Origin: Candidatus Margulisiibacteriota bacterium
GTDB lineage: Bacteria; Margulisbacteria; Marinamargulisbacteria; SXXA01; SICP01
Reading direction: 5' to 3'
NCBI GenBank assembly: GCA_009691415.1
Contig: SICP01000008.1
Span: forward strand, 1-53,052
Length of the DNA stretch: 53,052 nt
Shown one piece after another: positions 1 through 53,052 of this stretch. How positions within the stretch are numbered: position 1 is the first letter of the stretch; each line of letters opens with the position of its first letter. A model generated the notes under the pieces. That model made no database searches and was not told the origin of the DNA. It worked only from the letters and a program-made list of their open reading frames with translations. Both the position numbers and the translations under genes were made by a program.

Positions 1-87
1 CAGATGCAGTTATTTCTCGATGCTATTGTTTGGAACGTCAAACGTCTTGTCGCCATCAATTCCCCACCGCTTTTTCAAGGGGCATAG
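1..87 (+). CDS. IS5-type transposase, C-terminal end (partial)
   Basis: The reading frame is open from the first base and ends at a TAG at 85-87. Its 28 residues contain LFLDAIVWNVKRL, the typical C-terminal helix of IS5-family DDE transposases. They match the copy at 41496-41870 (minus strand) at 26 of 28 positions. The catalytic residues lie upstream of the window, so whether this copy is intact cannot be judged here. Confidence 0.8.
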   Translation, partial: QMQLFLDAIVWNVKRLVAINSPPLFQGA

Positions 88-119
88 TGCCCCACAGGGA
101 AATCTACGCCTTCTTCTCT

Positions 120-146
120 AAATTCTCACAAAAAATGTGAGAATTT
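120..146 (+). terminator. Hairpin after the transposase gene of IS copy A
   Basis: Two 11-base arms, AAATTCTCACA (120-130) and TGTGAGAATTT (136-146), form a perfect inverted repeat around five adenines. It lies 33 bases after the transposase stop. The same hairpin is kept in the diverged copy B (41436-41462), which argues for function, perhaps termination or transposase binding. There is no long T-tract, so a classical intrinsic terminator is uncertain. Confidence 0.45.
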
Positions 147-155
147 AATCAAATC

Positions 156-164
156 TGTGGATAA
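156..164 (-). promoter_or_regulatory. DnaA-box-like 9-mer in the IS tail
   Basis: TTATCCACA on the minus strand is a perfect match to the strong DnaA-box consensus. The same 9-mer is present at the matching place in copy B (41418-41426), inside an otherwise partly diverged tail. Binding by DnaA is inferred only; a single 9-mer can occur by chance. Confidence 0.35.
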
Positions 165-238
165 CTTCATGGCTTTTTACGGTTTTTATGGAAATTTAAG
201 GAAATGTTCTCTTTTTAGTCTGTTTTGCAACAGCCCCT

Positions 239-1249
239 TTATCAGTCTATTTTGGTTTTATTGTGGGGACATTTTTATGTGGTCTTTCGCATACCTATAT
301 TACGCTTCTTTTATCGCGTGTGATTACGGGTGCCTTTGGTGGGATTTTAATGGGTCTCACGATGTCGATTATTGGAGATGTTATTCCGATTGAACGTCGT
401 GGAAAAGCCATGGGTATTGTGATGTCATCATTTTCTATTGCAACGGTTTTAGGTATTCCCTTTAGTTTACTTTTAGCCAATACCTTTTCGTGGGAAACGC
501 CTTTTTATTTTTTAGCTTTTTTGGGTAGTACCGTATGGATTTCGGGTTATTTAATCCTACCCAAGATACGAATCCACTTAGATCATGATCGCCCTGCAGT
601 ACATCCATTCGTAGACTTTATGGCCCTTATTCGATATCCAAATCATTTATATGCATTATCGTTGACCATGGTTATCATGCTGGGCCAGTTTACGGTTATC
701 CCCTTAATTAATACCTATATGGTTACAAACGTTGGATTTTCAGAGCATCAACTTATATATCTTTATTTGAGTGGCGGGATCTTTTCAATTACAGCCTCTC
801 TTTTAAGTGGATATCTGAGTGATCGTTTTGGGTATTGGAGAGTCTTTTCTATTTTTTCTTGCTTGTGTGCAATCCCCCTTTTTTTTCTTACGCATTTGAG
901 TCGTCAGTTTATTTTTCTTCCAGTGCTCGTTTCCTCGTTTCATTTTGCGTTTTCATCTGGCCGTATGGTATCCGGCGGCACGCTTGTCTTATCAGCGGTT
1001 AAACCCCAGCATCGCGGTGGATTTATGAGTTTAAATGGGTGTCTTCAGCAACTGTCTGCAGGAATTGCCGCCTATATTAGTGGACTGATTGTCTATCGTG
1101 CCGCTTCTGGTGAATTAGTGCATTATGCCTGGGTGGGATATATTGCTATTTTGAGCTGTTTTATTGCGGTTTGGATTGCTCATTTTTTACATCGGGTACG
1201 TCAAGAATCAGGTGTGGTGGAAGTGGTGGATGAGGGTTTAAAGATTTAA
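239..1249 (+). pseudogene. MFS transporter, 5' end removed by IS insertion
   Basis: The open frame continues directly out of the IS end and reads as a major facilitator superfamily permease from about its third transmembrane helix onward. The segment TYITLLLSRVITGAFGG and the following charged loop IERRGKAMG are typical of drug- or sugar-efflux MFS proteins. About ten hydrophobic segments remain over 336 residues; the first two helices expected for a 12-helix protein are missing. The first possible start (GTG at 263) has no ribosome binding site. I therefore call it a pseudogene. Substrate unknown. Its 3' end overlaps the convergent gene by 12 bases. Confidence 0.75.
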
Positions 1250-2206
1250 GTCTACTGAAAAATAGTATTGGTTATCTTGTTGAAAGTAGTTTGATTTTTC
1301 ATAGGCGAAGTTAAGTTTGAGGGTTTGCATATTTAGAACAACCCCGACACTGGTTTTGTTTTGAACGGCATCGAGTACCAAGTATTCTTGCCAACCGGCA
1401 GAAATACTTAGCATAGAAAATATTGGGAGTTCGTACCTAGCTCCTGCTGCGAGTAATTCTTTATGATGTGCCGGCACACTTTTATATTGTCCATAGAAGT
1501 TCATTCCAGGCAAAATTCCTAAAGGAATCCTGACTGACATGAGATATGTTGCCGGCACTACCAAATTCACAGTTGCCGTTGGTTCTTTATAGTGGAGTGC
1601 TTTTCCTAAAATATTTTTCCCTGTAAGAGATACTTCTAGCGCATCGAAATTTATATAAACACCGGCGTCCAGGTTAACTCCCCAGGCGCTAGACTGATAA
1701 CTTTGCTGTGTAAAATAAGACCCTGCCACACCGACGTGAATATCGCGACTCAGATCTACTTCGTAGCCTGCTTTGTAGGTGATATCCCGATAGGAGAACA
1801 TAGACTCAGAATAATATTGGCCATTATTTTGACCGGTGTGATCAATACCACCAATTTCTGTTCCTATAGCACCAATAGCAACGACCCCTACTGGCAAACG
1901 ACAGGCAATCGCCCCAGACATAAATTGCACATCATTTTTTAAAAAACTGGCATAAAAGGTAGATATCGATATTCTATAGATTGTTGATAAACTTGCGGGG
2001 TTTTGCATCAGGGAAGCAGCGCCTTCGTCAAAGCCCTCGATATTGCCAATTCCGATCATACCCGCCGAATTACCGATATCACTTAGGGGCTCGTAGGTTG
2101 ATGATGCACTCAGTGGGCAGGCCAGGAACAGAAAAAGGCAAGATAACCACATCAGCCTTATAATAATCAATTTAAGTTTAATTTCGAACACTTTCGGCAC
2201 GTTCAT
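1238..2206 (-). CDS. PorV/PorQ-like (UPF0164-type) outer-membrane beta-barrel protein
   Basis: This 322-residue protein has a hydrophobic signal segment (about residues 12-35) ending near CPLSASS. It is followed by the conserved opening of the PorV/PorQ/UPF0164 group: a glycine-rich stretch with SAGMIGIGN and the motif EGAASLMQNPASL. The rest alternates short hydrophobic strands with polar turns and ends in an aromatic-rich strand, YYFSVDLNL, as expected for an outer-membrane barrel. Known relatives include fatty-acid-channel-like proteins and the PorV shuttle of type IX secretion, but no type IX genes are visible here, so the role is open. An inner Met at residue 19 is an alternative start. 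It stands alone, convergent with the MFS remnant. Confidence 0.65.
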   Translation of the reverse strand: MNVPKVFEIKLKLIIIRLMWLSCLFLFLACPLSASSTYEPLSDIGNSAGMIGIGNIEGFDEGAASLMQNPASLSTIYRISISTFYASFLKNDVQFMSGAIACRLPVGVVAIGAIGTEIGGIDHTGQNNGQYYSESMFSYRDITYKAGYEVDLSRDIHVGVAGSYFTQQSYQSSAWGVNLDAGVYINFDALEVSLTGKNILGKALHYKEPTATVNLVVPATYLMSVRIPLGILPGMNFYGQYKSVPAHHKELLAAGARYELPIFSMLSISAGWQEYLVLDAVQNKTSVGVVLNMQTLKLNFAYEKSNYFQQDNQYYFSVDLNL

Positions 2207-2307
2207 CGCCGTACACCCCTATCTTCAGAAATGCTATAATCCTTACCTTTTATAGGAGTTCCCTTTTTGGGATATTTTCAAACACGAAATATACACAAGA
2301 AATGAGA

Positions 2308-2337
2308 TTGACAACCCAAAACAAACTGAGGTAGAGT
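2308..2337 (+). promoter_or_regulatory. Probable sigma-70 promoter of feoAB
   Basis: A perfect TTGACA (2308-2313) is followed after 18 bases by TAGAGT (2332-2337), which matches four of six positions of the -10 consensus. Transcription would start inside the Fur-box-like palindrome just downstream. The weak -10 makes the exact position uncertain. Confidence 0.5.
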
Positions 2338-2342
2338 ACTGG

Positions 2343-2357
2343 TGATACTGAGTATCA
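2343..2357 (+). promoter_or_regulatory. Fur-box-like operator upstream of feoA
   Basis: TGATACTGAGTATCA is a perfect 7-1-7 palindrome and closely matches the classical Fur core TGATAATNATTATCA. It overlaps the expected transcription start of the iron-transport operon, 23 bases before the feoA start. Fur bound with ferrous iron at this place would block transcription. The call rests on sequence symmetry and on gene context. Confidence 0.65.
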
Positions 2358-2379
2358 TTTTCAACTCAAGGAGTTCGAC

Positions 2380-2619
2380 ATGGGTACAGCACTACTTTCA
2401 GAATTAACGACACACAATCAGGATGCCGTGATTACGGAGCTTGAGCTAGAGGATTCTGTTAAGGAGTGCCTGTTTGATTATGGATTTGTCCCTGGAACGC
2501 CTATTTCTTTTCTTGCCAAAGCTCCTTTTGGTGGTCCAATTTCTTTTCGGCTTCGAGACAGTAAAATAGCTATTAGACATGATATTGCGGCCAAAATTCA
2601 TATTCAATTCCTTTCGTAA
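2380..2619 (+). CDS. feoA: Ferrous iron transport protein A
   Basis: FeoA is a small SH3-like cytoplasmic partner of the ferrous iron permease FeoB. The 79-residue product has the usual size and the characteristic YGFVPGTPISFLAKAPFGGP stretch (about residues 34-53), which corresponds to the GLxPG...PxGGP signature. A good ribosome binding site, AAGGAG, lies 8 bases before the ATG. The stop codon TAA is followed at once by the feoB ATG, so the two genes are translationally coupled. A Fur-like operator stands just upstream. Confidence 0.9.
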   Translation: MGTALLSELTTHNQDAVITELELEDSVKECLFDYGFVPGTPISFLAKAPFGGPISFRLRDSKIAIRHDIAAKIHIQFLS

Positions 2620-4455
2620 ATGCCCAAGTCTCGTCCAGCAGTCCTCTTAATTGGACATCCCAATTCTGGAAAAACCTCACTTTTTAACATCCTTACCCAT
2701 TCACGTCACAAAACTGTCAATTATCCAGGCTCTACAATTGACTATGGCATTGGCACTTGTAAACTCTCTTTTGAGAGCGACGTTTTTGTTGTAGATACTC
2801 CAGGAATTCGATCTCTTTTACCCAAAACGCTGGATGAAGAAGTCACGCTGAAATCGCTTTATCATGTCGATGATTTAGTCGCCTCTTCGTCCCAAACGCC
2901 GGACCTGATTGTAGTCGTGCTAGATGGGGGGCGTCTCTCGTTGCAACTGCCTCTTTTAAAACAGTTAAAGGATCTGGGATTCCCGTTGATGGCGTGTTTA
3001 AGTAAGCAGGATTTGGAAGGTAAGTCTCATGCCCTATTTGATGCCTCTATTTTATCTGAGAAACTAGGCATCCCCATCGTCCCTGTTAGCATGCCTAAGT
3101 CTAAGGGTATATCGGCCTTAAAGCGGGTTATGTCCGCACAATTAGCACGTCCTCATCTGTCTCCAAAAGAAAACCGTCAGCTCGCAAATTTCAAAGACAT
3201 GATGGCTGCTTTGCAGTGGTCTGAAGAAATTTGTAAAGCGTCTATGCGGTCTGAGAAGCCTAAAATCGGCTTTGATTTGGATCTATATTTACTCCACCCA
3301 TTTTGGGGAGCTGTTGGATTTTTTTTTATTATGACAGGCTTGTTTTGGTTGATTTTCGCCGCAGCAAAACCCTTTATGAATGGCATACAATCTTTATTTT
3401 CAACCATTATTCCTTGGGTTCATATGATATTAGGAGCAGGATGGTTTTCTCAACTGGTTTCTGATGGTATTTTGGGCGGTATTGGATCTGTCTTAATTTT
3501 TGTACCCCAGATTTTTTTACTTTTTTTTGCGTTGGGTCTCTTGGAAAGCAGTGGTTATTTGGCAAGAGGTGCGGTGATTATTGATCGGCCTTTGTCTGCG
3601 ATTGGATTGAATGGCAAAAGCTTTGTGCCTTTATTATCGGGGTGTGCATGCGCTATTCCAGCGATGATGGCAGCCCGGACGATACCAGAAAAACGGGCAC
3701 GTCTCTTAACCCTTTTGATGATTCCGCTCATGACCTGTTCTGCGAGACTTCCTGTCTATGGGCTTTTGGTTTTCTTATTATTTGGACAAGATTCGTTTAA
3801 ATCAGGCCTTGCTATGACTGGTATTTATATCTCTAGTGTTGTGTTGGCATCGGTGATTATTGGTGTCATTGGAAAATTTTTTATGCCTCAAAAAAATCAT
3901 GTGCACAGCAGTTTTCAAATCGAGCTCCCCCCTTGGCATTTACCCAGAATTTCTAACGTGGCACTGTCTGCATTTCATCAAACAATCGGTTTTTGCAAAA
4001 ACGCGGGGCCTATTATTATGGGCTTGGGAGTGTGCATTTGGGCATTGAGCACCTACCCTTCTCCAGACCATGCCTATATTTTTACTTTGGGGCATTGGAT
4101 TGAACCCATATTAAAGCCGATGGGTGTGGATGGGCGTGTGGGTATTGCGCTCTTATTAGCATTTGCGGCGCGCGAAGTGTTTGTGTCTTCACTCGTGTTA
4201 ATTTTTTCCGCAGGTCATCCGGGTGAATTATTACTATCTTTAAAAACGGCAACCTTTTTGGGGACGACGACACTATTATTTACACCTGCAACAATTTTGG
4301 GATTAATCGTATTTTTTATGGTGTCGTTACAGTGCACAGCGACTGTAGCCATTGCCAGAAAAGAAATGGGTAGTTGGCGCATGGCTTTGGGTATGACGGC
4401 GGGGTATATTTTGTTAGCTTATGGGTTGGCGGTTGTGGTGGTCCAGGGGTTTTGA
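2620..4455 (+). CDS. feoB: Ferrous iron transport protein B (GTP-gated Fe(II) permease)
   Basis: FeoB imports Fe(II) across the inner membrane. The N-terminal G domain shows G1 GHPNSGKTSLFN (about residues 12-23), G3 DTPG (about 59-62) and an atypical G4, SKQD, in place of the usual NxxD. The membrane part carries both gate regions, including SGCACAIPAMMAARTIPEKR and the later TCSARLPVY. The C-terminal ARKEMGSWRMA is also family-typical. At 611 residues it is shorter than the roughly 700-800 of many FeoB proteins; the region between the G domain and the first helix seems reduced. There is no feoC. Expression with feoA is probably iron-repressed. Confidence 0.93.
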   Translation: MPKSRPAVLLIGHPNSGKTSLFNILTHSRHKTVNYPGSTIDYGIGTCKLSFESDVFVVDTPGIRSLLPKTLDEEVTLKSLYHVDDLVASSSQTPDLIVVVLDGGRLSLQLPLLKQLKDLGFPLMACLSKQDLEGKSHALFDASILSEKLGIPIVPVSMPKSKGISALKRVMSAQLARPHLSPKENRQLANFKDMMAALQWSEEICKASMRSEKPKIGFDLDLYLLHPFWGAVGFFFIMTGLFWLIFAAAKPFMNGIQSLFSTIIPWVHMILGAGWFSQLVSDGILGGIGSVLIFVPQIFLLFFALGLLESSGYLARGAVIIDRPLSAIGLNGKSFVPLLSGCACAIPAMMAARTIPEKRARLLTLLMIPLMTCSARLPVYGLLVFLLFGQDSFKSGLAMTGIYISSVVLASVIIGVIGKFFMPQKNHVHSSFQIELPPWHLPRISNVALSAFHQTIGFCKNAGPIIMGLGVCIWALSTYPSPDHAYIFTLGHWIEPILKPMGVDGRVGIALLLAFAAREVFVSSLVLIFSAGHPGELLLSLKTATFLGTTTLLFTPATILGLIVFFMVSLQCTATVAIARKEMGSWRMALGMTAGYILLAYGLAVVVVQGF

Positions 4456-4483
4456 TAGTTTTACTTTAAACAAAAAGAACCGA

Positions 4484-4906
4484 TCAGAATTTGCTTTTTT
4501 TCTGAACTATAATTGCATTATCTTCTATTAGAACTGACACATTTATCTGGGGTAATGCATCGCTTAAAAGATTTTGAATTTTTGTACAGCATTCTTTTTG
4601 AATACCTTTTACACTGGGATCATTGCTCCACTCAACAAGTTCTTTGATAGCATCTGCATCTACGTGTTCTGGTACAGTTTGATATAAGTCTATCGTCTTG
4701 TATATCAAGCTTGAACAGACTACCTTATATGTATTGAGAATGGCTAGATTTGCTTGATTGAACATGTATTTATCAACACAGGCCTCGGGCCTAGCTTTCC
4801 ATATTGTCAAAAGCATTTTATCCACAGTACTTGTATCCTTTTTAGCTATTTCAATTATTTTTTCAATAGCCTCTTTAGAACTATGCGCTGCAATAATTTT
4901 GAACAT
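4484..4906 (-). CDS. Hypothetical protein
   Basis: I do not recognise this 140-residue protein. It is probably soluble and mostly helical, has no signal peptide or membrane segment, and is rich in Lys, Glu and Ile. Its N-terminal half (AIEKIIEIAKKDTSTVDKML) could form short helical repeats. It is likely to be real because a good ribosome binding site (AAGGAAAT) precedes the ATG on the minus strand and because the frame fills a gap between two well-supported genes. It is transcribed away from the AI-2E permease stop; the 85 bases between them show nothing else. Confidence 0.5.
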   Translation of the reverse strand: MFKIIAAHSSKEAIEKIIEIAKKDTSTVDKMLLTIWKARPEACVDKYMFNQANLAILNTYKVVCSSLIYKTIDLYQTVPEHVDADAIKELVEWSNDPSVKGIQKECCTKIQNLLSDALPQINVSVLIEDNAIIVQKKSKF

Positions 4907-4991
4907 GAAATTTCCTTCTTTTCTAAGTTTTCGTCTCAGAAAGTTATCAATATTGAAATTTTTTATATTGCAGGGATTATTTGTGGTTTAA

Positions 4992-6002
4992 TTATAATCT
5001 AAACTCGCCTTCCATAATTTTTGCCAGAAAGAGTGTGGACTCAGACCGAGATAAGAGTAGCTTGGTTATTGCGGTAATTGGAACGGCTAGAAACATGCCT
5101 GGAATGCCCCAAACAAAGCCCCAAAAGAGTAAGCACAATAAAACAATGGCGGGATGCAGACCGAGACGGATACCCATTAATTTGGGGTCTAGGATGTTGC
5201 CGATAATAAAGTGGATTGTCACGATCGTAACGACAACAATGATAAATTTGAGGCTGTATCCATACTGAAGTAAAGCGATAGGCACAGGCAAAAATGTGGC
5301 AATAATGGCCCCAACGTTTGGAATAAAATGCAAAATAAATGTAAGCAGTGCGATCATGAAGGCGAGTTGAAGGTCTAAGATGTTAAGGATGAGTCCCGTC
5401 AAAATACCTCCGAGGGCCGCTATTAAAAATTTGGCTGCTAGATAACGTCGAATTTGGCTTTGTAATTCTGTATCTAAAAGACGTCTGTAGTGGCTTTTTT
5501 GTTTTCCAGAAACCAGAAAAAAAGTAAAAATCAAAACCAGAAAAAGATCTGCCACAATTTCAAAAACACTTTTTGAAATATGTTTTATCCATTCTAAAAA
5601 GGGAAATTCTCGAATGCTATTTTCTAAAACATTACTATCTACGGGAAAGCCATATGCACTAAATTCGGCACTGATATGTTTTGCGAAATTAATAATTTCT
5701 AGTATGTATTGATCACTATCTGCGATGAAAGTTCTCATAGATAATCCCAACAATAAGCTAAGTCCCACAAAGGCACTGATTAAGAGGAAGAGGGTGAACA
5801 GAATAATGAGCCATTTTGGACAGGCATATTTGTCGTGCATGCTTTCAACAAAAGGTGCAATTAAGAAGTAAAAAAAGAGTGCAAACACACAAGGAACCAA
5901 CACAGGTTTTAATACATGCAACGTAAATCCAACCGCAATTACAGACAGGATGACGATGGCTCGTTTTACAACAGAAGATTCTAATTTTTCTAAAGATGAC
6001 AT
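4992..6002 (-). CDS. AI-2E family transporter (PerM/TqsA-like permease)
   Basis: This 336-residue polytopic membrane protein belongs to the AI-2E exporter family (formerly UPF0118). Two N-terminal helices with LKPVLVPCVFALFFYFLIAP, a central soluble part (about residues 95-150), and a C-terminal block with LHFIPNVGAIIATFLPVP and NILDPKLMG...LHPAIVLLCLLFWG are the family hallmarks. Known members export autoinducer-2 or act as sodium/proton antiporters, so the substrate cannot be assigned. Its start codon overlaps the -35 element of the divergent gdhA promoter, so the two genes share a compact control region. Confidence 0.85.
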   Translation of the reverse strand: MSSLEKLESSVVKRAIVILSVIAVGFTLHVLKPVLVPCVFALFFYFLIAPFVESMHDKYACPKWLIILFTLFLLISAFVGLSLLLGLSMRTFIADSDQYILEIINFAKHISAEFSAYGFPVDSNVLENSIREFPFLEWIKHISKSVFEIVADLFLVLIFTFFLVSGKQKSHYRRLLDTELQSQIRRYLAAKFLIAALGGILTGLILNILDLQLAFMIALLTFILHFIPNVGAIIATFLPVPIALLQYGYSLKFIIVVVTIVTIHFIIGNILDPKLMGIRLGLHPAIVLLCLLFWGFVWGIPGMFLAVPITAITKLLLSRSESTLFLAKIMEGEFRL

Positions 6003-6024
6003 AATTTTAATCTTACCATATAAT
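5996..6024 (+). promoter_or_regulatory. Sigma-70 promoter of gdhA
   Basis: ATGACA (5996-6001) and a perfect TATAAT (6019-6024) are separated by an ideal 17 bases. This places the transcription start near 6031, about 30 bases before the gdhA ATG chosen here. The -35 element overlaps the start codon of the divergent permease gene. Confidence 0.65.
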
Positions 6025-6062
6025 TCTTGGCTGATAATGAGATTGACGATAAGGAGCTTTGC

Positions 6063-7448
6063 ATGACTACTGCATCACCATCTACTTCAGAAACACTGAT
6101 CCATTCCGAGAATCCTAGTGTACAAGCGTTCATGACGGACCTCATAAAAAAAACACCTCACGAAACTGAATTTCACCAGGCAGTTAGAGAAGTAGCCGAG
6201 TCTATATTTCCTTTTATTGATGCGAACCCTGTCTATAAAACGGCTAAGATTTTCGAACAATTGGTTGTTCCAGATCGGACAATTTTGTTCCGCGTTTGTT
6301 GGGCAGATGACAAAGGACAAATACAAATTAATCAAGGCTATCGTGTTCAGTTTAGTAATGCTATTGGCCCGTATAAAGGTGGCTTGCGTTTCCATCCTTC
6401 TGTTTCATTGGGAACATTTAAATTTTTAGGATTTGAACAAATTTTCAAAAACAGTTTAACCACGCTTCCAATGGGCGCAGGTAAAGGTGGTTCTGATTTT
6501 GATCCTAAAGGAAAATCAGATGTAGAAGTCATGCGGTTTTGCCAATCATTTATGCGTGAGCTTTCTCGGCATATTGGGGCAAATATCGATGTTCCAGCCG
6601 GGGATATTGGCGTAGGTGCACGTGAGATCGGATATTTATTCGGTCAATACAAGCAAATGGCCAATGAATTCACAGGAGTTTTAACAGGTAAAGGCATTGC
6701 ATATGGCGGAAGTTTAATTCGACCAGAAGCTACTGGTTATGGCTGTGTTTATTTTGTAGAAGAAATGCTGAAGAGAAATGGTGATTCTGTAAAAGGGAAA
6801 ACCTGTATTGTCTCTGGATCTGGAAACGTGGCTCAGTATACAGTTGAAAAGATTTTGGCATTGGGTGGAAAAGCGGTGACGGTTTCTGACTCTACAGGCT
6901 ATGTTTATGATCCAGCGGGTATTGATCATGATAAATTAGACTTTATTAAAGAACTCAAGAATGTGAAGCGTGGCCGTATTGAAGAATACGCAACACGTTA
7001 TGGCTGTCAATTTTTTGCTAACGAACGTCCATGGTCTGTCAAAGCGGACATTGCATTTCCGTCAGCCACGCAGAATGAGTTGGATGAACAAGATGCGGCT
7101 ACGCTTATTAAGAATGGCTGTATTGCTGTGGGTGAAGGAGCGAATATGCCTTCAACATTAGAGGCTATTGAAGTGTTTCGTCATCATAAAATTTTGTTTG
7201 GGCCCGGCAAAGCAGCTAATGCAGGTGGTGTGGCAATTTCTGGTTTGGAAATGGCACAAAACAGCATGCGTTTTCATTGGAGCCGTGAAGAAGTGGAGGC
7301 AAAATTAAAAGATATCATGGCGCGTATTCATGCACAGTGTGTCGCTTACGGACAGGACGCTACTGGGCATGTAGATTATGTAACAGGTGCTAACGTTGCA
7401 GGATTCAAGAAAGTTGCTGATGCGATGTTATCGTATGGAATTATCTAA
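6063..7448 (+). CDS. gdhA: NADP-type glutamate dehydrogenase
   Basis: GdhA interconverts 2-oxoglutarate plus ammonium and glutamate. The substrate motif GPYKGGLRFHPSV (about residues 102-114), the catalytic-lysine segment PMGAGKGGSDFDPKGKS (about 137-153) and the dinucleotide fold GSGNVAQYTVEKI match the hexameric enterobacterial type. At 461 residues it is slightly longer than the usual 447 because of a short polar N-terminal extension. I start at ATG 6063 because AAGGAG (6051-6056) is correctly placed before it. A TTG 36 bases upstream is in frame but has no such site. Its product would supply glutamate to the aminotransferases and the glutamine amidotransferase of the polysaccharide locus. 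Confidence 0.93.
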   Translation: MTTASPSTSETLIHSENPSVQAFMTDLIKKTPHETEFHQAVREVAESIFPFIDANPVYKTAKIFEQLVVPDRTILFRVCWADDKGQIQINQGYRVQFSNAIGPYKGGLRFHPSVSLGTFKFLGFEQIFKNSLTTLPMGAGKGGSDFDPKGKSDVEVMRFCQSFMRELSRHIGANIDVPAGDIGVGAREIGYLFGQYKQMANEFTGVLTGKGIAYGGSLIRPEATGYGCVYFVEEMLKRNGDSVKGKTCIVSGSGNVAQYTVEKILALGGKAVTVSDSTGYVYDPAGIDHDKLDFIKELKNVKRGRIEEYATRYGCQFFANERPWSVKADIAFPSATQNELDEQDAATLIKNGCIAVGEGANMPSTLEAIEVFRHHKILFGPGKAANAGGVAISGLEMAQNSMRFHWSREEVEAKLKDIMARIHAQCVAYGQDATGHVDYVTGANVAGFKKVADAMLSYGII

Positions 7449-7901
7449 CCCCTGCTGACGAATCGCTTCATATAAAACAATGCCGGCCGACGTACTTAGA
7501 TTTAAGGAACGTACGCCGGCAGTTTTGTTTTTCATGGGTATAGTGCAGGTTTTTTCTGCATATTTTCTAAGATAGATTTCGTCTATTCCTTTTGTTTCAC
7601 TCCCAAAAATAAGTTTGTCATTGGGATGAAACTGATGATTCGTATAAGGCGTATCTGATTTTGTGGTAAGCAAATGTACTTGGTCTGGATTGCAAAACGC
7701 CATATAGTCTTCTGTAGATGGGAAGTGCTGCCAATGAACATGCTCCCAATAATCAAGCCCTGCTCGTTTTAGATATTTGTCGTCGAGAGAAAAACCCAGT
7801 GTGCCTACGAGATGAAGAGTGGCGCCGGTTGCAGCACATAGTCTGGCGATATTTCCTGTATTTTGTGGAATCTGAGGTTCGACTAAAACAATGGTAAACA
7901 T
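7428..7901 (-). CDS. trmL: tRNA (cytidine(34)-2'-O)-methyltransferase
   Basis: TrmL is a SPOUT-class enzyme that 2'-O-methylates the wobble base of tRNA-Leu. The signatures are VEPQIPQNTGNIARLCAATG at the N-terminus, LIFGSETKGI in the middle and the C-terminal knot region PMKNKTAGVRSLNLSTSAGI. From the ATG at 7901 the protein is 157 residues, the family's normal size. An in-frame start 51 bases upstream would add an unconserved leader, so I reject it. The gene is convergent with gdhA and overlaps its 3' end by 21 bases. Confidence 0.92.
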   Translation of the reverse strand: MFTIVLVEPQIPQNTGNIARLCAATGATLHLVGTLGFSLDDKYLKRAGLDYWEHVHWQHFPSTEDYMAFCNPDQVHLLTTKSDTPYTNHQFHPNDKLIFGSETKGIDEIYLRKYAEKTCTIPMKNKTAGVRSLNLSTSAGIVLYEAIRQQGLDNSIR

Positions 7902-7981
7902 GTTGAGAGTGTAGCATAAAACACGCTTGCAATAATGGCTAATCTTGCTCAATGGATAATTATAAGCTATGCTGTTTAAGC

Positions 7982-8890
7982 ATGAAGTTCCTCGCTAAAA
8001 TTGACCATCATTTCTGGGTTTATCTTTTGGGTGCGGTGTCGTGTGGTTTTTTATTTCCTCGCCAACTTCAACCCTTTGAAAATATCGTCATCTATATCAT
8101 GATGGCCATTCTGTTTTTGGTCTTTTTAAAAGCAGATGTTGCAGATGTTTTTAAACAGATTAAGAAACCTGGCATCCTTGTTTACATTCTTTCATTAACC
8201 ATGATAGCTATTCCCGTCGTTATTTTTTACTTATTTAAGCCGGTTGACCCTGATCTTCGTATGGCCCTAGTTCTTCTAGCCGCTTTACCAGCTGGTGTTC
8301 CTGCAGCTGTATTTACGGACATCATGGATGGGCATACGTCGCTCACACTCATTATCATTTTTTTTAGTACGTTGATTGCCCCTTTTACTATCCCCTTTTT
8401 ATTTTGGATTCTTTATCATGCAACGTTTTCCGTGGATTTTGTTTCGCTTTTTAAAAATTTATTGATGATTTTAATTATCCCTCTTGTAGCCTCGCAAATA
8501 TTCAGGGCTTTTTTTGAGCCGTTTGTAGAGAAATCTAAGTTCTATATTAATACGTTGGTATTGGCCTGTTTTTCTTTCACGATTATGGTGATCATGTCGT
8601 TAGAATCTGAATATGTTCTTTCTCATATTAGAGAGTCTCTCTATATCATTGGCATGCTGTATGGTGCTTTTATCATGATTCAGCTGATGAGTTACTTTGG
8701 GGTCTATTGGCTTAAAAAAGGTGATAAAGTGGCTGTATCCAACTCTAAAGTCATGATGAATAATATCTTAGGAATTATTTTGGCATTGGCTTTTTTTGAA
8801 GAAAAAATTGCGGTGATTGTGATCTTGGCAACAATCCCTTTTAACACCATGATTAGTGTCTTTCATTGGTATAAGCGGTATTTACCTTAG
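7982..8890 (+). CDS. Bile acid:sodium symporter (BASS) family transporter
   Basis: This is a roughly 302-residue integral membrane protein with nine to ten hydrophobic segments. LLAALPAGVPAAVFTDIMDG, followed by a second crossover-like region SNSKVMMNNILGIILALAFF, fits the two-repeat BASS fold (relatives include ASBT, arsenite ACR3 and pantothenate/pyruvate carriers). The substrate is unknown. I prefer the ATG at 7982 because MKFLAKIDHHFWVYLLG gives the usual N-terminus; an in-frame ATG at 7952 would add ten residues. It is divergent from trmL. Confidence 0.75.
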   Translation: MKFLAKIDHHFWVYLLGAVSCGFLFPRQLQPFENIVIYIMMAILFLVFLKADVADVFKQIKKPGILVYILSLTMIAIPVVIFYLFKPVDPDLRMALVLLAALPAGVPAAVFTDIMDGHTSLTLIIIFFSTLIAPFTIPFLFWILYHATFSVDFVSLFKNLLMILIIPLVASQIFRAFFEPFVEKSKFYINTLVLACFSFTIMVIMSLESEYVLSHIRESLYIIGMLYGAFIMIQLMSYFGVYWLKKGDKVAVSNSKVMMNNILGIILALAFFEEKIAVIVILATIPFNTMISVFHWYKRYLP

Positions 8891-8983
8891 ACTTTTACCC
8901 ATCCGGCAGATTAGCACCCCTCCCGACCGCCCCTTCGTAAAGAGAATAGTCTAAAACAAAAGGCTGAATGCTAAATAGAATTT

Positions 8984-10381
8984 TTAAATATGTATAGGGC
9001 GATTGTCAGTTGCAGCCAGGGCTGCTTCTTTTAGGGCTTCTGTGAACGTTGGGTGCGCATGGATGATGCTGCCGATGTCTTCTGCTGAGGCGCGATATTC
9101 CATGGCGACAACGGCTTCTCCGATCATGTCGGATGCACGGGGGCCGATGATGTGGATGCCTAAAATCTCATCGGTTTTAGCATCCGCAAGAACTTTGGCG
9201 AATCCTTCTGATTCTTCGGAAGCGCGTGCTCTACCACTGGCTTTGAAGGGGAATTTCCCTATTTTGTAGAGAATACCTGCTTCTTTGAGTTGTTCTTCAC
9301 TTTGTCCTACAGAGGCGACTTCGGGCCAGGTGTAAACGACGCCTGGGATGGTGTTATAGTTTAAATGAGTTTTGAGTCCTGCAATATATTCGACACAGGC
9401 AACACCTTCTTCTGACGCTTTATGCGCGAGCATAGGGCCTTTGACCACGTCCCCGATCGCGTAGACGGACGCAATGTTGGTTTGAAAATGTTCGTTTGTT
9501 TCTACGCGTCCCCGCTCGTCTGCTTTGATACCTGCAACGTCTAGTGCAAGGCCGTCTGTGTAAGCGCGTCTTCCGACAGCGACTAGGACGTAATCGGCTT
9601 CGATTTGAATGTCTTCACCGGTTTTTATTTTGGCTGTGACCGTGGCTTTATTTTTGACCACTTTGGCACCAGTGACTTGGGTGTTAAATTGAAAAGTCAT
9701 GCCGAGAGATTTTAGAGATTTTTCTAGAGATTTCCCGAGCTCTTTATCCATGGTTGGCAAGAGACGGTCGGCATATTCTATTATGGTTACTTGGGATCCT
9801 AGACGTGCATAAACAGACCCTAACTCTACACCAATAACCCCGCCACCGATGACGATGAGATGCTTAGGAATTTCAGTAAGATCAAGTGCTTCTTTGGAGG
9901 AAATAATGCGTTTACCGTCAAATGCTACGGAAGGTAATGTGATGACATCGGAACCCGTTGCGATAATAATTTTTTTGGCCTGGTGTTCTGTTTTTGTTTT
10001 TCCGTTAGTAACTAAGAGCGTGTTCGCATCTTTGAAAGAAGCTGTCCCCAAAATGCGTTCGATTTTATTTTTTTTCATGAGGTAATCGATACCTTGTGTG
10101 GTACTGGAAACGACGTCGTTTTTTCTGGCCATCATTTGTTTGATGTTTACTTTTAGACCCGTTACTTCGATGCCATGCACTTTGAATTTATGTGCAGCTT
10201 GGTGATAGTGTTCTGAAGAATCGAGTAGGGCTTTAGACGGGATACAGCCCCAATTGAGACAGGTGCCACCGAGTGTTTTTTCTTTTTCAATAATGGCCAC
10301 GGTCATGCCCAATTGGGCCCCACGAATGGCCGCTACGTATCCACCGGGACCTGCACCGATTACGATTAAATCGTATGTCAT
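8984..10381 (-). CDS. lpdA: Dihydrolipoamide dehydrogenase (E3)
   Basis: This flavoprotein reoxidises the dihydrolipoyl group of E2 and passes the electrons to NAD+. At 465 residues it has the FAD-binding GAGPGGYVAA near the N-terminus, the redox disulfide in GGTCLNWGCIPSK (Cys41 and Cys46), a second dinucleotide fold (VIGGGVIGVELGS), and the catalytic His443/Glu448 pair in HPTFTEALKE. A clear AGGAGA precedes the ATG. It is the last gene of sucA-sucB-lpd, 9 bases after sucB, and so probably serves the 2-oxoglutarate dehydrogenase complex; other 2-oxoacid dehydrogenases could share it. Confidence 0.95.
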   Translation of the reverse strand: MTYDLIVIGAGPGGYVAAIRGAQLGMTVAIIEKEKTLGGTCLNWGCIPSKALLDSSEHYHQAAHKFKVHGIEVTGLKVNIKQMMARKNDVVSSTTQGIDYLMKKNKIERILGTASFKDANTLLVTNGKTKTEHQAKKIIIATGSDVITLPSVAFDGKRIISSKEALDLTEIPKHLIVIGGGVIGVELGSVYARLGSQVTIIEYADRLLPTMDKELGKSLEKSLKSLGMTFQFNTQVTGAKVVKNKATVTAKIKTGEDIQIEADYVLVAVGRRAYTDGLALDVAGIKADERGRVETNEHFQTNIASVYAIGDVVKGPMLAHKASEEGVACVEYIAGLKTHLNYNTIPGVVYTWPEVASVGQSEEQLKEAGILYKIGKFPFKASGRARASEESEGFAKVLADAKTDEILGIHIIGPRASDMIGEAVVAMEYRASAEDIGSIIHAHPTFTEALKEAALAATDNRPIHI

Positions 10382-10390
10382 AGTTGTCTC

Positions 10391-11575
10391 CTATATACCT
10401 ATTAGTAGTCTGGTTGGATCTTCGATGAGCTCTTTTATTTTGACCAAGAAACTGACGGCTTGTGACCCATCAATGATGCGGTGATCGTAGGTAAGCGCAA
10501 CATACATAATCGGACGGATTTTGACTTCTCCGTTGACTGCCATGGGGCGATCTACGATGTTATGCATGCCCAAGATAGCACTTTGGGGTTGGTTGACTAT
10601 CGGAGTTGAAAGCATGGATCCGAAGACACCTCCGTTGGTAATAGTAAATGTGCCCCCTTCCATGTCTTGTGGGGTAATTTGTCCGGATCTGCCTTTGAGG
10701 GCGTAGGCCAAAATAGTGGATTCGATTTGTGAAAAACTGAGTTGCTCTGCATCACGAACAACGGGGACAACAAGACCTTTTGGTGTGGAAACTGCAACAC
10801 CAATATCTGCGTAATCGTGATAGATAATGTCTTCGCCATCAACGCGTGCATTGATAATTGGGAAGGCTTCTAAGGCTATACTTGTGGCTTTGGTAAAGAA
10901 GGACATGAAGCCGAGGCCGACGTTATATTTTTCTTTGAATTTATCTTTGTATTTTTTGCGAATTTCCATGACTTCTGTCATATCAATTTCGTTAAATGTT
11001 GTGAGGAGCGCGGCGGTGTGTTGGGCTTGTACGAGGCGGTTGGCAATGGTGCGACGCATTCTGCTCATTTTTTCATGGCGTTTATTGCGTTTGGATTGTA
11101 GAGAGAGAGACGCAAGATGTTGCGTCTCTACGGCGGGGGCGGATTTGATGGCATTTTGGGCGTCTTCTTTGGTGATTCTGCCGTCGCGGCCGGTGCCTGA
11201 AACGGTGGTGGGATCTACTTTATTTTCTGAGAGGGTTTTTGCTGCGGCTGGTGAGGGATGGCCTTTTGCGTAAGTGGTGTCAGAAGATGCTTTTGGTTTT
11301 TCTATTGTGATGGAGGAGGCTTCTTTTACGGCAGGTTTTGCAGAAGAGGCTGCGATGGTGCCGATGACTTGACCTACTTTGACGGTCCCTTCGGAAACTG
11401 AGATGGTGAGGATACCGGCTATTTCTGCGGTGAGAGGAAGGGAAGCTTTGTCTGTTTCTAGTTCGACGAGTTCTTCGTCTACTTCGACGTAATCACCTGA
11501 TTGTTTGAACCAGGTTGTGATGTCTGCTTCTGTGACCGATTCTCCAGCTGATGGTACTTTGATTTCATGCGCCAT
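10391..11575 (-). CDS. sucB: 2-oxoglutarate dehydrogenase E2 (dihydrolipoyl succinyltransferase)
   Basis: SucB moves the succinyl group from E1 to CoA. The 394-residue protein has one lipoyl domain with Lys43 in [11 protein letters not shown], a flexible Ala/Lys/Pro linker, a peripheral-subunit-binding domain ([20 protein letters not shown]), a second linker, and the catalytic domain ending with [12 protein letters not shown] (His365, Asp369). The lipoyl motif and the short length favour the succinyl- rather than the acetyltransferase type, in line with its position between sucA and lpd. A GAGGGA ribosome binding site precedes the ATG. Confidence 0.95.
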
Positions 11576-11590
11576 GATTATTCCCTCTCT

Positions 11591-14335
11591 TTATTTTTTA
11601 ACTGCTACTTTTTTAACTGATGTGGCAGCAAATGCAAGTTGCACAAGATTTTTTTGCCCTTCTAAATGGTCTTTCTCATTCCCTGTTGCTGGGCTCGCCC
11701 CTTCTTTTCTGGTGACTGATTTAAATTGAAATTCTGGTAGGTGGCGCAAGATATGTGACCAGGCGCCCATATTTGCCGGTTCTTCTTGTACCCAGACCCA
11801 TTCGGATGCGTTTTCGTAGCGTTTTTTAAGTGCTGCAAGTTGTTTTTTGGGAAGTGGATAAAGTTGCTCTAGACGTACGATGGCAACATTATTATGCTTC
11901 TTTTCTGTTTTTTCTTGAAGAAGGTCGTAATAGACTTTTCCTGTACAGAGAAGAACACGCTGGATTGTTTTTGGTGTGGTGTTTGCATCATCTATAAGTT
12001 CTTGGAAGTGTCCTTTTTCAAGATCATCAATGGGGGAAACGACCAAGGGATGACGGAGAAGACTTTTTGGTGTCATGATAACTAAGGGGATTCTGAATTC
12101 ATTTTTGATTTGACGACGCAAGATGTGGAAGAGATTGGATGGCGTTGTTAGGTTGGCAACATACATGTTGTTTTCTGCACATTGTTGAAGGTAGCGTTCT
12201 GGTCTAGCACTGGAGTGTTCAGGACCTTGGCCTTCATATCCATGAGGAAGAAATAAGGTGAGCCCACTGAGGCGTTGCCATTTGGATTCTGAGCTTGTAA
12301 GGTATTGGTCTGTAATAATTTGTGCCCCGTTAGAGAAATCTCCGAATTGTGCTTCCCAGATGACGAGCGTTTTGGGACGTGCCAATGTATAACCGAATTC
12401 GAATCCGAGGATGGCGTATTCGGATAGGATGGAATTGTAAACTTGTAGCTGCCGAGATTGGTGCGATTCAAGGTTGTTGATGGGGATGTATTTTTCTTCG
12501 GAGTGTTCGTCTTTTAAGACGGCATGGCGGTGTGAAAAAGTACCGCGTTGACAGTCTTGTCCCGACAAACGGACACCATTGCCTTCGAGAAGCAAACTAC
12601 CGTATGCCAGTTGCTCGGCCATAGCCCAGTCCACTTTATTATCTTCTAAATAGAGTTTTTTTCTAGCGCCCAAAACGCGCTGTATTTTTGAGATGACATT
12701 AATATCTTTAGGAGCATCTATAAGTGTCTTGGCTATTTTATCCAGTATTGCTCGTTTAACAGGTGTTTTAATAGAAGCTTCAAAATCTTCTTCTATGGAT
12801 TGGCGGAATTCTGTCCAATGGCCCTTGAGAAGATCGGCTTTTCTTTTTTTATGGTCTGATTTGACTGCTTCGAATTGGACTTGTAAATCGACTTTGACTG
12901 CTTGCTCGCCGGCATTTGCTTCGGCCTCGGTGAGGCTGCCTTCTTCGATCAGTGCTTTTCTGAAAATTTGTTGTACGTTTTGGTGTTTATCAATTTGGTT
13001 ATATAGAACAGGTTGCGTAAAGCGTGGTTCATCACCTTCATTATGTCCATATCTTCTGTATCCTAAAATATCGACAAAGACATCGATTTTGAATGCCATA
13101 CGAATCCGAATGGCCATTTGTACAGCATGTACAACCGCTTCTGGATCATCCGCATTCACGTGAAAGACGGGAGACTCGACGACTTTCGCAAGGTCGGTGC
13201 AATAAACACTGGAGCGGCCTTCATAAAACGATGTGGTAAATCCAAGTTGGTTATTGGTGATGATGTGAACAGTTCCGCCAACGCTGTAGCCGTTCATTTT
13301 GGAGAGATTGGCAAGCTCGTAATTAACGCCTTGTCCTGAGATCGCTGCATCACCATGAATCAGAATTGGAATCACGGTGCTGGTGTCGTTGTTATAAAGT
13401 TCATGTTGCTTAGCGTATGCAATACCTTGTACAACGGGGTTTACAGATTCTAAGTGGGAGGGATTGGCTACAAGAGTGAGGTGCACGTCTTTGCCGTCTT
13501 TTGTTGTGATGTCTGCAGAACGACCTAAGTGATATTTAACGTCGCCATCACCTTTAATATCGTCTGGTTTTGCACCTCTTTCAAATTCTGTAAAAATATC
13601 GCCATAGGTTTTTCCAAAAATATTGGCGAGAACGTTGAGACGTCCACGGTGTGCCATACCGACGATAAATTCTTTGGCTCCCATATTGGCAGATTGGCGA
13701 ATAGCTTCGTCTAATGCGGGAATTAAGGCTTCAACCCCTTCTAATGAAAATCGTTTTTTGCCAACATATTTGGTGTGCAAAAAGTTTTCAAAAATGACGG
13801 CTTGATTGATTTTAAAGAGAATGTGTTTTTTTAATTCAGGTGTAAATTGGGGTGCGTTTGCGATGGGTTCCATTTCTTGATAGAGCCACTGACGCAGTTT
13901 TTCGTCACGACAATACATGAACTCTGCACCGATAGAACGACAATATGTTTTTTGGAGGTGATCCAGAATTTGACGAAGGGGCGCTTTGCCAATGCGCAGC
14001 TCGTTTCCGGCTTCGAATGGTGTGTCTAAGTCGGCTTCACTGAGACCAAAATAGTCTAGCTGAAGATCTGCCTTATGTTTTCTGCGTTCACGAACTGGAT
14101 TTGTATCAGAAATTAGGTGACCACTGGTGCGGTAGGCTTTGATTAATTTAAAAACGCTGACCTCTTTGCTGGAGACGGGTTCTGTGGAGAGATCGGAGGG
14201 GAGCTTTGAAAATTCGTATCCTTCAAAAAAACGTCGCCATCCTTCATCAACTGAATTAGGGTCCGTTTTATATTGATCATAAAGGGATTCAACGTAGGCT
14301 GGATTGGCATTATCTAGATATGTGTGATTACTCAT
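11591..14335 (-). CDS. sucA: 2-oxoglutarate dehydrogenase E1
   Basis: SucA is the thiamine-diphosphate decarboxylase of the complex. The 914-residue protein begins with the E1o N-terminal segment NPAYVESLYDQYKTDP and WRRFFEGYEF. It then shows AHRGRLNVLANIFGK, LVANPSHLESVNPVVQG, the cofactor motif GDAAISGQG, and the C-terminal pyrimidine domain with WEAQFGDFSNGAQIITDQY. I start at ATG 14335, nine bases after GGAGA; the longer frame adds 14 unconserved residues. The N-terminal region resembles Bacteroidota-type E1o proteins more than proteobacterial ones, judged by memory of the families. It is the first gene of the operon, divergent from rlmD. Confidence 0.95.
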   Translation of the reverse strand: MSNHTYLDNANPAYVESLYDQYKTDPNSVDEGWRRFFEGYEFSKLPSDLSTEPVSSKEVSVFKLIKAYRTSGHLISDTNPVRERRKHKADLQLDYFGLSEADLDTPFEAGNELRIGKAPLRQILDHLQKTYCRSIGAEFMYCRDEKLRQWLYQEMEPIANAPQFTPELKKHILFKINQAVIFENFLHTKYVGKKRFSLEGVEALIPALDEAIRQSANMGAKEFIVGMAHRGRLNVLANIFGKTYGDIFTEFERGAKPDDIKGDGDVKYHLGRSADITTKDGKDVHLTLVANPSHLESVNPVVQGIAYAKQHELYNNDTSTVIPILIHGDAAISGQGVNYELANLSKMNGYSVGGTVHIITNNQLGFTTSFYEGRSSVYCTDLAKVVESPVFHVNADDPEAVVHAVQMAIRIRMAFKIDVFVDILGYRRYGHNEGDEPRFTQPVLYNQIDKHQNVQQIFRKALIEEGSLTEAEANAGEQAVKVDLQVQFEAVKSDHKKRKADLLKGHWTEFRQSIEEDFEASIKTPVKRAILDKIAKTLIDAPKDINVISKIQRVLGARKKLYLEDNKVDWAMAEQLAYGSLLLEGNGVRLSGQDCQRGTFSHRHAVLKDEHSEEKYIPINNLESHQSRQLQVYNSILSEYAILGFEFGYTLARPKTLVIWEAQFGDFSNGAQIITDQYLTSSESKWQRLSGLTLFLPHGYEGQGPEHSSARPERYLQQCAENNMYVANLTTPSNLFHILRRQIKNEFRIPLVIMTPKSLLRHPLVVSPIDDLEKGHFQELIDDANTTPKTIQRVLLCTGKVYYDLLQEKTEKKHNNVAIVRLEQLYPLPKKQLAALKKRYENASEWVWVQEEPANMGAWSHILRHLPEFQFKSVTRKEGASPATGNEKDHLEGQKNLVQLAFAATSVKKVAVKK

Positions 14336-14454
14336 TTGATAGTCTCCGTGCATATAAAGAGGGATTCTGGATTGCAAACCTGTTTAGTTTACTAGGAAAT
14401 TTGCTGGAATTCTACCCTATGTTTGAGTAGCCCTAGACGCGTACCTAAAAAGCC

Positions 14455-14472
14455 AATACTATTTGTAGTATT
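14455..14472 (+). repeat. Small hairpin directly before the rlmD start
   Basis: AATACTA (14455-14461) and TAGTATT (14466-14472) form a perfect 7-base inverted repeat with a 4-base loop, ending three bases before the ATG. No Shine-Dalgarno sequence is visible. The hairpin could influence translation of rlmD or act as an operator in the sucA/rlmD divergent region, but its stem is AT-rich and short. Confidence 0.3.
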
Positions 14473-14475
14473 ATT

Positions 14476-15849
14476 ATGGAAAATTCACCTGTTACCAAGA
14501 ATCAACATTACGTCATTCCGATTACCGATTTAGGGTATAAGGGTGAGGGTATTGGTAAGCGTGGGTCGTATACGCTTTATGTGCCTGGCGCTATTCCAGG
14601 AGATGAAGTGGAAGTGCGTATTCTCAAATTAAAAAAACGCTATGGCCATGCCAAATTGATTCAGGTCGTGAAGGCGTCGGCTGATCGGATTAAGCCCCCC
14701 TGCCCTATTGCACTGACGTGCGGTGGATGTCAGATTCAGCAGCTTTCTTATAAGCAACAATTATTTTTCAAGTTGAAACATATTACTGATAGCTTGATTC
14801 GTATTGGAAAAATTTCTGATGTTGAAGTTCTGCCTATTGCAGGTATGAGTGATCCGTTTCATTATCGAAATAAGGCCCAATTTGCAGTTGGGAACCATCC
14901 GTATACAGAGCAAGTAGAGTTTGGATTTTATGCGATTCATAGTCATCGAATTATCAATACGAATGCGTGTTTGATTCAGCATCCAATTGTTTCAGAAATT
15001 TTAGCGATTGCGCGTTCTTTTATTGTGACGCATGCCTTGCCTATTTATGACGAGTCTACGCATACGGGCTTGATTCGGCACTTGGTGATTCGGACAAGTT
15101 TTTCTTCTAAAAAAGCAATGGTAACTTGGGTCATCAACGGAAAAGCTTTGCCGAATCAGAAAATATGGATCAAAGAAATTATGGCGCATCCCGCTGTATC
15201 GAGTGTCTTTATTTGTCACAATATGGAAATGGGAGATACGGTCATGCAAGGAAAGTTATCGCATCTTTCTGGAGATCCGGTTTTGATCGAAACGATTGGA
15301 GATTTACAGTTTCGAATTTCTCCGTTTTCGTTTTTTCAGGTTAATCCGACCCAGACACTGGTTTTGTACCAGCATGTTTTGGAAGCATGTGGATTTACGG
15401 GCAAAGAACGTGTGTGGGATTTGTATTGTGGTATTGGAAGTATTGCGTTGTTTTTGGCGCGGCATTCGGGCAGTGTTTTGGGTGTTGAGTGCGTCGCCGA
15501 TGCGATTGCCGACGCGACTGAAAATGCGCGCTTAAATGGGATATCTAATGCCTCTTTTTTATGTGGAGAAGTAGAACGTTTAATTGGTGTCCATGAAGAT
15601 CTGACGACACCGCCAGATGTGGTTGTGCTAGATCCTCCTCGTAAGGGGTGTGAGCCAAGAGTCTTGGCAGTTTTGTGCGAAACAGTGAAGCCCAAACGCA
15701 TTGTGTATGTATCTTGTGACCCAGCAACATTTGCGAGGGATGCGGCTATTCTTGTTGCGGGTGGATATCGTTTGGAAAAAGTTCAGCCAGTGGATTTGTT
15801 TCCGCATACGATGCATGTGGAAGTTGTGGGACGATTTGAGCTGGGTTGA
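14476..15849 (+). CDS. rlmD: 23S rRNA (uracil-C5)-methyltransferase, RlmD/RumA family
   Basis: The enzyme methylates a uracil of 23S rRNA (U1939 in E. coli). The 457-residue protein has an N-terminal TRAM domain (about 1-70), an iron-sulfur motif with Cys76, Cys82 and Cys85 (PPCPIALTCGGC) and a fourth Cys near 163, the SAM site WDLYCGIGSIALFLA, the DPPRKGCEP motif, the catalytic Cys in YVSCDPATFARD (about residue 414) and the terminal PHTMHVE. The related TrmA and RlmC lack part of this arrangement. The exact target uracil is inferred from the family. No ribosome binding site is seen before the ATG. Confidence 0.9.
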   Translation: MENSPVTKNQHYVIPITDLGYKGEGIGKRGSYTLYVPGAIPGDEVEVRILKLKKRYGHAKLIQVVKASADRIKPPCPIALTCGGCQIQQLSYKQQLFFKLKHITDSLIRIGKISDVEVLPIAGMSDPFHYRNKAQFAVGNHPYTEQVEFGFYAIHSHRIINTNACLIQHPIVSEILAIARSFIVTHALPIYDESTHTGLIRHLVIRTSFSSKKAMVTWVINGKALPNQKIWIKEIMAHPAVSSVFICHNMEMGDTVMQGKLSHLSGDPVLIETIGDLQFRISPFSFFQVNPTQTLVLYQHVLEACGFTGKERVWDLYCGIGSIALFLARHSGSVLGVECVADAIADATENARLNGISNASFLCGEVERLIGVHEDLTTPPDVVVLDPPRKGCEPRVLAVLCETVKPKRIVYVSCDPATFARDAAILVAGGYRLEKVQPVDLFPHTMHVEVVGRFELG

Positions 15850-15975
15850 CCCCACCCGCCCTTCGGGCACCCTCCCCATTCTGACAAATGGAGAGGGAAC
15901 AAAAATCTGACATACTTTACCCTCTCCATGTATCTGCATGGAGAGGGTCGCACCTTTGGTGCGGGGTGAGGTGAT
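15850..15975. repeat. GC-rich intergenic palindromic repeat (REP/MITE-like)
   Basis: The gap between rlmD and gmhA is filled by nested inverted repeats. There is a small GCCC-TTC-GGGC hairpin (15858-15868), a near-perfect CTCCCCATT/AATGGAGAG pair, a perfect 12-base stem ACCCTCTCCATG/CATGGAGAGGGT (15919-15948), and CGCACC-TTT-GGTGCG (15949-15963). It is far richer in G+C than the flanking genes. Similar CCCTCTCC-type palindromic elements are scattered between genes in many bacteria. Lying between convergent genes, it could also end transcription from both sides. Confidence 0.65.
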
Positions 15976-15991
15976 AGGGCGTCAAGAAGGG

Positions 15992-16558
15992 TTAAGAACC
16001 GGCTACCGTTTCATCCACAACAGCACAAATAATATGACCTATTAATATATGGCATTCTTGAATCCGTGGGGTTTCGTCGGAGGGGACGTGTAAACAGGTG
16101 CAGGTTGTGGCCATCTTTCCACCGGATTTTCCTGTGAGTCCGTACGTCGTGAGGCCTCTTTCTTTGGCCATTTCTATGGCGGCCAAAATATTGGGACTGT
16201 TGCCACTGGTAGAAATGGGGATGAAGACATCACCTGGATTTCCGATGGAAGAGAGCTCTCTTGCAAAGGCTTGTTCGTAGCCGTAGTCATTTCCGATTGC
16301 ACTGATGGCAGAGTTGTTACAGCCTAATGCGAGGGACGCTAGTGATCGACGTTCTTTTAAGAAGCGAGAGGTGAATTCGGCTGAAATATGTTGGGCGTCG
16401 GCGAAACTGCCCCCATTTCCGGCCAGAATAATTTTATGTCCGCTTTGGATGGCTTTGACACAGGTATCAGCAATTTCTGAGATGAGAGTAATGAGGTCAG
16501 GAGAATTTAGAAGTGTTTCTTTTACTGAGATCGAACTTTTGATGTGTTGTTTGATCAC
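15992..16558 (-). CDS. gmhA: Phosphoheptose isomerase-like SIS-domain protein
   Basis: GmhA turns sedoheptulose 7-phosphate into D-glycero-D-manno-heptose 7-phosphate, the first step to ADP- or GDP-heptose. The 188-residue SIS-domain protein keeps the glycine-rich LAGNGGSFADAQH, the metal ligands His57 and Glu61 (QHISAEF), the sugar-phosphate site ISTSGNSPN (about 115-123), and Gln167/His175 near the C-terminus. The start is GTG at 16558, seven bases after GGGAG, and the site overlaps the stop of the upstream exporter gene, so the two are coupled. No other heptose gene is present in the window. Confidence 0.88.
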   Translation of the reverse strand: MIKQHIKSSISVKETLLNSPDLITLISEIADTCVKAIQSGHKIILAGNGGSFADAQHISAEFTSRFLKERRSLASLALGCNNSAISAIGNDYGYEQAFARELSSIGNPGDVFIPISTSGNSPNILAAIEMAKERGLTTYGLTGKSGGKMATTCTCLHVPSDETPRIQECHILIGHIICAVVDETVAGS

Positions 16559-16568
16559 GAGTTTCTCC

Positions 16569-18974
16569 CTATGGATTTATCGTATGATAAAGCGCAAGTG
16601 CCGTCACAGTGTTGGCAATCACTTTGGAAATTTCAACAAGCAGAGATAACCAATCTTGGCCTGCCTTAATCTCTTCTGGGATATAGATAGTGTCACCTCT
16701 TTCAATCACTCTATCCCCTATTTTATCAATAGTTCCATTGGACTTAATCACCATACAATCGTCGCGTCTAGCAAACTCCGAATATCCACCAGATTGGTTA
16801 ATATAATAGTCAAGATTTTGATTCGGCGTAAAAATATGAGCCGAGGTTTGTTGTACGCCTCCTACGATTTGTACAGATGCCGGTATTTCTGGTAGAGAGA
16901 TCTCATCATTATTTTCTAAAGTGACATTGTTTTTTCCTTTAATATCTTCCAGAGAGGTGATGTCCAAAACGAGGCGACCTTCATTTTGCTTCACCTGTGT
17001 CTTAATCAAGACTAAAGCATCCGTGTATGCACCTGAATATTCTTTTGTATTGAGAGATAAAATTCTAGATTGGTCATAGAACAACCTCTTTTGTTCTTCG
17101 ATTAAGATTTTATCTTGGCCTAAATGCTCGAGATCTTTAACAGATTTCCGTTTAAAAATTATCCCCTTCAAAAATGCTTTTTGGGTTACCCCACCAGCAC
17201 GCTGTATTATTTCATTCAGAGTTTCTCCTGACCGTACAGAATAGGTGCCTGGGTATAAAAACTCCCCTTTCAAGGTAATAGATTGTGCCGCATTTCTTTC
17301 TTGGTTTTTTCTGACAAACAGTTTATCAGAATCTTGCAATATTAAATTAGATGCGGAGTCAGGATTGTTTTTAAGTGTATTTAGGTTGATAACTATTATG
17401 TTGTCTATTCCGGATGGGTTTTTACGCACCAATTCAGCATAGTCCAATTCGGCTGTTTTTTCGGGAATAGCTAAGTAAATTAAATCCAGTATTTTCATAT
17501 TGACCAACAGTTGGTAATCGCCAGGGACTTTAACATCCCCTTCAATCGTCACTTTTGATTTTCCAGCCATTGCACTTCTTGGGTTTACTTGCAAAACATC
17601 AAATTCTTTTAGTTCTACTTTTTTAGAATTGGGATCTAAATAATTGATAGGTATAATTTCTCTTTCTGTATTTGATTTCTCTCTATAAAGCTCTAGCCGT
17701 TGCAAATAAGTATCATCAAGAAGATTGTCCGCTTTATCTATTAAATCTCCTATTGTCATCCCATTTCTAAATTCATAAGTACCTGGTCTATAGACGTTAC
17801 CCTGTATCGTGACTTGATTGAATCGTTTTTTTGAAATAGGTAGAACTGTAATGATATCGCCATTTTTTAGCTTTTCTTTTTTAAGACTGGTTTTATACTT
17901 GGCATGTTCTTGTAACTCCAGATCAAGCATTACCTTTTTTTGCCCCTGAAGAATACGTTCCACTTGAATACGTTTTCCGAAATAAGTAACACCAAATCCT
18001 CCCGCCAAAGTTTCGATGGCGTCATAAATGGTTTCGTTACCTTTTAACTCATAGATGCCAGGTCTTTTGACGAGACCTGTTACTTTGACGACATCACCGA
18101 TGACGGGAATAAAGACCGTATCAAAATTTTGCAGCAACGTATCTTGTGAGCGATTTCCGGACATTAGATAGTCATAAAAATCGAGGGTTTTGATAACGTG
18201 TCGATTGCGAATGAGTTGTACTTTTCTCAAGCTTCCCATTTTAGTAAGACCCCCAGACGCATAGAGAGACATCATGACGGTGGACATTGAGGACATGTCG
18301 TAAGCACCAGGAGTATTTACTTCACCCAAAACAAAGACTTTGATGCTTCTCATGCTGCCCAACGTTGCACTGACTTCAAAGTTTACATAGTATTTTGATA
18401 GCGCTCTTTTGATGACTTGTGGAACGGCTCCGTATCGAACACCAGCGAGAGAAAGAATGCCTACTTTTGGCAAATAAATTTGACCATTATTATCCAATGA
18501 AACGGTCATTTGTTCTTCGATTTTTCCCCAGATACGAATTTGGAGTGTATCTCCTGTTCCCAAGACATAATCAGGCCCAGCGGGAATACTCATATAAGGA
18601 CTACCCGAGTAGGTAGAGTTATTAAAAACATCGTATCCGAATTGATAGATTTTTTCGGCTGGTTTTTGTTTGATTTCATCTGTAGAAATACGCGGATTAA
18701 AAACTTCTTCTTGGGTTTCTTGGTTGAGCAGTTTTTCGATGGATGAAAGCTCTTGATTACGTGCCACTATTTTCATAAGTTGTATGGGAGGCTCTACTGT
18801 TCGGGCTGGGGCAACATTAGATTGTGACTGAGCTTCGTTAAGAAGTCGCATTTTTTCGGAATCAGATAGTTTACTCAACTGACTTAGATTTTGAGCTTCA
18901 AGAGTATGAAATGCCACCATAAAAAACAAAACTGTAATGCCAATAAATTTTGTAAAAAAACCCCGTTTAATCAT
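16569..18974 (-). CDS. Polysaccharide export outer-membrane protein with multiple SLBB domains (Wza-like)
   Basis: The 801-residue protein has a signal peptide (residues 1-27, ending in HTLEAQ). It then has a polysaccharide-export domain (YVLGTGDTLQIRIWGK onward, about 135-220) and a series of SLBB/beta-grasp repeats, each opening with a form of VTIQGNVYRPGTYEF or KGEFLYPGTYSVRSGETL. A final hydrophobic helix (about 775-798) resembles the segment by which Wza crosses the outer membrane. The long, multi-SLBB form is common in Bacteroidota and some other phyla. It probably forms the export channel for the polymer made by this locus. No lipobox cysteine is visible, unlike E. coli Wza. Confidence 0.85.
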   Translation of the reverse strand: MIKRGFFTKFIGITVLFFMVAFHTLEAQNLSQLSKLSDSEKMRLLNEAQSQSNVAPARTVEPPIQLMKIVARNQELSSIEKLLNQETQEEVFNPRISTDEIKQKPAEKIYQFGYDVFNNSTYSGSPYMSIPAGPDYVLGTGDTLQIRIWGKIEEQMTVSLDNNGQIYLPKVGILSLAGVRYGAVPQVIKRALSKYYVNFEVSATLGSMRSIKVFVLGEVNTPGAYDMSSMSTVMMSLYASGGLTKMGSLRKVQLIRNRHVIKTLDFYDYLMSGNRSQDTLLQNFDTVFIPVIGDVVKVTGLVKRPGIYELKGNETIYDAIETLAGGFGVTYFGKRIQVERILQGQKKVMLDLELQEHAKYKTSLKKEKLKNGDIITVLPISKKRFNQVTIQGNVYRPGTYEFRNGMTIGDLIDKADNLLDDTYLQRLELYREKSNTEREIIPINYLDPNSKKVELKEFDVLQVNPRSAMAGKSKVTIEGDVKVPGDYQLLVNMKILDLIYLAIPEKTAELDYAELVRKNPSGIDNIIVINLNTLKNNPDSASNLILQDSDKLFVRKNQERNAAQSITLKGEFLYPGTYSVRSGETLNEIIQRAGGVTQKAFLKGIIFKRKSVKDLEHLGQDKILIEEQKRLFYDQSRILSLNTKEYSGAYTDALVLIKTQVKQNEGRLVLDITSLEDIKGKNNVTLENNDEISLPEIPASVQIVGGVQQTSAHIFTPNQNLDYYINQSGGYSEFARRDDCMVIKSNGTIDKIGDRVIERGDTIYIPEEIKAGQDWLSLLVEISKVIANTVTALALYHTINP

Positions 18975-19040
18975 CTTGCATGTGCTCCGTTTATGATAGA
19001 TATTTTTTGACAGAATAATATAGGTTGTCTGTCATGACAA

Positions 19041-20906
19041 TTATATAGGTGCTGGAACCTCTGTTGATTCGGTTACAAGTTCCAATAAATTTCTCTTAAG
19101 TTGAAACTCCTCTTGCGAGGCAATTTCTTGAGCTAACTTTTCTATTTGTAGGTTGAGTTCTTTTAGATCGCACTGAATTGGTTTTGTCACAAAGATTTTT
19201 TGATTTTTTGTTGGAGACAATGTTTCTTTTTCAAAAGACAATTCTTCGTGGAGCTTTTCTCCGGGACGCAATCCGGTAAAGATGATCTTGATGTCTTTTT
19301 CTTCTTCTAACCCCGAGAGATGAATCATATCTTTTGCAAGGCTTAAAATTTTGACGGGCTCACCCATATCCAAAATGAAAATCTCTCCGCCTTTTGCCAA
19401 AAATCCTGCTTGTATAACCAATCTGACTGCCTCTGGAATCGTCATAAAATAACGTGTCATTTCTGAATGGGTGACTGTGACTGGGCCGCCACGTTTTATT
19501 TGCTTTTTGAATAAGGGAACAACGCTGCCGTTGGATCCCAATACATTGCCAAAACGTACAGCCGTAAATACAGTTTTACTGACAGCTGCCTGCGCCTGCA
19601 TAATCATTTCGCACACGCGTTTTGATGCACCCATGACGTTACTCGCATTTACGGCTTTATCAGTAGAAATTAAGACAAACTTTTGGACACCAAATTGATC
19701 TGAAAGACTGACCATATTTTGTGTTCCCAAGATGTTATTTTGAATCACTTCCGACACATTACATTCCATTAAGGGAACATGTTTGTAGGCGGCTGCATGA
19801 TAGACAGAGGAAATGGAATAGGCTTTAAAAATATTCTCTAGCCGACTCCGATTTTTAACGTCTGCAATAATAGGGATTACTTGGGTGAAAGGAGAATGGA
19901 TAGCTTGAATTTCTTGTTCGATTTTATAGAGTGCGTATTCACTGTTATCGAGTAAAATTATTTTTTTGGGTGCAAGGGCACATAATTGACGAGATAACTC
20001 AGAGCCAATTGATCCCCCTGCGCCTGTAATTAATATAGTTTCATCAGACATATCTTGTATATTTAATGCGAGATCTTTTTCTAGCACTTTTCGTCCGAGT
20101 AGGTCTTCGATCCGCACATTTCGTATTTGATTGAGCGATACACGACCGCTAATAATCTCGATGAGACCAGGCGTAATTTGAGATTTTATTTTTGCGTCTT
20201 CACAAAGACTAACCAAACGTCTAATTTCTTTTCCTTCAGCAGAAGGAATGGCAATGATGGCGATCTCAATTTCATATTTCTTAGCCATTGCTACTAGGTT
20301 TTCGGTATGACCTAGAATAGGCACGCCGTTTATGCGCCTCCCTTTTTTTTGCGCATCATCATCTAAAAAACCCATGAGCTCGTACTGCAGTGACGTTGCA
20401 CGTCGGATTTCTCTTGCGACAATTTCGCCTGCATCTCCGGCCCCGATAATAATCACTTTTCTCTTAATATCTTCCGTTCTATTTTTGTTTAAATGTTGGC
20501 TCAAAAAATCTTGATATAATCGCAATGACAATCGAAAACCACCAATGGCCAAAACTGCAAAAGCCCAATCAATAATAAAGACAGGGATTGGAATGGAGGC
20601 TCTCCCCCATAATCTAGACACCACAATCATGATAAATGTGCTCGCCGTAATGGCGCTTCCAATGTTTAGGATGGCTTTAACAGAGGCGTATCGCCACATG
20701 TAGTTGTAGAGTTTAAATCCCGTAAAGCTAAGGATACGAATCAGTACAAAAATTCCCATTTCCCATTTAAAGCTTTCTGCAATCCCTTCTGGATACAGCC
20801 ACAAAAACCAAGAAAGTAATAATGTTGCACTACAGAGCCCACTGTCTATTACCAATAAAATGGTTATTTTTAATCGATTATCCATATCGGCTATTTTCTT
20901 TAACAT
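19041..20906 (-). CDS. WbpM/CapD-like UDP-sugar 4,6-dehydratase, membrane-bound
   Basis: The protein (about 621 residues) starts with four membrane helices (about residues 10-125). A CoA-binding-like Rossmann part follows (VIIIGAGDAGEIVAREI), then a C-terminal SDR dehydratase with ITGAGGSIGSELSRQL. Its catalytic segment STDKAVNASNVMGASK has Met in place of the usual Tyr, the Ser-Met-Lys arrangement known from WbpM. WbpM-type enzymes make UDP-4-keto-6-deoxy sugars from UDP-GlcNAc, the entry to QuiNAc, FucNAc and bacillosamine. The longest frame begins at a TTG; I use the ATG at 20906, but the ATG at 20885 is also possible since neither has a strong ribosome binding site. It heads the capD-export-gmhA operon. 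Confidence 0.87.
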   Translation of the reverse strand: MLKKIADMDNRLKITILLVIDSGLCSATLLLSWFLWLYPEGIAESFKWEMGIFVLIRILSFTGFKLYNYMWRYASVKAILNIGSAITASTFIMIVVSRLWGRASIPIPVFIIDWAFAVLAIGGFRLSLRLYQDFLSQHLNKNRTEDIKRKVIIIGAGDAGEIVAREIRRATSLQYELMGFLDDDAQKKGRRINGVPILGHTENLVAMAKKYEIEIAIIAIPSAEGKEIRRLVSLCEDAKIKSQITPGLIEIISGRVSLNQIRNVRIEDLLGRKVLEKDLALNIQDMSDETILITGAGGSIGSELSRQLCALAPKKIILLDNSEYALYKIEQEIQAIHSPFTQVIPIIADVKNRSRLENIFKAYSISSVYHAAAYKHVPLMECNVSEVIQNNILGTQNMVSLSDQFGVQKFVLISTDKAVNASNVMGASKRVCEMIMQAQAAVSKTVFTAVRFGNVLGSNGSVVPLFKKQIKRGGPVTVTHSEMTRYFMTIPEAVRLVIQAGFLAKGGEIFILDMGEPVKILSLAKDMIHLSGLEEEKDIKIIFTGLRPGEKLHEELSFEKETLSPTKNQKIFVTKPIQCDLKELNLQIEKLAQEIASQEEFQLKRNLLELVTESTEVPAPI

Positions 20907-21004
20907 TTGTAGATACAATGCTAATACACCTTAGGGTCAAGTTACAAGAAAATCCTACTCAAACATATTGCCAGTTTATTCGTCACGTATTACCATCCTT
21001 AATT
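20907..21004. promoter_or_regulatory. Divergent intergenic region, WbpM-like gene / epimerase gene
   Basis: About 98 bases separate two divergently transcribed polysaccharide operons, so promoters for both must lie here or inside the genes. I see no convincing -35/-10 pair and no known regulatory motif (such as a JUMPstart element). Confidence 0.3.
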
Positions 21005-21934
21005 ATGTCAACGTATCTCATTACAGGTGTTGCGGGTTTTATAGGCTCTCATTTGGTGAATCGTCTTGTAACGATGGGTCATGAGGTCGTAGGACTTGAT
21101 AATTTTTCTTCAGGATTTCGCGAAAACTTAATTTCGCATCCTCTATTTAGATTTATTGAAGGTGATATCCGTGATTTAGAAACGTGCCAGGCTGTTTGCA
21201 AGGGCGTCGATTTCATTTTGCATCAGGCAGCATTAGGTTCTGTGCCACGGTCTATTGAAGAGCCTCTTTTGTATCACCATAATAATGTTACGGGGACGTT
21301 AAATTTACTGTTGGCCGCAAGAGATGCAGGCGTTAAGCGTTTTGTATTGGCCTCTTCATCGTCTGTCTATGGCGATACACCTATCCTCCCTAAAATTGAA
21401 ACGATGCCCCTTCAACCAAAATCTCCCTATGCGATCAGCAAACTTGCTTGCGAACATTATGGGAAACTGTTTAATGACATTTATGAACTTCCTACGATTG
21501 GACTACGATATTTCAATGTTTTTGGCCCACGACAAAATCCAGACTCGCAATATGCGGCGGTGATCCCTAAATTTTTGAAGGCCTTTTTGTCCAACGAATC
21601 CCCCACTATATTTGGTGACGGCGAACAAACACGTGATTTCACTTTCATTGATAATGTCATCGATGCGAATCTAAAAGCGTGTGTTGCACCCCTCTCGTCT
21701 TGTGGAGCGTCCTACAACATTGGGTGTGGCGATCGGATTTCGCTTAATCAATTGGTTATAGAAATACAAACCTTAACGGGCAGTACGGCAAAACCAATCT
21801 ATGCGGACACGAGACTTGGAGATGTTCGAGATAGCCTGGCGAGCATTCAATTAGCCACTGAGTGTTTGAATCTTGCCCCTCAGATTTCCTTGCGGGATGG
21901 TTTGAACCAAACGAGCCATTGGTATCGGAGCTAA
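21005..21934 (+). CDS. UDP-N-acetylglucosamine 4-epimerase-like SDR (WbpP/TviC type)
   Basis: This 309-residue extended SDR has the NAD motif TGVAGFIGSHLVNRL, catalytic Ser-Ser-Val-Tyr (ASSSSVYGD), Tyr-x3-Lys in SPYAISKLACEHYG, and the group-typical LGSVPRSIEEP and LRYFNVFGPRQNPDSQYAAV. These segments are very like WbpP/TviC, which interconverts UDP-GlcNAc and UDP-GalNAc, or the uronic acid forms. The start at ATG 21005 (MSTYLITG) is chosen because the longer frame overlaps the divergent gene and lacks homology. It leads the operon of four genes running to 25205. Confidence 0.85.
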   Translation: MSTYLITGVAGFIGSHLVNRLVTMGHEVVGLDNFSSGFRENLISHPLFRFIEGDIRDLETCQAVCKGVDFILHQAALGSVPRSIEEPLLYHHNNVTGTLNLLLAARDAGVKRFVLASSSSVYGDTPILPKIETMPLQPKSPYAISKLACEHYGKLFNDIYELPTIGLRYFNVFGPRQNPDSQYAAVIPKFLKAFLSNESPTIFGDGEQTRDFTFIDNVIDANLKACVAPLSSCGASYNIGCGDRISLNQLVIEIQTLTGSTAKPIYADTRLGDVRDSLASIQLATECLNLAPQISLRDGLNQTSHWYRS

Positions 21935-21941
21935 ACTCAAT

Positions 21942-23027
21942 TTGGTTTCGGATGCTACTTGGGATATTTTTGTCCGATTAATGAGGGGGCATGTTTTGGG
22001 AGAATCCCATCGTCCTTCTCCTCAAGAAATTTCGGACTGTGATGGAAAAATGCTTCAGTATCTTGTCCGTCAAAACCGTTTGGATTTGGCTCTTTTTCCA
22101 ACAGAAAATATGAAACACGCGTGTTTATTTTTAACGCTGCAGAAATGGCTTGTCTACGTGGTTAGGACGTTTAAAGAAAACAACATTTTTGTGATTGTAT
22201 TAAAGGGTATTCCTCTTAATCATCTTTTGTATGGAGAACGGTGTATACGTCGATCTAAAGATATTGATCTATGGGTATCACCTGATCAGTTGGTGCATGC
22301 ACATCGATGTTTATTAGGGCTAGGATTTGTACTGGACTCTGCCTTAAGTCCGGAAGAATTAGAGACCTCGTCCTCTACTTTTTTAAAAGAGAGCATCGTT
22401 GATTTTACCTATAACCATGCCTCTGAAAAAATATCGATTGAGCTTCATCAGCGAACTCAGGTTGTAGCGAGTATTTTATTTCCTGATCCAGAGACATGTT
22501 CATTTGTTACGATTCTGGATACTCGTATTCCGATTCTTAACTTAGAAACTTATTTTGTTTATTTATGTGCCCATGCTGCATCGCATCATTGGAGTCGACT
22601 GCAATGGCTTGTTGATCTGGCTATTTTTTACATGAAATTTCCTTTGGATTGGACCATGGTAATGAAGGTAGCTAATGAGACAGCCTCTGTACGGGCGCTC
22701 TATGAATCACTTACGTTACTCCGTTCATTTTTCAAGCTAGATACACCTTCGTTTTCACTTTCTTTATTAGATAGATTTTCTATCTGGTATCGTCTGAAAT
22801 TTTTTAGGAAAATTTGGCATAAGCCCCTTTCAAATTCACGTATTCTTTTTTTATCAACTCTGCTTTATCCTTATGTGAGTCAGAAATATCGATTAACTAT
22901 TGGTACTGTTTTTAATACTAATCTATGTAGGGGTCAAATTTCACGATACCCTACACATCCCATGTGGGTGATTCTTTTTACAGTACTGTTTAGCCATTAT
23001 ATTAAAAGGGAGTTCCGTTATGCTTAG
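21942..23027 (+). CDS. Nucleotidyltransferase-fold protein (NTP_transf_5-like)
   Basis: The 361-residue protein contains LKGIPLNHLLYGERCIRRSK followed by DIDLWVSP (about residues 88-115). This is the metal-binding region of the uncharacterised nucleotidyltransferase family often found in exopolysaccharide clusters. Other conserved features are an ELHQR segment and a helical C-terminus with HHWSRLQWLVDLA. Function is unknown; it might modify a sugar or a lipid-linked intermediate. The proposed start is TTG at 21942, 11 bases after GGAG; an ATG at 21981 is an alternative. It overlaps the downstream dehydrogenase by 8 bases, so the two are coupled. Confidence 0.7.
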   Translation: MVSDATWDIFVRLMRGHVLGESHRPSPQEISDCDGKMLQYLVRQNRLDLALFPTENMKHACLFLTLQKWLVYVVRTFKENNIFVIVLKGIPLNHLLYGERCIRRSKDIDLWVSPDQLVHAHRCLLGLGFVLDSALSPEELETSSSTFLKESIVDFTYNHASEKISIELHQRTQVVASILFPDPETCSFVTILDTRIPILNLETYFVYLCAHAASHHWSRLQWLVDLAIFYMKFPLDWTMVMKVANETASVRALYESLTLLRSFFKLDTPSFSLSLLDRFSIWYRLKFFRKIWHKPLSNSRILFLSTLLYPYVSQKYRLTIGTVFNTNLCRGQISRYPTHPMWVILFTVLFSHYIKREFRYA

Positions 23028-24318
23028 TCGTTTTGAAAATTTTATCAAAAATCAGTCTAAAGTAGCGGTTGTTGGATTGGGGTATGTAGGGCTTCCTCTT
23101 GCATGTGAATTTGGAAAACGTTTTCCTGTTATTGGCTTTGATATTTCTCAGAAAAAAATTAATGAATTAACGGACCACTTGGATGTTACGGGTGAACTCT
23201 CTCAGAAAGAATTGGCAGCTACAAAGGTCCAATACACGGCTGACCCCACATTTTTATCGGAAGCTGAAGTCATTATTGTGAGTGTACCAACGCCTATTGA
23301 TCAACATAATCAACCCGACTTGTCTCCCTTATGCTCTGCAAGCACCATGATTGGCCGCCATTTACAGAAAGGCGCCGTAGTTGTGTATGAGTCGACTGTT
23401 TATCCTGGGGTTACGGAAGAAGTCTGTGTACCTATTTTAGAGTCCCAGTCCGGCCTTGTCTTTGGACAAGATTTTACAGTCGGGTATTCTCCTGAACGGA
23501 TCAGTCCCGGAGATAAAGAACGCACACTTACTAAGATTATAAAAGTAGTTTCGGGAAGTGATCCGGCTACGCTTCAATTTTTATCTCAGCTCTATGGCAG
23601 TATTATTCCGGCAGGCATCCATGAAGCCTCCAGCATCAAAGTAGCGGAAGCGGCTAAGGTCATTGAAAATACGCAACGAGATTTGAACGTTGCTTTGATG
23701 AATGAGTTATCAATTATCTTTAATAAGATGGGCATTAGTACTCACGATGTTCTTGCTGCAGCCGGCACCAAATGGAATTTCATAAAAATGACCCCTGGTT
23801 TGGTGGGCGGGCATTGTATTGGGGTGGATCCGTACTATTTAACATTTAAGGCGCAAGAATTGGGATATCATCCTGAAGTAATTTTGGCAGGTCGCCGAAT
23901 TAACGATTCGATGGGTAAATATATTGCAGAGCAAACCGTCAAATTGTTAATCAAGGCCGATAAGCAAGTTAAGGGTGCCAGAATATTAATTATGGGTATT
24001 ACTTTCAAAGAAAATGTGTCTGATATTAGGAATAGTAAAGTAGTGGATATTATCCGGGAACTGGAAGCCTATGGCATTAACGTATTGGTCACAGATCCTT
24101 TGGCAGATCCGGATGAAACGGCACATGAATATGGGATTAAATTGGTAGATTTTGAGTCGATTAATCAAATAGAGGCCGTTGTTTTTGCAGTGAATCATCG
24201 CCATTATTTAGATCAAGGAACCTCACTCTTGGGAACACTCTCCCCTTCTGTCGTTGTGGACATCAAAGGGGCCTTTTCTTCATTCAAACAAAAAAATCCT
24301 TTTTATTGGGTTTTGTAA
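23020..24318 (+). CDS. wbpA: UDP-N-acetylglucosamine 6-dehydrogenase (WbpA/WbpO/TviB family)
   Basis: It oxidises C6 of a UDP-HexNAc to the uronic acid with two NAD+. The 432-residue protein shows VGLGYVGLPLACEFGKRF (Rossmann fold, about 17-35), VPTPID, YSPERISPGD, the catalytic Cys266 in LVGGHCIGVDPYYL, and the C-terminal ILIMGITFKENVSDIRNSK. An AGGGAG site lies before the ATG. Since the locus also holds WbpB-WbpD and WbpE, the most likely product is UDP-GlcNAcA, the first step to UDP-GlcNAc(3NAc)A. With the adjacent WbpP-like epimerase it could instead or also give UDP-GalNAcA. Confidence 0.9.
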   Translation: MLSRFENFIKNQSKVAVVGLGYVGLPLACEFGKRFPVIGFDISQKKINELTDHLDVTGELSQKELAATKVQYTADPTFLSEAEVIIVSVPTPIDQHNQPDLSPLCSASTMIGRHLQKGAVVVYESTVYPGVTEEVCVPILESQSGLVFGQDFTVGYSPERISPGDKERTLTKIIKVVSGSDPATLQFLSQLYGSIIPAGIHEASSIKVAEAAKVIENTQRDLNVALMNELSIIFNKMGISTHDVLAAAGTKWNFIKMTPGLVGGHCIGVDPYYLTFKAQELGYHPEVILAGRRINDSMGKYIAEQTVKLLIKADKQVKGARILIMGITFKENVSDIRNSKVVDIIRELEAYGINVLVTDPLADPDETAHEYGIKLVDFESINQIEAVVFAVNHRHYLDQGTSLLGTLSPSVVVDIKGAFSSFKQKNPFYWVL

Positions 24319-24329
24319 CCTTGCATTAG

Positions 24330-25205
24330 ATGCATAAATTCCAGCTACACGACATTGAAGAACAGTTACGACTTCTCGGAATTCAAGAAGGGGATGTGCT
24401 GCTTCTAAAAGTGGATATGGCTCAGGTCGGCCTGATCGAAGGTCGACTCAAAACAGGATTACTAGATGCACTCAGAAATGTGGTGGGTCCAAGTGGCACA
24501 CTGGTCATTTCCACATTCACACAAAATCACTTTATATCCTTCATTAAGAAAGATACTGTTTTCACAAAGGAAACGCGCCCTAACACCGGTGTCTTTGCAC
24601 GTTTAATACTAGATGTACCTGGGTGTATTAGAAGCGACCATCCTACCAATTCTTTTGCTGCAATTGGGCCAGAGGCTTCTCGCATTCTGGAAGGTCATAA
24701 TGCTATGGCACCTTCTTATTTACCCATTTTGCGTTTAATGGATCAAGATTCTAAATGTCTTTCTATTGGATGCGTCCATAGCAACCCTGGATTTACGACC
24801 ACTCATTGGGCGCAATATGTTTTGGGACAATCCACTCGCAATATTTTAAGAGGGCTTGTTGGCGCTTACTATCTAGATAAAGGGGACCTAAAACTTTTTA
24901 AACGAAAAGATTTTGGTGGACATAGTACTGGTGCGATTAAACTCTATGGAGATTATATTCAGCATCAGCTTTTAAGATTGGGCTGGATTGGTAATGCCTA
25001 TACGGCGGTGATTGATACGAAAAAAGCGTATGAAGTAGATTTGAAAGTGATGGGATCTAATCCCCGATATATTCTATGTGACAATCCCCTCTGCTTCGAT
25101 TGTAGAGGCTCTTGGTTCTATAATAAACGGGATATGCCACTATACTTTCTTCGTGCTATTCCTCGGCTTATAAAAAAATGTTTGCAACGAAAAAAGAGTC
25201 GTTAA
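24330..25205 (+). CDS. AAC(3)-family N-acetyltransferase-like protein
   Basis: This 291-residue protein has the fold signatures of the AAC(3)/YokD family: the N-terminal GIQEGDVLLLKVDMAQVGL, VVGPSGTLVISTFT, PNTGVFARLIL and RSDHPTNSFAAIG (about residues 95-107), with the His expected to assist catalysis. In polysaccharide loci such proteins probably N-acetylate an amino sugar rather than an antibiotic. It ends the four-gene plus-strand operon, 11 bases after wbpA. A Cys-containing C-terminal part (LCDNPLCFDCRGSW) is not a feature I know from resistance enzymes. Confidence 0.75.
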   Translation: MHKFQLHDIEEQLRLLGIQEGDVLLLKVDMAQVGLIEGRLKTGLLDALRNVVGPSGTLVISTFTQNHFISFIKKDTVFTKETRPNTGVFARLILDVPGCIRSDHPTNSFAAIGPEASRILEGHNAMAPSYLPILRLMDQDSKCLSIGCVHSNPGFTTTHWAQYVLGQSTRNILRGLVGAYYLDKGDLKLFKRKDFGGHSTGAIKLYGDYIQHQLLRLGWIGNAYTAVIDTKKAYEVDLKVMGSNPRYILCDNPLCFDCRGSWFYNKRDMPLYFLRAIPRLIKKCLQRKKSR

Positions 25206-25242
25206 GTTAAGCATAGCGACCTTTCTGGATTTTTCTGACAAT

Positions 25243-26586
25243 TTAAGCAATCCGCTTAGTTGACGTGATCTCTATAATTTTTTCATAAAGTACCTTTGCA
25301 CCACGCCATTCCAATGTATTGAAATTTGAATTATGCCAAAGAACGACTAACGTTCCCTGATATTTTTTTACACTGTCTATGATGGGTTGAATGTCTTCAA
25401 TGGACATTCTTGAGAGGGATACGTCCATGATCATGACGGGAATTTCTAATAGCGTTAATTCTGTGCGCGTTATGAAATTATAAACTGGAAAGGCTCCGCA
25501 ATAACCTGCTCGAAAGCCTGGGGCTTCTGCATACCCTAAGCTGGACTCCCAGTCAAAGCCAGTGTCTTGCCATTGTTGCCAGGTAGTTGGAACTTCGAAA
25601 CGTAGGTAGTGCTGCCGTCCTGTAGTGATTGAGAGAGTGGTTAGAGTGCGTAAAAGGCTTGTCTCTGATTCAAATAATGCTGGGTTGTTATAGGTGTCAT
25701 AACTGGGATGAATGCCAATTTTGTGACCACGGGTGTGAATATGTTTAATGAGCTCTAGAACACGCGGATCTTTGGGATCATAACGTCGATCATAGATTGT
25801 CGTACCACCAGCCATAAAGAAAAAATGGGAAGTTCGGCGGTACTTATCTGAGATATCCATTATGTAGTCAAAGGTATCGTAAGGATCTTTCTCTTTTTTT
25901 AAAAGAGAGAGTATATTGGATACTGTGTATTTGAAATTTTTTCTAACTAGAATGTCTCCGGCTAAGGATCTAAGAAATTTTTTTGGCGTATCCCATCGTC
26001 TAATATCGTCGACGTCATGAGTCAGTAATAATTCGAATTTTTGAGGTTTTCTTTTGTAAGTTATTCCGAGATGGATAAGCATATTCCAGAGCATTTCAAT
26101 ATATTCATTGACAACAGGTCTACGTGAAAACCCCCATTGATAGGCAATGGATTCTTTTAGAGGAAATCGATTGTGATGATCTCTTGTGGTATTTGCGACC
26201 TCTTCCCATCGCGTAAGCATGAAGAAAATACTGGCAATGATATCGATACCCGTTTCTATCGTATGATCCGTTATTTTAGTATCGTCTGTACCGTATAAAA
26301 CCGGAATATCTGTTTCGGGAGTAAAATCATTGTGAGCATAGTAACGCGATTGAGGTAAGTTTGATGGTATACAATAGGGCCCTACATCCCCCATCCTACT
26401 GAAGAAATCGTCTTTTATCTTTATGGCGTGACCATTAGGCATTTCTATTCTATAGACAGGCTCTGAGCTGTCTATGAGGGTAATAGGTATGTTAAAAACT
26501 GATGTAAAAATAAAGCGTAATACATAGTCTTTTTCTTGGTAATATTGCGTGGATCTATGAATCAGAAGATTAGTGTTTGTAGACAT
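25243..26586 (-). CDS. Polysaccharide deacetylase-like protein (NodB fold)
   Basis: This protein of about 447 residues has an N-terminal domain of unknown function (about 1-185) and then a NodB-like carbohydrate esterase domain. LLLTHDVDDIRRW (about 186-198) holds the metal-binding Asp pair and HKIGIHPSYDTY the later His. The C-terminus LVVLWHNSNF matches the closing His motif. This two-part form is seen in surface polysaccharide clusters. It may remove acetyl groups from the polymer or a lipid-linked unit. I use the ATG at 26586 (MSTNTN); an ATG six bases upstream is also possible. The 5' end overlaps the stop of the flippase gene by about 17 bases. It is the last gene of the long minus-strand operon. 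Confidence 0.75.
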   Translation of the reverse strand: MSTNTNLLIHRSTQYYQEKDYVLRFIFTSVFNIPITLIDSSEPVYRIEMPNGHAIKIKDDFFSRMGDVGPYCIPSNLPQSRYYAHNDFTPETDIPVLYGTDDTKITDHTIETGIDIIASIFFMLTRWEEVANTTRDHHNRFPLKESIAYQWGFSRRPVVNEYIEMLWNMLIHLGITYKRKPQKFELLLTHDVDDIRRWDTPKKFLRSLAGDILVRKNFKYTVSNILSLLKKEKDPYDTFDYIMDISDKYRRTSHFFFMAGGTTIYDRRYDPKDPRVLELIKHIHTRGHKIGIHPSYDTYNNPALFESETSLLRTLTTLSITTGRQHYLRFEVPTTWQQWQDTGFDWESSLGYAEAPGFRAGYCGAFPVYNFITRTELTLLEIPVMIMDVSLSRMSIEDIQPIIDSVKKYQGTLVVLWHNSNFNTLEWRGAKVLYEKIIEITSTKRIA

Positions 26587-27853
26587 CTTCATGATCTACA
26601 TTTTTAGAGATGTGAATGAGGTATCCCATTAAAAAGAGATGATAGGAAGTCATGCCGAAACTCATCGCGGCAATGGTAATTAATTCATTATGAAACCAAA
26701 AAGCACTTCCTGCCATGAGACTACTGACGAGGGCTAATTGGATCAATTCAAAACATAATAATGTTTTTTGTTTATTTAGTATTTGCGATAACACCGTCAT
26801 TGGGGAATTCAAAAAACTCAGTAAAAGTGTGGGAATCATCAATTGTGTCATATGACCTGAGTTGATCCAATTGGCCCCAAATACAATTTTAAATAATAAA
26901 GGTGCGAGAAAAAGCAAGACGATGTGCGGAATGATCGCAATCTTAAGTAAGTTTAAATACGTTTTTTTCACAAAGGGGTAAAAATCTTGCTTTAAATGGA
27001 ATCGATCGGTCATTTCTTTGTAAAATACTTGGTTCATTGAGAGCTGAAGAATACTAAACGGACCGCTAATAACACGCACTGACAGCAAGTAAAATCCGGT
27101 CACGCTCGGCGAGAAGAGACTCATTAAAAAGAAAACAGGCATTTCGCTTGTAAAGGTTTTAATGACACTCAGTGTGGCTTCAAATCGCAAAAAATCCCGA
27201 TATTTAATTGCCGAAAATTTAATGGCTTTAAAATCAAAGAAAATCCGCCGTTTCCGATCATTTCTGATGAGGTGTCCCCATGCATATATTGCACGCATGC
27301 TATCTCCGACTATGCGGCCCAGAATAAGACCGGACCCGCCTGCCTTTAGTAATCCAGCTACAACTTGGTACAGTGACGATGAGACAGATTGTGTGACCCT
27401 GGTCCAAGAAAGTGTTCCGTACCGTTTTTTTCTTACTGCCCAGGCAAAAACAGGTTCATACAAACCATTTAGTAGCACGGTTAAGGGTATAAAATAAAGC
27501 CATTTAGAAAGTTCTTCTGTATGAAAAAGAGATGTAATAGCCTGATTAAAAAAGAAAATAATCGCCACAAGTAGGAGACTTAATCCTAACGTAAAAAGTA
27601 TGGACAACGCGAAAACGTTCACTGCCTCACGGTCTTTTTTGGGAAGAACAATCGGCACTTGATAACGGCCATTGGCCAATACACATAGAACACTAGAGAT
27701 ACTTGTAAAAATACCAAATAGACCAAAATCTTTTGGAGAATAGATTCGGGTTAATATGGGAGAAATCACAAACATGATGGCCTGTGAGGCGACAACCCCA
27801 ATACTCATTGTCATTACCTGTTTAACGAATTGGGATTGTAACGGTGCTTTCAA
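26570..27853 (-). CDS. wzx: Polysaccharide flippase, Wzx-like (MATE/MVF superfamily)
   Basis: The 427-residue membrane protein has about 12 hydrophobic segments and the N-terminal pattern of Wzx/RfbX flippases (ILTRIYSPKDFGLFGIFTSI). The second half contains PSVTGFYLLSVRVISGPFS and a C-terminal polysaccharide-synthesis domain. It should move the undecaprenyl-linked repeat unit to the periplasmic face for Wzy. It begins 5 bases after the SDR gene, inside the same operon. Confidence 0.88.
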   Translation of the reverse strand: MKAPLQSQFVKQVMTMSIGVVASQAIMFVISPILTRIYSPKDFGLFGIFTSISSVLCVLANGRYQVPIVLPKKDREAVNVFALSILFTLGLSLLLVAIIFFFNQAITSLFHTEELSKWLYFIPLTVLLNGLYEPVFAWAVRKKRYGTLSWTRVTQSVSSSLYQVVAGLLKAGGSGLILGRIVGDSMRAIYAWGHLIRNDRKRRIFFDFKAIKFSAIKYRDFLRFEATLSVIKTFTSEMPVFFLMSLFSPSVTGFYLLSVRVISGPFSILQLSMNQVFYKEMTDRFHLKQDFYPFVKKTYLNLLKIAIIPHIVLLFLAPLLFKIVFGANWINSGHMTQLMIPTLLLSFLNSPMTVLSQILNKQKTLLCFELIQLALVSSLMAGSAFWFHNELITIAAMSFGMTSYHLFLMGYLIHISKNVDHEDVYKH

Positions 27854-27858
27854 TTTTT

Positions 27859-28626
27859 TTAGCAGATATAACCCCCATCAACAACCATACTGGTCCCGGT
27901 AATCCATTTGGCCAAATCCGAAAGTAAAAACACACTTGCGTTTGCCACATCTTCGGGCGTTCCAAAGCCCAAGAGATGTTTCGCTCTGTAGTCGTTAATA
28001 CTTTCTTCGGGTAAGTTGGCTGTGAGTCGTGTATGCATGGGGGTTTCAATTGCACCTGCCATCACAGCGTTGACACGAATGCGAGGGGCTAACTCTGTCG
28101 CAAGAGATCTGACCACACCTTCTAATCCAGCCCGCGCGGCAGAATAGACCGACATCCCTTTTTGGCCAGTCACGGCTGCGACGGAAGACATAAACACCAT
28201 ACTGGTTTGTTCGTCTGCTACAGACACACCTTTTTGGCAAAATCCCTTGGCAAGAAAGAGAGCGCTTTTGAGGGTAATATTGAGCATTTCATCTAGAGAT
28301 TTGTTTGACAAGATTTGAATAGGTCTAATAGATTCGATGCCCGCACAGTGAAAAATACCAGAAAGCGGGCCACATTCTAATGCTACTTTTTTTAGTAAAG
28401 CGGGAAGCGTTTCATAGTCTATTGCAAGATCGACAGCGTAATGGCGATGTTGCTCTGGATTTTTAAAGTGGGTGATGGCGGTTTTCAGTTTTTCTTCTTG
28501 GCGCGAAATAGCAACCACTCTAGCGTTACATTCACTTAATAATTTTGCGGTCGCAAATCCAATACCAGAAGAGGCCCCTGTTACAAGGATCCATTTATTT
28601 TTGAAATCAATTTGAAATCTGCTCAT
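27859..28626 (-). CDS. Short-chain dehydrogenase/reductase in the acyl cassette
   Basis: The 255-residue classical SDR has the cofactor motif TGASSGIGFATAK (about residues 17-29), the Asp/Ala loop FHCAGIESI (in place of NNAG), catalytic Ser in FMSSVAAVTGQKG and Tyr in SVYSAARAGLEG, and a C-terminal ITGTSMVVDGGYIC. The lysine normally four residues after the Tyr is Arg (YSAAR instead of YSASK). Related FabG-like enzymes reduce beta-ketoacyl-ACP. Here the neighbours (KAS III, ACP) suggest reduction of a ketoacyl group. ATGA overlap with the upstream Rieske gene shows coupling. Confidence 0.82.
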   Translation of the reverse strand: MSRFQIDFKNKWILVTGASSGIGFATAKLLSECNARVVAISRQEEKLKTAITHFKNPEQHRHYAVDLAIDYETLPALLKKVALECGPLSGIFHCAGIESIRPIQILSNKSLDEMLNITLKSALFLAKGFCQKGVSVADEQTSMVFMSSVAAVTGQKGMSVYSAARAGLEGVVRSLATELAPRIRVNAVMAGAIETPMHTRLTANLPEESINDYRAKHLLGFGTPEDVANASVFLLSDLAKWITGTSMVVDGGYIC

Positions 28627-29720
28627 GATTTAGTCACGCTCATACTTTTCTGGTAGGATCGTTGGAAGGTCAATACCCTATCTTCAATGTCTGATAATAA
28701 TCCTGGGCACGTGGCTTGGGTCGCACCCTTTTGAACTTGCTCACAAATCGTTTTGTCTTCAGAAAAGACGCTTCGATTAAAATCTATAATCGACTTATTC
28801 ATCATCGATAAAATGGTTTTGTCTGTTTCAGATTGGGCAGTTGTCTTGCAATCGAATACCCAGCTTTCAAAACGTGTACGATCTGGCGCGATGGGAAGAA
28901 ACCGTTGGACACTAAACGATCCACCATGTGTAGTAGCGACGGTCATGTTTGGATAAAGAAAGACGTGAAGATAGCCCCCTACTTCATACTGCATTTCTCT
29001 ATAATTTTTCTTAACACGCTGCCACTGGGATACCGTTTTTTCGTTTAAAGTAGCTAACCATGAAGAATGTGGATCCGTAATTTCAAACTTTTCCCCGATA
29101 GCACCTAATTTATAAAATGTTTTAGCGTGAATGGGAGCAACATGGTAACTCTCCAATGTATTTTCTACTGCAATTTTCCAGTTACAGCCGATGTCTAATG
29201 GGTTGTAATCAATTTCTGTATCTAGTCCTTGCGACATTTTTTCTAGCAGGTTGAAATACGCTCCCAAAAAGGTTGAGGGCTTCTCGGAAGTGTCTGCATT
29301 AGGATGTCTTACAAAGATACATTTCCCCACTATGCCTACTTCCCATTCTTTTAGTTTTAATGAGGTTAATGTCTCTGGATCTAAATCTCCAAAGTGCGGC
29401 TTTTGTGGAATACCTTGTGGCATGCCATGTTTGTTAAAACTCCACGCATGATAGGGACAAATCATGGGTCTATTTCCGCGGCATTCGGTGTGAATGCGGC
29501 TAAATCTATGCGTACACACATTTTCAAAGGCTTTGATTTCACCATCAAAATTTTGGATAATCAAAGAAAGATGCGCTAGTTCTACGGTCATAAAATCATG
29601 ATGATTAGGTAATTGCGTCACTACCCCTGCAAATATCCATGAAGCCAAAAATACATGTGTTAGCTCATGCTGTGCGATATCTGGATTCCAGTATGCTTCG
29701 GGTTTAATCTGAGGTCTCAT
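28623..29720 (-). CDS. Rieske non-heme iron oxygenase, alpha-subunit type
   Basis: The 365-residue protein has a Rieske [2Fe-2S] domain with CTHRFSRI (about residues 68-75) and CPYHAWSF (about 88-95). A catalytic domain follows, with the mononuclear iron site in ENTLESYHVAPIH, whose two His are joined by a later Asp near SEDKTICEQ. Such enzymes hydroxylate, desaturate or demethylate small molecules and take electrons from a separate reductase, which is not in the window. It sits between a KAS III-like gene and an SDR in a polysaccharide operon, so the substrate may be a sugar or an acyl group on ACP or sugar. This is inference from neighbours only. Confidence 0.85.
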   Translation of the reverse strand: MRPQIKPEAYWNPDIAQHELTHVFLASWIFAGVVTQLPNHHDFMTVELAHLSLIIQNFDGEIKAFENVCTHRFSRIHTECRGNRPMICPYHAWSFNKHGMPQGIPQKPHFGDLDPETLTSLKLKEWEVGIVGKCIFVRHPNADTSEKPSTFLGAYFNLLEKMSQGLDTEIDYNPLDIGCNWKIAVENTLESYHVAPIHAKTFYKLGAIGEKFEITDPHSSWLATLNEKTVSQWQRVKKNYREMQYEVGGYLHVFLYPNMTVATTHGGSFSVQRFLPIAPDRTRFESWVFDCKTTAQSETDKTILSMMNKSIIDFNRSVFSEDKTICEQVQKGATQATCPGLLSDIEDRVLTFQRSYQKSMSVTKS

Positions 29721-29732
29721 GTTTTCTCCTTT

Positions 29733-30611
29733 TTATAGTTCGATCAGATCTATAACCATATCAGTTGGTATCTCCACCTTGCCTACGGCCCATGAATACC
29801 CCACGCCAAACCCCGCGATGAAAAGTGACATTGCTTTGGCACGATTTTCTTCAAGTGTGGTTACAATCGTTAAAGGAATAAAGGCGGATGACGTATTTCC
29901 AAATTTATTAAGGGAATACAGAACCTGTTCTTTTGGTAAGCGTAATTTTTTAGCTAAATGCTCCAGCATAAATTTATTGGCTTGATGAAAGACGTAAAAA
30001 TCAATGGGCTCTGGATAGAGTTCAGTTATTTCTTGAATGGCTGAGGACACTTGATTGGTTGTAAAGTTAAATATTTCTCCGCCATTCATATAGAGGTCAT
30101 TAGCAGTTTCTGACGTGGCTGGGGTACGAAATCCCCCTGCAGGAATGATTGAATTATTAACACCGGATCCATCCGTTCCCAATAGAAAATGACTTTTGGA
30201 ACCTGTTTCTGAATACTCTATAAGAGTGGCACTTCCGGCATCTCCAAATAAAGCTGCGGTCGATTTATCGAGAGGAGAAACAAACTTACTACATGTATCC
30301 CCGACCAATAACAATACCCGTTTAAATTGTTTTTGAGCCACCATCATGGACAATAGCCAGAGGCCGTAGACATATCCTGAGCACCCTAGATTAATATCAA
30401 ATGCAGCACAATTTCCAATGCCGAATCGATGTTGGATGGCACAGACGTCACCTGACACAACACGTCTTTCAGAAATGCCTGTAACCGTTTCAAATTTCTG
30501 AAGGTTTTCTTCACCAATGAGTGAACTGAAGTGTTGATTTGAAATTTTTTCTTTAGGGACCGCACATACAATCCCTCTGATACAACTCGCCTCAGTTGAT
30601 ACCAGTGGCAT
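29733..30611 (-). CDS. KAS III-like protein with an internal deletion
   Basis: This 292-residue relative of 3-oxoacyl-ACP synthase III is a paralogue of the 345-residue protein encoded two genes upstream. Catalytic Cys77 (DINLGCSGYVYG), the His in FHQANKFMLEHL and the Asn in NKFGNTSS are all kept. Aligned with the paralogue, about 42 residues are missing between Cys57 and Ala58, the part that holds a central strand and the CTQSPDYFLPTSA segment. The frame is intact on both sides. It may have lost activity, act as a partner of the full-length copy, or have an altered pocket. It starts 3 bases after the ACP stop. Confidence 0.75.
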   Translation of the reverse strand: MPLVSTEASCIRGIVCAVPKEKISNQHFSSLIGEENLQKFETVTGISERRVVSGDVCAIQHRFGIGNCAAFDINLGCSGYVYGLWLLSMMVAQKQFKRVLLLVGDTCSKFVSPLDKSTAALFGDAGSATLIEYSETGSKSHFLLGTDGSGVNNSIIPAGGFRTPATSETANDLYMNGGEIFNFTTNQVSSAIQEITELYPEPIDFYVFHQANKFMLEHLAKKLRLPKEQVLYSLNKFGNTSSAFIPLTIVTTLEENRAKAMSLFIAGFGVGYSWAVGKVEIPTDMVIDLIEL

Positions 30612-30613
30612 CT

Positions 30614-30844
30614 TTACTTAGAGGCCGTCTGACCAACTAAATCCAGGAGTGACTGAATATTTTGGCAGGCTGTGAGTTTATCTACATTTAAAGTTATGCC
30701 AAAATGTTCATCGACAATCGCGATGGTTGATATAAGAGCAAGCGAATCAAAATTATTTTCATTTAATTCGAATTGAGGTACTAATTGATCTGCATCTACC
30801 TGCAATATTTCCGCCATATCATTTAAGAATGCTACTGTACCCAA
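30614..30844 (-). CDS. Acyl carrier protein (cluster-specific)
   Basis: The 76-residue acidic protein has the four-helix ACP pattern, with Ser34 in NFDSLALIS as the site for the 4'-phosphopantetheine arm. It differs from the usual fatty-acid AcpP (DSLDTVEL) and resembles ACPs of specialised pathways. Its start overlaps the end of the full-length KAS III gene by 13 bases and its stop is 3 bases from the next KAS III-like gene. It probably carries the acyl chain built by these enzymes and offers it to the LpxD-like transferase. Confidence 0.88.
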   Translation of the reverse strand: MGTVAFLNDMAEILQVDADQLVPQFELNENNFDSLALISTIAIVDEHFGITLNVDKLTACQNIQSLLDLVGQTASK

Positions 30845-31869
30845 TTCACTAACTCCTTTCCGATTCGAACTGTTGTTCCAGCCCAGGAATACCCTACGCC
30901 AAAACCTACTAGAATTACAGTATCAGAATATTTTATTGATTTGTCAATTAATGCTTTTTCTAGTGCCATTGGGATGGTGGATGAAACCGTATTTCCATAA
31001 TTTTCCATGTTAATACAAAATTTATTTTCAGGGATTTCACATTTTTTTCGAAGATGTTCTAACATATATTGATTGGCTTGGTGAAACACAAAATAATCGG
31101 CGGTTTCTTTGGTAAGATTGTTTTTTTTAAGAACTTCTTCTAATGCTTTTGGAACGGTTTTTATCGTGAAATTAAATACTTCGGCTCCGCACATATAAAT
31201 ATTTTCAAGGGTTCTCATATGCCCGTCCTGAACAATTTCATTTTTGGTTTCTGCACTTTTTGGGAGTCTATGCCCACCGGCAGGAACGATTAAATTGTTT
31301 TTGCCGGACCCATCCGTGCCGAACACAAAGGAACCGATTTCTGATTGTTCAGATTTGGCCACAACAGTTGCCGAAGCCCCATCTCCGAATATGGTTCTGA
31401 GCCCACGATCATTAGGGTGAATGTATTTGGAATAGGTTTCTGCCGTAATCAACAGAACCCGTGTGGCACTCCCCGTAGAGATCAACCCTTTTGCCAATGA
31501 GAGGCCATAGATATATCCGGAACATCCTAAATTAAAATCTAAGGCGCCACAGTGTGCAGGCAAATTAAGGGTCTCATGAATAAGACATGCTGAGGTTGGC
31601 AAAAAATAATCCGGGCTCTGTGTACAAAATAGCAGGAAGTCAAAATCTTCAGGTTTGTACTTATCCTCAGAAAATAATTTTTGAGCCGCCTTTACACCAA
31701 GGTCTGAAGCACATTCATCCTTACCAGCAATAGCGCGACTTTCTATCCCTGTTTTTTGTCCAATTTTTTCAGCTGTCCAGTCTACAAATTCCTTGGCTAA
31801 CTGCGCATTCGTCAGACGATTTTCTGGAAGATAGGTTGTGATTGCTTCGATTGTAATGCCGTCTACCAT
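30832..31869 (-). CDS. 3-oxoacyl-ACP synthase III-like condensing enzyme
   Basis: The 345-residue protein has the whole KAS III fold: the N-terminal TTYLPENRLTNAQLA, FCTQSPDYFLPTSACLIHET, catalytic Cys116 in DFNLGCSGYIYG, His in FHQANQYMLEHLRKK, and Asn in MENYGNTVSSTIP. KAS III enzymes join an acyl-CoA to malonyl-ACP or transfer acyl groups. Homologues paired with a dedicated ACP in O-antigen and capsule loci are known to build side-chain acyl groups. It lies 3 bases after the glycosyltransferase gene and overlaps the ACP gene, so all are one transcription unit. Confidence 0.88.
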   Translation of the reverse strand: MVDGITIEAITTYLPENRLTNAQLAKEFVDWTAEKIGQKTGIESRAIAGKDECASDLGVKAAQKLFSEDKYKPEDFDFLLFCTQSPDYFLPTSACLIHETLNLPAHCGALDFNLGCSGYIYGLSLAKGLISTGSATRVLLITAETYSKYIHPNDRGLRTIFGDGASATVVAKSEQSEIGSFVFGTDGSGKNNLIVPAGGHRLPKSAETKNEIVQDGHMRTLENIYMCGAEVFNFTIKTVPKALEEVLKKNNLTKETADYFVFHQANQYMLEHLRKKCEIPENKFCINMENYGNTVSSTIPMALEKALIDKSIKYSDTVILVGFGVGYSWAGTTVRIGKELVNWVQ

Positions 31870-31872
31870 GAT

Positions 31873-32901
31873 CTATCTGTTACGTTTCGTTATACGTTTG
31901 TAAAATGTGGGAGAGATCAGTACTGTAGCGACACCCCAGAGCGAGCCAATACCGTAACAAAGATGGTGCATTAAAAAAAGGAAAGGAAGCACTGGTAAAT
32001 AGAGCCAATTTTTTTCACGACGGCATAATTCTATTGTTGCCTTAATTGCTAGACTCGCATAAAGAAGCAATACGCCAAAATAACCTACCCACAATAAAGG
32101 AAGCAACAAACAAAAGAGTGGTCCAAATAATAAAAATGAAGCAAATCCAAGAGGGACTAAGTGTCTAACTGATACAGGATTTTCAACCCAAATAAAAGGC
32201 ATGATGGCCCATCTTCCATTCTTAATCGTTTTTGTAATAAACTCCATAAGCTCAGTACGTGCATAATAGGTACATATCAGGTCAGGATAAACCATAATTT
32301 TTCCACCAAAACGTTTCAGTCTTCGGTTGAGTTCAATATCCTGAGAATGGATTAAATTTTCATTGAAATATCCAATTCTTTCGAAAATGTCTCTGGGATA
32401 ACATCCTGTTGATGCTGTATCAGCCTCTGTTGGCTCCGTAATACCTGTTCTCATTACAGAATTGCCGACTCCGAATGGATGCGTAATGATCATACAAATT
32501 GCTTCAGCAATAGGGCCTGGCGTGCGAGGCAGGATACTCCCAATACCACCCACGTGTTCTACCTTATCCCGCTCGATATATTTTACACATCTTGAAACGT
32601 ACTCCTTATTATAGGTTGAGTGTGCTCCAATAATAATAATGTATTCACCCAGAGCATTTTTTATACCTAGGTTAAACGCTACAGGGGTAATTTTGCGAGG
32701 ATTTAAAATGAGTCGAATAAAGGAATGTTTTTTTTGGTATTCTGTAACAACTTCCCTAGTTTTATCTGTACTCCCTCCGTCTACAAGAAGAATTTCATAT
32801 TCTTCGTGGGGAATATCTTGAGAAATGAGTGTGTCTAAGCATTTTGCGATAAAGTTTTCTTCATTTCGACACGCTACAATACAGGTAACCTTAATAGACA
32901 T
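31873..32901 (-). CDS. Glycosyltransferase family 2 with C-terminal membrane helices
   Basis: This 342-residue protein opens with a GT-A domain: TCIVACRNEENFIAKCL, LLVDGGSTDKT (about 38-48), GAHSTYNKEY in place of the DxD, and a STGCYPRDIF segment with the ED-like HSQDIELNRRL. Three hydrophobic stretches follow (about residues 240-325). The shape is close to the succinoglycan-type ExoA glucosyltransferase. It would add a sugar to the growing lipid-linked unit on the cytoplasmic side. Donor and acceptor are unknown. Confidence 0.85.
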   Translation of the reverse strand: MSIKVTCIVACRNEENFIAKCLDTLISQDIPHEEYEILLVDGGSTDKTREVVTEYQKKHSFIRLILNPRKITPVAFNLGIKNALGEYIIIIGAHSTYNKEYVSRCVKYIERDKVEHVGGIGSILPRTPGPIAEAICMIITHPFGVGNSVMRTGITEPTEADTASTGCYPRDIFERIGYFNENLIHSQDIELNRRLKRFGGKIMVYPDLICTYYARTELMEFITKTIKNGRWAIMPFIWVENPVSVRHLVPLGFASFLLFGPLFCLLLPLLWVGYFGVLLLYASLAIKATIELCRREKNWLYLPVLPFLFLMHHLCYGIGSLWGVATVLISPTFYKRITKRNR

Positions 32902-32911
32902 TTTTTTCTCC

Positions 32912-33799
32912 TTAACTTGATGCGGCTCTTTTAATTACTTTTGCAGGATTTCCAAATACAGTTGTCCCTGCTTTTACTGTACGAAGTACAATGCTGCCAA
33001 TTCCTATAGTTGCGTGATCCCCAATGCTCACCTTTTGCATAATGGCCGCATTGGGCCCAATCCAGCAGTGCTTACCAACATTAACACTTCCGCTAATTTC
33101 AGCTTGCGCAGTAATGATCGTAGCCTCTCCAATACTACAATTATGGGCGATATGCACTTGATCATCGCATTTCACATAATCACTGATGATCGTACTGCCT
33201 AGAGTGGCCCTGGCTATCGTATTATTTGCGCCGATTTCGACATAATTCCCAATCACTACATTACCTAAGTGTGGGACCCGAATAGGCGTCTTATCTTCTT
33301 CAAAATCAAATCCGAATCCGTCTTCTCCAAGAATGGCACCTGACTTTATATAACAATCTGAACCGATAACAGTATTATCTGCAATAACAACATTATGATT
33401 TATTATACTTCGTGGACCAATGGATACGTTATCACCAAGGACACAGTGGTTTCCAATGAACACTGTTGAATCGATTTGACATCCTTGTCCGATTATTGCG
33501 TTTGCACTGATTCCAGCGTTACTTTTTTTTTCAAAAAATTGAGTGAGTACTTTTGCAAAAGCTAGCCTGGGATTGTTTACTTTTATGAGGGAACAGCTCA
33601 TATTTTCTTTGCCCCATGTAGACTCTAGAGGACAAATGATGACACAGTGACAGTAAGGATCTAATTGAAACTTCGCGGATTTTGCAAAGACTAGAGAGTG
33701 GGTCGTTGCTTTATTTAAGGCCGCCACACTTTCAACAGGGTAATCACTCCCAACCAGTTCTGTGCTTAAAAACCTAGCAATATCTGTTGCCATTAGCAT
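32912..33799 (-). CDS. LpxD-like left-handed beta-helix N-acyltransferase
   Basis: The protein (about 295 residues from ATG 33799) has an N-terminal UDP-binding-like domain (about 1-85). A long hexapeptide-repeat beta-helix follows, with GEDGFGFDFEED and the catalytic-type His in HIAHNCSIG, both as in LpxD. LpxD transfers an acyl chain from ACP to the free amine of a UDP-sugar. Because this copy lies between a PIG-L deacetylase and KAS III/ACP genes and not in a lipid A operon, I infer that it acylates an O-antigen amino sugar. The longer frame overlaps the deacetylase gene and lacks homology. A housekeeping LpxD role cannot be excluded. Confidence 0.78.
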   Translation of the reverse strand: MLMATDIARFLSTELVGSDYPVESVAALNKATTHSLVFAKSAKFQLDPYCHCVIICPLESTWGKENMSCSLIKVNNPRLAFAKVLTQFFEKKSNAGISANAIIGQGCQIDSTVFIGNHCVLGDNVSIGPRSIINHNVVIADNTVIGSDCYIKSGAILGEDGFGFDFEEDKTPIRVPHLGNVVIGNYVEIGANNTIARATLGSTIISDYVKCDDQVHIAHNCSIGEATIITAQAEISGSVNVGKHCWIGPNAAIMQKVSIGDHATIGIGSIVLRTVKAGTTVFGNPAKVIKRAASS

Positions 33800-33824
33800 C
33801 GATACAGGGGTTCTATAGAGGTTT

Positions 33825-34466
33825 TTACATGAGCCATCGAATAACCTCAAAACTCTCCGCGTATTCGGCACCAATTTGTACCCCGCGTGTTTTGGCTAAT
33901 GCAAATATAAATTCGGAACTCATATAATCACGGATGCCTTGAGATTTATATTCTGAAAGGGCTGATGCTTTCTGCTCAACATGGTGACGTTTGAGTGGAA
34001 CAAAGCAGGTTGTATTAAATGATAAATTATTCCAAATCAATTCATACCCCATAATAGAAATTGTTTTGAATGCGCGAATTCCCTCTTGAGATACTGTAAT
34101 ATGATCTTGGTGTATATCTTTTTGGGAAGGAAGCAAGACAATGTCATAGGCATACTTTCTTCTTAAAACCATGAGGTCTTCTAAAATATCTTGTCTCACA
34201 TAATTAAGTTTTCGAACTTCGTAATTATAAATAAATAAATGTTCTGGCAATATCCCTAATGCCGCAGTGGCACTTTTCACTTCTGTTTTTAAAATATCTT
34301 TTGGAAATCCCACTGGGACGGATTGTTCTGCTGTAGAAAATGCAGCGTAGTGAATTTCAGCACCGGCTTCTATCCATTTAGCAATGGTTCCTCCACAGCC
34401 TAATTCGCCATCATCGGTGTGAGGGGCGAGAACTAAAATTCGTGACGACTTTCCTACTTTAATCAT
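33825..34466 (-). CDS. PIG-L/LmbE-family N-acetyl-sugar deacetylase
   Basis: This 213-residue zinc enzyme has the N-terminal motif LVLAPHTDDGELGCGGT (about residues 11-27), which gives His-x-Asp-Asp, and a second metal motif, HQDH. Family members remove acetyl groups from GlcNAc-type sugars (GlcNAc-PI, mycothiol and bacillithiol precursors, teicoplanin). Here it would expose an amine on a nucleotide- or lipid-linked amino sugar, which the next gene product, an LpxD-like transferase, could then acylate. A 42-base gap separates it from the upstream GT4 gene. Confidence 0.85.
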   Translation of the reverse strand: MIKVGKSSRILVLAPHTDDGELGCGGTIAKWIEAGAEIHYAAFSTAEQSVPVGFPKDILKTEVKSATAALGILPEHLFIYNYEVRKLNYVRQDILEDLMVLRRKYAYDIVLLPSQKDIHQDHITVSQEGIRAFKTISIMGYELIWNNLSFNTTCFVPLKRHHVEQKASALSEYKSQGIRDYMSSEFIFALAKTRGVQIGAEYAESFEVIRWLM

Positions 34467-34508
34467 TTAGTGAACCTTTTCAATTTTTATTTGTATACCC
34501 CTGCCGAC

Positions 34509-35654
34509 TCATTTCAATCCAGAATAAATGTTTAGTAGAATAGGCTCCTGAATCTCCCAACATACTTCTTTTGCAATAGAAAGACACCTTGTATGCATCG
34601 TGTCATAAGGTATTTTCTTAATCTCATTAATCGCAGTTTCTAAATCTTTTATAGATTTTTCTTTAACCACTACACCTAATTGATTGTTTTCAACAAACCG
34701 TCTCATCTCTATTGCATTGGACGTTATAATAGGAAGTCCGGCTAGACAGTATTCAAATAACTTATTAGGTAAACAATAGTAATAACTCAAGCATGCGTCT
34801 GGAAATACCATCAAAGTGATACCGTAATCAGCTGAGGCCGTATATTCTAGAACCTGTTTTGGATGTACAGCAGGCATGAAGAAAATGGTATTGCATTTCT
34901 TAGAAGCTTCCTCTACCTGTGCCACAAAAGGACCATAGCCCATAAAAATCAGCACATTATTTTTATCCTTTAATTGTAGAAATGTATCTAGAATTAGTTC
35001 TAGACCACGATTATCTGAAATACTCCCTTGATAAATAAAAATCGTTTGATCGTCACGAATATTAAATCGTTCTCTAAATAAATTTCTCTTTTTACACTGC
35101 GCCAATTTTGGAGCATTCAGAATAACTGTAGGCTTTATGTTGGGATATGAAGCCTCATAATGTTTTGCAATTTCTGGAGAAACAACAATCGTATGATCCG
35201 AGAATTTAATAAAAAATCGTTCTACAATTTTTGCCGCGCGCTTGACTCCATGTCCCCATCCCACCCGCTCGGTTTCTAATTCATGGGCATCATAAACCAA
35301 TTTAGATTTTTTCCATATTTTGATGACTACACCCAATGGAAGTAATGAAAGATTATGAATTTGGACCACTTGTATGGGTTCATTCTTAATGATCTTTAGT
35401 ACACCTATCCAATACTTCAGTGTCTTTTGGATTTTACCTAGAAGAGTACTCATTTCTTCGCATTTCTTTCCGACACGAATAATTTCTCGCACCTCGTCCA
35501 GGCGTTGTTGCATAGGCAAGCCCTCACTCCCAATACCAATAAGCCATATTTTTTCAAAAAATTTGGCATTAGCCAAGGATTCCGTTTGTTTAAAGATCCG
35601 GCTTTCGTTTTGTAATGGAGAGGGATATAGATGTATATTAATTCCGGGTTTCAT
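34509..35654 (-). CDS. Glycosyltransferase family 4, paralogue 1
   Basis: The 381-residue GT-B enzyme has the C-terminal donor site with FIYQGSISDNRGLELIL, MGYGPFVAQVEEA and the acidic EYCLAGLPIITSNAIEM segment. It is strikingly similar along its full length to the protein at 37454-38587, for example YDAHELETERVGWG, DYGITLMVFPDACLSYYYC and AIEMRRFVE in both. The two are duplicates with diverged acceptor domains, so they probably add two related residues. The start overlaps the amidotransferase stop as ATGA. Confidence 0.88.
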   Translation of the reverse strand: MKPGINIHLYPSPLQNESRIFKQTESLANAKFFEKIWLIGIGSEGLPMQQRLDEVREIIRVGKKCEEMSTLLGKIQKTLKYWIGVLKIIKNEPIQVVQIHNLSLLPLGVVIKIWKKSKLVYDAHELETERVGWGHGVKRAAKIVERFFIKFSDHTIVVSPEIAKHYEASYPNIKPTVILNAPKLAQCKKRNLFRERFNIRDDQTIFIYQGSISDNRGLELILDTFLQLKDKNNVLIFMGYGPFVAQVEEASKKCNTIFFMPAVHPKQVLEYTASADYGITLMVFPDACLSYYYCLPNKLFEYCLAGLPIITSNAIEMRRFVENNQLGVVVKEKSIKDLETAINEIKKIPYDTMHTRCLSIAKEVCWEIQEPILLNIYSGLK

Positions 35655-36778
35655 ATGGATAGAATGTACTTCCTTACTAGCCTAAATAAGGGCTTTGCAT
35701 TATCAAATAACCAGCTCATATCTCCATATTCTTTATACGTTTTGGGAGGCATCGCCATATAGTGATCGAACATTTCTTGTTTGAGCCCCCATTTTTTTAG
35801 CAAGAATTCTTTATCTTCTTGCAAGCGCGTATCGTCATAGACTGATTTTCTAAGCGCTTTCAAGGCTTCGTCTCGCGTCATTTGTCCAGACAGAATGAGG
35901 CTTGAAAAATGGGGTAACCGTTTATCCATATTGAATTTTTTGAGCAAGATATATCCTTGGAAAAATCGTGTAAATATAGACTCGAAGTGTTTATAGCGAT
36001 GGTCTACCCAGCCTAATTCTTCTTGTATTAAGTGCTTAGCCTTGTCTATATTGTAATCAAAAAAATTGAGAATATTAATCAGTTTTTTCTTTTTAACAAA
36101 GGTATGCCAAACAAAACAAAATAGGCCCATTGCCGGAAATGTTTTCAGGGGTTTTGAACCGAATTTCCGATGAATATTTTTGATTAATGCGTAGGATTGA
36201 ATTTGATTGCCGCCCATCCATGACGCAGGCATAACGGCTTCGGTGCTAATGTTACTCCCCGTGATGATGTAACTAATGCCATACTTACTTGCCAATTTAT
36301 AGAGGATGGCACTAATGGCATGATCCGTTGGAATTTCCAAATTTGGCACAGATGACTTGAAAAATGACAGCTGTAAGTCTTTAAATTCTTCCCAGTTAAT
36401 CACGTGCGTATGTAAATCAATATCTAAAATCTTTAAAAGTTTTTCAATGTTATGCACAGCCAATTCGGCATTCCATCCATTGTCCAAATGAATAGCCAAT
36501 GGTCTGAGCCCTAATTTCTTCACGAGATAGGCAACATAGGTACTATCGACACCCCCGCTCACACCAATGATGCAGTCATAGGGCTTTCCTTTTCCGGCAT
36601 TCTTCATGGTTGTGACGACCTGATTTAAGCGACTCTCTCTTTCTTCTTGAGACAACAGTTCTTCACTTGCCTTTATATCGTAGGTTATACAATGATTGCA
36701 GACGCCTTGGATATTAAAACTGATTTCGGGATCGGTTGTATCCATGATGCAGCGTGAACATTGTTGATAGTTTCTCAT
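35651..36778 (-). CDS. wbuX: N-acetyl sugar amidotransferase (WbuX/WbpG/PseA family)
   Basis: The 375-residue ATP-PPase has Cys7/Cys10 and Cys27/Cys30, probably a zinc site, and the PP-loop SGGVDS (74-79). Further typical segments are HLDNGWNAELAVHNIE and ITGSNISTEAVMPASW. It uses ammonia, delivered by the HisH/HisF-like partners at 38640-40002, to turn the carboxylate of a sugar uronic acid into an amide. With the UDP-GlcNAc(3NAc)A route in this locus, the amide form of that sugar is the likely product. A 4-base overlap links it with the GT4 gene. Confidence 0.92.
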   Translation of the reverse strand: MRNYQQCSRCIMDTTDPEISFNIQGVCNHCITYDIKASEELLSQEERESRLNQVVTTMKNAGKGKPYDCIIGVSGGVDSTYVAYLVKKLGLRPLAIHLDNGWNAELAVHNIEKLLKILDIDLHTHVINWEEFKDLQLSFFKSSVPNLEIPTDHAISAILYKLASKYGISYIITGSNISTEAVMPASWMGGNQIQSYALIKNIHRKFGSKPLKTFPAMGLFCFVWHTFVKKKKLINILNFFDYNIDKAKHLIQEELGWVDHRYKHFESIFTRFFQGYILLKKFNMDKRLPHFSSLILSGQMTRDEALKALRKSVYDDTRLQEDKEFLLKKWGLKQEMFDHYMAMPPKTYKEYGDMSWLFDNAKPLFRLVRKYILSI

Positions 36779-36887
36779 TACATATCCCTTTCAAAATTTT
36801 TAAAAAATTGAATTACTGGTATTTACAGGATAAGGTAATTTCTTTCTCTCGCCAAGCGATAGTGAGCTGAATGCAAATCAAAAGAAT

Positions 36888-37457
36888 TTAGAATAACCGC
36901 CTTAGTACAAGCGTTATAAAAAATGCACTGAGAATAGAGAGCGCCGTTCCAGTTGCAATACGTTCTTTGGATGTACTCCAACGAACAGGCTCACCGGGTT
37001 TATCCACCACTTCGATCACATTTTTTTCTATCTCTACCTCTAATGATTCTGATATTTTTACTATATTTTTTATGTATAGGGCCAGAATTTCTTGACAGAG
37101 CTTGGGGTTTGTATTTTTGCATGATATCTCCCAAGTGTTATCTGGCATACGGGATATTAAAATATTTTTCGAAAGCTCAGCACACTTTCCTGCACTCGCT
37201 ATAGAAATATTTTGAGCTTTTGCCAAATCTGATAACACATTTTGTTTTATTAACTTACTATTAACAATTGAAATGAGATGGTGACCGGGCTCTCTTCTTC
37301 GCCTTTTTGGATTCAGCGCATCTCTTGAGTCAAGAATGAGGATAGAGGTCTTTGACACATATACTGAGGGGTTATTTTTGACAAAGATGAGGGTGGTTAA
37401 AATGCCGAAGAGCGTAAGGACACAGAATAGGAATATACCCCGCCATCTTTTTTTCAT
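36888..37457 (-). CDS. Small Wzz-like chain-length regulator, copy 1
   Basis: This 189-residue inner-membrane protein has one N-terminal helix (FLFCVLTLFGILTTLIFV), a periplasmic part, a proline-containing VVDKPGEPVRWS, and a second helix near the C-terminus, the layout of Wzz/PCP proteins. It is shorter than the usual 320-350 residues, with no long coiled-coil. The start at ATG 37457 overlaps the upstream GT4 stop as ATGA; the longer frame adds 25 unlikely residues. It should help set polymer length together with Wzy. A second small Wzz lies at 42276-42956. The 109 bases between this gene and wbuX contain nothing clear. Confidence 0.75.
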   Translation of the reverse strand: MKKRWRGIFLFCVLTLFGILTTLIFVKNNPSVYVSKTSILILDSRDALNPKRRRREPGHHLISIVNSKLIKQNVLSDLAKAQNISIASAGKCAELSKNILISRMPDNTWEISCKNTNPKLCQEILALYIKNIVKISESLEVEIEKNVIEVVDKPGEPVRWSTSKERIATGTALSILSAFFITLVLRRLF

Positions 37458-38587
37458 ACTATTTTTGAATAGAGGTCTACTAGTATTTTCTCTTGTACTT
37501 CCCAAGATACTTTCCTTGCTGCCCCTAAGCAATTTTCTCTTATTTGATCGTAGGGCATTTTCTTAATCTCTTCTATTGCCTCTTTTAGAGCCGCCACAGT
37601 TTTTTCCTTTACCACGACACCCAAGTCATTTTTTTCTACAAATCGACGCATCTCAATCGCATTAGAAGTAATGATGGGAAGACTTGCCATACAGTATTCA
37701 AATAATTTATTGGGTAGGCAGTAATAGTAGCTCAAGCATGCGTCGGGGAAAACCATAAGGGTAATACCATAATCAGCAGAAGAGCTATAGGCTAATACGT
37801 CTTCTGGAGAAACAGCTAGTTGAAAAAAAATCTGATTGCAAGATTTTGCTTTTTCTTGGACGATGGGGACCAACTCACCATACCCCATAAAAATAATCAC
37901 ATCCTTATCATTGCTAAGATCTTCAAAGGCATCTAGTATCAGCTCTAAGCCACGATTTTCTGAAATGCCCCCTTGGTAAATAAAAATATTTTGATTATCT
38001 CGAATCCCAAACTTCTCTCTAAAATAATTTTTTTTTTCTACTTGAGAAAACATGGGCGCGTTCAGAATTGTCACAGGCTTAATGTAGGGATAGAGTACCT
38101 GATAATGTCGGGCAATTTCTTCAGATACCACGATAGTTGCATCGGCAAATTTAATAAAAAATCTTTCCATTATTCTGGAAATTCTTTTCAGATGATTCCC
38201 CCACCCTACACGTTCAGTTTCTAACTCATGTGCATCATAAACTAATTTGGCTTTCTTCCAGAACTTAATCACAACACCTAGCGGAAGAATCGAAAGATTA
38301 TGAATTTGTACAACTTTGATATCCTTATCTTTGATTAGACCTATTATATTTTTCCAAAAAGTTAAAGTTTTCAAAACTTTCCATATGACGCCAGTCCTAT
38401 CTTCATAGCAGGTTTCCAGCCGGATAATTTTTCTTGTGCTATCCAACATTTCATCCTTGGCCAGATCCTTCTCCATAAGGCCTATCAACCATATATCTTC
38501 AAAAAGCTCTGCCTTCGCCAGAGATGCAGTCTCCTTTAAAATTCGGCTTTCGTTTTTCATATTTGAGGGATATATGTGTATGTTCAT
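37454..38587 (-). CDS. Glycosyltransferase family 4, paralogue 2
   Basis: This 377-residue GT-B enzyme is a close paralogue of the one at 34509-35654. The order of motifs is the same (VVQIHNLSILPLGVV, YDAHELETERVGWG, FIYQGGISENRGLELIL, DYGITLMVFPDAC), while parts of the N-terminal acceptor half differ. It lies 52 bases after the hisF-like gene and is coupled with the small Wzz gene. It probably transfers a HexNAc-type residue in the same repeat unit. Confidence 0.88.
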   Translation of the reverse strand: MNIHIYPSNMKNESRILKETASLAKAELFEDIWLIGLMEKDLAKDEMLDSTRKIIRLETCYEDRTGVIWKVLKTLTFWKNIIGLIKDKDIKVVQIHNLSILPLGVVIKFWKKAKLVYDAHELETERVGWGNHLKRISRIMERFFIKFADATIVVSEEIARHYQVLYPYIKPVTILNAPMFSQVEKKNYFREKFGIRDNQNIFIYQGGISENRGLELILDAFEDLSNDKDVIIFMGYGELVPIVQEKAKSCNQIFFQLAVSPEDVLAYSSSADYGITLMVFPDACLSYYYCLPNKLFEYCMASLPIITSNAIEMRRFVEKNDLGVVVKEKTVAALKEAIEEIKKMPYDQIRENCLGAARKVSWEVQEKILVDLYSKIV

Positions 38588-38639
38588 ATAGAAAAAACAA
38601 ACTTTCTTACAAGTTTAAAAACGGACTCACTTTTTATTT

Positions 38640-39398
38640 TCACAAAAAAACCTCTTCTAATTCTTGACTCGATGGGAAATTAATTAATACCGCTTTGTGG
38701 GGACCTTTATATACAAACATGCTTCCTGCGGCGACCGCTGAAGCACCCGCTTGAACTGCTTTCTTAAAATCTGCTACACAGCCTGCTCCACCACACGCAA
38801 TTACAGGTATTTTCAGTGTGCGTGTTACCTTAGAAATGAGTGAAAGATTGTATCCCTTCATTGTACCATCGTCATCTACGGGATAGAGTAATATTTCTCC
38901 TGCCCCGAATGCTTCTGCACGCTCTACATAGTCGGATAGTGTCATCTTGAGACATTTTTTTTCGGAGGGGTTATACACTTTGTAGTTTCCGAATAAATCT
39001 TTTTTGACGTTAATGGCCACCACAATACTTTGAGACCCAAAAGTTGTAGCTGCTTCACGAATCAGTGTGGGGTTTTCAATCGCTGCTGAATTTATCGCAA
39101 TTTTTTCAATACCAATTTTAAATATTTTTCTCATTTGCTCAATATTTTTTACCCCTCCACCATAACAAATCGGCATAAAACATTCTTTGGCAATATCGGA
39201 GATATAGTTGTAGTCCGGCTCTTTTTTTTGTGTGCTTGCACTGATGTCGAGAAATACAAGCTCATCTACGCGCTTATCATTAAAGATTTTGACAGCATTT
39301 ATAGGATCGCCAATATAAGTTGGATTTTTGAATTTAACTGTTTTGACCAGGCCTTTATTTTGTAACAATAATGTCGGAATAACTCTGATCCTAAGCAT
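38640..39398 (-). CDS. wbuZ: HisF-like ammonia-channelling partner for sugar amidation (WbuZ)
   Basis: The 252-residue (beta/alpha)8 barrel is related to imidazole glycerol phosphate synthase HisF: RVIPTLLLQNKGLVKT, FLDISAS, CYGGGVKN, KIAINSAA and ACGGAGCVADF are the half-barrel motifs. In this setting, next to HisH- and WbuX-like genes, it forms the glutaminase complex that feeds ammonia to the amidotransferase, not histidine biosynthesis. The start is ATG 39398, seven bases after GGAG, overlapping the hisH-like stop by eight bases. Confidence 0.88.
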   Translation of the reverse strand: MLRIRVIPTLLLQNKGLVKTVKFKNPTYIGDPINAVKIFNDKRVDELVFLDISASTQKKEPDYNYISDIAKECFMPICYGGGVKNIEQMRKIFKIGIEKIAINSAAIENPTLIREAATTFGSQSIVVAINVKKDLFGNYKVYNPSEKKCLKMTLSDYVERAEAFGAGEILLYPVDDDGTMKGYNLSLISKVTRTLKIPVIACGGAGCVADFKKAVQAGASAVAAGSMFVYKGPHKAVLINFPSSQELEEVFL

Positions 39399-40002
39399 CG
39401 GCAAGCTCCGCAAAGTTCTTCATCAATTGCATGCCAAATTGATGGCTTTTTTCTGGGTGGAATTGCACTCCCATAACATTATCTTTTTGTATTGCGCTAT
39501 CAAATTCGCAAATATAATTTGTAGTCGTCAACGTATCCGTGGGATTCTCGCATTTAACATAATAGGAATGCACAAAATAAAATCTTGCGTCCTCCTCCAG
39601 ATTATCGATTAAGGCATGACTCTTTTTTTTAGTCACACTATTCCATCCCATATGTGGAATTTTCATTGTATCGCTTTGAAATTTGATTGTTTGGGCGTCA
39701 ATAAACCCGAGCCCTGACTCATGGCCTTCTTCGCTCCCATTTGTCAATAGCTGCATACCAAGGCAAATGCCCAAAATGGGAACCTTATCGGTTATAACCC
39801 GTTCAATTAGAAGTTCTTTAAGACCACTTTCATTGAGATTTTTCATTGCATTATCAAACGACCCAACACCTGGAAGGATAATTTTTTTGGCAACCTTTAA
39901 ATCCTCGGCACTGGATAGTACAGTTACTGATTTCCCAATTTTTTTTAGCATATTCAGAACAGAACCTAAATTGCACAAATCTAAATCAATTATGGTTATC
40001 AT
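39391..40002 (-). CDS. wbuY: HisH-like glutamine amidotransferase for sugar amidation (WbuY)
   Basis: This 203-residue class I glutaminase has the oxyanion motif LPGVGSFDNAM, the nucleophile Cys80 in LGICLGMQLL and the catalytic His182/Glu184 in FHPEKSHQF. It releases ammonia from glutamine for the HisF-like barrel. ATGA overlap with the wzy stop upstream and 8-base overlap with the HisF-like gene downstream show a single operon. Its position apart from any other his gene argues for sugar amidation. Confidence 0.9.
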   Translation of the reverse strand: MITIIDLDLCNLGSVLNMLKKIGKSVTVLSSAEDLKVAKKIILPGVGSFDNAMKNLNESGLKELLIERVITDKVPILGICLGMQLLTNGSEEGHESGLGFIDAQTIKFQSDTMKIPHMGWNSVTKKKSHALIDNLEEDARFYFVHSYYVKCENPTDTLTTTNYICEFDSAIQKDNVMGVQFHPEKSHQFGMQLMKNFAELADA

Positions 40003-41297
40003 ATAAGCTTGTTCGATTCCATAGTTTCAGGCACACAGGGCAGCAGATAAATAATGAGCAAGGATACCACAAATCCATTACCTATTATAGCGCTTATCAA
40101 GCCTGTGCTATTCAATGCCAATGTTGGCATCAAAATAGTTCCCGCAACCAGTTCTTTTTCTTTATTTTTGGCAAGGCAATCTATAGCTCCAAGCCACAAA
40201 CAGAGTAGCAGCGTATTTATTAACATTCCAATGAACCCAGCGTCTGAGAACCCATCAGCAAACATAGATGCATTTGCGTGCGCTTTTCTCTCTCTATAGA
40301 ATTCCCATCCAATCTCCCCTGGGATATCTTTTTTATAGTTTGATTTTGAAAAAAGTTTTATAGGGAAATGTGAGGAAAAATAGTCATATGGATGTTCAAG
40401 AAAAAAACTATAGTAATAAAAATATAGCTGACTTGGAACAAGAAATGTTCTGCGCACTGAAAATGTCGTCATTATTGGGGGCAAATTATACTGGCTTTCC
40501 ACTGCAACTGGAATCAAAACCATAAAAACTGTAAATACGCCTAGTAAGTAAAATGTAAAGTTTTTGTAAAATTTCCTTAATCCAAAATAACATATCATGA
40601 AGATGGGCGGGGTAAATATATGCGATTTCATTCCTGCCGTTGCAAATAGAAATATCTGTATTATTAAAGCAAAAATGATCCACAATGGTTTCTTACGCAA
40701 CATCCCTATTGCTAAGATTACAACGCAAATCACATTTGCTTGCCACCCTAAAAAATACGCTATCCCTCTACTTGTTTTTACAGCAAAATCATCCCGAAGC
40801 GCATAAATTTCTTGGCCTGATAATGAAGGGATTTTCGTGGTAATTCCATAGGTTTTAACAATTAAAAATAATGTTATGGTCGTAAAAAAAAAGAGACATA
40901 CTACGAGATAAGTTTTAGAGTATTTTAATTGCTTCAGGCTTATTACAGGTACGATATTAAATCGAGTACTCGCACCGATTAGCATCATACATACTGTCAT
41001 TTTTAGTATTGAAGGTAATAAGAATTCCTTATTATTTGCAAAGACACAGGTTGCCGGAATGTAGGCGAAAATAAAAAGAAGAATAAAGACAAACTGGGAT
41101 GGCTTGAATGGTTTATTGATGCTTACAAATAAGGCAAGTATAAAGATAAGAACGTAAGAGAGTACATATTCTAAATAGTTATGGGGATTATTAACAATCC
41201 CCACATAAGCGAAAAATTTACTAGTCCATACATACCCAACATCAAGAGATAGACGAAATAATGCAGAAAAAAATAGTAGATAGAATAAGTTTATCAT
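39999..41297 (-). CDS. wzy: O-antigen polymerase, Wzy-like
   Basis: The 432-residue protein has about 11-12 hydrophobic helices and a large periplasmic loop between late helices (about residues 280-345) with SVRRTFLVPSQLYFYYYSFF and ANASMFADGFSDAGFIGML. Both match the region in Wzy polymerases where conserved Arg and Asp residues act. It would join repeat units in the periplasm. It is the first gene of the 16-kb minus-strand operon. Only 48 bases separate its ATG from the end of IS copy B, so its promoter region may have been changed by the insertion. Confidence 0.82.
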   Translation of the reverse strand: MINLFYLLFFSALFRLSLDVGYVWTSKFFAYVGIVNNPHNYLEYVLSYVLIFILALFVSINKPFKPSQFVFILLFIFAYIPATCVFANNKEFLLPSILKMTVCMMLIGASTRFNIVPVISLKQLKYSKTYLVVCLFFFTTITLFLIVKTYGITTKIPSLSGQEIYALRDDFAVKTSRGIAYFLGWQANVICVVILAIGMLRKKPLWIIFALIIQIFLFATAGMKSHIFTPPIFMICYFGLRKFYKNFTFYLLGVFTVFMVLIPVAVESQYNLPPIMTTFSVRRTFLVPSQLYFYYYSFFLEHPYDYFSSHFPIKLFSKSNYKKDIPGEIGWEFYRERKAHANASMFADGFSDAGFIGMLINTLLLCLWLGAIDCLAKNKEKELVAGTILMPTLALNSTGLISAIIGNGFVVSLLIIYLLPCVPETMESNKLI

Positions 41298-41417
41298 AGG
41301 GTGCTTGAACGTAGTTTACTATAACTCAACTATCTTTTCTATGTTGGGGCTATTGTAAAACAGACTAAAAAGAGAACATTTCTTAAATTCCCATAAAAGC
41401 CGTAAAAAGCCATGAAG

Positions 41418-41426
41418 TTATCCACA
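41418..41426 (+). promoter_or_regulatory. DnaA-box-like 9-mer in IS copy B
   Basis: TTATCCACA, identical to the strong DnaA-box consensus and placed exactly as in copy A (156-164). Conservation between two diverged copies suggests it is under constraint within the element. Confidence 0.35.
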
Positions 41427-41435
41427 GAATTGATG

Positions 41436-41462
41436 AAATTCTCACATTTTTTTGTGAGAATT
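41436..41462 (-). terminator. Hairpin after the transposase of IS copy B
   Basis: Counterpart of the hairpin in copy A: arms AAATTCTCACA and TGTGAGAATT around a T-rich loop, 34 bases beyond the transposase stop. Stem sequence is kept while the loop and flanks differ. Confidence 0.45.
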
Positions 41463-41495
41463 CAGAGAACTAGGTGTAGATTTCCCTATGGGGCG

Positions 41496-41870
41496 CTATG
41501 CCCCTTGAAAAAGAGGTGGTGAATTGATGGAGACAAGGCGCTTGATGTTCCAAACAATGGCATCGAGAAATAACTGCATCTGAATGTTAGCTAAGTCTCG
41601 ATAACGTGCCCGTTTTTCAAATTTAGAGAAACCACCTTCATGAGTAGATCTCATCGCACTCCTCCAGCGATCGAGATCTTTGTTTTTAGCCTTCATATTT
41701 TGTTTCAGAATAGCAGCGCTATGGGCACCTCGTTTTTTCATGACATTCTGTGCTTTGGCTAAACAATAGGCTTTGTCAGCGAAGACCATTTCCCCGTTTC
41801 TAGGGCAGACATGTCGAAAGCCTTCCTGATCTGAAATAAATGCCATTTTTTTCCTCCCTGTTAGTAACAC
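41496..41870 (-). pseudogene. IS5-type transposase, C-terminal part only
   Basis: The frame gives up to 124 residues ending in FLDAIVWNIKRL...PPLFQGA. The segment GEMVFADKAYCLAKAQ looks like the region of the third-domain Asp of DDE transposases, and RSTHEGGFSKFEKRARYRDL like the Glu-containing helix of IS5 enzymes. The N-terminal two thirds, with at least one catalytic Asp, are missing, so it cannot work alone. By chance or not, a GGGAGG lies seven bases before the internal ATG at 41846. Confidence 0.78.
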
Positions 41871-42474
41871 GGGAGCAGATATTCAGAGTGCCGCCATACC
41901 AATGGCAAAAAAAGAATCCACGCTCAGAATCGGGTCTTTCAATTGGATAGAGTCAAATATTAAGTCACTCTTTTTTTCAAACGATTACGATATATTGGTT
42001 ACTTCAACAACATTGATTTATTTAAATCCAGAGGAACACAGACGGTTTTTCATACAGGTTCTTCCCACTATAAAGTGTACTTTAATTTTAGTAGAGATGG
42101 CCTCCTTAACAGAACAAGTGTTTGAATCTCATTTCTTTGCACATCCTTACGAAAATATTTTTGATACGCCCCTCTTTTCTGGATTCAAAATAGAAAAGAA
42201 GAGGCTTGATTATGAGCCGTGGAAGTCTGAGGGAAATTATTCTGCTTTTGTCTTTACACTGACACGAATTCAAAATTATTTTTTTCCAGATTTTGTTTTT
42301 AGGAATTCTCTAAAAGTTGCGACTCCTTCCGTTATCAAAGCGAGCCCAACACCAAAAAATGAAAATAGAATGCTCGCGATAACAATATTTAACAGTTTTT
42401 TAGGTTTTAGTGGTTTTTTAGGCATTATCGGGGCATCAAGAATTGTTACTATTTTCTTATTCTCTGACAGCTGA
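41866..42474 (+). pseudogene. SAM-dependent methyltransferase remnant
   Basis: The open frame starts next to the IS remnant and reads GADIQSAAIPMAKKES, then a strand like FSNDYDILVTSTTLIYLNPEE and later SGFKIEKKRLDYEPW. This pattern fits the SAM-binding half and C-terminus of a class I methyltransferase (acidic DIQ loop, then a motif IV-like strand). The start with motif I is missing. Beyond about 42270 the frame only mirrors the opposite-strand wzz gene and makes no sense, so the original 3' end is probably also lost. I read it as a gene fragment left after IS insertion or deletion. Confidence 0.55.
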
Positions 42475-42956
42475 AGCTCTTCGTTAAATCTGGAAATTTC
42501 CTGCAAATACTTTTCTACAATAACGATGCCAAGCTTAGGGTCCTTGCACTCATACGTTATACTAAAGAGACTATTTTTATCTTTCTTTATTGCAATTGCA
42601 TTCTTCATATTCAATTCTTTTATTGCTTTTTCTTTGGTCATGCCTTTTGGCAGCATAGGCATCACATCTTCCAGGACAGCAGACTGGATTCTTCGGCTTT
42701 CAACTAAGGCAATAACGTAGTTTCCAAAATCGGGAGCACTATCTGCACCGAGTAAAGCAGCATAGCCCCCAATATGCGAACCTTGAAGCGGTAAAAAAAA
42801 TGTTGCGTTGATCAAAAATATTTTAGATGTAATCGTATTGTAATAAAGAGCCGTAGATATTCCGATTGCAATGGTCATAAGAATAAGTATTTTTCTTTTC
42901 CAGAAAATGTAGAAACAGTCTATAAATGTTATTTCTGATTCACTTTCACTACGCAT
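42276..42956 (-). CDS. Small Wzz-like chain-length regulator, copy 2
   Basis: The 226-residue protein has an N-terminal helix (ILILMTIAIGISTALYY), a periplasmic domain, a proline-rich ILDAPIMPKKPLKPKK, and a second helix before the C-terminus (LNIVIASILFSFFGVGLALI), as in Wzz/PCP proteins. It is of the short type, as is copy 1 at 36888-37457, but they are only distantly similar. It follows the phosphoglycosyl transferase gene by six bases in the operon that starts with the DegT gene. Confidence 0.8.
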   Translation of the reverse strand: MRSESESEITFIDCFYIFWKRKILILMTIAIGISTALYYNTITSKIFLINATFFLPLQGSHIGGYAALLGADSAPDFGNYVIALVESRRIQSAVLEDVMPMLPKGMTKEKAIKELNMKNAIAIKKDKNSLFSITYECKDPKLGIVIVEKYLQEISRFNEELQLSENKKIVTILDAPIMPKKPLKPKKLLNIVIASILFSFFGVGLALITEGVATFREFLKTKSGKK

Positions 42957-42962
42957 CTTTTT

Positions 42963-43694
42963 TTACGCCCTTTTCGTTATAATTTCGGTTGTTCCTGGTG
43001 GTGGGGAAGGAACCAAAGCTTTTACTCTGGAACTGACAGAAATTAATTCTTGGGAGGCATTGTATTTTTTCAATAACTTAGTCACCCCTAACAATGCATT
43101 TTCGCGAGAAAAAATTGCAATAACGGTAAGGAAAATCAATTGGACATCCAAAATAAAATTCTGGTGCTCAATGTAAAATATACCCAAAGCGCTTTTCCAT
43201 GGTCTAATTAACTGATTATATCCAATATCTGGATCAAGATGGTCTTTGAGGATTTCACCCTCATCAGAAAATACGATAGAAGAAAAATCTGTAATTCCTG
43301 GTTTTACAGTGAGTAGTTTTTGCTCTACAGATGTGTAGAGATCGGTCTCCCGTTTTACATTAGGTCTTGGTCCGACAAGGCTCATATCGCCCAGAAGCAC
43401 ATTCCAAAGCTGCGTAATTTCATCCAATTTGCATTTTCGAATAAATCTTCCGACGGCTGTAATACGTTGATCGTTTGAGGAGGTGGAATCCACGCCGCTT
43501 TTATCCGCATTCATGACCATAGATCTCAGTTTTACCATATAAAAGGTTGTATTGTTTTGCCCAACTCTTGGGGGAATATAGAAAGGGGAATGGTAGTCCT
43601 GAATCCAAACTAAGAATGTTACCACCAACAACAAGGGAGAAAAAGCGATGAGCCCTATTAATGCCAGTGAAATATCGAGTGTGCGCTTAAACAT
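42963..43694 (-). CDS. Monotopic phosphoglycosyl transferase (initiating sugar transferase)
   Basis: The 243-residue enzyme places the first sugar phosphate on undecaprenyl phosphate. It has the single N-terminal re-entrant hydrophobic segment with Ser-Pro (residues 10-31), FYMVKLRSM, the catalytic Asp91-Glu92 in KLDEITQLWNV and LVGPRP (106-111). It is the short PglC/WbaP-core type, although its C-terminus carries about 40 extra residues. The start overlaps the E1-beta stop by 8 bases. Confidence 0.9.
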   Translation of the reverse strand: MFKRTLDISLALIGLIAFSPLLLVVTFLVWIQDYHSPFYIPPRVGQNNTTFYMVKLRSMVMNADKSGVDSTSSNDQRITAVGRFIRKCKLDEITQLWNVLLGDMSLVGPRPNVKRETDLYTSVEQKLLTVKPGITDFSSIVFSDEGEILKDHLDPDIGYNQLIRPWKSALGIFYIEHQNFILDVQLIFLTVIAIFSRENALLGVTKLLKKYNASQELISVSSRVKALVPSPPPGTTEIITKRA

Positions 43695-44691
43695 GTACCT
43701 TACTCCCTATCATCTCTTTTACGGCGGAAATAATCTGTGACGGTTGTGTATAGTAGATCTCTTCTAAGACTTTACTTGTTGGAGCAGGAGCGTTGGTTAA
43801 TGTTAACCGCTTGGGAGACGCTTTCATGACGGCTAAGGGAACATGTTCCATAACCCCCGCAATAATTTCTCCAGCTAGACCACAACTTTGCCAACCGCCA
43901 TCAACCGCTAGAAGACGTCCTGTTTTTTGCACAGACTCAAGAATTACGTCCCAATGAATGGGATTAATAACACGTAAGTCTACGACTTCTACGGAAATAC
44001 CTTCTTCTTCTAATGTCTTTGCTGCATCCATAGCCAGTTTTGTTGAAAAACTTGCAGCAACGATTGTGATGTCATTCCCGTTTTTTAAAACGTGAGGCCC
44101 CACTTCGGAGAGGTTGAGAAGCTGTATTCCGGGATCTTCCTCTTCCCATTCATATAGCCATCTATCGTCAATATAAAGTACAGGATCATCACAAAGCACA
44201 CTTGCAATAAGGAGATCTCTGGCGTCCCTAGCTGTGGCAGGCATCACAACGCGTAACCCTGGCACATGTGCAAACCAGGCATGCAGTGCTTGCGAATGTT
44301 GTGCACCTTGCTCTCCGCCACGGTTTACGATGCCGCGAATAGTTACGGCTGGGTGCACTTGTCCACCAAACATGGATGACCATTTTGCAGCTTGTGACAC
44401 AATTTGATCGATGGCTAAAATCATAAAATCTACACGGGGATGAACCACAATTGGGCGATACCCACAAACAGATGCACCAATGGCAGCACCGGTTACGGCT
44501 ACTTCTGATACAGGGCTATCAATGACCCTTTCTACTCCAAATTTCTTATCTAAGTCTTTCATGGTAGACCCTACATACCAAGGACTCCAAAGGCCCTGTC
44601 CGAAAACAAATACTTCTTTATGATTTTCTAATAGGTATGTAAACGCTTGTAAAATGCCATCGGCGTAATTGAGTGTTTTATTATTTTGCAT
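43687..44691 (-). CDS. Thiamine-diphosphate dehydrogenase E1 beta-like subunit in the polysaccharide locus
   Basis: The 334-residue protein has the pyrimidine-binding and C-terminal domains of the E1 beta / transketolase-C group: ERVIDSPVSEVAVTGAAIGAS (with the conserved Glu), FGGQVHPAVTIRG, GEQGAQHSQALHAWFAHVPG, and ISVEVVDLRVINPIHWD. It overlaps the E1 alpha gene by 11 bases. No E2 or E3 gene is near, and the housekeeping complex is elsewhere (8984-14335). So I suspect a dedicated thiamine-dependent C2 transfer or decarboxylation in sugar or acyl biosynthesis. Substrate unknown. Confidence 0.82.
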   Translation of the reverse strand: MQNNKTLNYADGILQAFTYLLENHKEVFVFGQGLWSPWYVGSTMKDLDKKFGVERVIDSPVSEVAVTGAAIGASVCGYRPIVVHPRVDFMILAIDQIVSQAAKWSSMFGGQVHPAVTIRGIVNRGGEQGAQHSQALHAWFAHVPGLRVVMPATARDARDLLIASVLCDDPVLYIDDRWLYEWEEEDPGIQLLNLSEVGPHVLKNGNDITIVAASFSTKLAMDAAKTLEEEGISVEVVDLRVINPIHWDVILESVQKTGRLLAVDGGWQSCGLAGEIIAGVMEHVPLAVMKASPKRLTLTNAPAPTSKVLEEIYYTQPSQIISAVKEMIGSKVHV

Positions 44692-45724
44692 ATACGGTCT
44701 CTAAAATTGCAGATAGTTCTGGATAGGGTGCATTGAGCGCATTTTGCCATGCCTCCTTTATCTGACTATCCACTTCCTCCTGAATGTCAGTGTGTGTTTT
44801 TTCTGTAAGCATATTGGATTGTATTAATGCCAAAGCGAGACGTGAGAGGGGATCTCTTTTTCGCCAAACAGATAATTCGGCGCCGCGTTTAACACCTACA
44901 TCCGTATCTTCACTTGGTCCGACGTGCCCACGCCATCTGTAGGTGACGGCTTCAATAAAGAAGGGGCCTTTTCCTGCCCTGGCATGCTCTATAGCTCTTT
45001 GGGCCGTTTTACGAACGGTGACCACATCATTGCCATCAATGACGGCGTGTTCGATTAAATTTGCTTGTGCGAAACGAGCGGTTGTATTTGCAGGTTGTCT
45101 AAGCTCTATATGTAAGTGACTTGAAAACAAATTATTTTCACAGACAAAAATCACAGGCAACTTCATAACGGACGCTAGATTAAGGGATTCTTGAACAGCC
45201 CCTTCTTCAATCGCGCCATCACCAAAATAACTGACAGCCACTTCCCCTTTTTTCGACAATTTTGCGGCAAGTCCCGCACCGGTTGCGATGGGAACAGATC
45301 CTCCTACAATAGGCACTGAACCGTGAAATCCAATACTAGGATCAAACAGGTGCATGGACCCGCCCATTCCTTTAGAACAACCCGTCACTTTACCCAAAAC
45401 TTCGGCAAATAAAGAATCTAGCGTTCCGCCTAAGGCTAGAAAATGTGAATGAGATCGATGTGCGCCGAATACTTTATCATTTGGCGTAAGATAGGCAGAA
45501 ACACCTACCGCCGCGGCTTCTTGTCCAATTCCTAAATGACAAGGACATTTAATGGCACCGGAAATAATCTGTTCTGCAATTTTTTCTTCAGCTTTTCTGA
45601 TGACCCACATGATCCGGAGTTCATTTAATAAAATCTCTTTATTTTCCCCCACAATATTGATGGGTTCTTGATAACAAAGAGGGTCGGAGAGATTACCAAG
45701 TGATTCTATGAGATGCGTAGTCAT
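44681..45724 (-). CDS. Thiamine-diphosphate dehydrogenase E1 alpha-like subunit in the polysaccharide locus
   Basis: The 347-residue protein shows IKCPCHLGIGQEAAAVGVSA, FGAHRSHSHFLALGG, the cofactor motif GDGAIEEGAVQESLNLA ending in ENN, and RWRGHVGPSEDTD, all typical of E1 alpha subunits of 2-oxoacid dehydrogenases. The Ser-containing phosphorylation loop of mitochondrial enzymes is not a concern here. It begins directly after the DegT stop (no gap) and runs into the beta gene, so the three are one unit. Paired E1 alpha/beta proteins without an E2 are known to add two-carbon branches in sugar antibiotics such as avilamycin, which is a possible model. Confidence 0.83.
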   Translation of the reverse strand: MTTHLIESLGNLSDPLCYQEPINIVGENKEILLNELRIMWVIRKAEEKIAEQIISGAIKCPCHLGIGQEAAAVGVSAYLTPNDKVFGAHRSHSHFLALGGTLDSLFAEVLGKVTGCSKGMGGSMHLFDPSIGFHGSVPIVGGSVPIATGAGLAAKLSKKGEVAVSYFGDGAIEEGAVQESLNLASVMKLPVIFVCENNLFSSHLHIELRQPANTTARFAQANLIEHAVIDGNDVVTVRKTAQRAIEHARAGKGPFFIEAVTYRWRGHVGPSEDTDVGVKRGAELSVWRKRDPLSRLALALIQSNMLTEKTHTDIQEEVDSQIKEAWQNALNAPYPELSAILETVYAK

Positions 45725-46852
45725 CTAGCGTTTATAGAATGTGCGTATTTTATCGCACACGTACTCAACATCTTCGTTGGTTAATGTTGGATAAATAGGA
45801 AGTAAAAGGCTACGGCTAATCATGTTTTCCGAATAAGGAAGATTTCCCTCAATTTTGAGATCTCTAAATTGATGTACTAACGTTCCTGCCCACTGCACAA
45901 TAGTACCAATGCCATTTTCTTTGAGATAGGCCTGTAATTCATTTCTACGGTCGGCTTCAATTTCATAATTCTGAAAAATATCCCGTCTATCTTTTTCATC
46001 TTGTGTTGAAATAGGAAGCAACAGTTCGGACAAAGAAGATAATTTCTGATGGTATAAGTCTGCAATTTCACGACGTCTTTTGACGATGTCGTTATACTGA
46101 CCTAAACGAAAATCGAGTATCGCCGCCTGCAAATTATCTAAGCGCGAATTATAGCCCCACGTGACAACTAGCCCATCTGCATTTCTACCATGATCGCGCA
46201 ACAACATCATCTGCTCATACATTTCATCATCGTTAGTTAAGATTGCGCCGCCATCACCAAAACATCCCAGTGTTTTTGCGGGGTAGAAACTAATCGTTCC
46301 GGCCTTTCCGAAGCTCCCTACGTGAGCCCCTTTAAATGTGGCACCAAGTGCTTGAGCGGCATCTTCGACAATAACGAGATTGTGTTTTTTTGCAATTTTT
46401 ACCAGCGCTTCCATGTCGCAACTACGTCCATTGAGCTGTGTAGGCAGAATAGCCTTGGTCTTAGACGTAATTTTAGCTTCTACTTGGTTGACATCCATCA
46501 TGTGATCGCGTGCGCAATCAATGGCGATAGGAATGGCTCCTGCAAAATGAATCGCTGCGGCGGTAGCAACATAGGTATGGGTACAAAAAATGACTTCATC
46601 ACCAGGCATAACACCCGCTGCACGCAAAGCAATCACAATAGCATCCGTTCCATTAGCTACACCGATTGCATATTTCATACCGCAGTATTTCGCAAGATTG
46701 GTTTCAAATTCTACGAGGTCTTTCTGAAGTATATAAGCACCGCGATTGGCGATGTCTAAAAAAATATTAGTTAGTTCTTCTGCGTCTTGTTTGAAGATTG
46801 CAGGGTAATTAAAAAATGGGACCGTTTTCTGTTCTACTTTTGTTGTATTAAT
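45725..46852 (-). CDS. DegT/DnrJ/EryC1 aminotransferase with a non-canonical start
   Basis: The PLP enzyme aminates a keto-sugar. The frame has VANGTDAIVIALRAAG, PTQLNGRSCDM, EDAAQALGATFKG and the PLP-binding Lys in FYPAKTLGCFGDGG. The first ATG, at 46678, lies inside the family's conserved core. Upstream the frame stays open and encodes the expected N-terminus: VPFFNYPAIFKQDAEEL, then RGAYILQKDLVEFE. Between the upstream stop (46889-46891) and that ATG there is no ATG, GTG or TTG. I place the start at ATT 46852, six bases after AAGGGG, giving 375 residues. It heads the operon down to wzz copy 2. Confidence 0.82.
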   Translation of the reverse strand: MNTTKVEQKTVPFFNYPAIFKQDAEELTNIFLDIANRGAYILQKDLVEFETNLAKYCGMKYAIGVANGTDAIVIALRAAGVMPGDEVIFCTHTYVATAAAIHFAGAIPIAIDCARDHMMDVNQVEAKITSKTKAILPTQLNGRSCDMEALVKIAKKHNLVIVEDAAQALGATFKGAHVGSFGKAGTISFYPAKTLGCFGDGGAILTNDDEMYEQMMLLRDHGRNADGLVVTWGYNSRLDNLQAAILDFRLGQYNDIVKRRREIADLYHQKLSSLSELLLPISTQDEKDRRDIFQNYEIEADRRNELQAYLKENGIGTIVQWAGTLVHQFRDLKIEGNLPYSENMISRSLLLPIYPTLTNEDVEYVCDKIRTFYKR

Positions 46853-47002
46853 GGGACACCCCTTGTGATTTGTGATGTTAGTTGCTTGCTAAAAGATAGC
46901 AATGTTATTAAAGAATTCCAAAGGGTTTATAAAAAAATTTTCCTAATTATTTTTTTCTGTGTATTATATACGAGTTTTATCAATTTTATAAGAGGATCGT
47001 GC
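46853..47002. promoter_or_regulatory. Divergent intergenic region, DegT / wbpB-wbpD
   Basis: This AT-rich gap of 150 bases must carry the promoters of two divergent operons. AGAGGA before the plus-strand ATG is a good ribosome binding site. A TATTATATAC stretch about 30 bases upstream of the plus-strand ATG could hold a -10 element, but no clear -35 partner is seen. On the minus strand the AAGGGGTG near 46859-46866 is the only candidate ribosome site for the DegT gene. Confidence 0.35.
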
Positions 47003-48580
47003 ATGAAGATTTGTGTAGTTGGGGCAGGTAGATGGGGAAGAAACCATATTAAGGCCTTGCATGAAATGGGGCTATTAGGCGGAGTCGTAGAATCTTTTCC
47101 CGCAGCTCAGGATATCATTAGATCACTTTACCCAAATACCCCCCTGTTCTCTACTCTAGAAGAGTCTGGAGCACTTGATTTTCCGGCCTATACTATTGCA
47201 GTGCCTGCTGAAGTTCATTACAAAGTGGCTAAGTCCCTTCTGGAAAACGGGAAGCATGTTTTAGTTGAAAAACCCATTACGCTTAATTCTGATGATGCTA
47301 AGGATTTAGTTCGTTTAGCCTCATCTAAAAACCTGATTCTTATGACAGGTCATTTATTACTTTTTCATCCAGCTATTCGTCAAATTAAAACGTTTATTGA
47401 AAACGGTGAGATTGGAAAACTACAATATATATATAGTAATCGCCTGAATCTAGGTACAGTTCGTAAAGAAGAGAATAGCCTGTGGAGTTTTGCCCCACAC
47501 GATATTTCAATTTTCCAATATTTTGTAGGTCAAAAACCAACCCAAGTTCGTTCGACAGGGGGCGCATTTTTGCAACCTCATATCCATGACACAACTATTA
47601 CCACTTTGCAGTACCCGTCTAATATCGTCGGCCATATCTTTGTTAGCTGGCTACATCCATTTAAGGAGCATAGGCTTGTTGTCATTGGCTCTAAGGGGAT
47701 GTTGTCATTTGAAGATTCCAGCGAGGATAAAGCCTTGCTTCTATATAAAAAAGGCATCGATTGGGTTGAAGGCGAACCTATCAAAAGAGATGGTCCTTCA
47801 GAACGTATTTCTTATCCAAATTCTGCACCGTTGACAACTGAAATGCAACATTTTGTTGATTGTATATTAGGAAAAGAAACAAATAATTTAATTAGTGGTG
47901 AACAGGGTGCCGAAGTCCTAGAGATTCTTGAGACGGCTGAACATGATTTGCATAGACGCTCTGCAGAACCCTCTAAACGGGAAGGGGTTTTTGTTCATGA
48001 AACGGCATTCGTAGATCCTGCCGCTGTAATTGGCGAAGGTACTAAAATTTGGAATTTCTCTAATATTCAAAAAAATGCAGACATCGGCAAAAAATGTATC
48101 TTGGGACAAAACGTCAATATTGGAACCAATGTTAAGATTGGACATTCTTGCAAAATTCAAAACAATGTCTCTGTTTATGAGGGTGTAGAGCTAGGGGATT
48201 ATGTTTTTTGTGGACCTTCCATGGTCTTTACCAACATTATGATTCCTCGCAGCAAATACCCACAAGCTAGTTCTAAGTTTTATCTTAAGACTACTGTTAA
48301 AGAAGGCGCCAGTATTGGAGCCAACGCGACTATTGTATGTGGCACCACATTAGGACGTTTTTGTTTGATCGGAGCGGGTACAGTCGTCACGAAAGATGTT
48401 CCTGACTTTGCTATTGTAGTTGGAAATCCTGGAAAGGTTATTGGCTGGATTTCTGAAGCCGGAACGCACCTAAAATTTGATGCCACAGATCGTTTCTTTT
48501 GCGAAAAAAGTCAAAAATATTATGTACTATCTCAAAATCATGTCCAAGAAATAGAAGGAGTTTTAACATGCAAACATTAA
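47003..48580 (+). CDS. Fused UDP-GlcNAcA 3-dehydrogenase (WbpB/WlbA) and N-acetyltransferase (WbpD/WlbB)
   Basis: Residues 1-318 form a Gfo/Idh/MocA oxidoreductase: VVGAGRWGRNHIKAL (about 5-19), VEKPITLNSDDAK with the catalytic-type Lys90, GHLLLFHPAIRQIK and APHDISIFQYF. Residues 329-525 form a hexapeptide-repeat acetyltransferase: NADIGKKCILGQNVNIG, NNVSVYEGVELGDYVFCGP and GAGTVVTKDVPDFAIVVGNP. These are steps two and four in the route to UDP-GlcNAc(3NAc)A. They are usually separate genes (wbpB, wbpD), but here they are one 525-residue chain. The start is ATG 47003 after AGAGGA; the longer frame has no homology. It overlaps the wbpE-like gene by 13 bases. Confidence 0.88.
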   Translation: MKICVVGAGRWGRNHIKALHEMGLLGGVVESFPAAQDIIRSLYPNTPLFSTLEESGALDFPAYTIAVPAEVHYKVAKSLLENGKHVLVEKPITLNSDDAKDLVRLASSKNLILMTGHLLLFHPAIRQIKTFIENGEIGKLQYIYSNRLNLGTVRKEENSLWSFAPHDISIFQYFVGQKPTQVRSTGGAFLQPHIHDTTITTLQYPSNIVGHIFVSWLHPFKEHRLVVIGSKGMLSFEDSSEDKALLLYKKGIDWVEGEPIKRDGPSERISYPNSAPLTTEMQHFVDCILGKETNNLISGEQGAEVLEILETAEHDLHRRSAEPSKREGVFVHETAFVDPAAVIGEGTKIWNFSNIQKNADIGKKCILGQNVNIGTNVKIGHSCKIQNNVSVYEGVELGDYVFCGPSMVFTNIMIPRSKYPQASSKFYLKTTVKEGASIGANATIVCGTTLGRFCLIGAGTVVTKDVPDFAIVVGNPGKVIGWISEAGTHLKFDATDRFFCEKSQKYYVLSQNHVQEIEGVLTCKH

Positions 48581-49680
48581 TTAAATCTGTTCCCTTACTT
48601 GATCTACACAGAGAATATGCGCCGATTCGAACAGAGGTTTTAAAAGCGATCGAAGAAGTTGTTGATTCTACACAATTTATTATGGGTCCTAAAATTACCG
48701 AATTAGAAAAAAAGATTGCCACATATTGCGATGCAAAACGCGCGGTTGGTGTATCCTCCGGAACTGACGCATTGGTCATTGCATTGATGGCTCTTGAGAT
48801 TGGTCAAGACGACGAAGTCATTACAACACCCTTTACGTTTTTTGCGACTGCGGGCAGTATTGCGCGTGTGGGTGCTAAGGCTGTATTTGTTGATATTGAT
48901 CCGCTGACATACAACATTGATCCAGCAAAAATTGAAGCCGCTATCACGCCTAAAACAAAGGCGATTATGCCAGTCCATTTATTTGGACAAATGGCGGACA
49001 TGGATCCGATTATGGATATTGCCAAACGTCACAATTTATTTGTTATTGAAGATGCTGCGCAAGCCATTGGATCTACTTACAAAGGCAAAAAGGCTGGATC
49101 GGTTGGAACAATTGGTTGCTTTTCATTTTTTCCGAGCAAAAATTTGGGATGTTGTGGAGATGGTGGGATTGTCACGACTAATGACGAAGCGCTTGCTGAT
49201 AAATTAGAAATTTTGCGTGTTCATGGATCCAAACCCAAATATTACCATCATTTAATTGGCGGCAATTTCCGGCTAGATCCATTGCAAGCAGCGGTGCTCT
49301 TGGTGAAACTTCCTTTCCTGGAAGGTCATCATGCGGTGCGTCGCCAAAATGCAGCCTTTTTTGATGCCTCCTTCAAAGGTATTTTAGACACGCCTTATGT
49401 CCAAGAGGGAAATGGCATGATTTATAATCAATACACATTGCGACTTAAAAATCGTGTGGCGATGATTAATGCCTTAGATGCTAAAAATATTGGTCACTCT
49501 ATTTATTATCCTGTACCACTTCATATGCAATCATGCTTTGAGCACTGGGGATATAAAGCGGGTGATTTTCCTGAATCCGAAAAAGCGGCAACCGAAGTGT
49601 TATCTATCCCAATTTTTTCGGGGTTAACACAAGAAGAATTGGAAACCGTTGTCCGCGTCATTACAAATCATAAAAACTAA
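48568..49680 (+). CDS. wbpE: UDP-3-keto-GlcNAcA aminotransferase, WbpE/WlbC-like (DegT family)
   Basis: The PLP enzyme transfers the amine of glutamate to the 3-keto sugar made by WbpB. The 370-residue protein opens with SVPLLDLHREYAPIRTEV. It then has VGVSSGTDALVIALMAL, PVHLFGQMADMDPI, EDAAQAIGSTYKGKKAG and the PLP Lys in FFPSKNLGCCGDGG, and shows the family's GGNFRLDPLQAAVL near residue 230. The start is ATG 48568, behind AAGGAG (48555-48560), within the end of the upstream gene. Its place straight after wbpB-wbpD supports the WbpE role. Confidence 0.9.
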   Translation: MQTLIKSVPLLDLHREYAPIRTEVLKAIEEVVDSTQFIMGPKITELEKKIATYCDAKRAVGVSSGTDALVIALMALEIGQDDEVITTPFTFFATAGSIARVGAKAVFVDIDPLTYNIDPAKIEAAITPKTKAIMPVHLFGQMADMDPIMDIAKRHNLFVIEDAAQAIGSTYKGKKAGSVGTIGCFSFFPSKNLGCCGDGGIVTTNDEALADKLEILRVHGSKPKYYHHLIGGNFRLDPLQAAVLLVKLPFLEGHHAVRRQNAAFFDASFKGILDTPYVQEGNGMIYNQYTLRLKNRVAMINALDAKNIGHSIYYPVPLHMQSCFEHWGYKAGDFPESEKAATEVLSIPIFSGLTQEELETVVRVITNHKN

Positions 49681-49690
49681 AGAGTTACTC

Positions 49691-49863
49691 ATGAATTTTT
49701 CAACATACGAACTTTCTTTAATCATTGTGCGGATAAAACCCAATCGTTCCACTGAAATCCAGGAAACTATTTAGATGCAAAACCCTATAGCATTCTCAGA
49801 GCTTCCGGTGTAGATGTTGTGAAGACTGACTATATCGGACAGATTGCTTGGCATAAAAGTTAA
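49691..49863 (+). pseudogene. Probable remnant of a decayed gene
   Basis: The 187 bases between wbpE and the convergent oxidase hold no intact gene. One frame from 49774 reads DAKPYSILRASGVDVVKTDY and ends GQIAWHKS at a TAA (49861-49863), which looks protein-like. It is cut by a TGA at 49753-49755 upstream. A second frame from ATG 49691 gives only 27 codons. I suspect the C-terminal relic of a gene lost by point mutations or deletion; I cannot name the family. Confidence 0.3.
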
Positions 49864-49867
49864 ATTT

Positions 49868-51040
49868 CTATTTAATCAACGCCCCCACCCGCTCTACTAT
49901 TCGATCGGCAAACGGAAATGCACAGGTGAATGCTGGCGAAACGGCATTTAAAATATGCAACGATTTTGCGTCGCCTTCCATTACAAAATCCATTTCTAGT
50001 GTGTGGGTTTCGATATTCATGAGTTGTGCCCGGATACCTGGCTTGCCCCAACGGGTATATTGGCTTGGGTGTATGCCTTCTAAAAGTTCTGCAGCCTGAG
50101 AAACAAGATGGGGGCGATAATATTTCTTGAGTTCTTCGATGGCTAGAGAACGGAAATCGAAGCCGCCTCGAAAGAGTAAGCCGAGTTGTCTCTGTCCAAT
50201 TTCCATGAGTTCGTTAAATTTAAAATTATCGAGGCCTTGATATTGTTCGCGCCAAAGACAAGGAATGGCGGTCGGTCCGATTTTGAGATGGTTGTCTGTG
50301 GTAAGCGTGAAGTGAACACCTAAGAAGGGGTTTTTGATGTTGGGGACAGGATAGATATGGGTGTTGATGGCACCTGCTGGTTCGTCAGAATAGAGATAAA
50401 GGCCTTTGAAGGGGAGAATTCTATAGAATTTTGAAAAGCCAAAGTCTTGTGCGATTTTGTCGGCATAGAGTCCAGCCGAATTGATTGTATAAGCTGCGTC
50501 ATACTGCTTGTAACCTAGGCTGTTGTAATGAATTTCAACGCCTAAATCTGTTGCTTTTTGGGCGATAATAGAGAGAACGTGAGTGGGATCAACAGAGGCC
50601 GTTGTGGGTGACCATAGCGCAGATTCAAAAGTCTTGACGCGGGGTTCGATTTTTTTAGCATCGGTGGCTGAGATCAGTTCTAACGGAACACCGTTTGCAT
50701 CGCCTCTTTCTTTTAAGAGATTGAGGGTATTTTTTTCGTCTTCGTTTCGTGCAACAACCAGTTTTCCGCAGCAGTTCATTGGGATATTGTTTTCTTCGCA
50801 GAAGGCTTTCATGGCGATGTTTCCGGCGCGTGTCATTTTGGCTTTTAGACTATCCGGTGAATAGTAAAATCCGGCATGGATGACACCGCTATTTCGACCA
50901 CTCGCGTGGCAGCCTAGCTTTGGCTCTTTTTCTAAGATAATAATTTTAGCGTCGGGATATGTTTTTTTTAATGATAGCGCCGTGGTAATACCCACGATAC
51001 CCGCACCGATAATTAAAAAATCGGTTACTTGTTGTGCCAT
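49868..51040 (-). CDS. lhgO: L-2-hydroxyglutarate oxidase (LhgO-like FAD enzyme)
   Basis: LhgO oxidises L-2-hydroxyglutarate to 2-oxoglutarate and passes electrons to the quinone pool. The 390-residue FAD protein has IIGAGIVGITTALSLKK (about 9-25), LGCHASGRNSGVIHAGFYY (about 42-60) with the His seen in this family, NSAGLYADKIAQ, and the C-terminal GKPGIRAQLMN and NAVSPAFTCAFPFADRIVE. WbpB/WlbA-type dehydrogenases recycle NAD+ by reducing 2-oxoglutarate to L-2-hydroxyglutarate, so an oxidase next to them makes metabolic sense. Its 5' end overlaps the galE 3' end by 16 bases. Confidence 0.88.
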   Translation of the reverse strand: MAQQVTDFLIIGAGIVGITTALSLKKTYPDAKIIILEKEPKLGCHASGRNSGVIHAGFYYSPDSLKAKMTRAGNIAMKAFCEENNIPMNCCGKLVVARNEDEKNTLNLLKERGDANGVPLELISATDAKKIEPRVKTFESALWSPTTASVDPTHVLSIIAQKATDLGVEIHYNSLGYKQYDAAYTINSAGLYADKIAQDFGFSKFYRILPFKGLYLYSDEPAGAINTHIYPVPNIKNPFLGVHFTLTTDNHLKIGPTAIPCLWREQYQGLDNFKFNELMEIGQRQLGLLFRGGFDFRSLAIEELKKYYRPHLVSQAAELLEGIHPSQYTRWGKPGIRAQLMNIETHTLEMDFVMEGDAKSLHILNAVSPAFTCAFPFADRIVERVGALIK

Positions 51041-51981
51041 TGCCAGGCAGTTTCAACAATTTGTTCCAGTGTAAACGTAGGTTCCCAACCGAGTACTTCT
51101 TTTGCTTTTTTATTATCGGCAACCAAGACTGCGGGATCTCCTTCTCTTCTTGGCCCCATTTCATAAGGCACAGGAAGACCGGTTATTTTTTCAACTGCTG
51201 CAATAATTTCTTGCACAGAATACCCTACCCCTGTTCCAAGATTGAGCTCTATATTTTCATGTCCTTTTTCAAGATGCTCCAGAACTGAAATATGTGCTTT
51301 TGCAAGGTCATTGACGTGGATGTAGTCTCGAATACAGGTGCCATCTGACGTGGGATAATCGTTACCAAAAATGGTGAGTTTATCTCGTTTTTTTTGAGCG
51401 GCGTAAATGGCCAGTGGGATGAGATGCGTCTCTGGATCATGGGCTTCGCCGATTTCTCCGTCTGGATCTGCTCCTGCTGCGTTAAAGTACCGAAGAAATC
51501 CGTATTTGAGTCCATAGGCTTTGGCATAGTCTTTGACGATTTGCTCGACCATGAGTTTGCTGGCGCCATAGGGATTGACGGGATTTTGGGCATGGGTTTC
51601 GGACAGGGTTAGCGTAGTGGGATTTCCGTAAGTGGCACACGTCGATGAAAAAATGAAATAGGAGACACCAAATTCGCGCATGACCGATAATAAATTGAGC
51701 GTATTGGCGACATTGTTTTGATAGTATTTTTCGGGATCTTTTACGGATTCACCGACATTGGCAAAGGCACAAAAATGCATGACGGCGGTGATAGCATTTT
51801 CGCGAAAACATGTGCGTAGACTTTCGATATCAGCCAAGTCACCTTCAAAAAATCTGCCCCATTTTACATTTTCACGATGCCCTGCGCTGAGATTATCAAA
51901 CGTGATTGCCTGATACTTTTTTGCCAATTGTTTAAGTGTATGGGAGCCAATATATCCGGCACCACCTGCAACTAAGATCAT
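51025..51981 (-). CDS. galE: UDP-glucose 4-epimerase
   Basis: GalE interconverts UDP-glucose and UDP-galactose. The 318-residue SDR has VAGGAGYIGSHTLKQL, SSTCATYGNP, Tyr-x3-Lys in NPYGASKLMVE, YFNAAGADPDGEIGE, and the C-terminal RREGDPAVLVADNKKAKEVLGW. The start is ATG 51981 (MILVAGGAG); an in-frame ATG six codons upstream would overlap the DUF1640-like gene and adds nothing conserved. It probably supplies UDP-Gal for the surface polysaccharide. Confidence 0.92.
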   Translation of the reverse strand: MILVAGGAGYIGSHTLKQLAKKYQAITFDNLSAGHRENVKWGRFFEGDLADIESLRTCFRENAITAVMHFCAFANVGESVKDPEKYYQNNVANTLNLLSVMREFGVSYFIFSSTCATYGNPTTLTLSETHAQNPVNPYGASKLMVEQIVKDYAKAYGLKYGFLRYFNAAGADPDGEIGEAHDPETHLIPLAIYAAQKKRDKLTIFGNDYPTSDGTCIRDYIHVNDLAKAHISVLEHLEKGHENIELNLGTGVGYSVQEIIAAVEKITGLPVPYEMGPRREGDPAVLVADNKKAKEVLGWEPTFTLEQIVETAWQWHNK

Positions 51982-51982
51982 G

Positions 51983-52390
51983 TTAGTGAAGCCATCCAAA
52001 ACCTCTAGCCATTACACCTAGAATAAGACTAGCAAAAATGATCAGCATACTAAAAGTCCATATCAGTATTTGATTCTTTGAATATTCTATTTTTGTCTCT
52101 AAAGTCCCTACTCGTCTATCTAGAACCTTTATCTCTGTCTTGAGTTCTTTTATCTCAGTCTTAACTTCGCTAATTTCTGTCTTAAGTTCATGCTTGACTT
52201 CCTTAAGATCAGATTTTGTTGCATGTTTTTTTTCATGGAGGTCTTCTTTAATGTACTGAGAAACGGCGTGAATCGCTTTTTCGGTTTCTTCCACGTGAAT
52301 TTCTGCAAGAGTGTCTACCAAACCAGCTTTTTTCAGACGCTTCAAATGCTTCATGGGATCATAAATGGAAATATCAAACATCGTTGTCAT
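51983..52390 (-). CDS. DUF1640-like coiled-coil membrane protein
   Basis: From ATG 52390, nine bases after AGGAG, the protein has 135 residues. The N-terminal part holds a short conserved segment (LVDTLAEIHVEETEKAI). The middle is a Lys/Glu-rich coiled coil with a repeated pattern of the type SEVKTEIKELKTEIK (about residues 65-100). One transmembrane helix near the C-terminus (WTFSMLIIFASLILGVMA) ends it. This layout is that of DUF1640/CCDC90-type proteins, whose bacterial role is not known. It lies directly upstream of galE. Confidence 0.65.
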   Translation of the reverse strand: MTTMFDISIYDPMKHLKRLKKAGLVDTLAEIHVEETEKAIHAVSQYIKEDLHEKKHATKSDLKEVKHELKTEISEVKTEIKELKTEIKVLDRRVGTLETKIEYSKNQILIWTFSMLIIFASLILGVMARGFGWLH

Positions 52391-52440
52391 ATCATACGCT
52401 CCTCTACTTAGAATCACAACAATTAGACTACCTCCGGAAC

Positions 52441-52460
52441 ATATTATTCATCAATAATAT
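52441..52460. repeat. AT-rich inverted repeat in a divergent promoter region
   Basis: ATATTATT (52441-52448) and AATAATAT (52453-52460) are perfect 8-base arms around CATC, between the divergent DUF1640-like and BtuF-like genes. It may be an operator; an iron or B12 regulator is conceivable for the transport gene, but the sequence is not a recognisable Fur box. Confidence 0.3.
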
Positions 52461-52536
52461 ATTTTTACAAAATTTACATGACGTACCTTATTTACTAAGA
52501 GAAGGGAAATAATCATGCTAGTATATCCCCAAATTT

Positions 52537-53052
52537 ATGACTCTTTATCTTGGACTTATTTTCGCTGCACTCCTTTCTTTTTCCTCGCTTGCCCATGCAC
52601 TGCGTATTGTGTCGATTTCTCCGGTTGTAACCGAAATTGTATACGCGTTGGGAGAAGGCCCTTCACTGGTAGGTGCGACGCGGTGGTGTACGTACCCTGA
52701 AGCCGCAAAAGCACTTCCTCGTGTTGGTGATGCGACTTTGAATTTTGAATCGATTGTGTCACTTCATCCCGATTTGGTTTTGGGGGTTGGGAATAAATCG
52801 AGTGATTTTGCAAAATTAAAAGACCTTCATCTTAATGCAGCGATTTTGTCTTCTCCTAAATCTATTGAAGCTATTTATAGCCTGATTTTATCCATTGGAA
52901 AAAAACTAAATCGGACTGAGAACGCCCGCGTATTAGTGAATCAGTTGCAAAAAAAAATCCCTAAGTTACCAAAATCTTCCAAACCGAAACCGCGTGTTCT
53001 TGTTGTACTGTGGGCAAAGCCCATTATTTCTGCCGGGAAAACCAGTTATATT
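52537..53052 (+). CDS. BtuF-like periplasmic metal-chelate binding protein (partial, 3' end outside)
   Basis: An ATG at 52537 opens a frame of 172 codons that runs to the window edge. A signal peptide (MTLYLGLIFAALLSFSSLAHA) is followed by the fold start LRIVSISPVVTEIVYALGEG, VGATRWCTYPEAAK, LPRVGDATLNFESIVSLHPD and LVLGV. These are the landmarks of class III solute-binding proteins such as BtuF, HmuT and FhuD. It probably binds cobalamin, heme or a siderophore for an ABC importer whose other genes would lie beyond the window. Which ligand cannot be told from the visible part. Confidence 0.85.
   Translation, partial: MTLYLGLIFAALLSFSSLAHALRIVSISPVVTEIVYALGEGPSLVGATRWCTYPEAAKALPRVGDATLNFESIVSLHPDLVLGVGNKSSDFAKLKDLHLNAAILSSPKSIEAIYSLILSIGKKLNRTENARVLVNQLQKKIPKLPKSSKPKPRVLVVLWAKPIISAGKTSYI

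Follow-up and report, generated by a model that had tools for sequence, protein, structure and literature searches.

A DegT-family aminotransferase gene without a usual start codon, and its putative ATT start, in a Candidatus Margulisiibacteriota bacterium

The stretch of DNA analysed here (the window; 53,052 nt of contig SICP01000008.1 from a Candidatus Margulisiibacteriota draft genome) harbours on its minus strand four consecutive genes, probably carried on one transcript, which encode a DegT-family sugar aminotransferase, the two subunits of a thiamine-diphosphate enzyme and a sugar transferase (Table 1). The order of the four recurs in two of 37 loci, each viewed with flanks of up to 3 kb, namely in Peristeroidobacter (L052) and in a Legionellaceae genome (L057). 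More loosely, the module of a DegT gene, a split thiamine-diphosphate enzyme and a polyprenyl-phosphate sugar transferase (42963-46852 in the window) is found across phyla, with the split enzyme being E1-alpha/beta-like here and in the two genomes above, and by look consisting of two transketolase-like halves at two further loci (L041 and L060). Divergent from the four genes is one for a Gfo/Idh/MocA dehydrogenase fused to a hexapeptide acetyltransferase (47003-48580), followed by a second DegT gene (48568-49680); this pair presumably belongs to a UDP-GlcNAc3NAcA-type pathway. A sigma-70 promoter scan of 46600-47200 returned no candidate, with 2.0 expected in shuffled sequence, and a TATAAT at 46968-46963 was noticed by eye only.

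The DegT frame is open and intact, with no stop or frame break over the 375 codons of 45725-46852. Its product matches PF01041 at 334.3 bits (curated cut-off 19.8) over profile positions 4-360 of 360, has QdtB (3frk; E 2e-72) as its closest solved relative, and displays a SFYPAK sequence (ISFYPAKTLG) that aligns with QdtB and that we take to be the catalytic lysine motif of the family. Direct reading of the minus strand demonstrates that ATG, GTG and TTG are absent from this frame between the TAG at 46889-46891 and the ATG at 46678, confirming what the original prediction had stated; after the TAG the codons run CAA GCA ACT AAC ATC ACA AAT CAC AAG GGG TGT CCC ATT AAT. The coordinates given there for the ATT (46852), six bases after AAGGGG, are likewise exact, with TGTCCC forming the spacer between AAGGGG (46864-46859) and ATT (46852-46850). 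The first ATG (46678-46676; codon index 70, residue 71 of the 387-residue frame) had been placed about 58 codons inside the conserved domain. It does lie within the domain, but 58 codons is its distance from the ATT; as the Pfam match begins at residue 36, the ATG is only 35 residues into it. Gene callers restricted to ATG, GTG and TTG would cut 58 N-terminal residues off the protein.

Table 1. Coordinates of the features discussed (positions are those of the window unless a locus is named)
Feature	Position	Strand	Basis or remark
5′ leader arm ACCCUUUG, which by prediction base-pairs with the ribosome-binding site and masks it	46919-46926	minus	folding
Hairpin within the predicted leader fold, UUGCUA-UCUUU-UAGCAA	46886-46902	minus	folding
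TAG stop closing the DegT frame upstream	46889-46891	minus	frame read directly
3′ arm CAAGGGGU of the predicted helix, includes the ribosome-binding site	46858-46865	minus	folding
AAGGGG, putative ribosome-binding (Shine-Dalgarno-like) site	46859-46864	minus	-7.2 kcal/mol with the 16S tail
ATT, proposed DegT start codon	46850-46852	minus	in frame; AAGGGG 6 bases upstream, VPFF 10 codons downstream
DegT/DnrJ/EryC1/StrS sugar aminotransferase, an intact frame of 375 residues counted from ATT	45725-46852	minus	frame, PF01041, QdtB likeness
First usual start (ATG), within the conserved domain, without a ribosome-binding site	46676-46678	minus	+0.1 kcal/mol
E1-alpha-like thiamine-diphosphate enzyme subunit	44681-45724	minus	PF00676; no ribosome-binding site, +2.4 kcal/mol
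E1-beta-like subunit	43687-44691	minus	11-nt overlap with E1-alpha; weak site, -2.9 kcal/mol
Polyprenyl-phosphate sugar transferase (Bac_transf)	42963-43694	minus	PF02397; own good ribosome-binding site, -7.1 kcal/mol
obgE, ATT at the conserved Met place	L112:2084-3103 (G000:C7); L127 in G001	minus (G000)	first usual start at codon index 67 in both

Where the protein ought to begin can be judged from its relatives. A homologue search gave 37 loci in named genomes, mostly Planctomycetota and Pseudomonadota, at 26-57 % identity; the conserved N-terminal motif VPFFNYP was scored in 34 of 36 of these (L039-L074; L069 and L071 were not scorable), with the distant L075 left out, as were 29 same-phylum relatives (L010-L038), 27 of which lack the motif expression. 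In 33 of the 34 the distance from the motif back to the nearest usual start (ATG, GTG or TTG) is 2-9 codons, and in the remaining one (L066) it is 17. The ATT of the DegT gene, 10 codons upstream of VPFFNYP, is thus at about the usual start place of the family. Since a usual start is available in all 34 scored homologues, which judging by their sequences have no need of an ATT, the ATT is probably a derived state. No match to the protein at E 1e-95 exists in 73 other genomes of the phylum, the best relatives there reaching 43 % identity over the full length and 48 % in partial matches, and those of other phyla up to 57 %. Horizontal acquisition of the operon is likely on this tree-free comparison.

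Shine-Dalgarno energies were computed against ACCUCCUU as the 16S tail. The genome's own 16S gene has a canonical tail, ending in GGATCACCTCCTTT. For the zone before the ATT the energy is -7.2 kcal/mol, a value reached by 184 of 15,148 background positions (1.2 %). The other codons ahead of VPFF that differ from ATG by one or two bases have no comparable site, with energies of +0.6 (ATC 46876), +2.9 (AAG), -1.1 (ACG) and -0.8 kcal/mol (GTC). Strong sites are not enriched before near-cognate codons generally, occurring at 28 of 1182 ATT codons (2.4 %, as at ordinary codons) and at 11 of 572 ATC codons, against 73 of 763 for ATG. Near-cognate codons that lie upstream of the first usual start and have an energy of -7 kcal/mol or better number 11; in three cases, DegT, infC and the frame L112:81-1457, 20 or more codons separate such a codon from the next usual start. 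The last was taken as chance, as its ATG presumably fits the family. A genome-wide habit of such starts was also considered and rejected: the pattern AGGAGG-N4-8-ATT occurs at 47 sites, compared with 32 in a reversed control, and a long frame without a nearby usual start was found at none of the 30 of these 47 sites that have a locus (two of the 30, L160 and L161, being the same ATT). ATT starts hence give no sign of being widespread in this genome, within the reach of a pattern that the DegT site, with its AAGGGG, and obgE would escape.

Other genes of the genome do lack a usual start. The survey covered 413,482 bases, made up of the window and 20 stretches of the 1,306,139-base draft, one of which was picked for holding infC. 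It yielded 384 largely non-overlapping ORFs, including 317 of at least 150 aa, and the 40 with the latest first usual start were judged by eye. Frames of at least 150 aa whose first usual start is deep within a conserved N-terminus were, on this inspection, DegT, obgE, infC, a prfB-like frame and a transposase-like fragment. The prfB-like frame (L106:11562-12644), presumably prfB itself and hence a programmed frameshift gene, has no in-frame usual start. The other (L108:10834-11337), which we take for a piece of a transposase, has its first usual start at codon index 54 and is probably a decayed insertion element. A pcnB-like gene (PF01743 match, L099) was dismissed as a further case, as usual starts are available to it.

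For infC (L077, G000:C13:50685 region), the start place is occupied by ATA seven bases after GGAGG, identically in this genome (G000) and in the congener G001. Across 22 infC loci (L077-L098) from 26 genomes searched, this place, as judged by eye, holds ATA in 17, ATT in three and ATC in two, mostly behind a GGAGG-like site; a usual start codon does occur close by in four of the 22 (G005, G006, G012 and G017). The start region of obgE reads CAA ATT AAG TTC GTT GAT in both G000 and G001, with the ATT where the family has its initial Met; the codon there is ATG in G002, a genome of the same family. Seven of 23 loci, in which the motif did not locate the gene, were left out. Between the two congeners 95 of 984 obgE bases differ, with 7, 0 and 88 of the differences at codon positions 1, 2 and 3, respectively, a pattern indicative of strong selection on the reading frame in both genomes. 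Within ATTAA, the ATT shares a base with the stop codon of the gene before it, presumably rpmA: its last T is also the first base of that stop, and the conservation of this T has a second cause. As obgE displays no clear ribosome-binding site, it may be started by ribosomes finishing the upstream gene. Being a core gene, under visible selection on its frame and present in two congeneric genome records, obgE is a cleaner case of an ATT start than DegT, and its need to start at a non-usual codon raises the likelihood that the ATT of DegT works. With the position among homologues, the ribosome-binding site, the intact frame and the infC and obgE starts of the same genome all in favour of the start proposed in the original prediction, ATT 46850-46852 is the best-supported start of the DegT gene and probably the true one.

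Comparable starts have been described in other bacteria. Binns and Masters are said to have reported in 2002 that the AUU start of Escherichia coli pcnB limits its expression; pcnB shares with DegT the AUU start, but is not a sugar-operon gene and has no orthology to it. When the ATT of DegT was first proposed, such starts were described as known for infC and pcnB, where they limit expression. The infC half of this statement agrees with PMC5472188, in which infC starts with ATT in E. coli and with ATC in Streptomyces, IF3 represses these starts, and few non-usual starts are said to have been characterised. Like DegT, infC thus has a near-cognate AUH start (AUU, AUA or AUC) behind a Shine-Dalgarno site; however, infC regulates itself, and DegT, which encodes no initiation factor, could only respond to the level of IF3 and not close a loop. 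That source also describes sigR of Streptomyces, with an IF3-sensitive non-usual start that sets stoichiometry, although here the codon is GTC and the product a sigma factor. In Staphylococcus aureus, according to PMC13009471, infC starts at AUA, and new AUU and AUA starts, of cvfC1 and ccpN, respectively, have extended Shine-Dalgarno motifs and yield approximately 10 % of AUG reporter expression in RPMI. Both resemble DegT in their near-cognate start, and cvfC1 also in being first in its operon, but they come with direct ribosome data, whereas the DegT site is shorter and predicted to be buried. Among the matches listed in the literature search, none dealt with a DegT gene or an obgE that starts at ATT. 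The DegT case fits this known kind of near-cognate start, and no new mechanism is called for.

The burial just mentioned concerns a predicted element that, as with the coupling of E1-alpha described below, was absent from the original prediction. Leaders of 75-140 bases upstream of the ATT, plus 35 after its first base, were folded, and in these models an 8-bp helix between ACCCUUUG (46926-46919) and CAAGGGGU (46865-46858) buries AAGGGG. The modelled probability of AAGGGG being unpaired is 0.002-0.003 with a long leader (0.002 once the leader reaches 90 bases) and 0.49 with a 60-base leader, which is without the first arm. When the upstream part was shuffled, this probability averaged 0.42-0.44, and none of 400 shuffles was as low at either of two leader lengths. 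For a 93-base leader piece the folding energy is -16.4 kcal/mol (z -2.95), a value matched by one of 200 shuffles. Of the 101 usual starts in the sample that have good Shine-Dalgarno sites, one is as closed as DegT and seven are at 0.05 or below; the value for infC is 0.12. A rise in model temperature from 15 to 55 degrees lifts the unpaired probability only from 0.0004 to 0.013, making a simple thermometer unlikely. As regards relatives of the leader, 167 bases of it compared with 16 genomes matched only themselves and, at E 1.9e-4, 32 A/T-rich bases of G011, and an Rfam search of the window found no family at gathering scores. If the helix forms as modelled, the buried AAGGGG would argue for very low output from the ATT.

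The original prediction had itself offered a mutated start and a silenced gene as the alternative. Accordingly worded, a usual start would have been lost recently by point mutation, or would vary among strains, leaving a nearly silent gene and the ATT as a remnant. This is weaker than the ATT start and improbable, although, with no match at the E-value above in the 73 other genomes of the phylum, no close orthologue speaks against it. The presence of usual starts in every scored homologue speaks for it, a Shine-Dalgarno site would persist after such a loss, and the leader is predicted to close that site as well. Against it are the unbroken 375 codons, the open frames downstream and the other genes of the genus that lack usual starts. 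Further, a random base change that destroys ATG can yield seven codons other than the usual starts; AUU is one of these, and the codon found is thus a proven natural start type. Replacement of AUG by AUU is itself rare, which again favours loss: PMC5622118 records one such switch among 61,358 reconstructed ancestral AUG starts.

That a base or indel error in the assembly conceals a usual start is very unlikely. A substitution or small indel near the ATT is possible, the genome being a draft (34 contigs, 84 % complete) with a single assembly at this locus, and two small frames, opened by TTG 46902 and GTG 46859 in the alternative registers, run across the region of the ATT. Conversely, the locus is internal to a 53-kb contig, away from its edges, the longest single-base run near the start (six T at 46816) is downstream of both small-frame stops (46836 and 46850), and a second genome has the same obgE and infC starts. 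Least probable of all is entry from another frame, by a prfB-type frameshift from a small upstream frame, or at another near-cognate codon: the sample does contain a prfB-like gene, GTG 46859 opens a three-codon frame whose TAA (stop 46850) overlaps the ATT and TTG 46902 a 22-codon frame with its stop at 46836, but GTG 46859 has no Shine-Dalgarno site at a workable distance, nor have ATC 46876 and the inner ATG any, and an N-terminal extension is unneeded in 33 of 34 homologues.

Returning to initiation at the ATT, which we infer along with its weakness and its sensitivity to IF3, an intact DegT aminotransferase, heading an operon that also encodes a two-subunit thiamine-diphosphate enzyme and a sugar transferase, would be translated from 46850-46852 by ribosomes entering from the AAGGGG site. 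Imperfect pairing of the initiator tRNA with AUU, and rejection of most such complexes by IF3, would lead to low output. The effect may well extend beyond the first gene. In coupled cistrons the downstream one depends on ribosomes that have translated the upstream one, and the E1-alpha ATG abuts the DegT stop (TAG immediately followed by ATG). As E1-alpha has no ribosome-binding site and starts at that stop, a weak DegT start should throttle it too, its translation depending, if the two are coupled, on ribosomes that entered at the ATT. The ATT start would in this manner hold the whole small operon at low output. Helix and AUU together may even form a switch, although we consider this doubtful: a signal would open the helix, the level of IF3 would then set ribosome entry, and a surface-sugar operon, probably acquired from another phylum, would be held very low but adjustable, in a genus that would also use AUH starts for ordinary genes beyond infC, namely obgE and those of the DegT operon.
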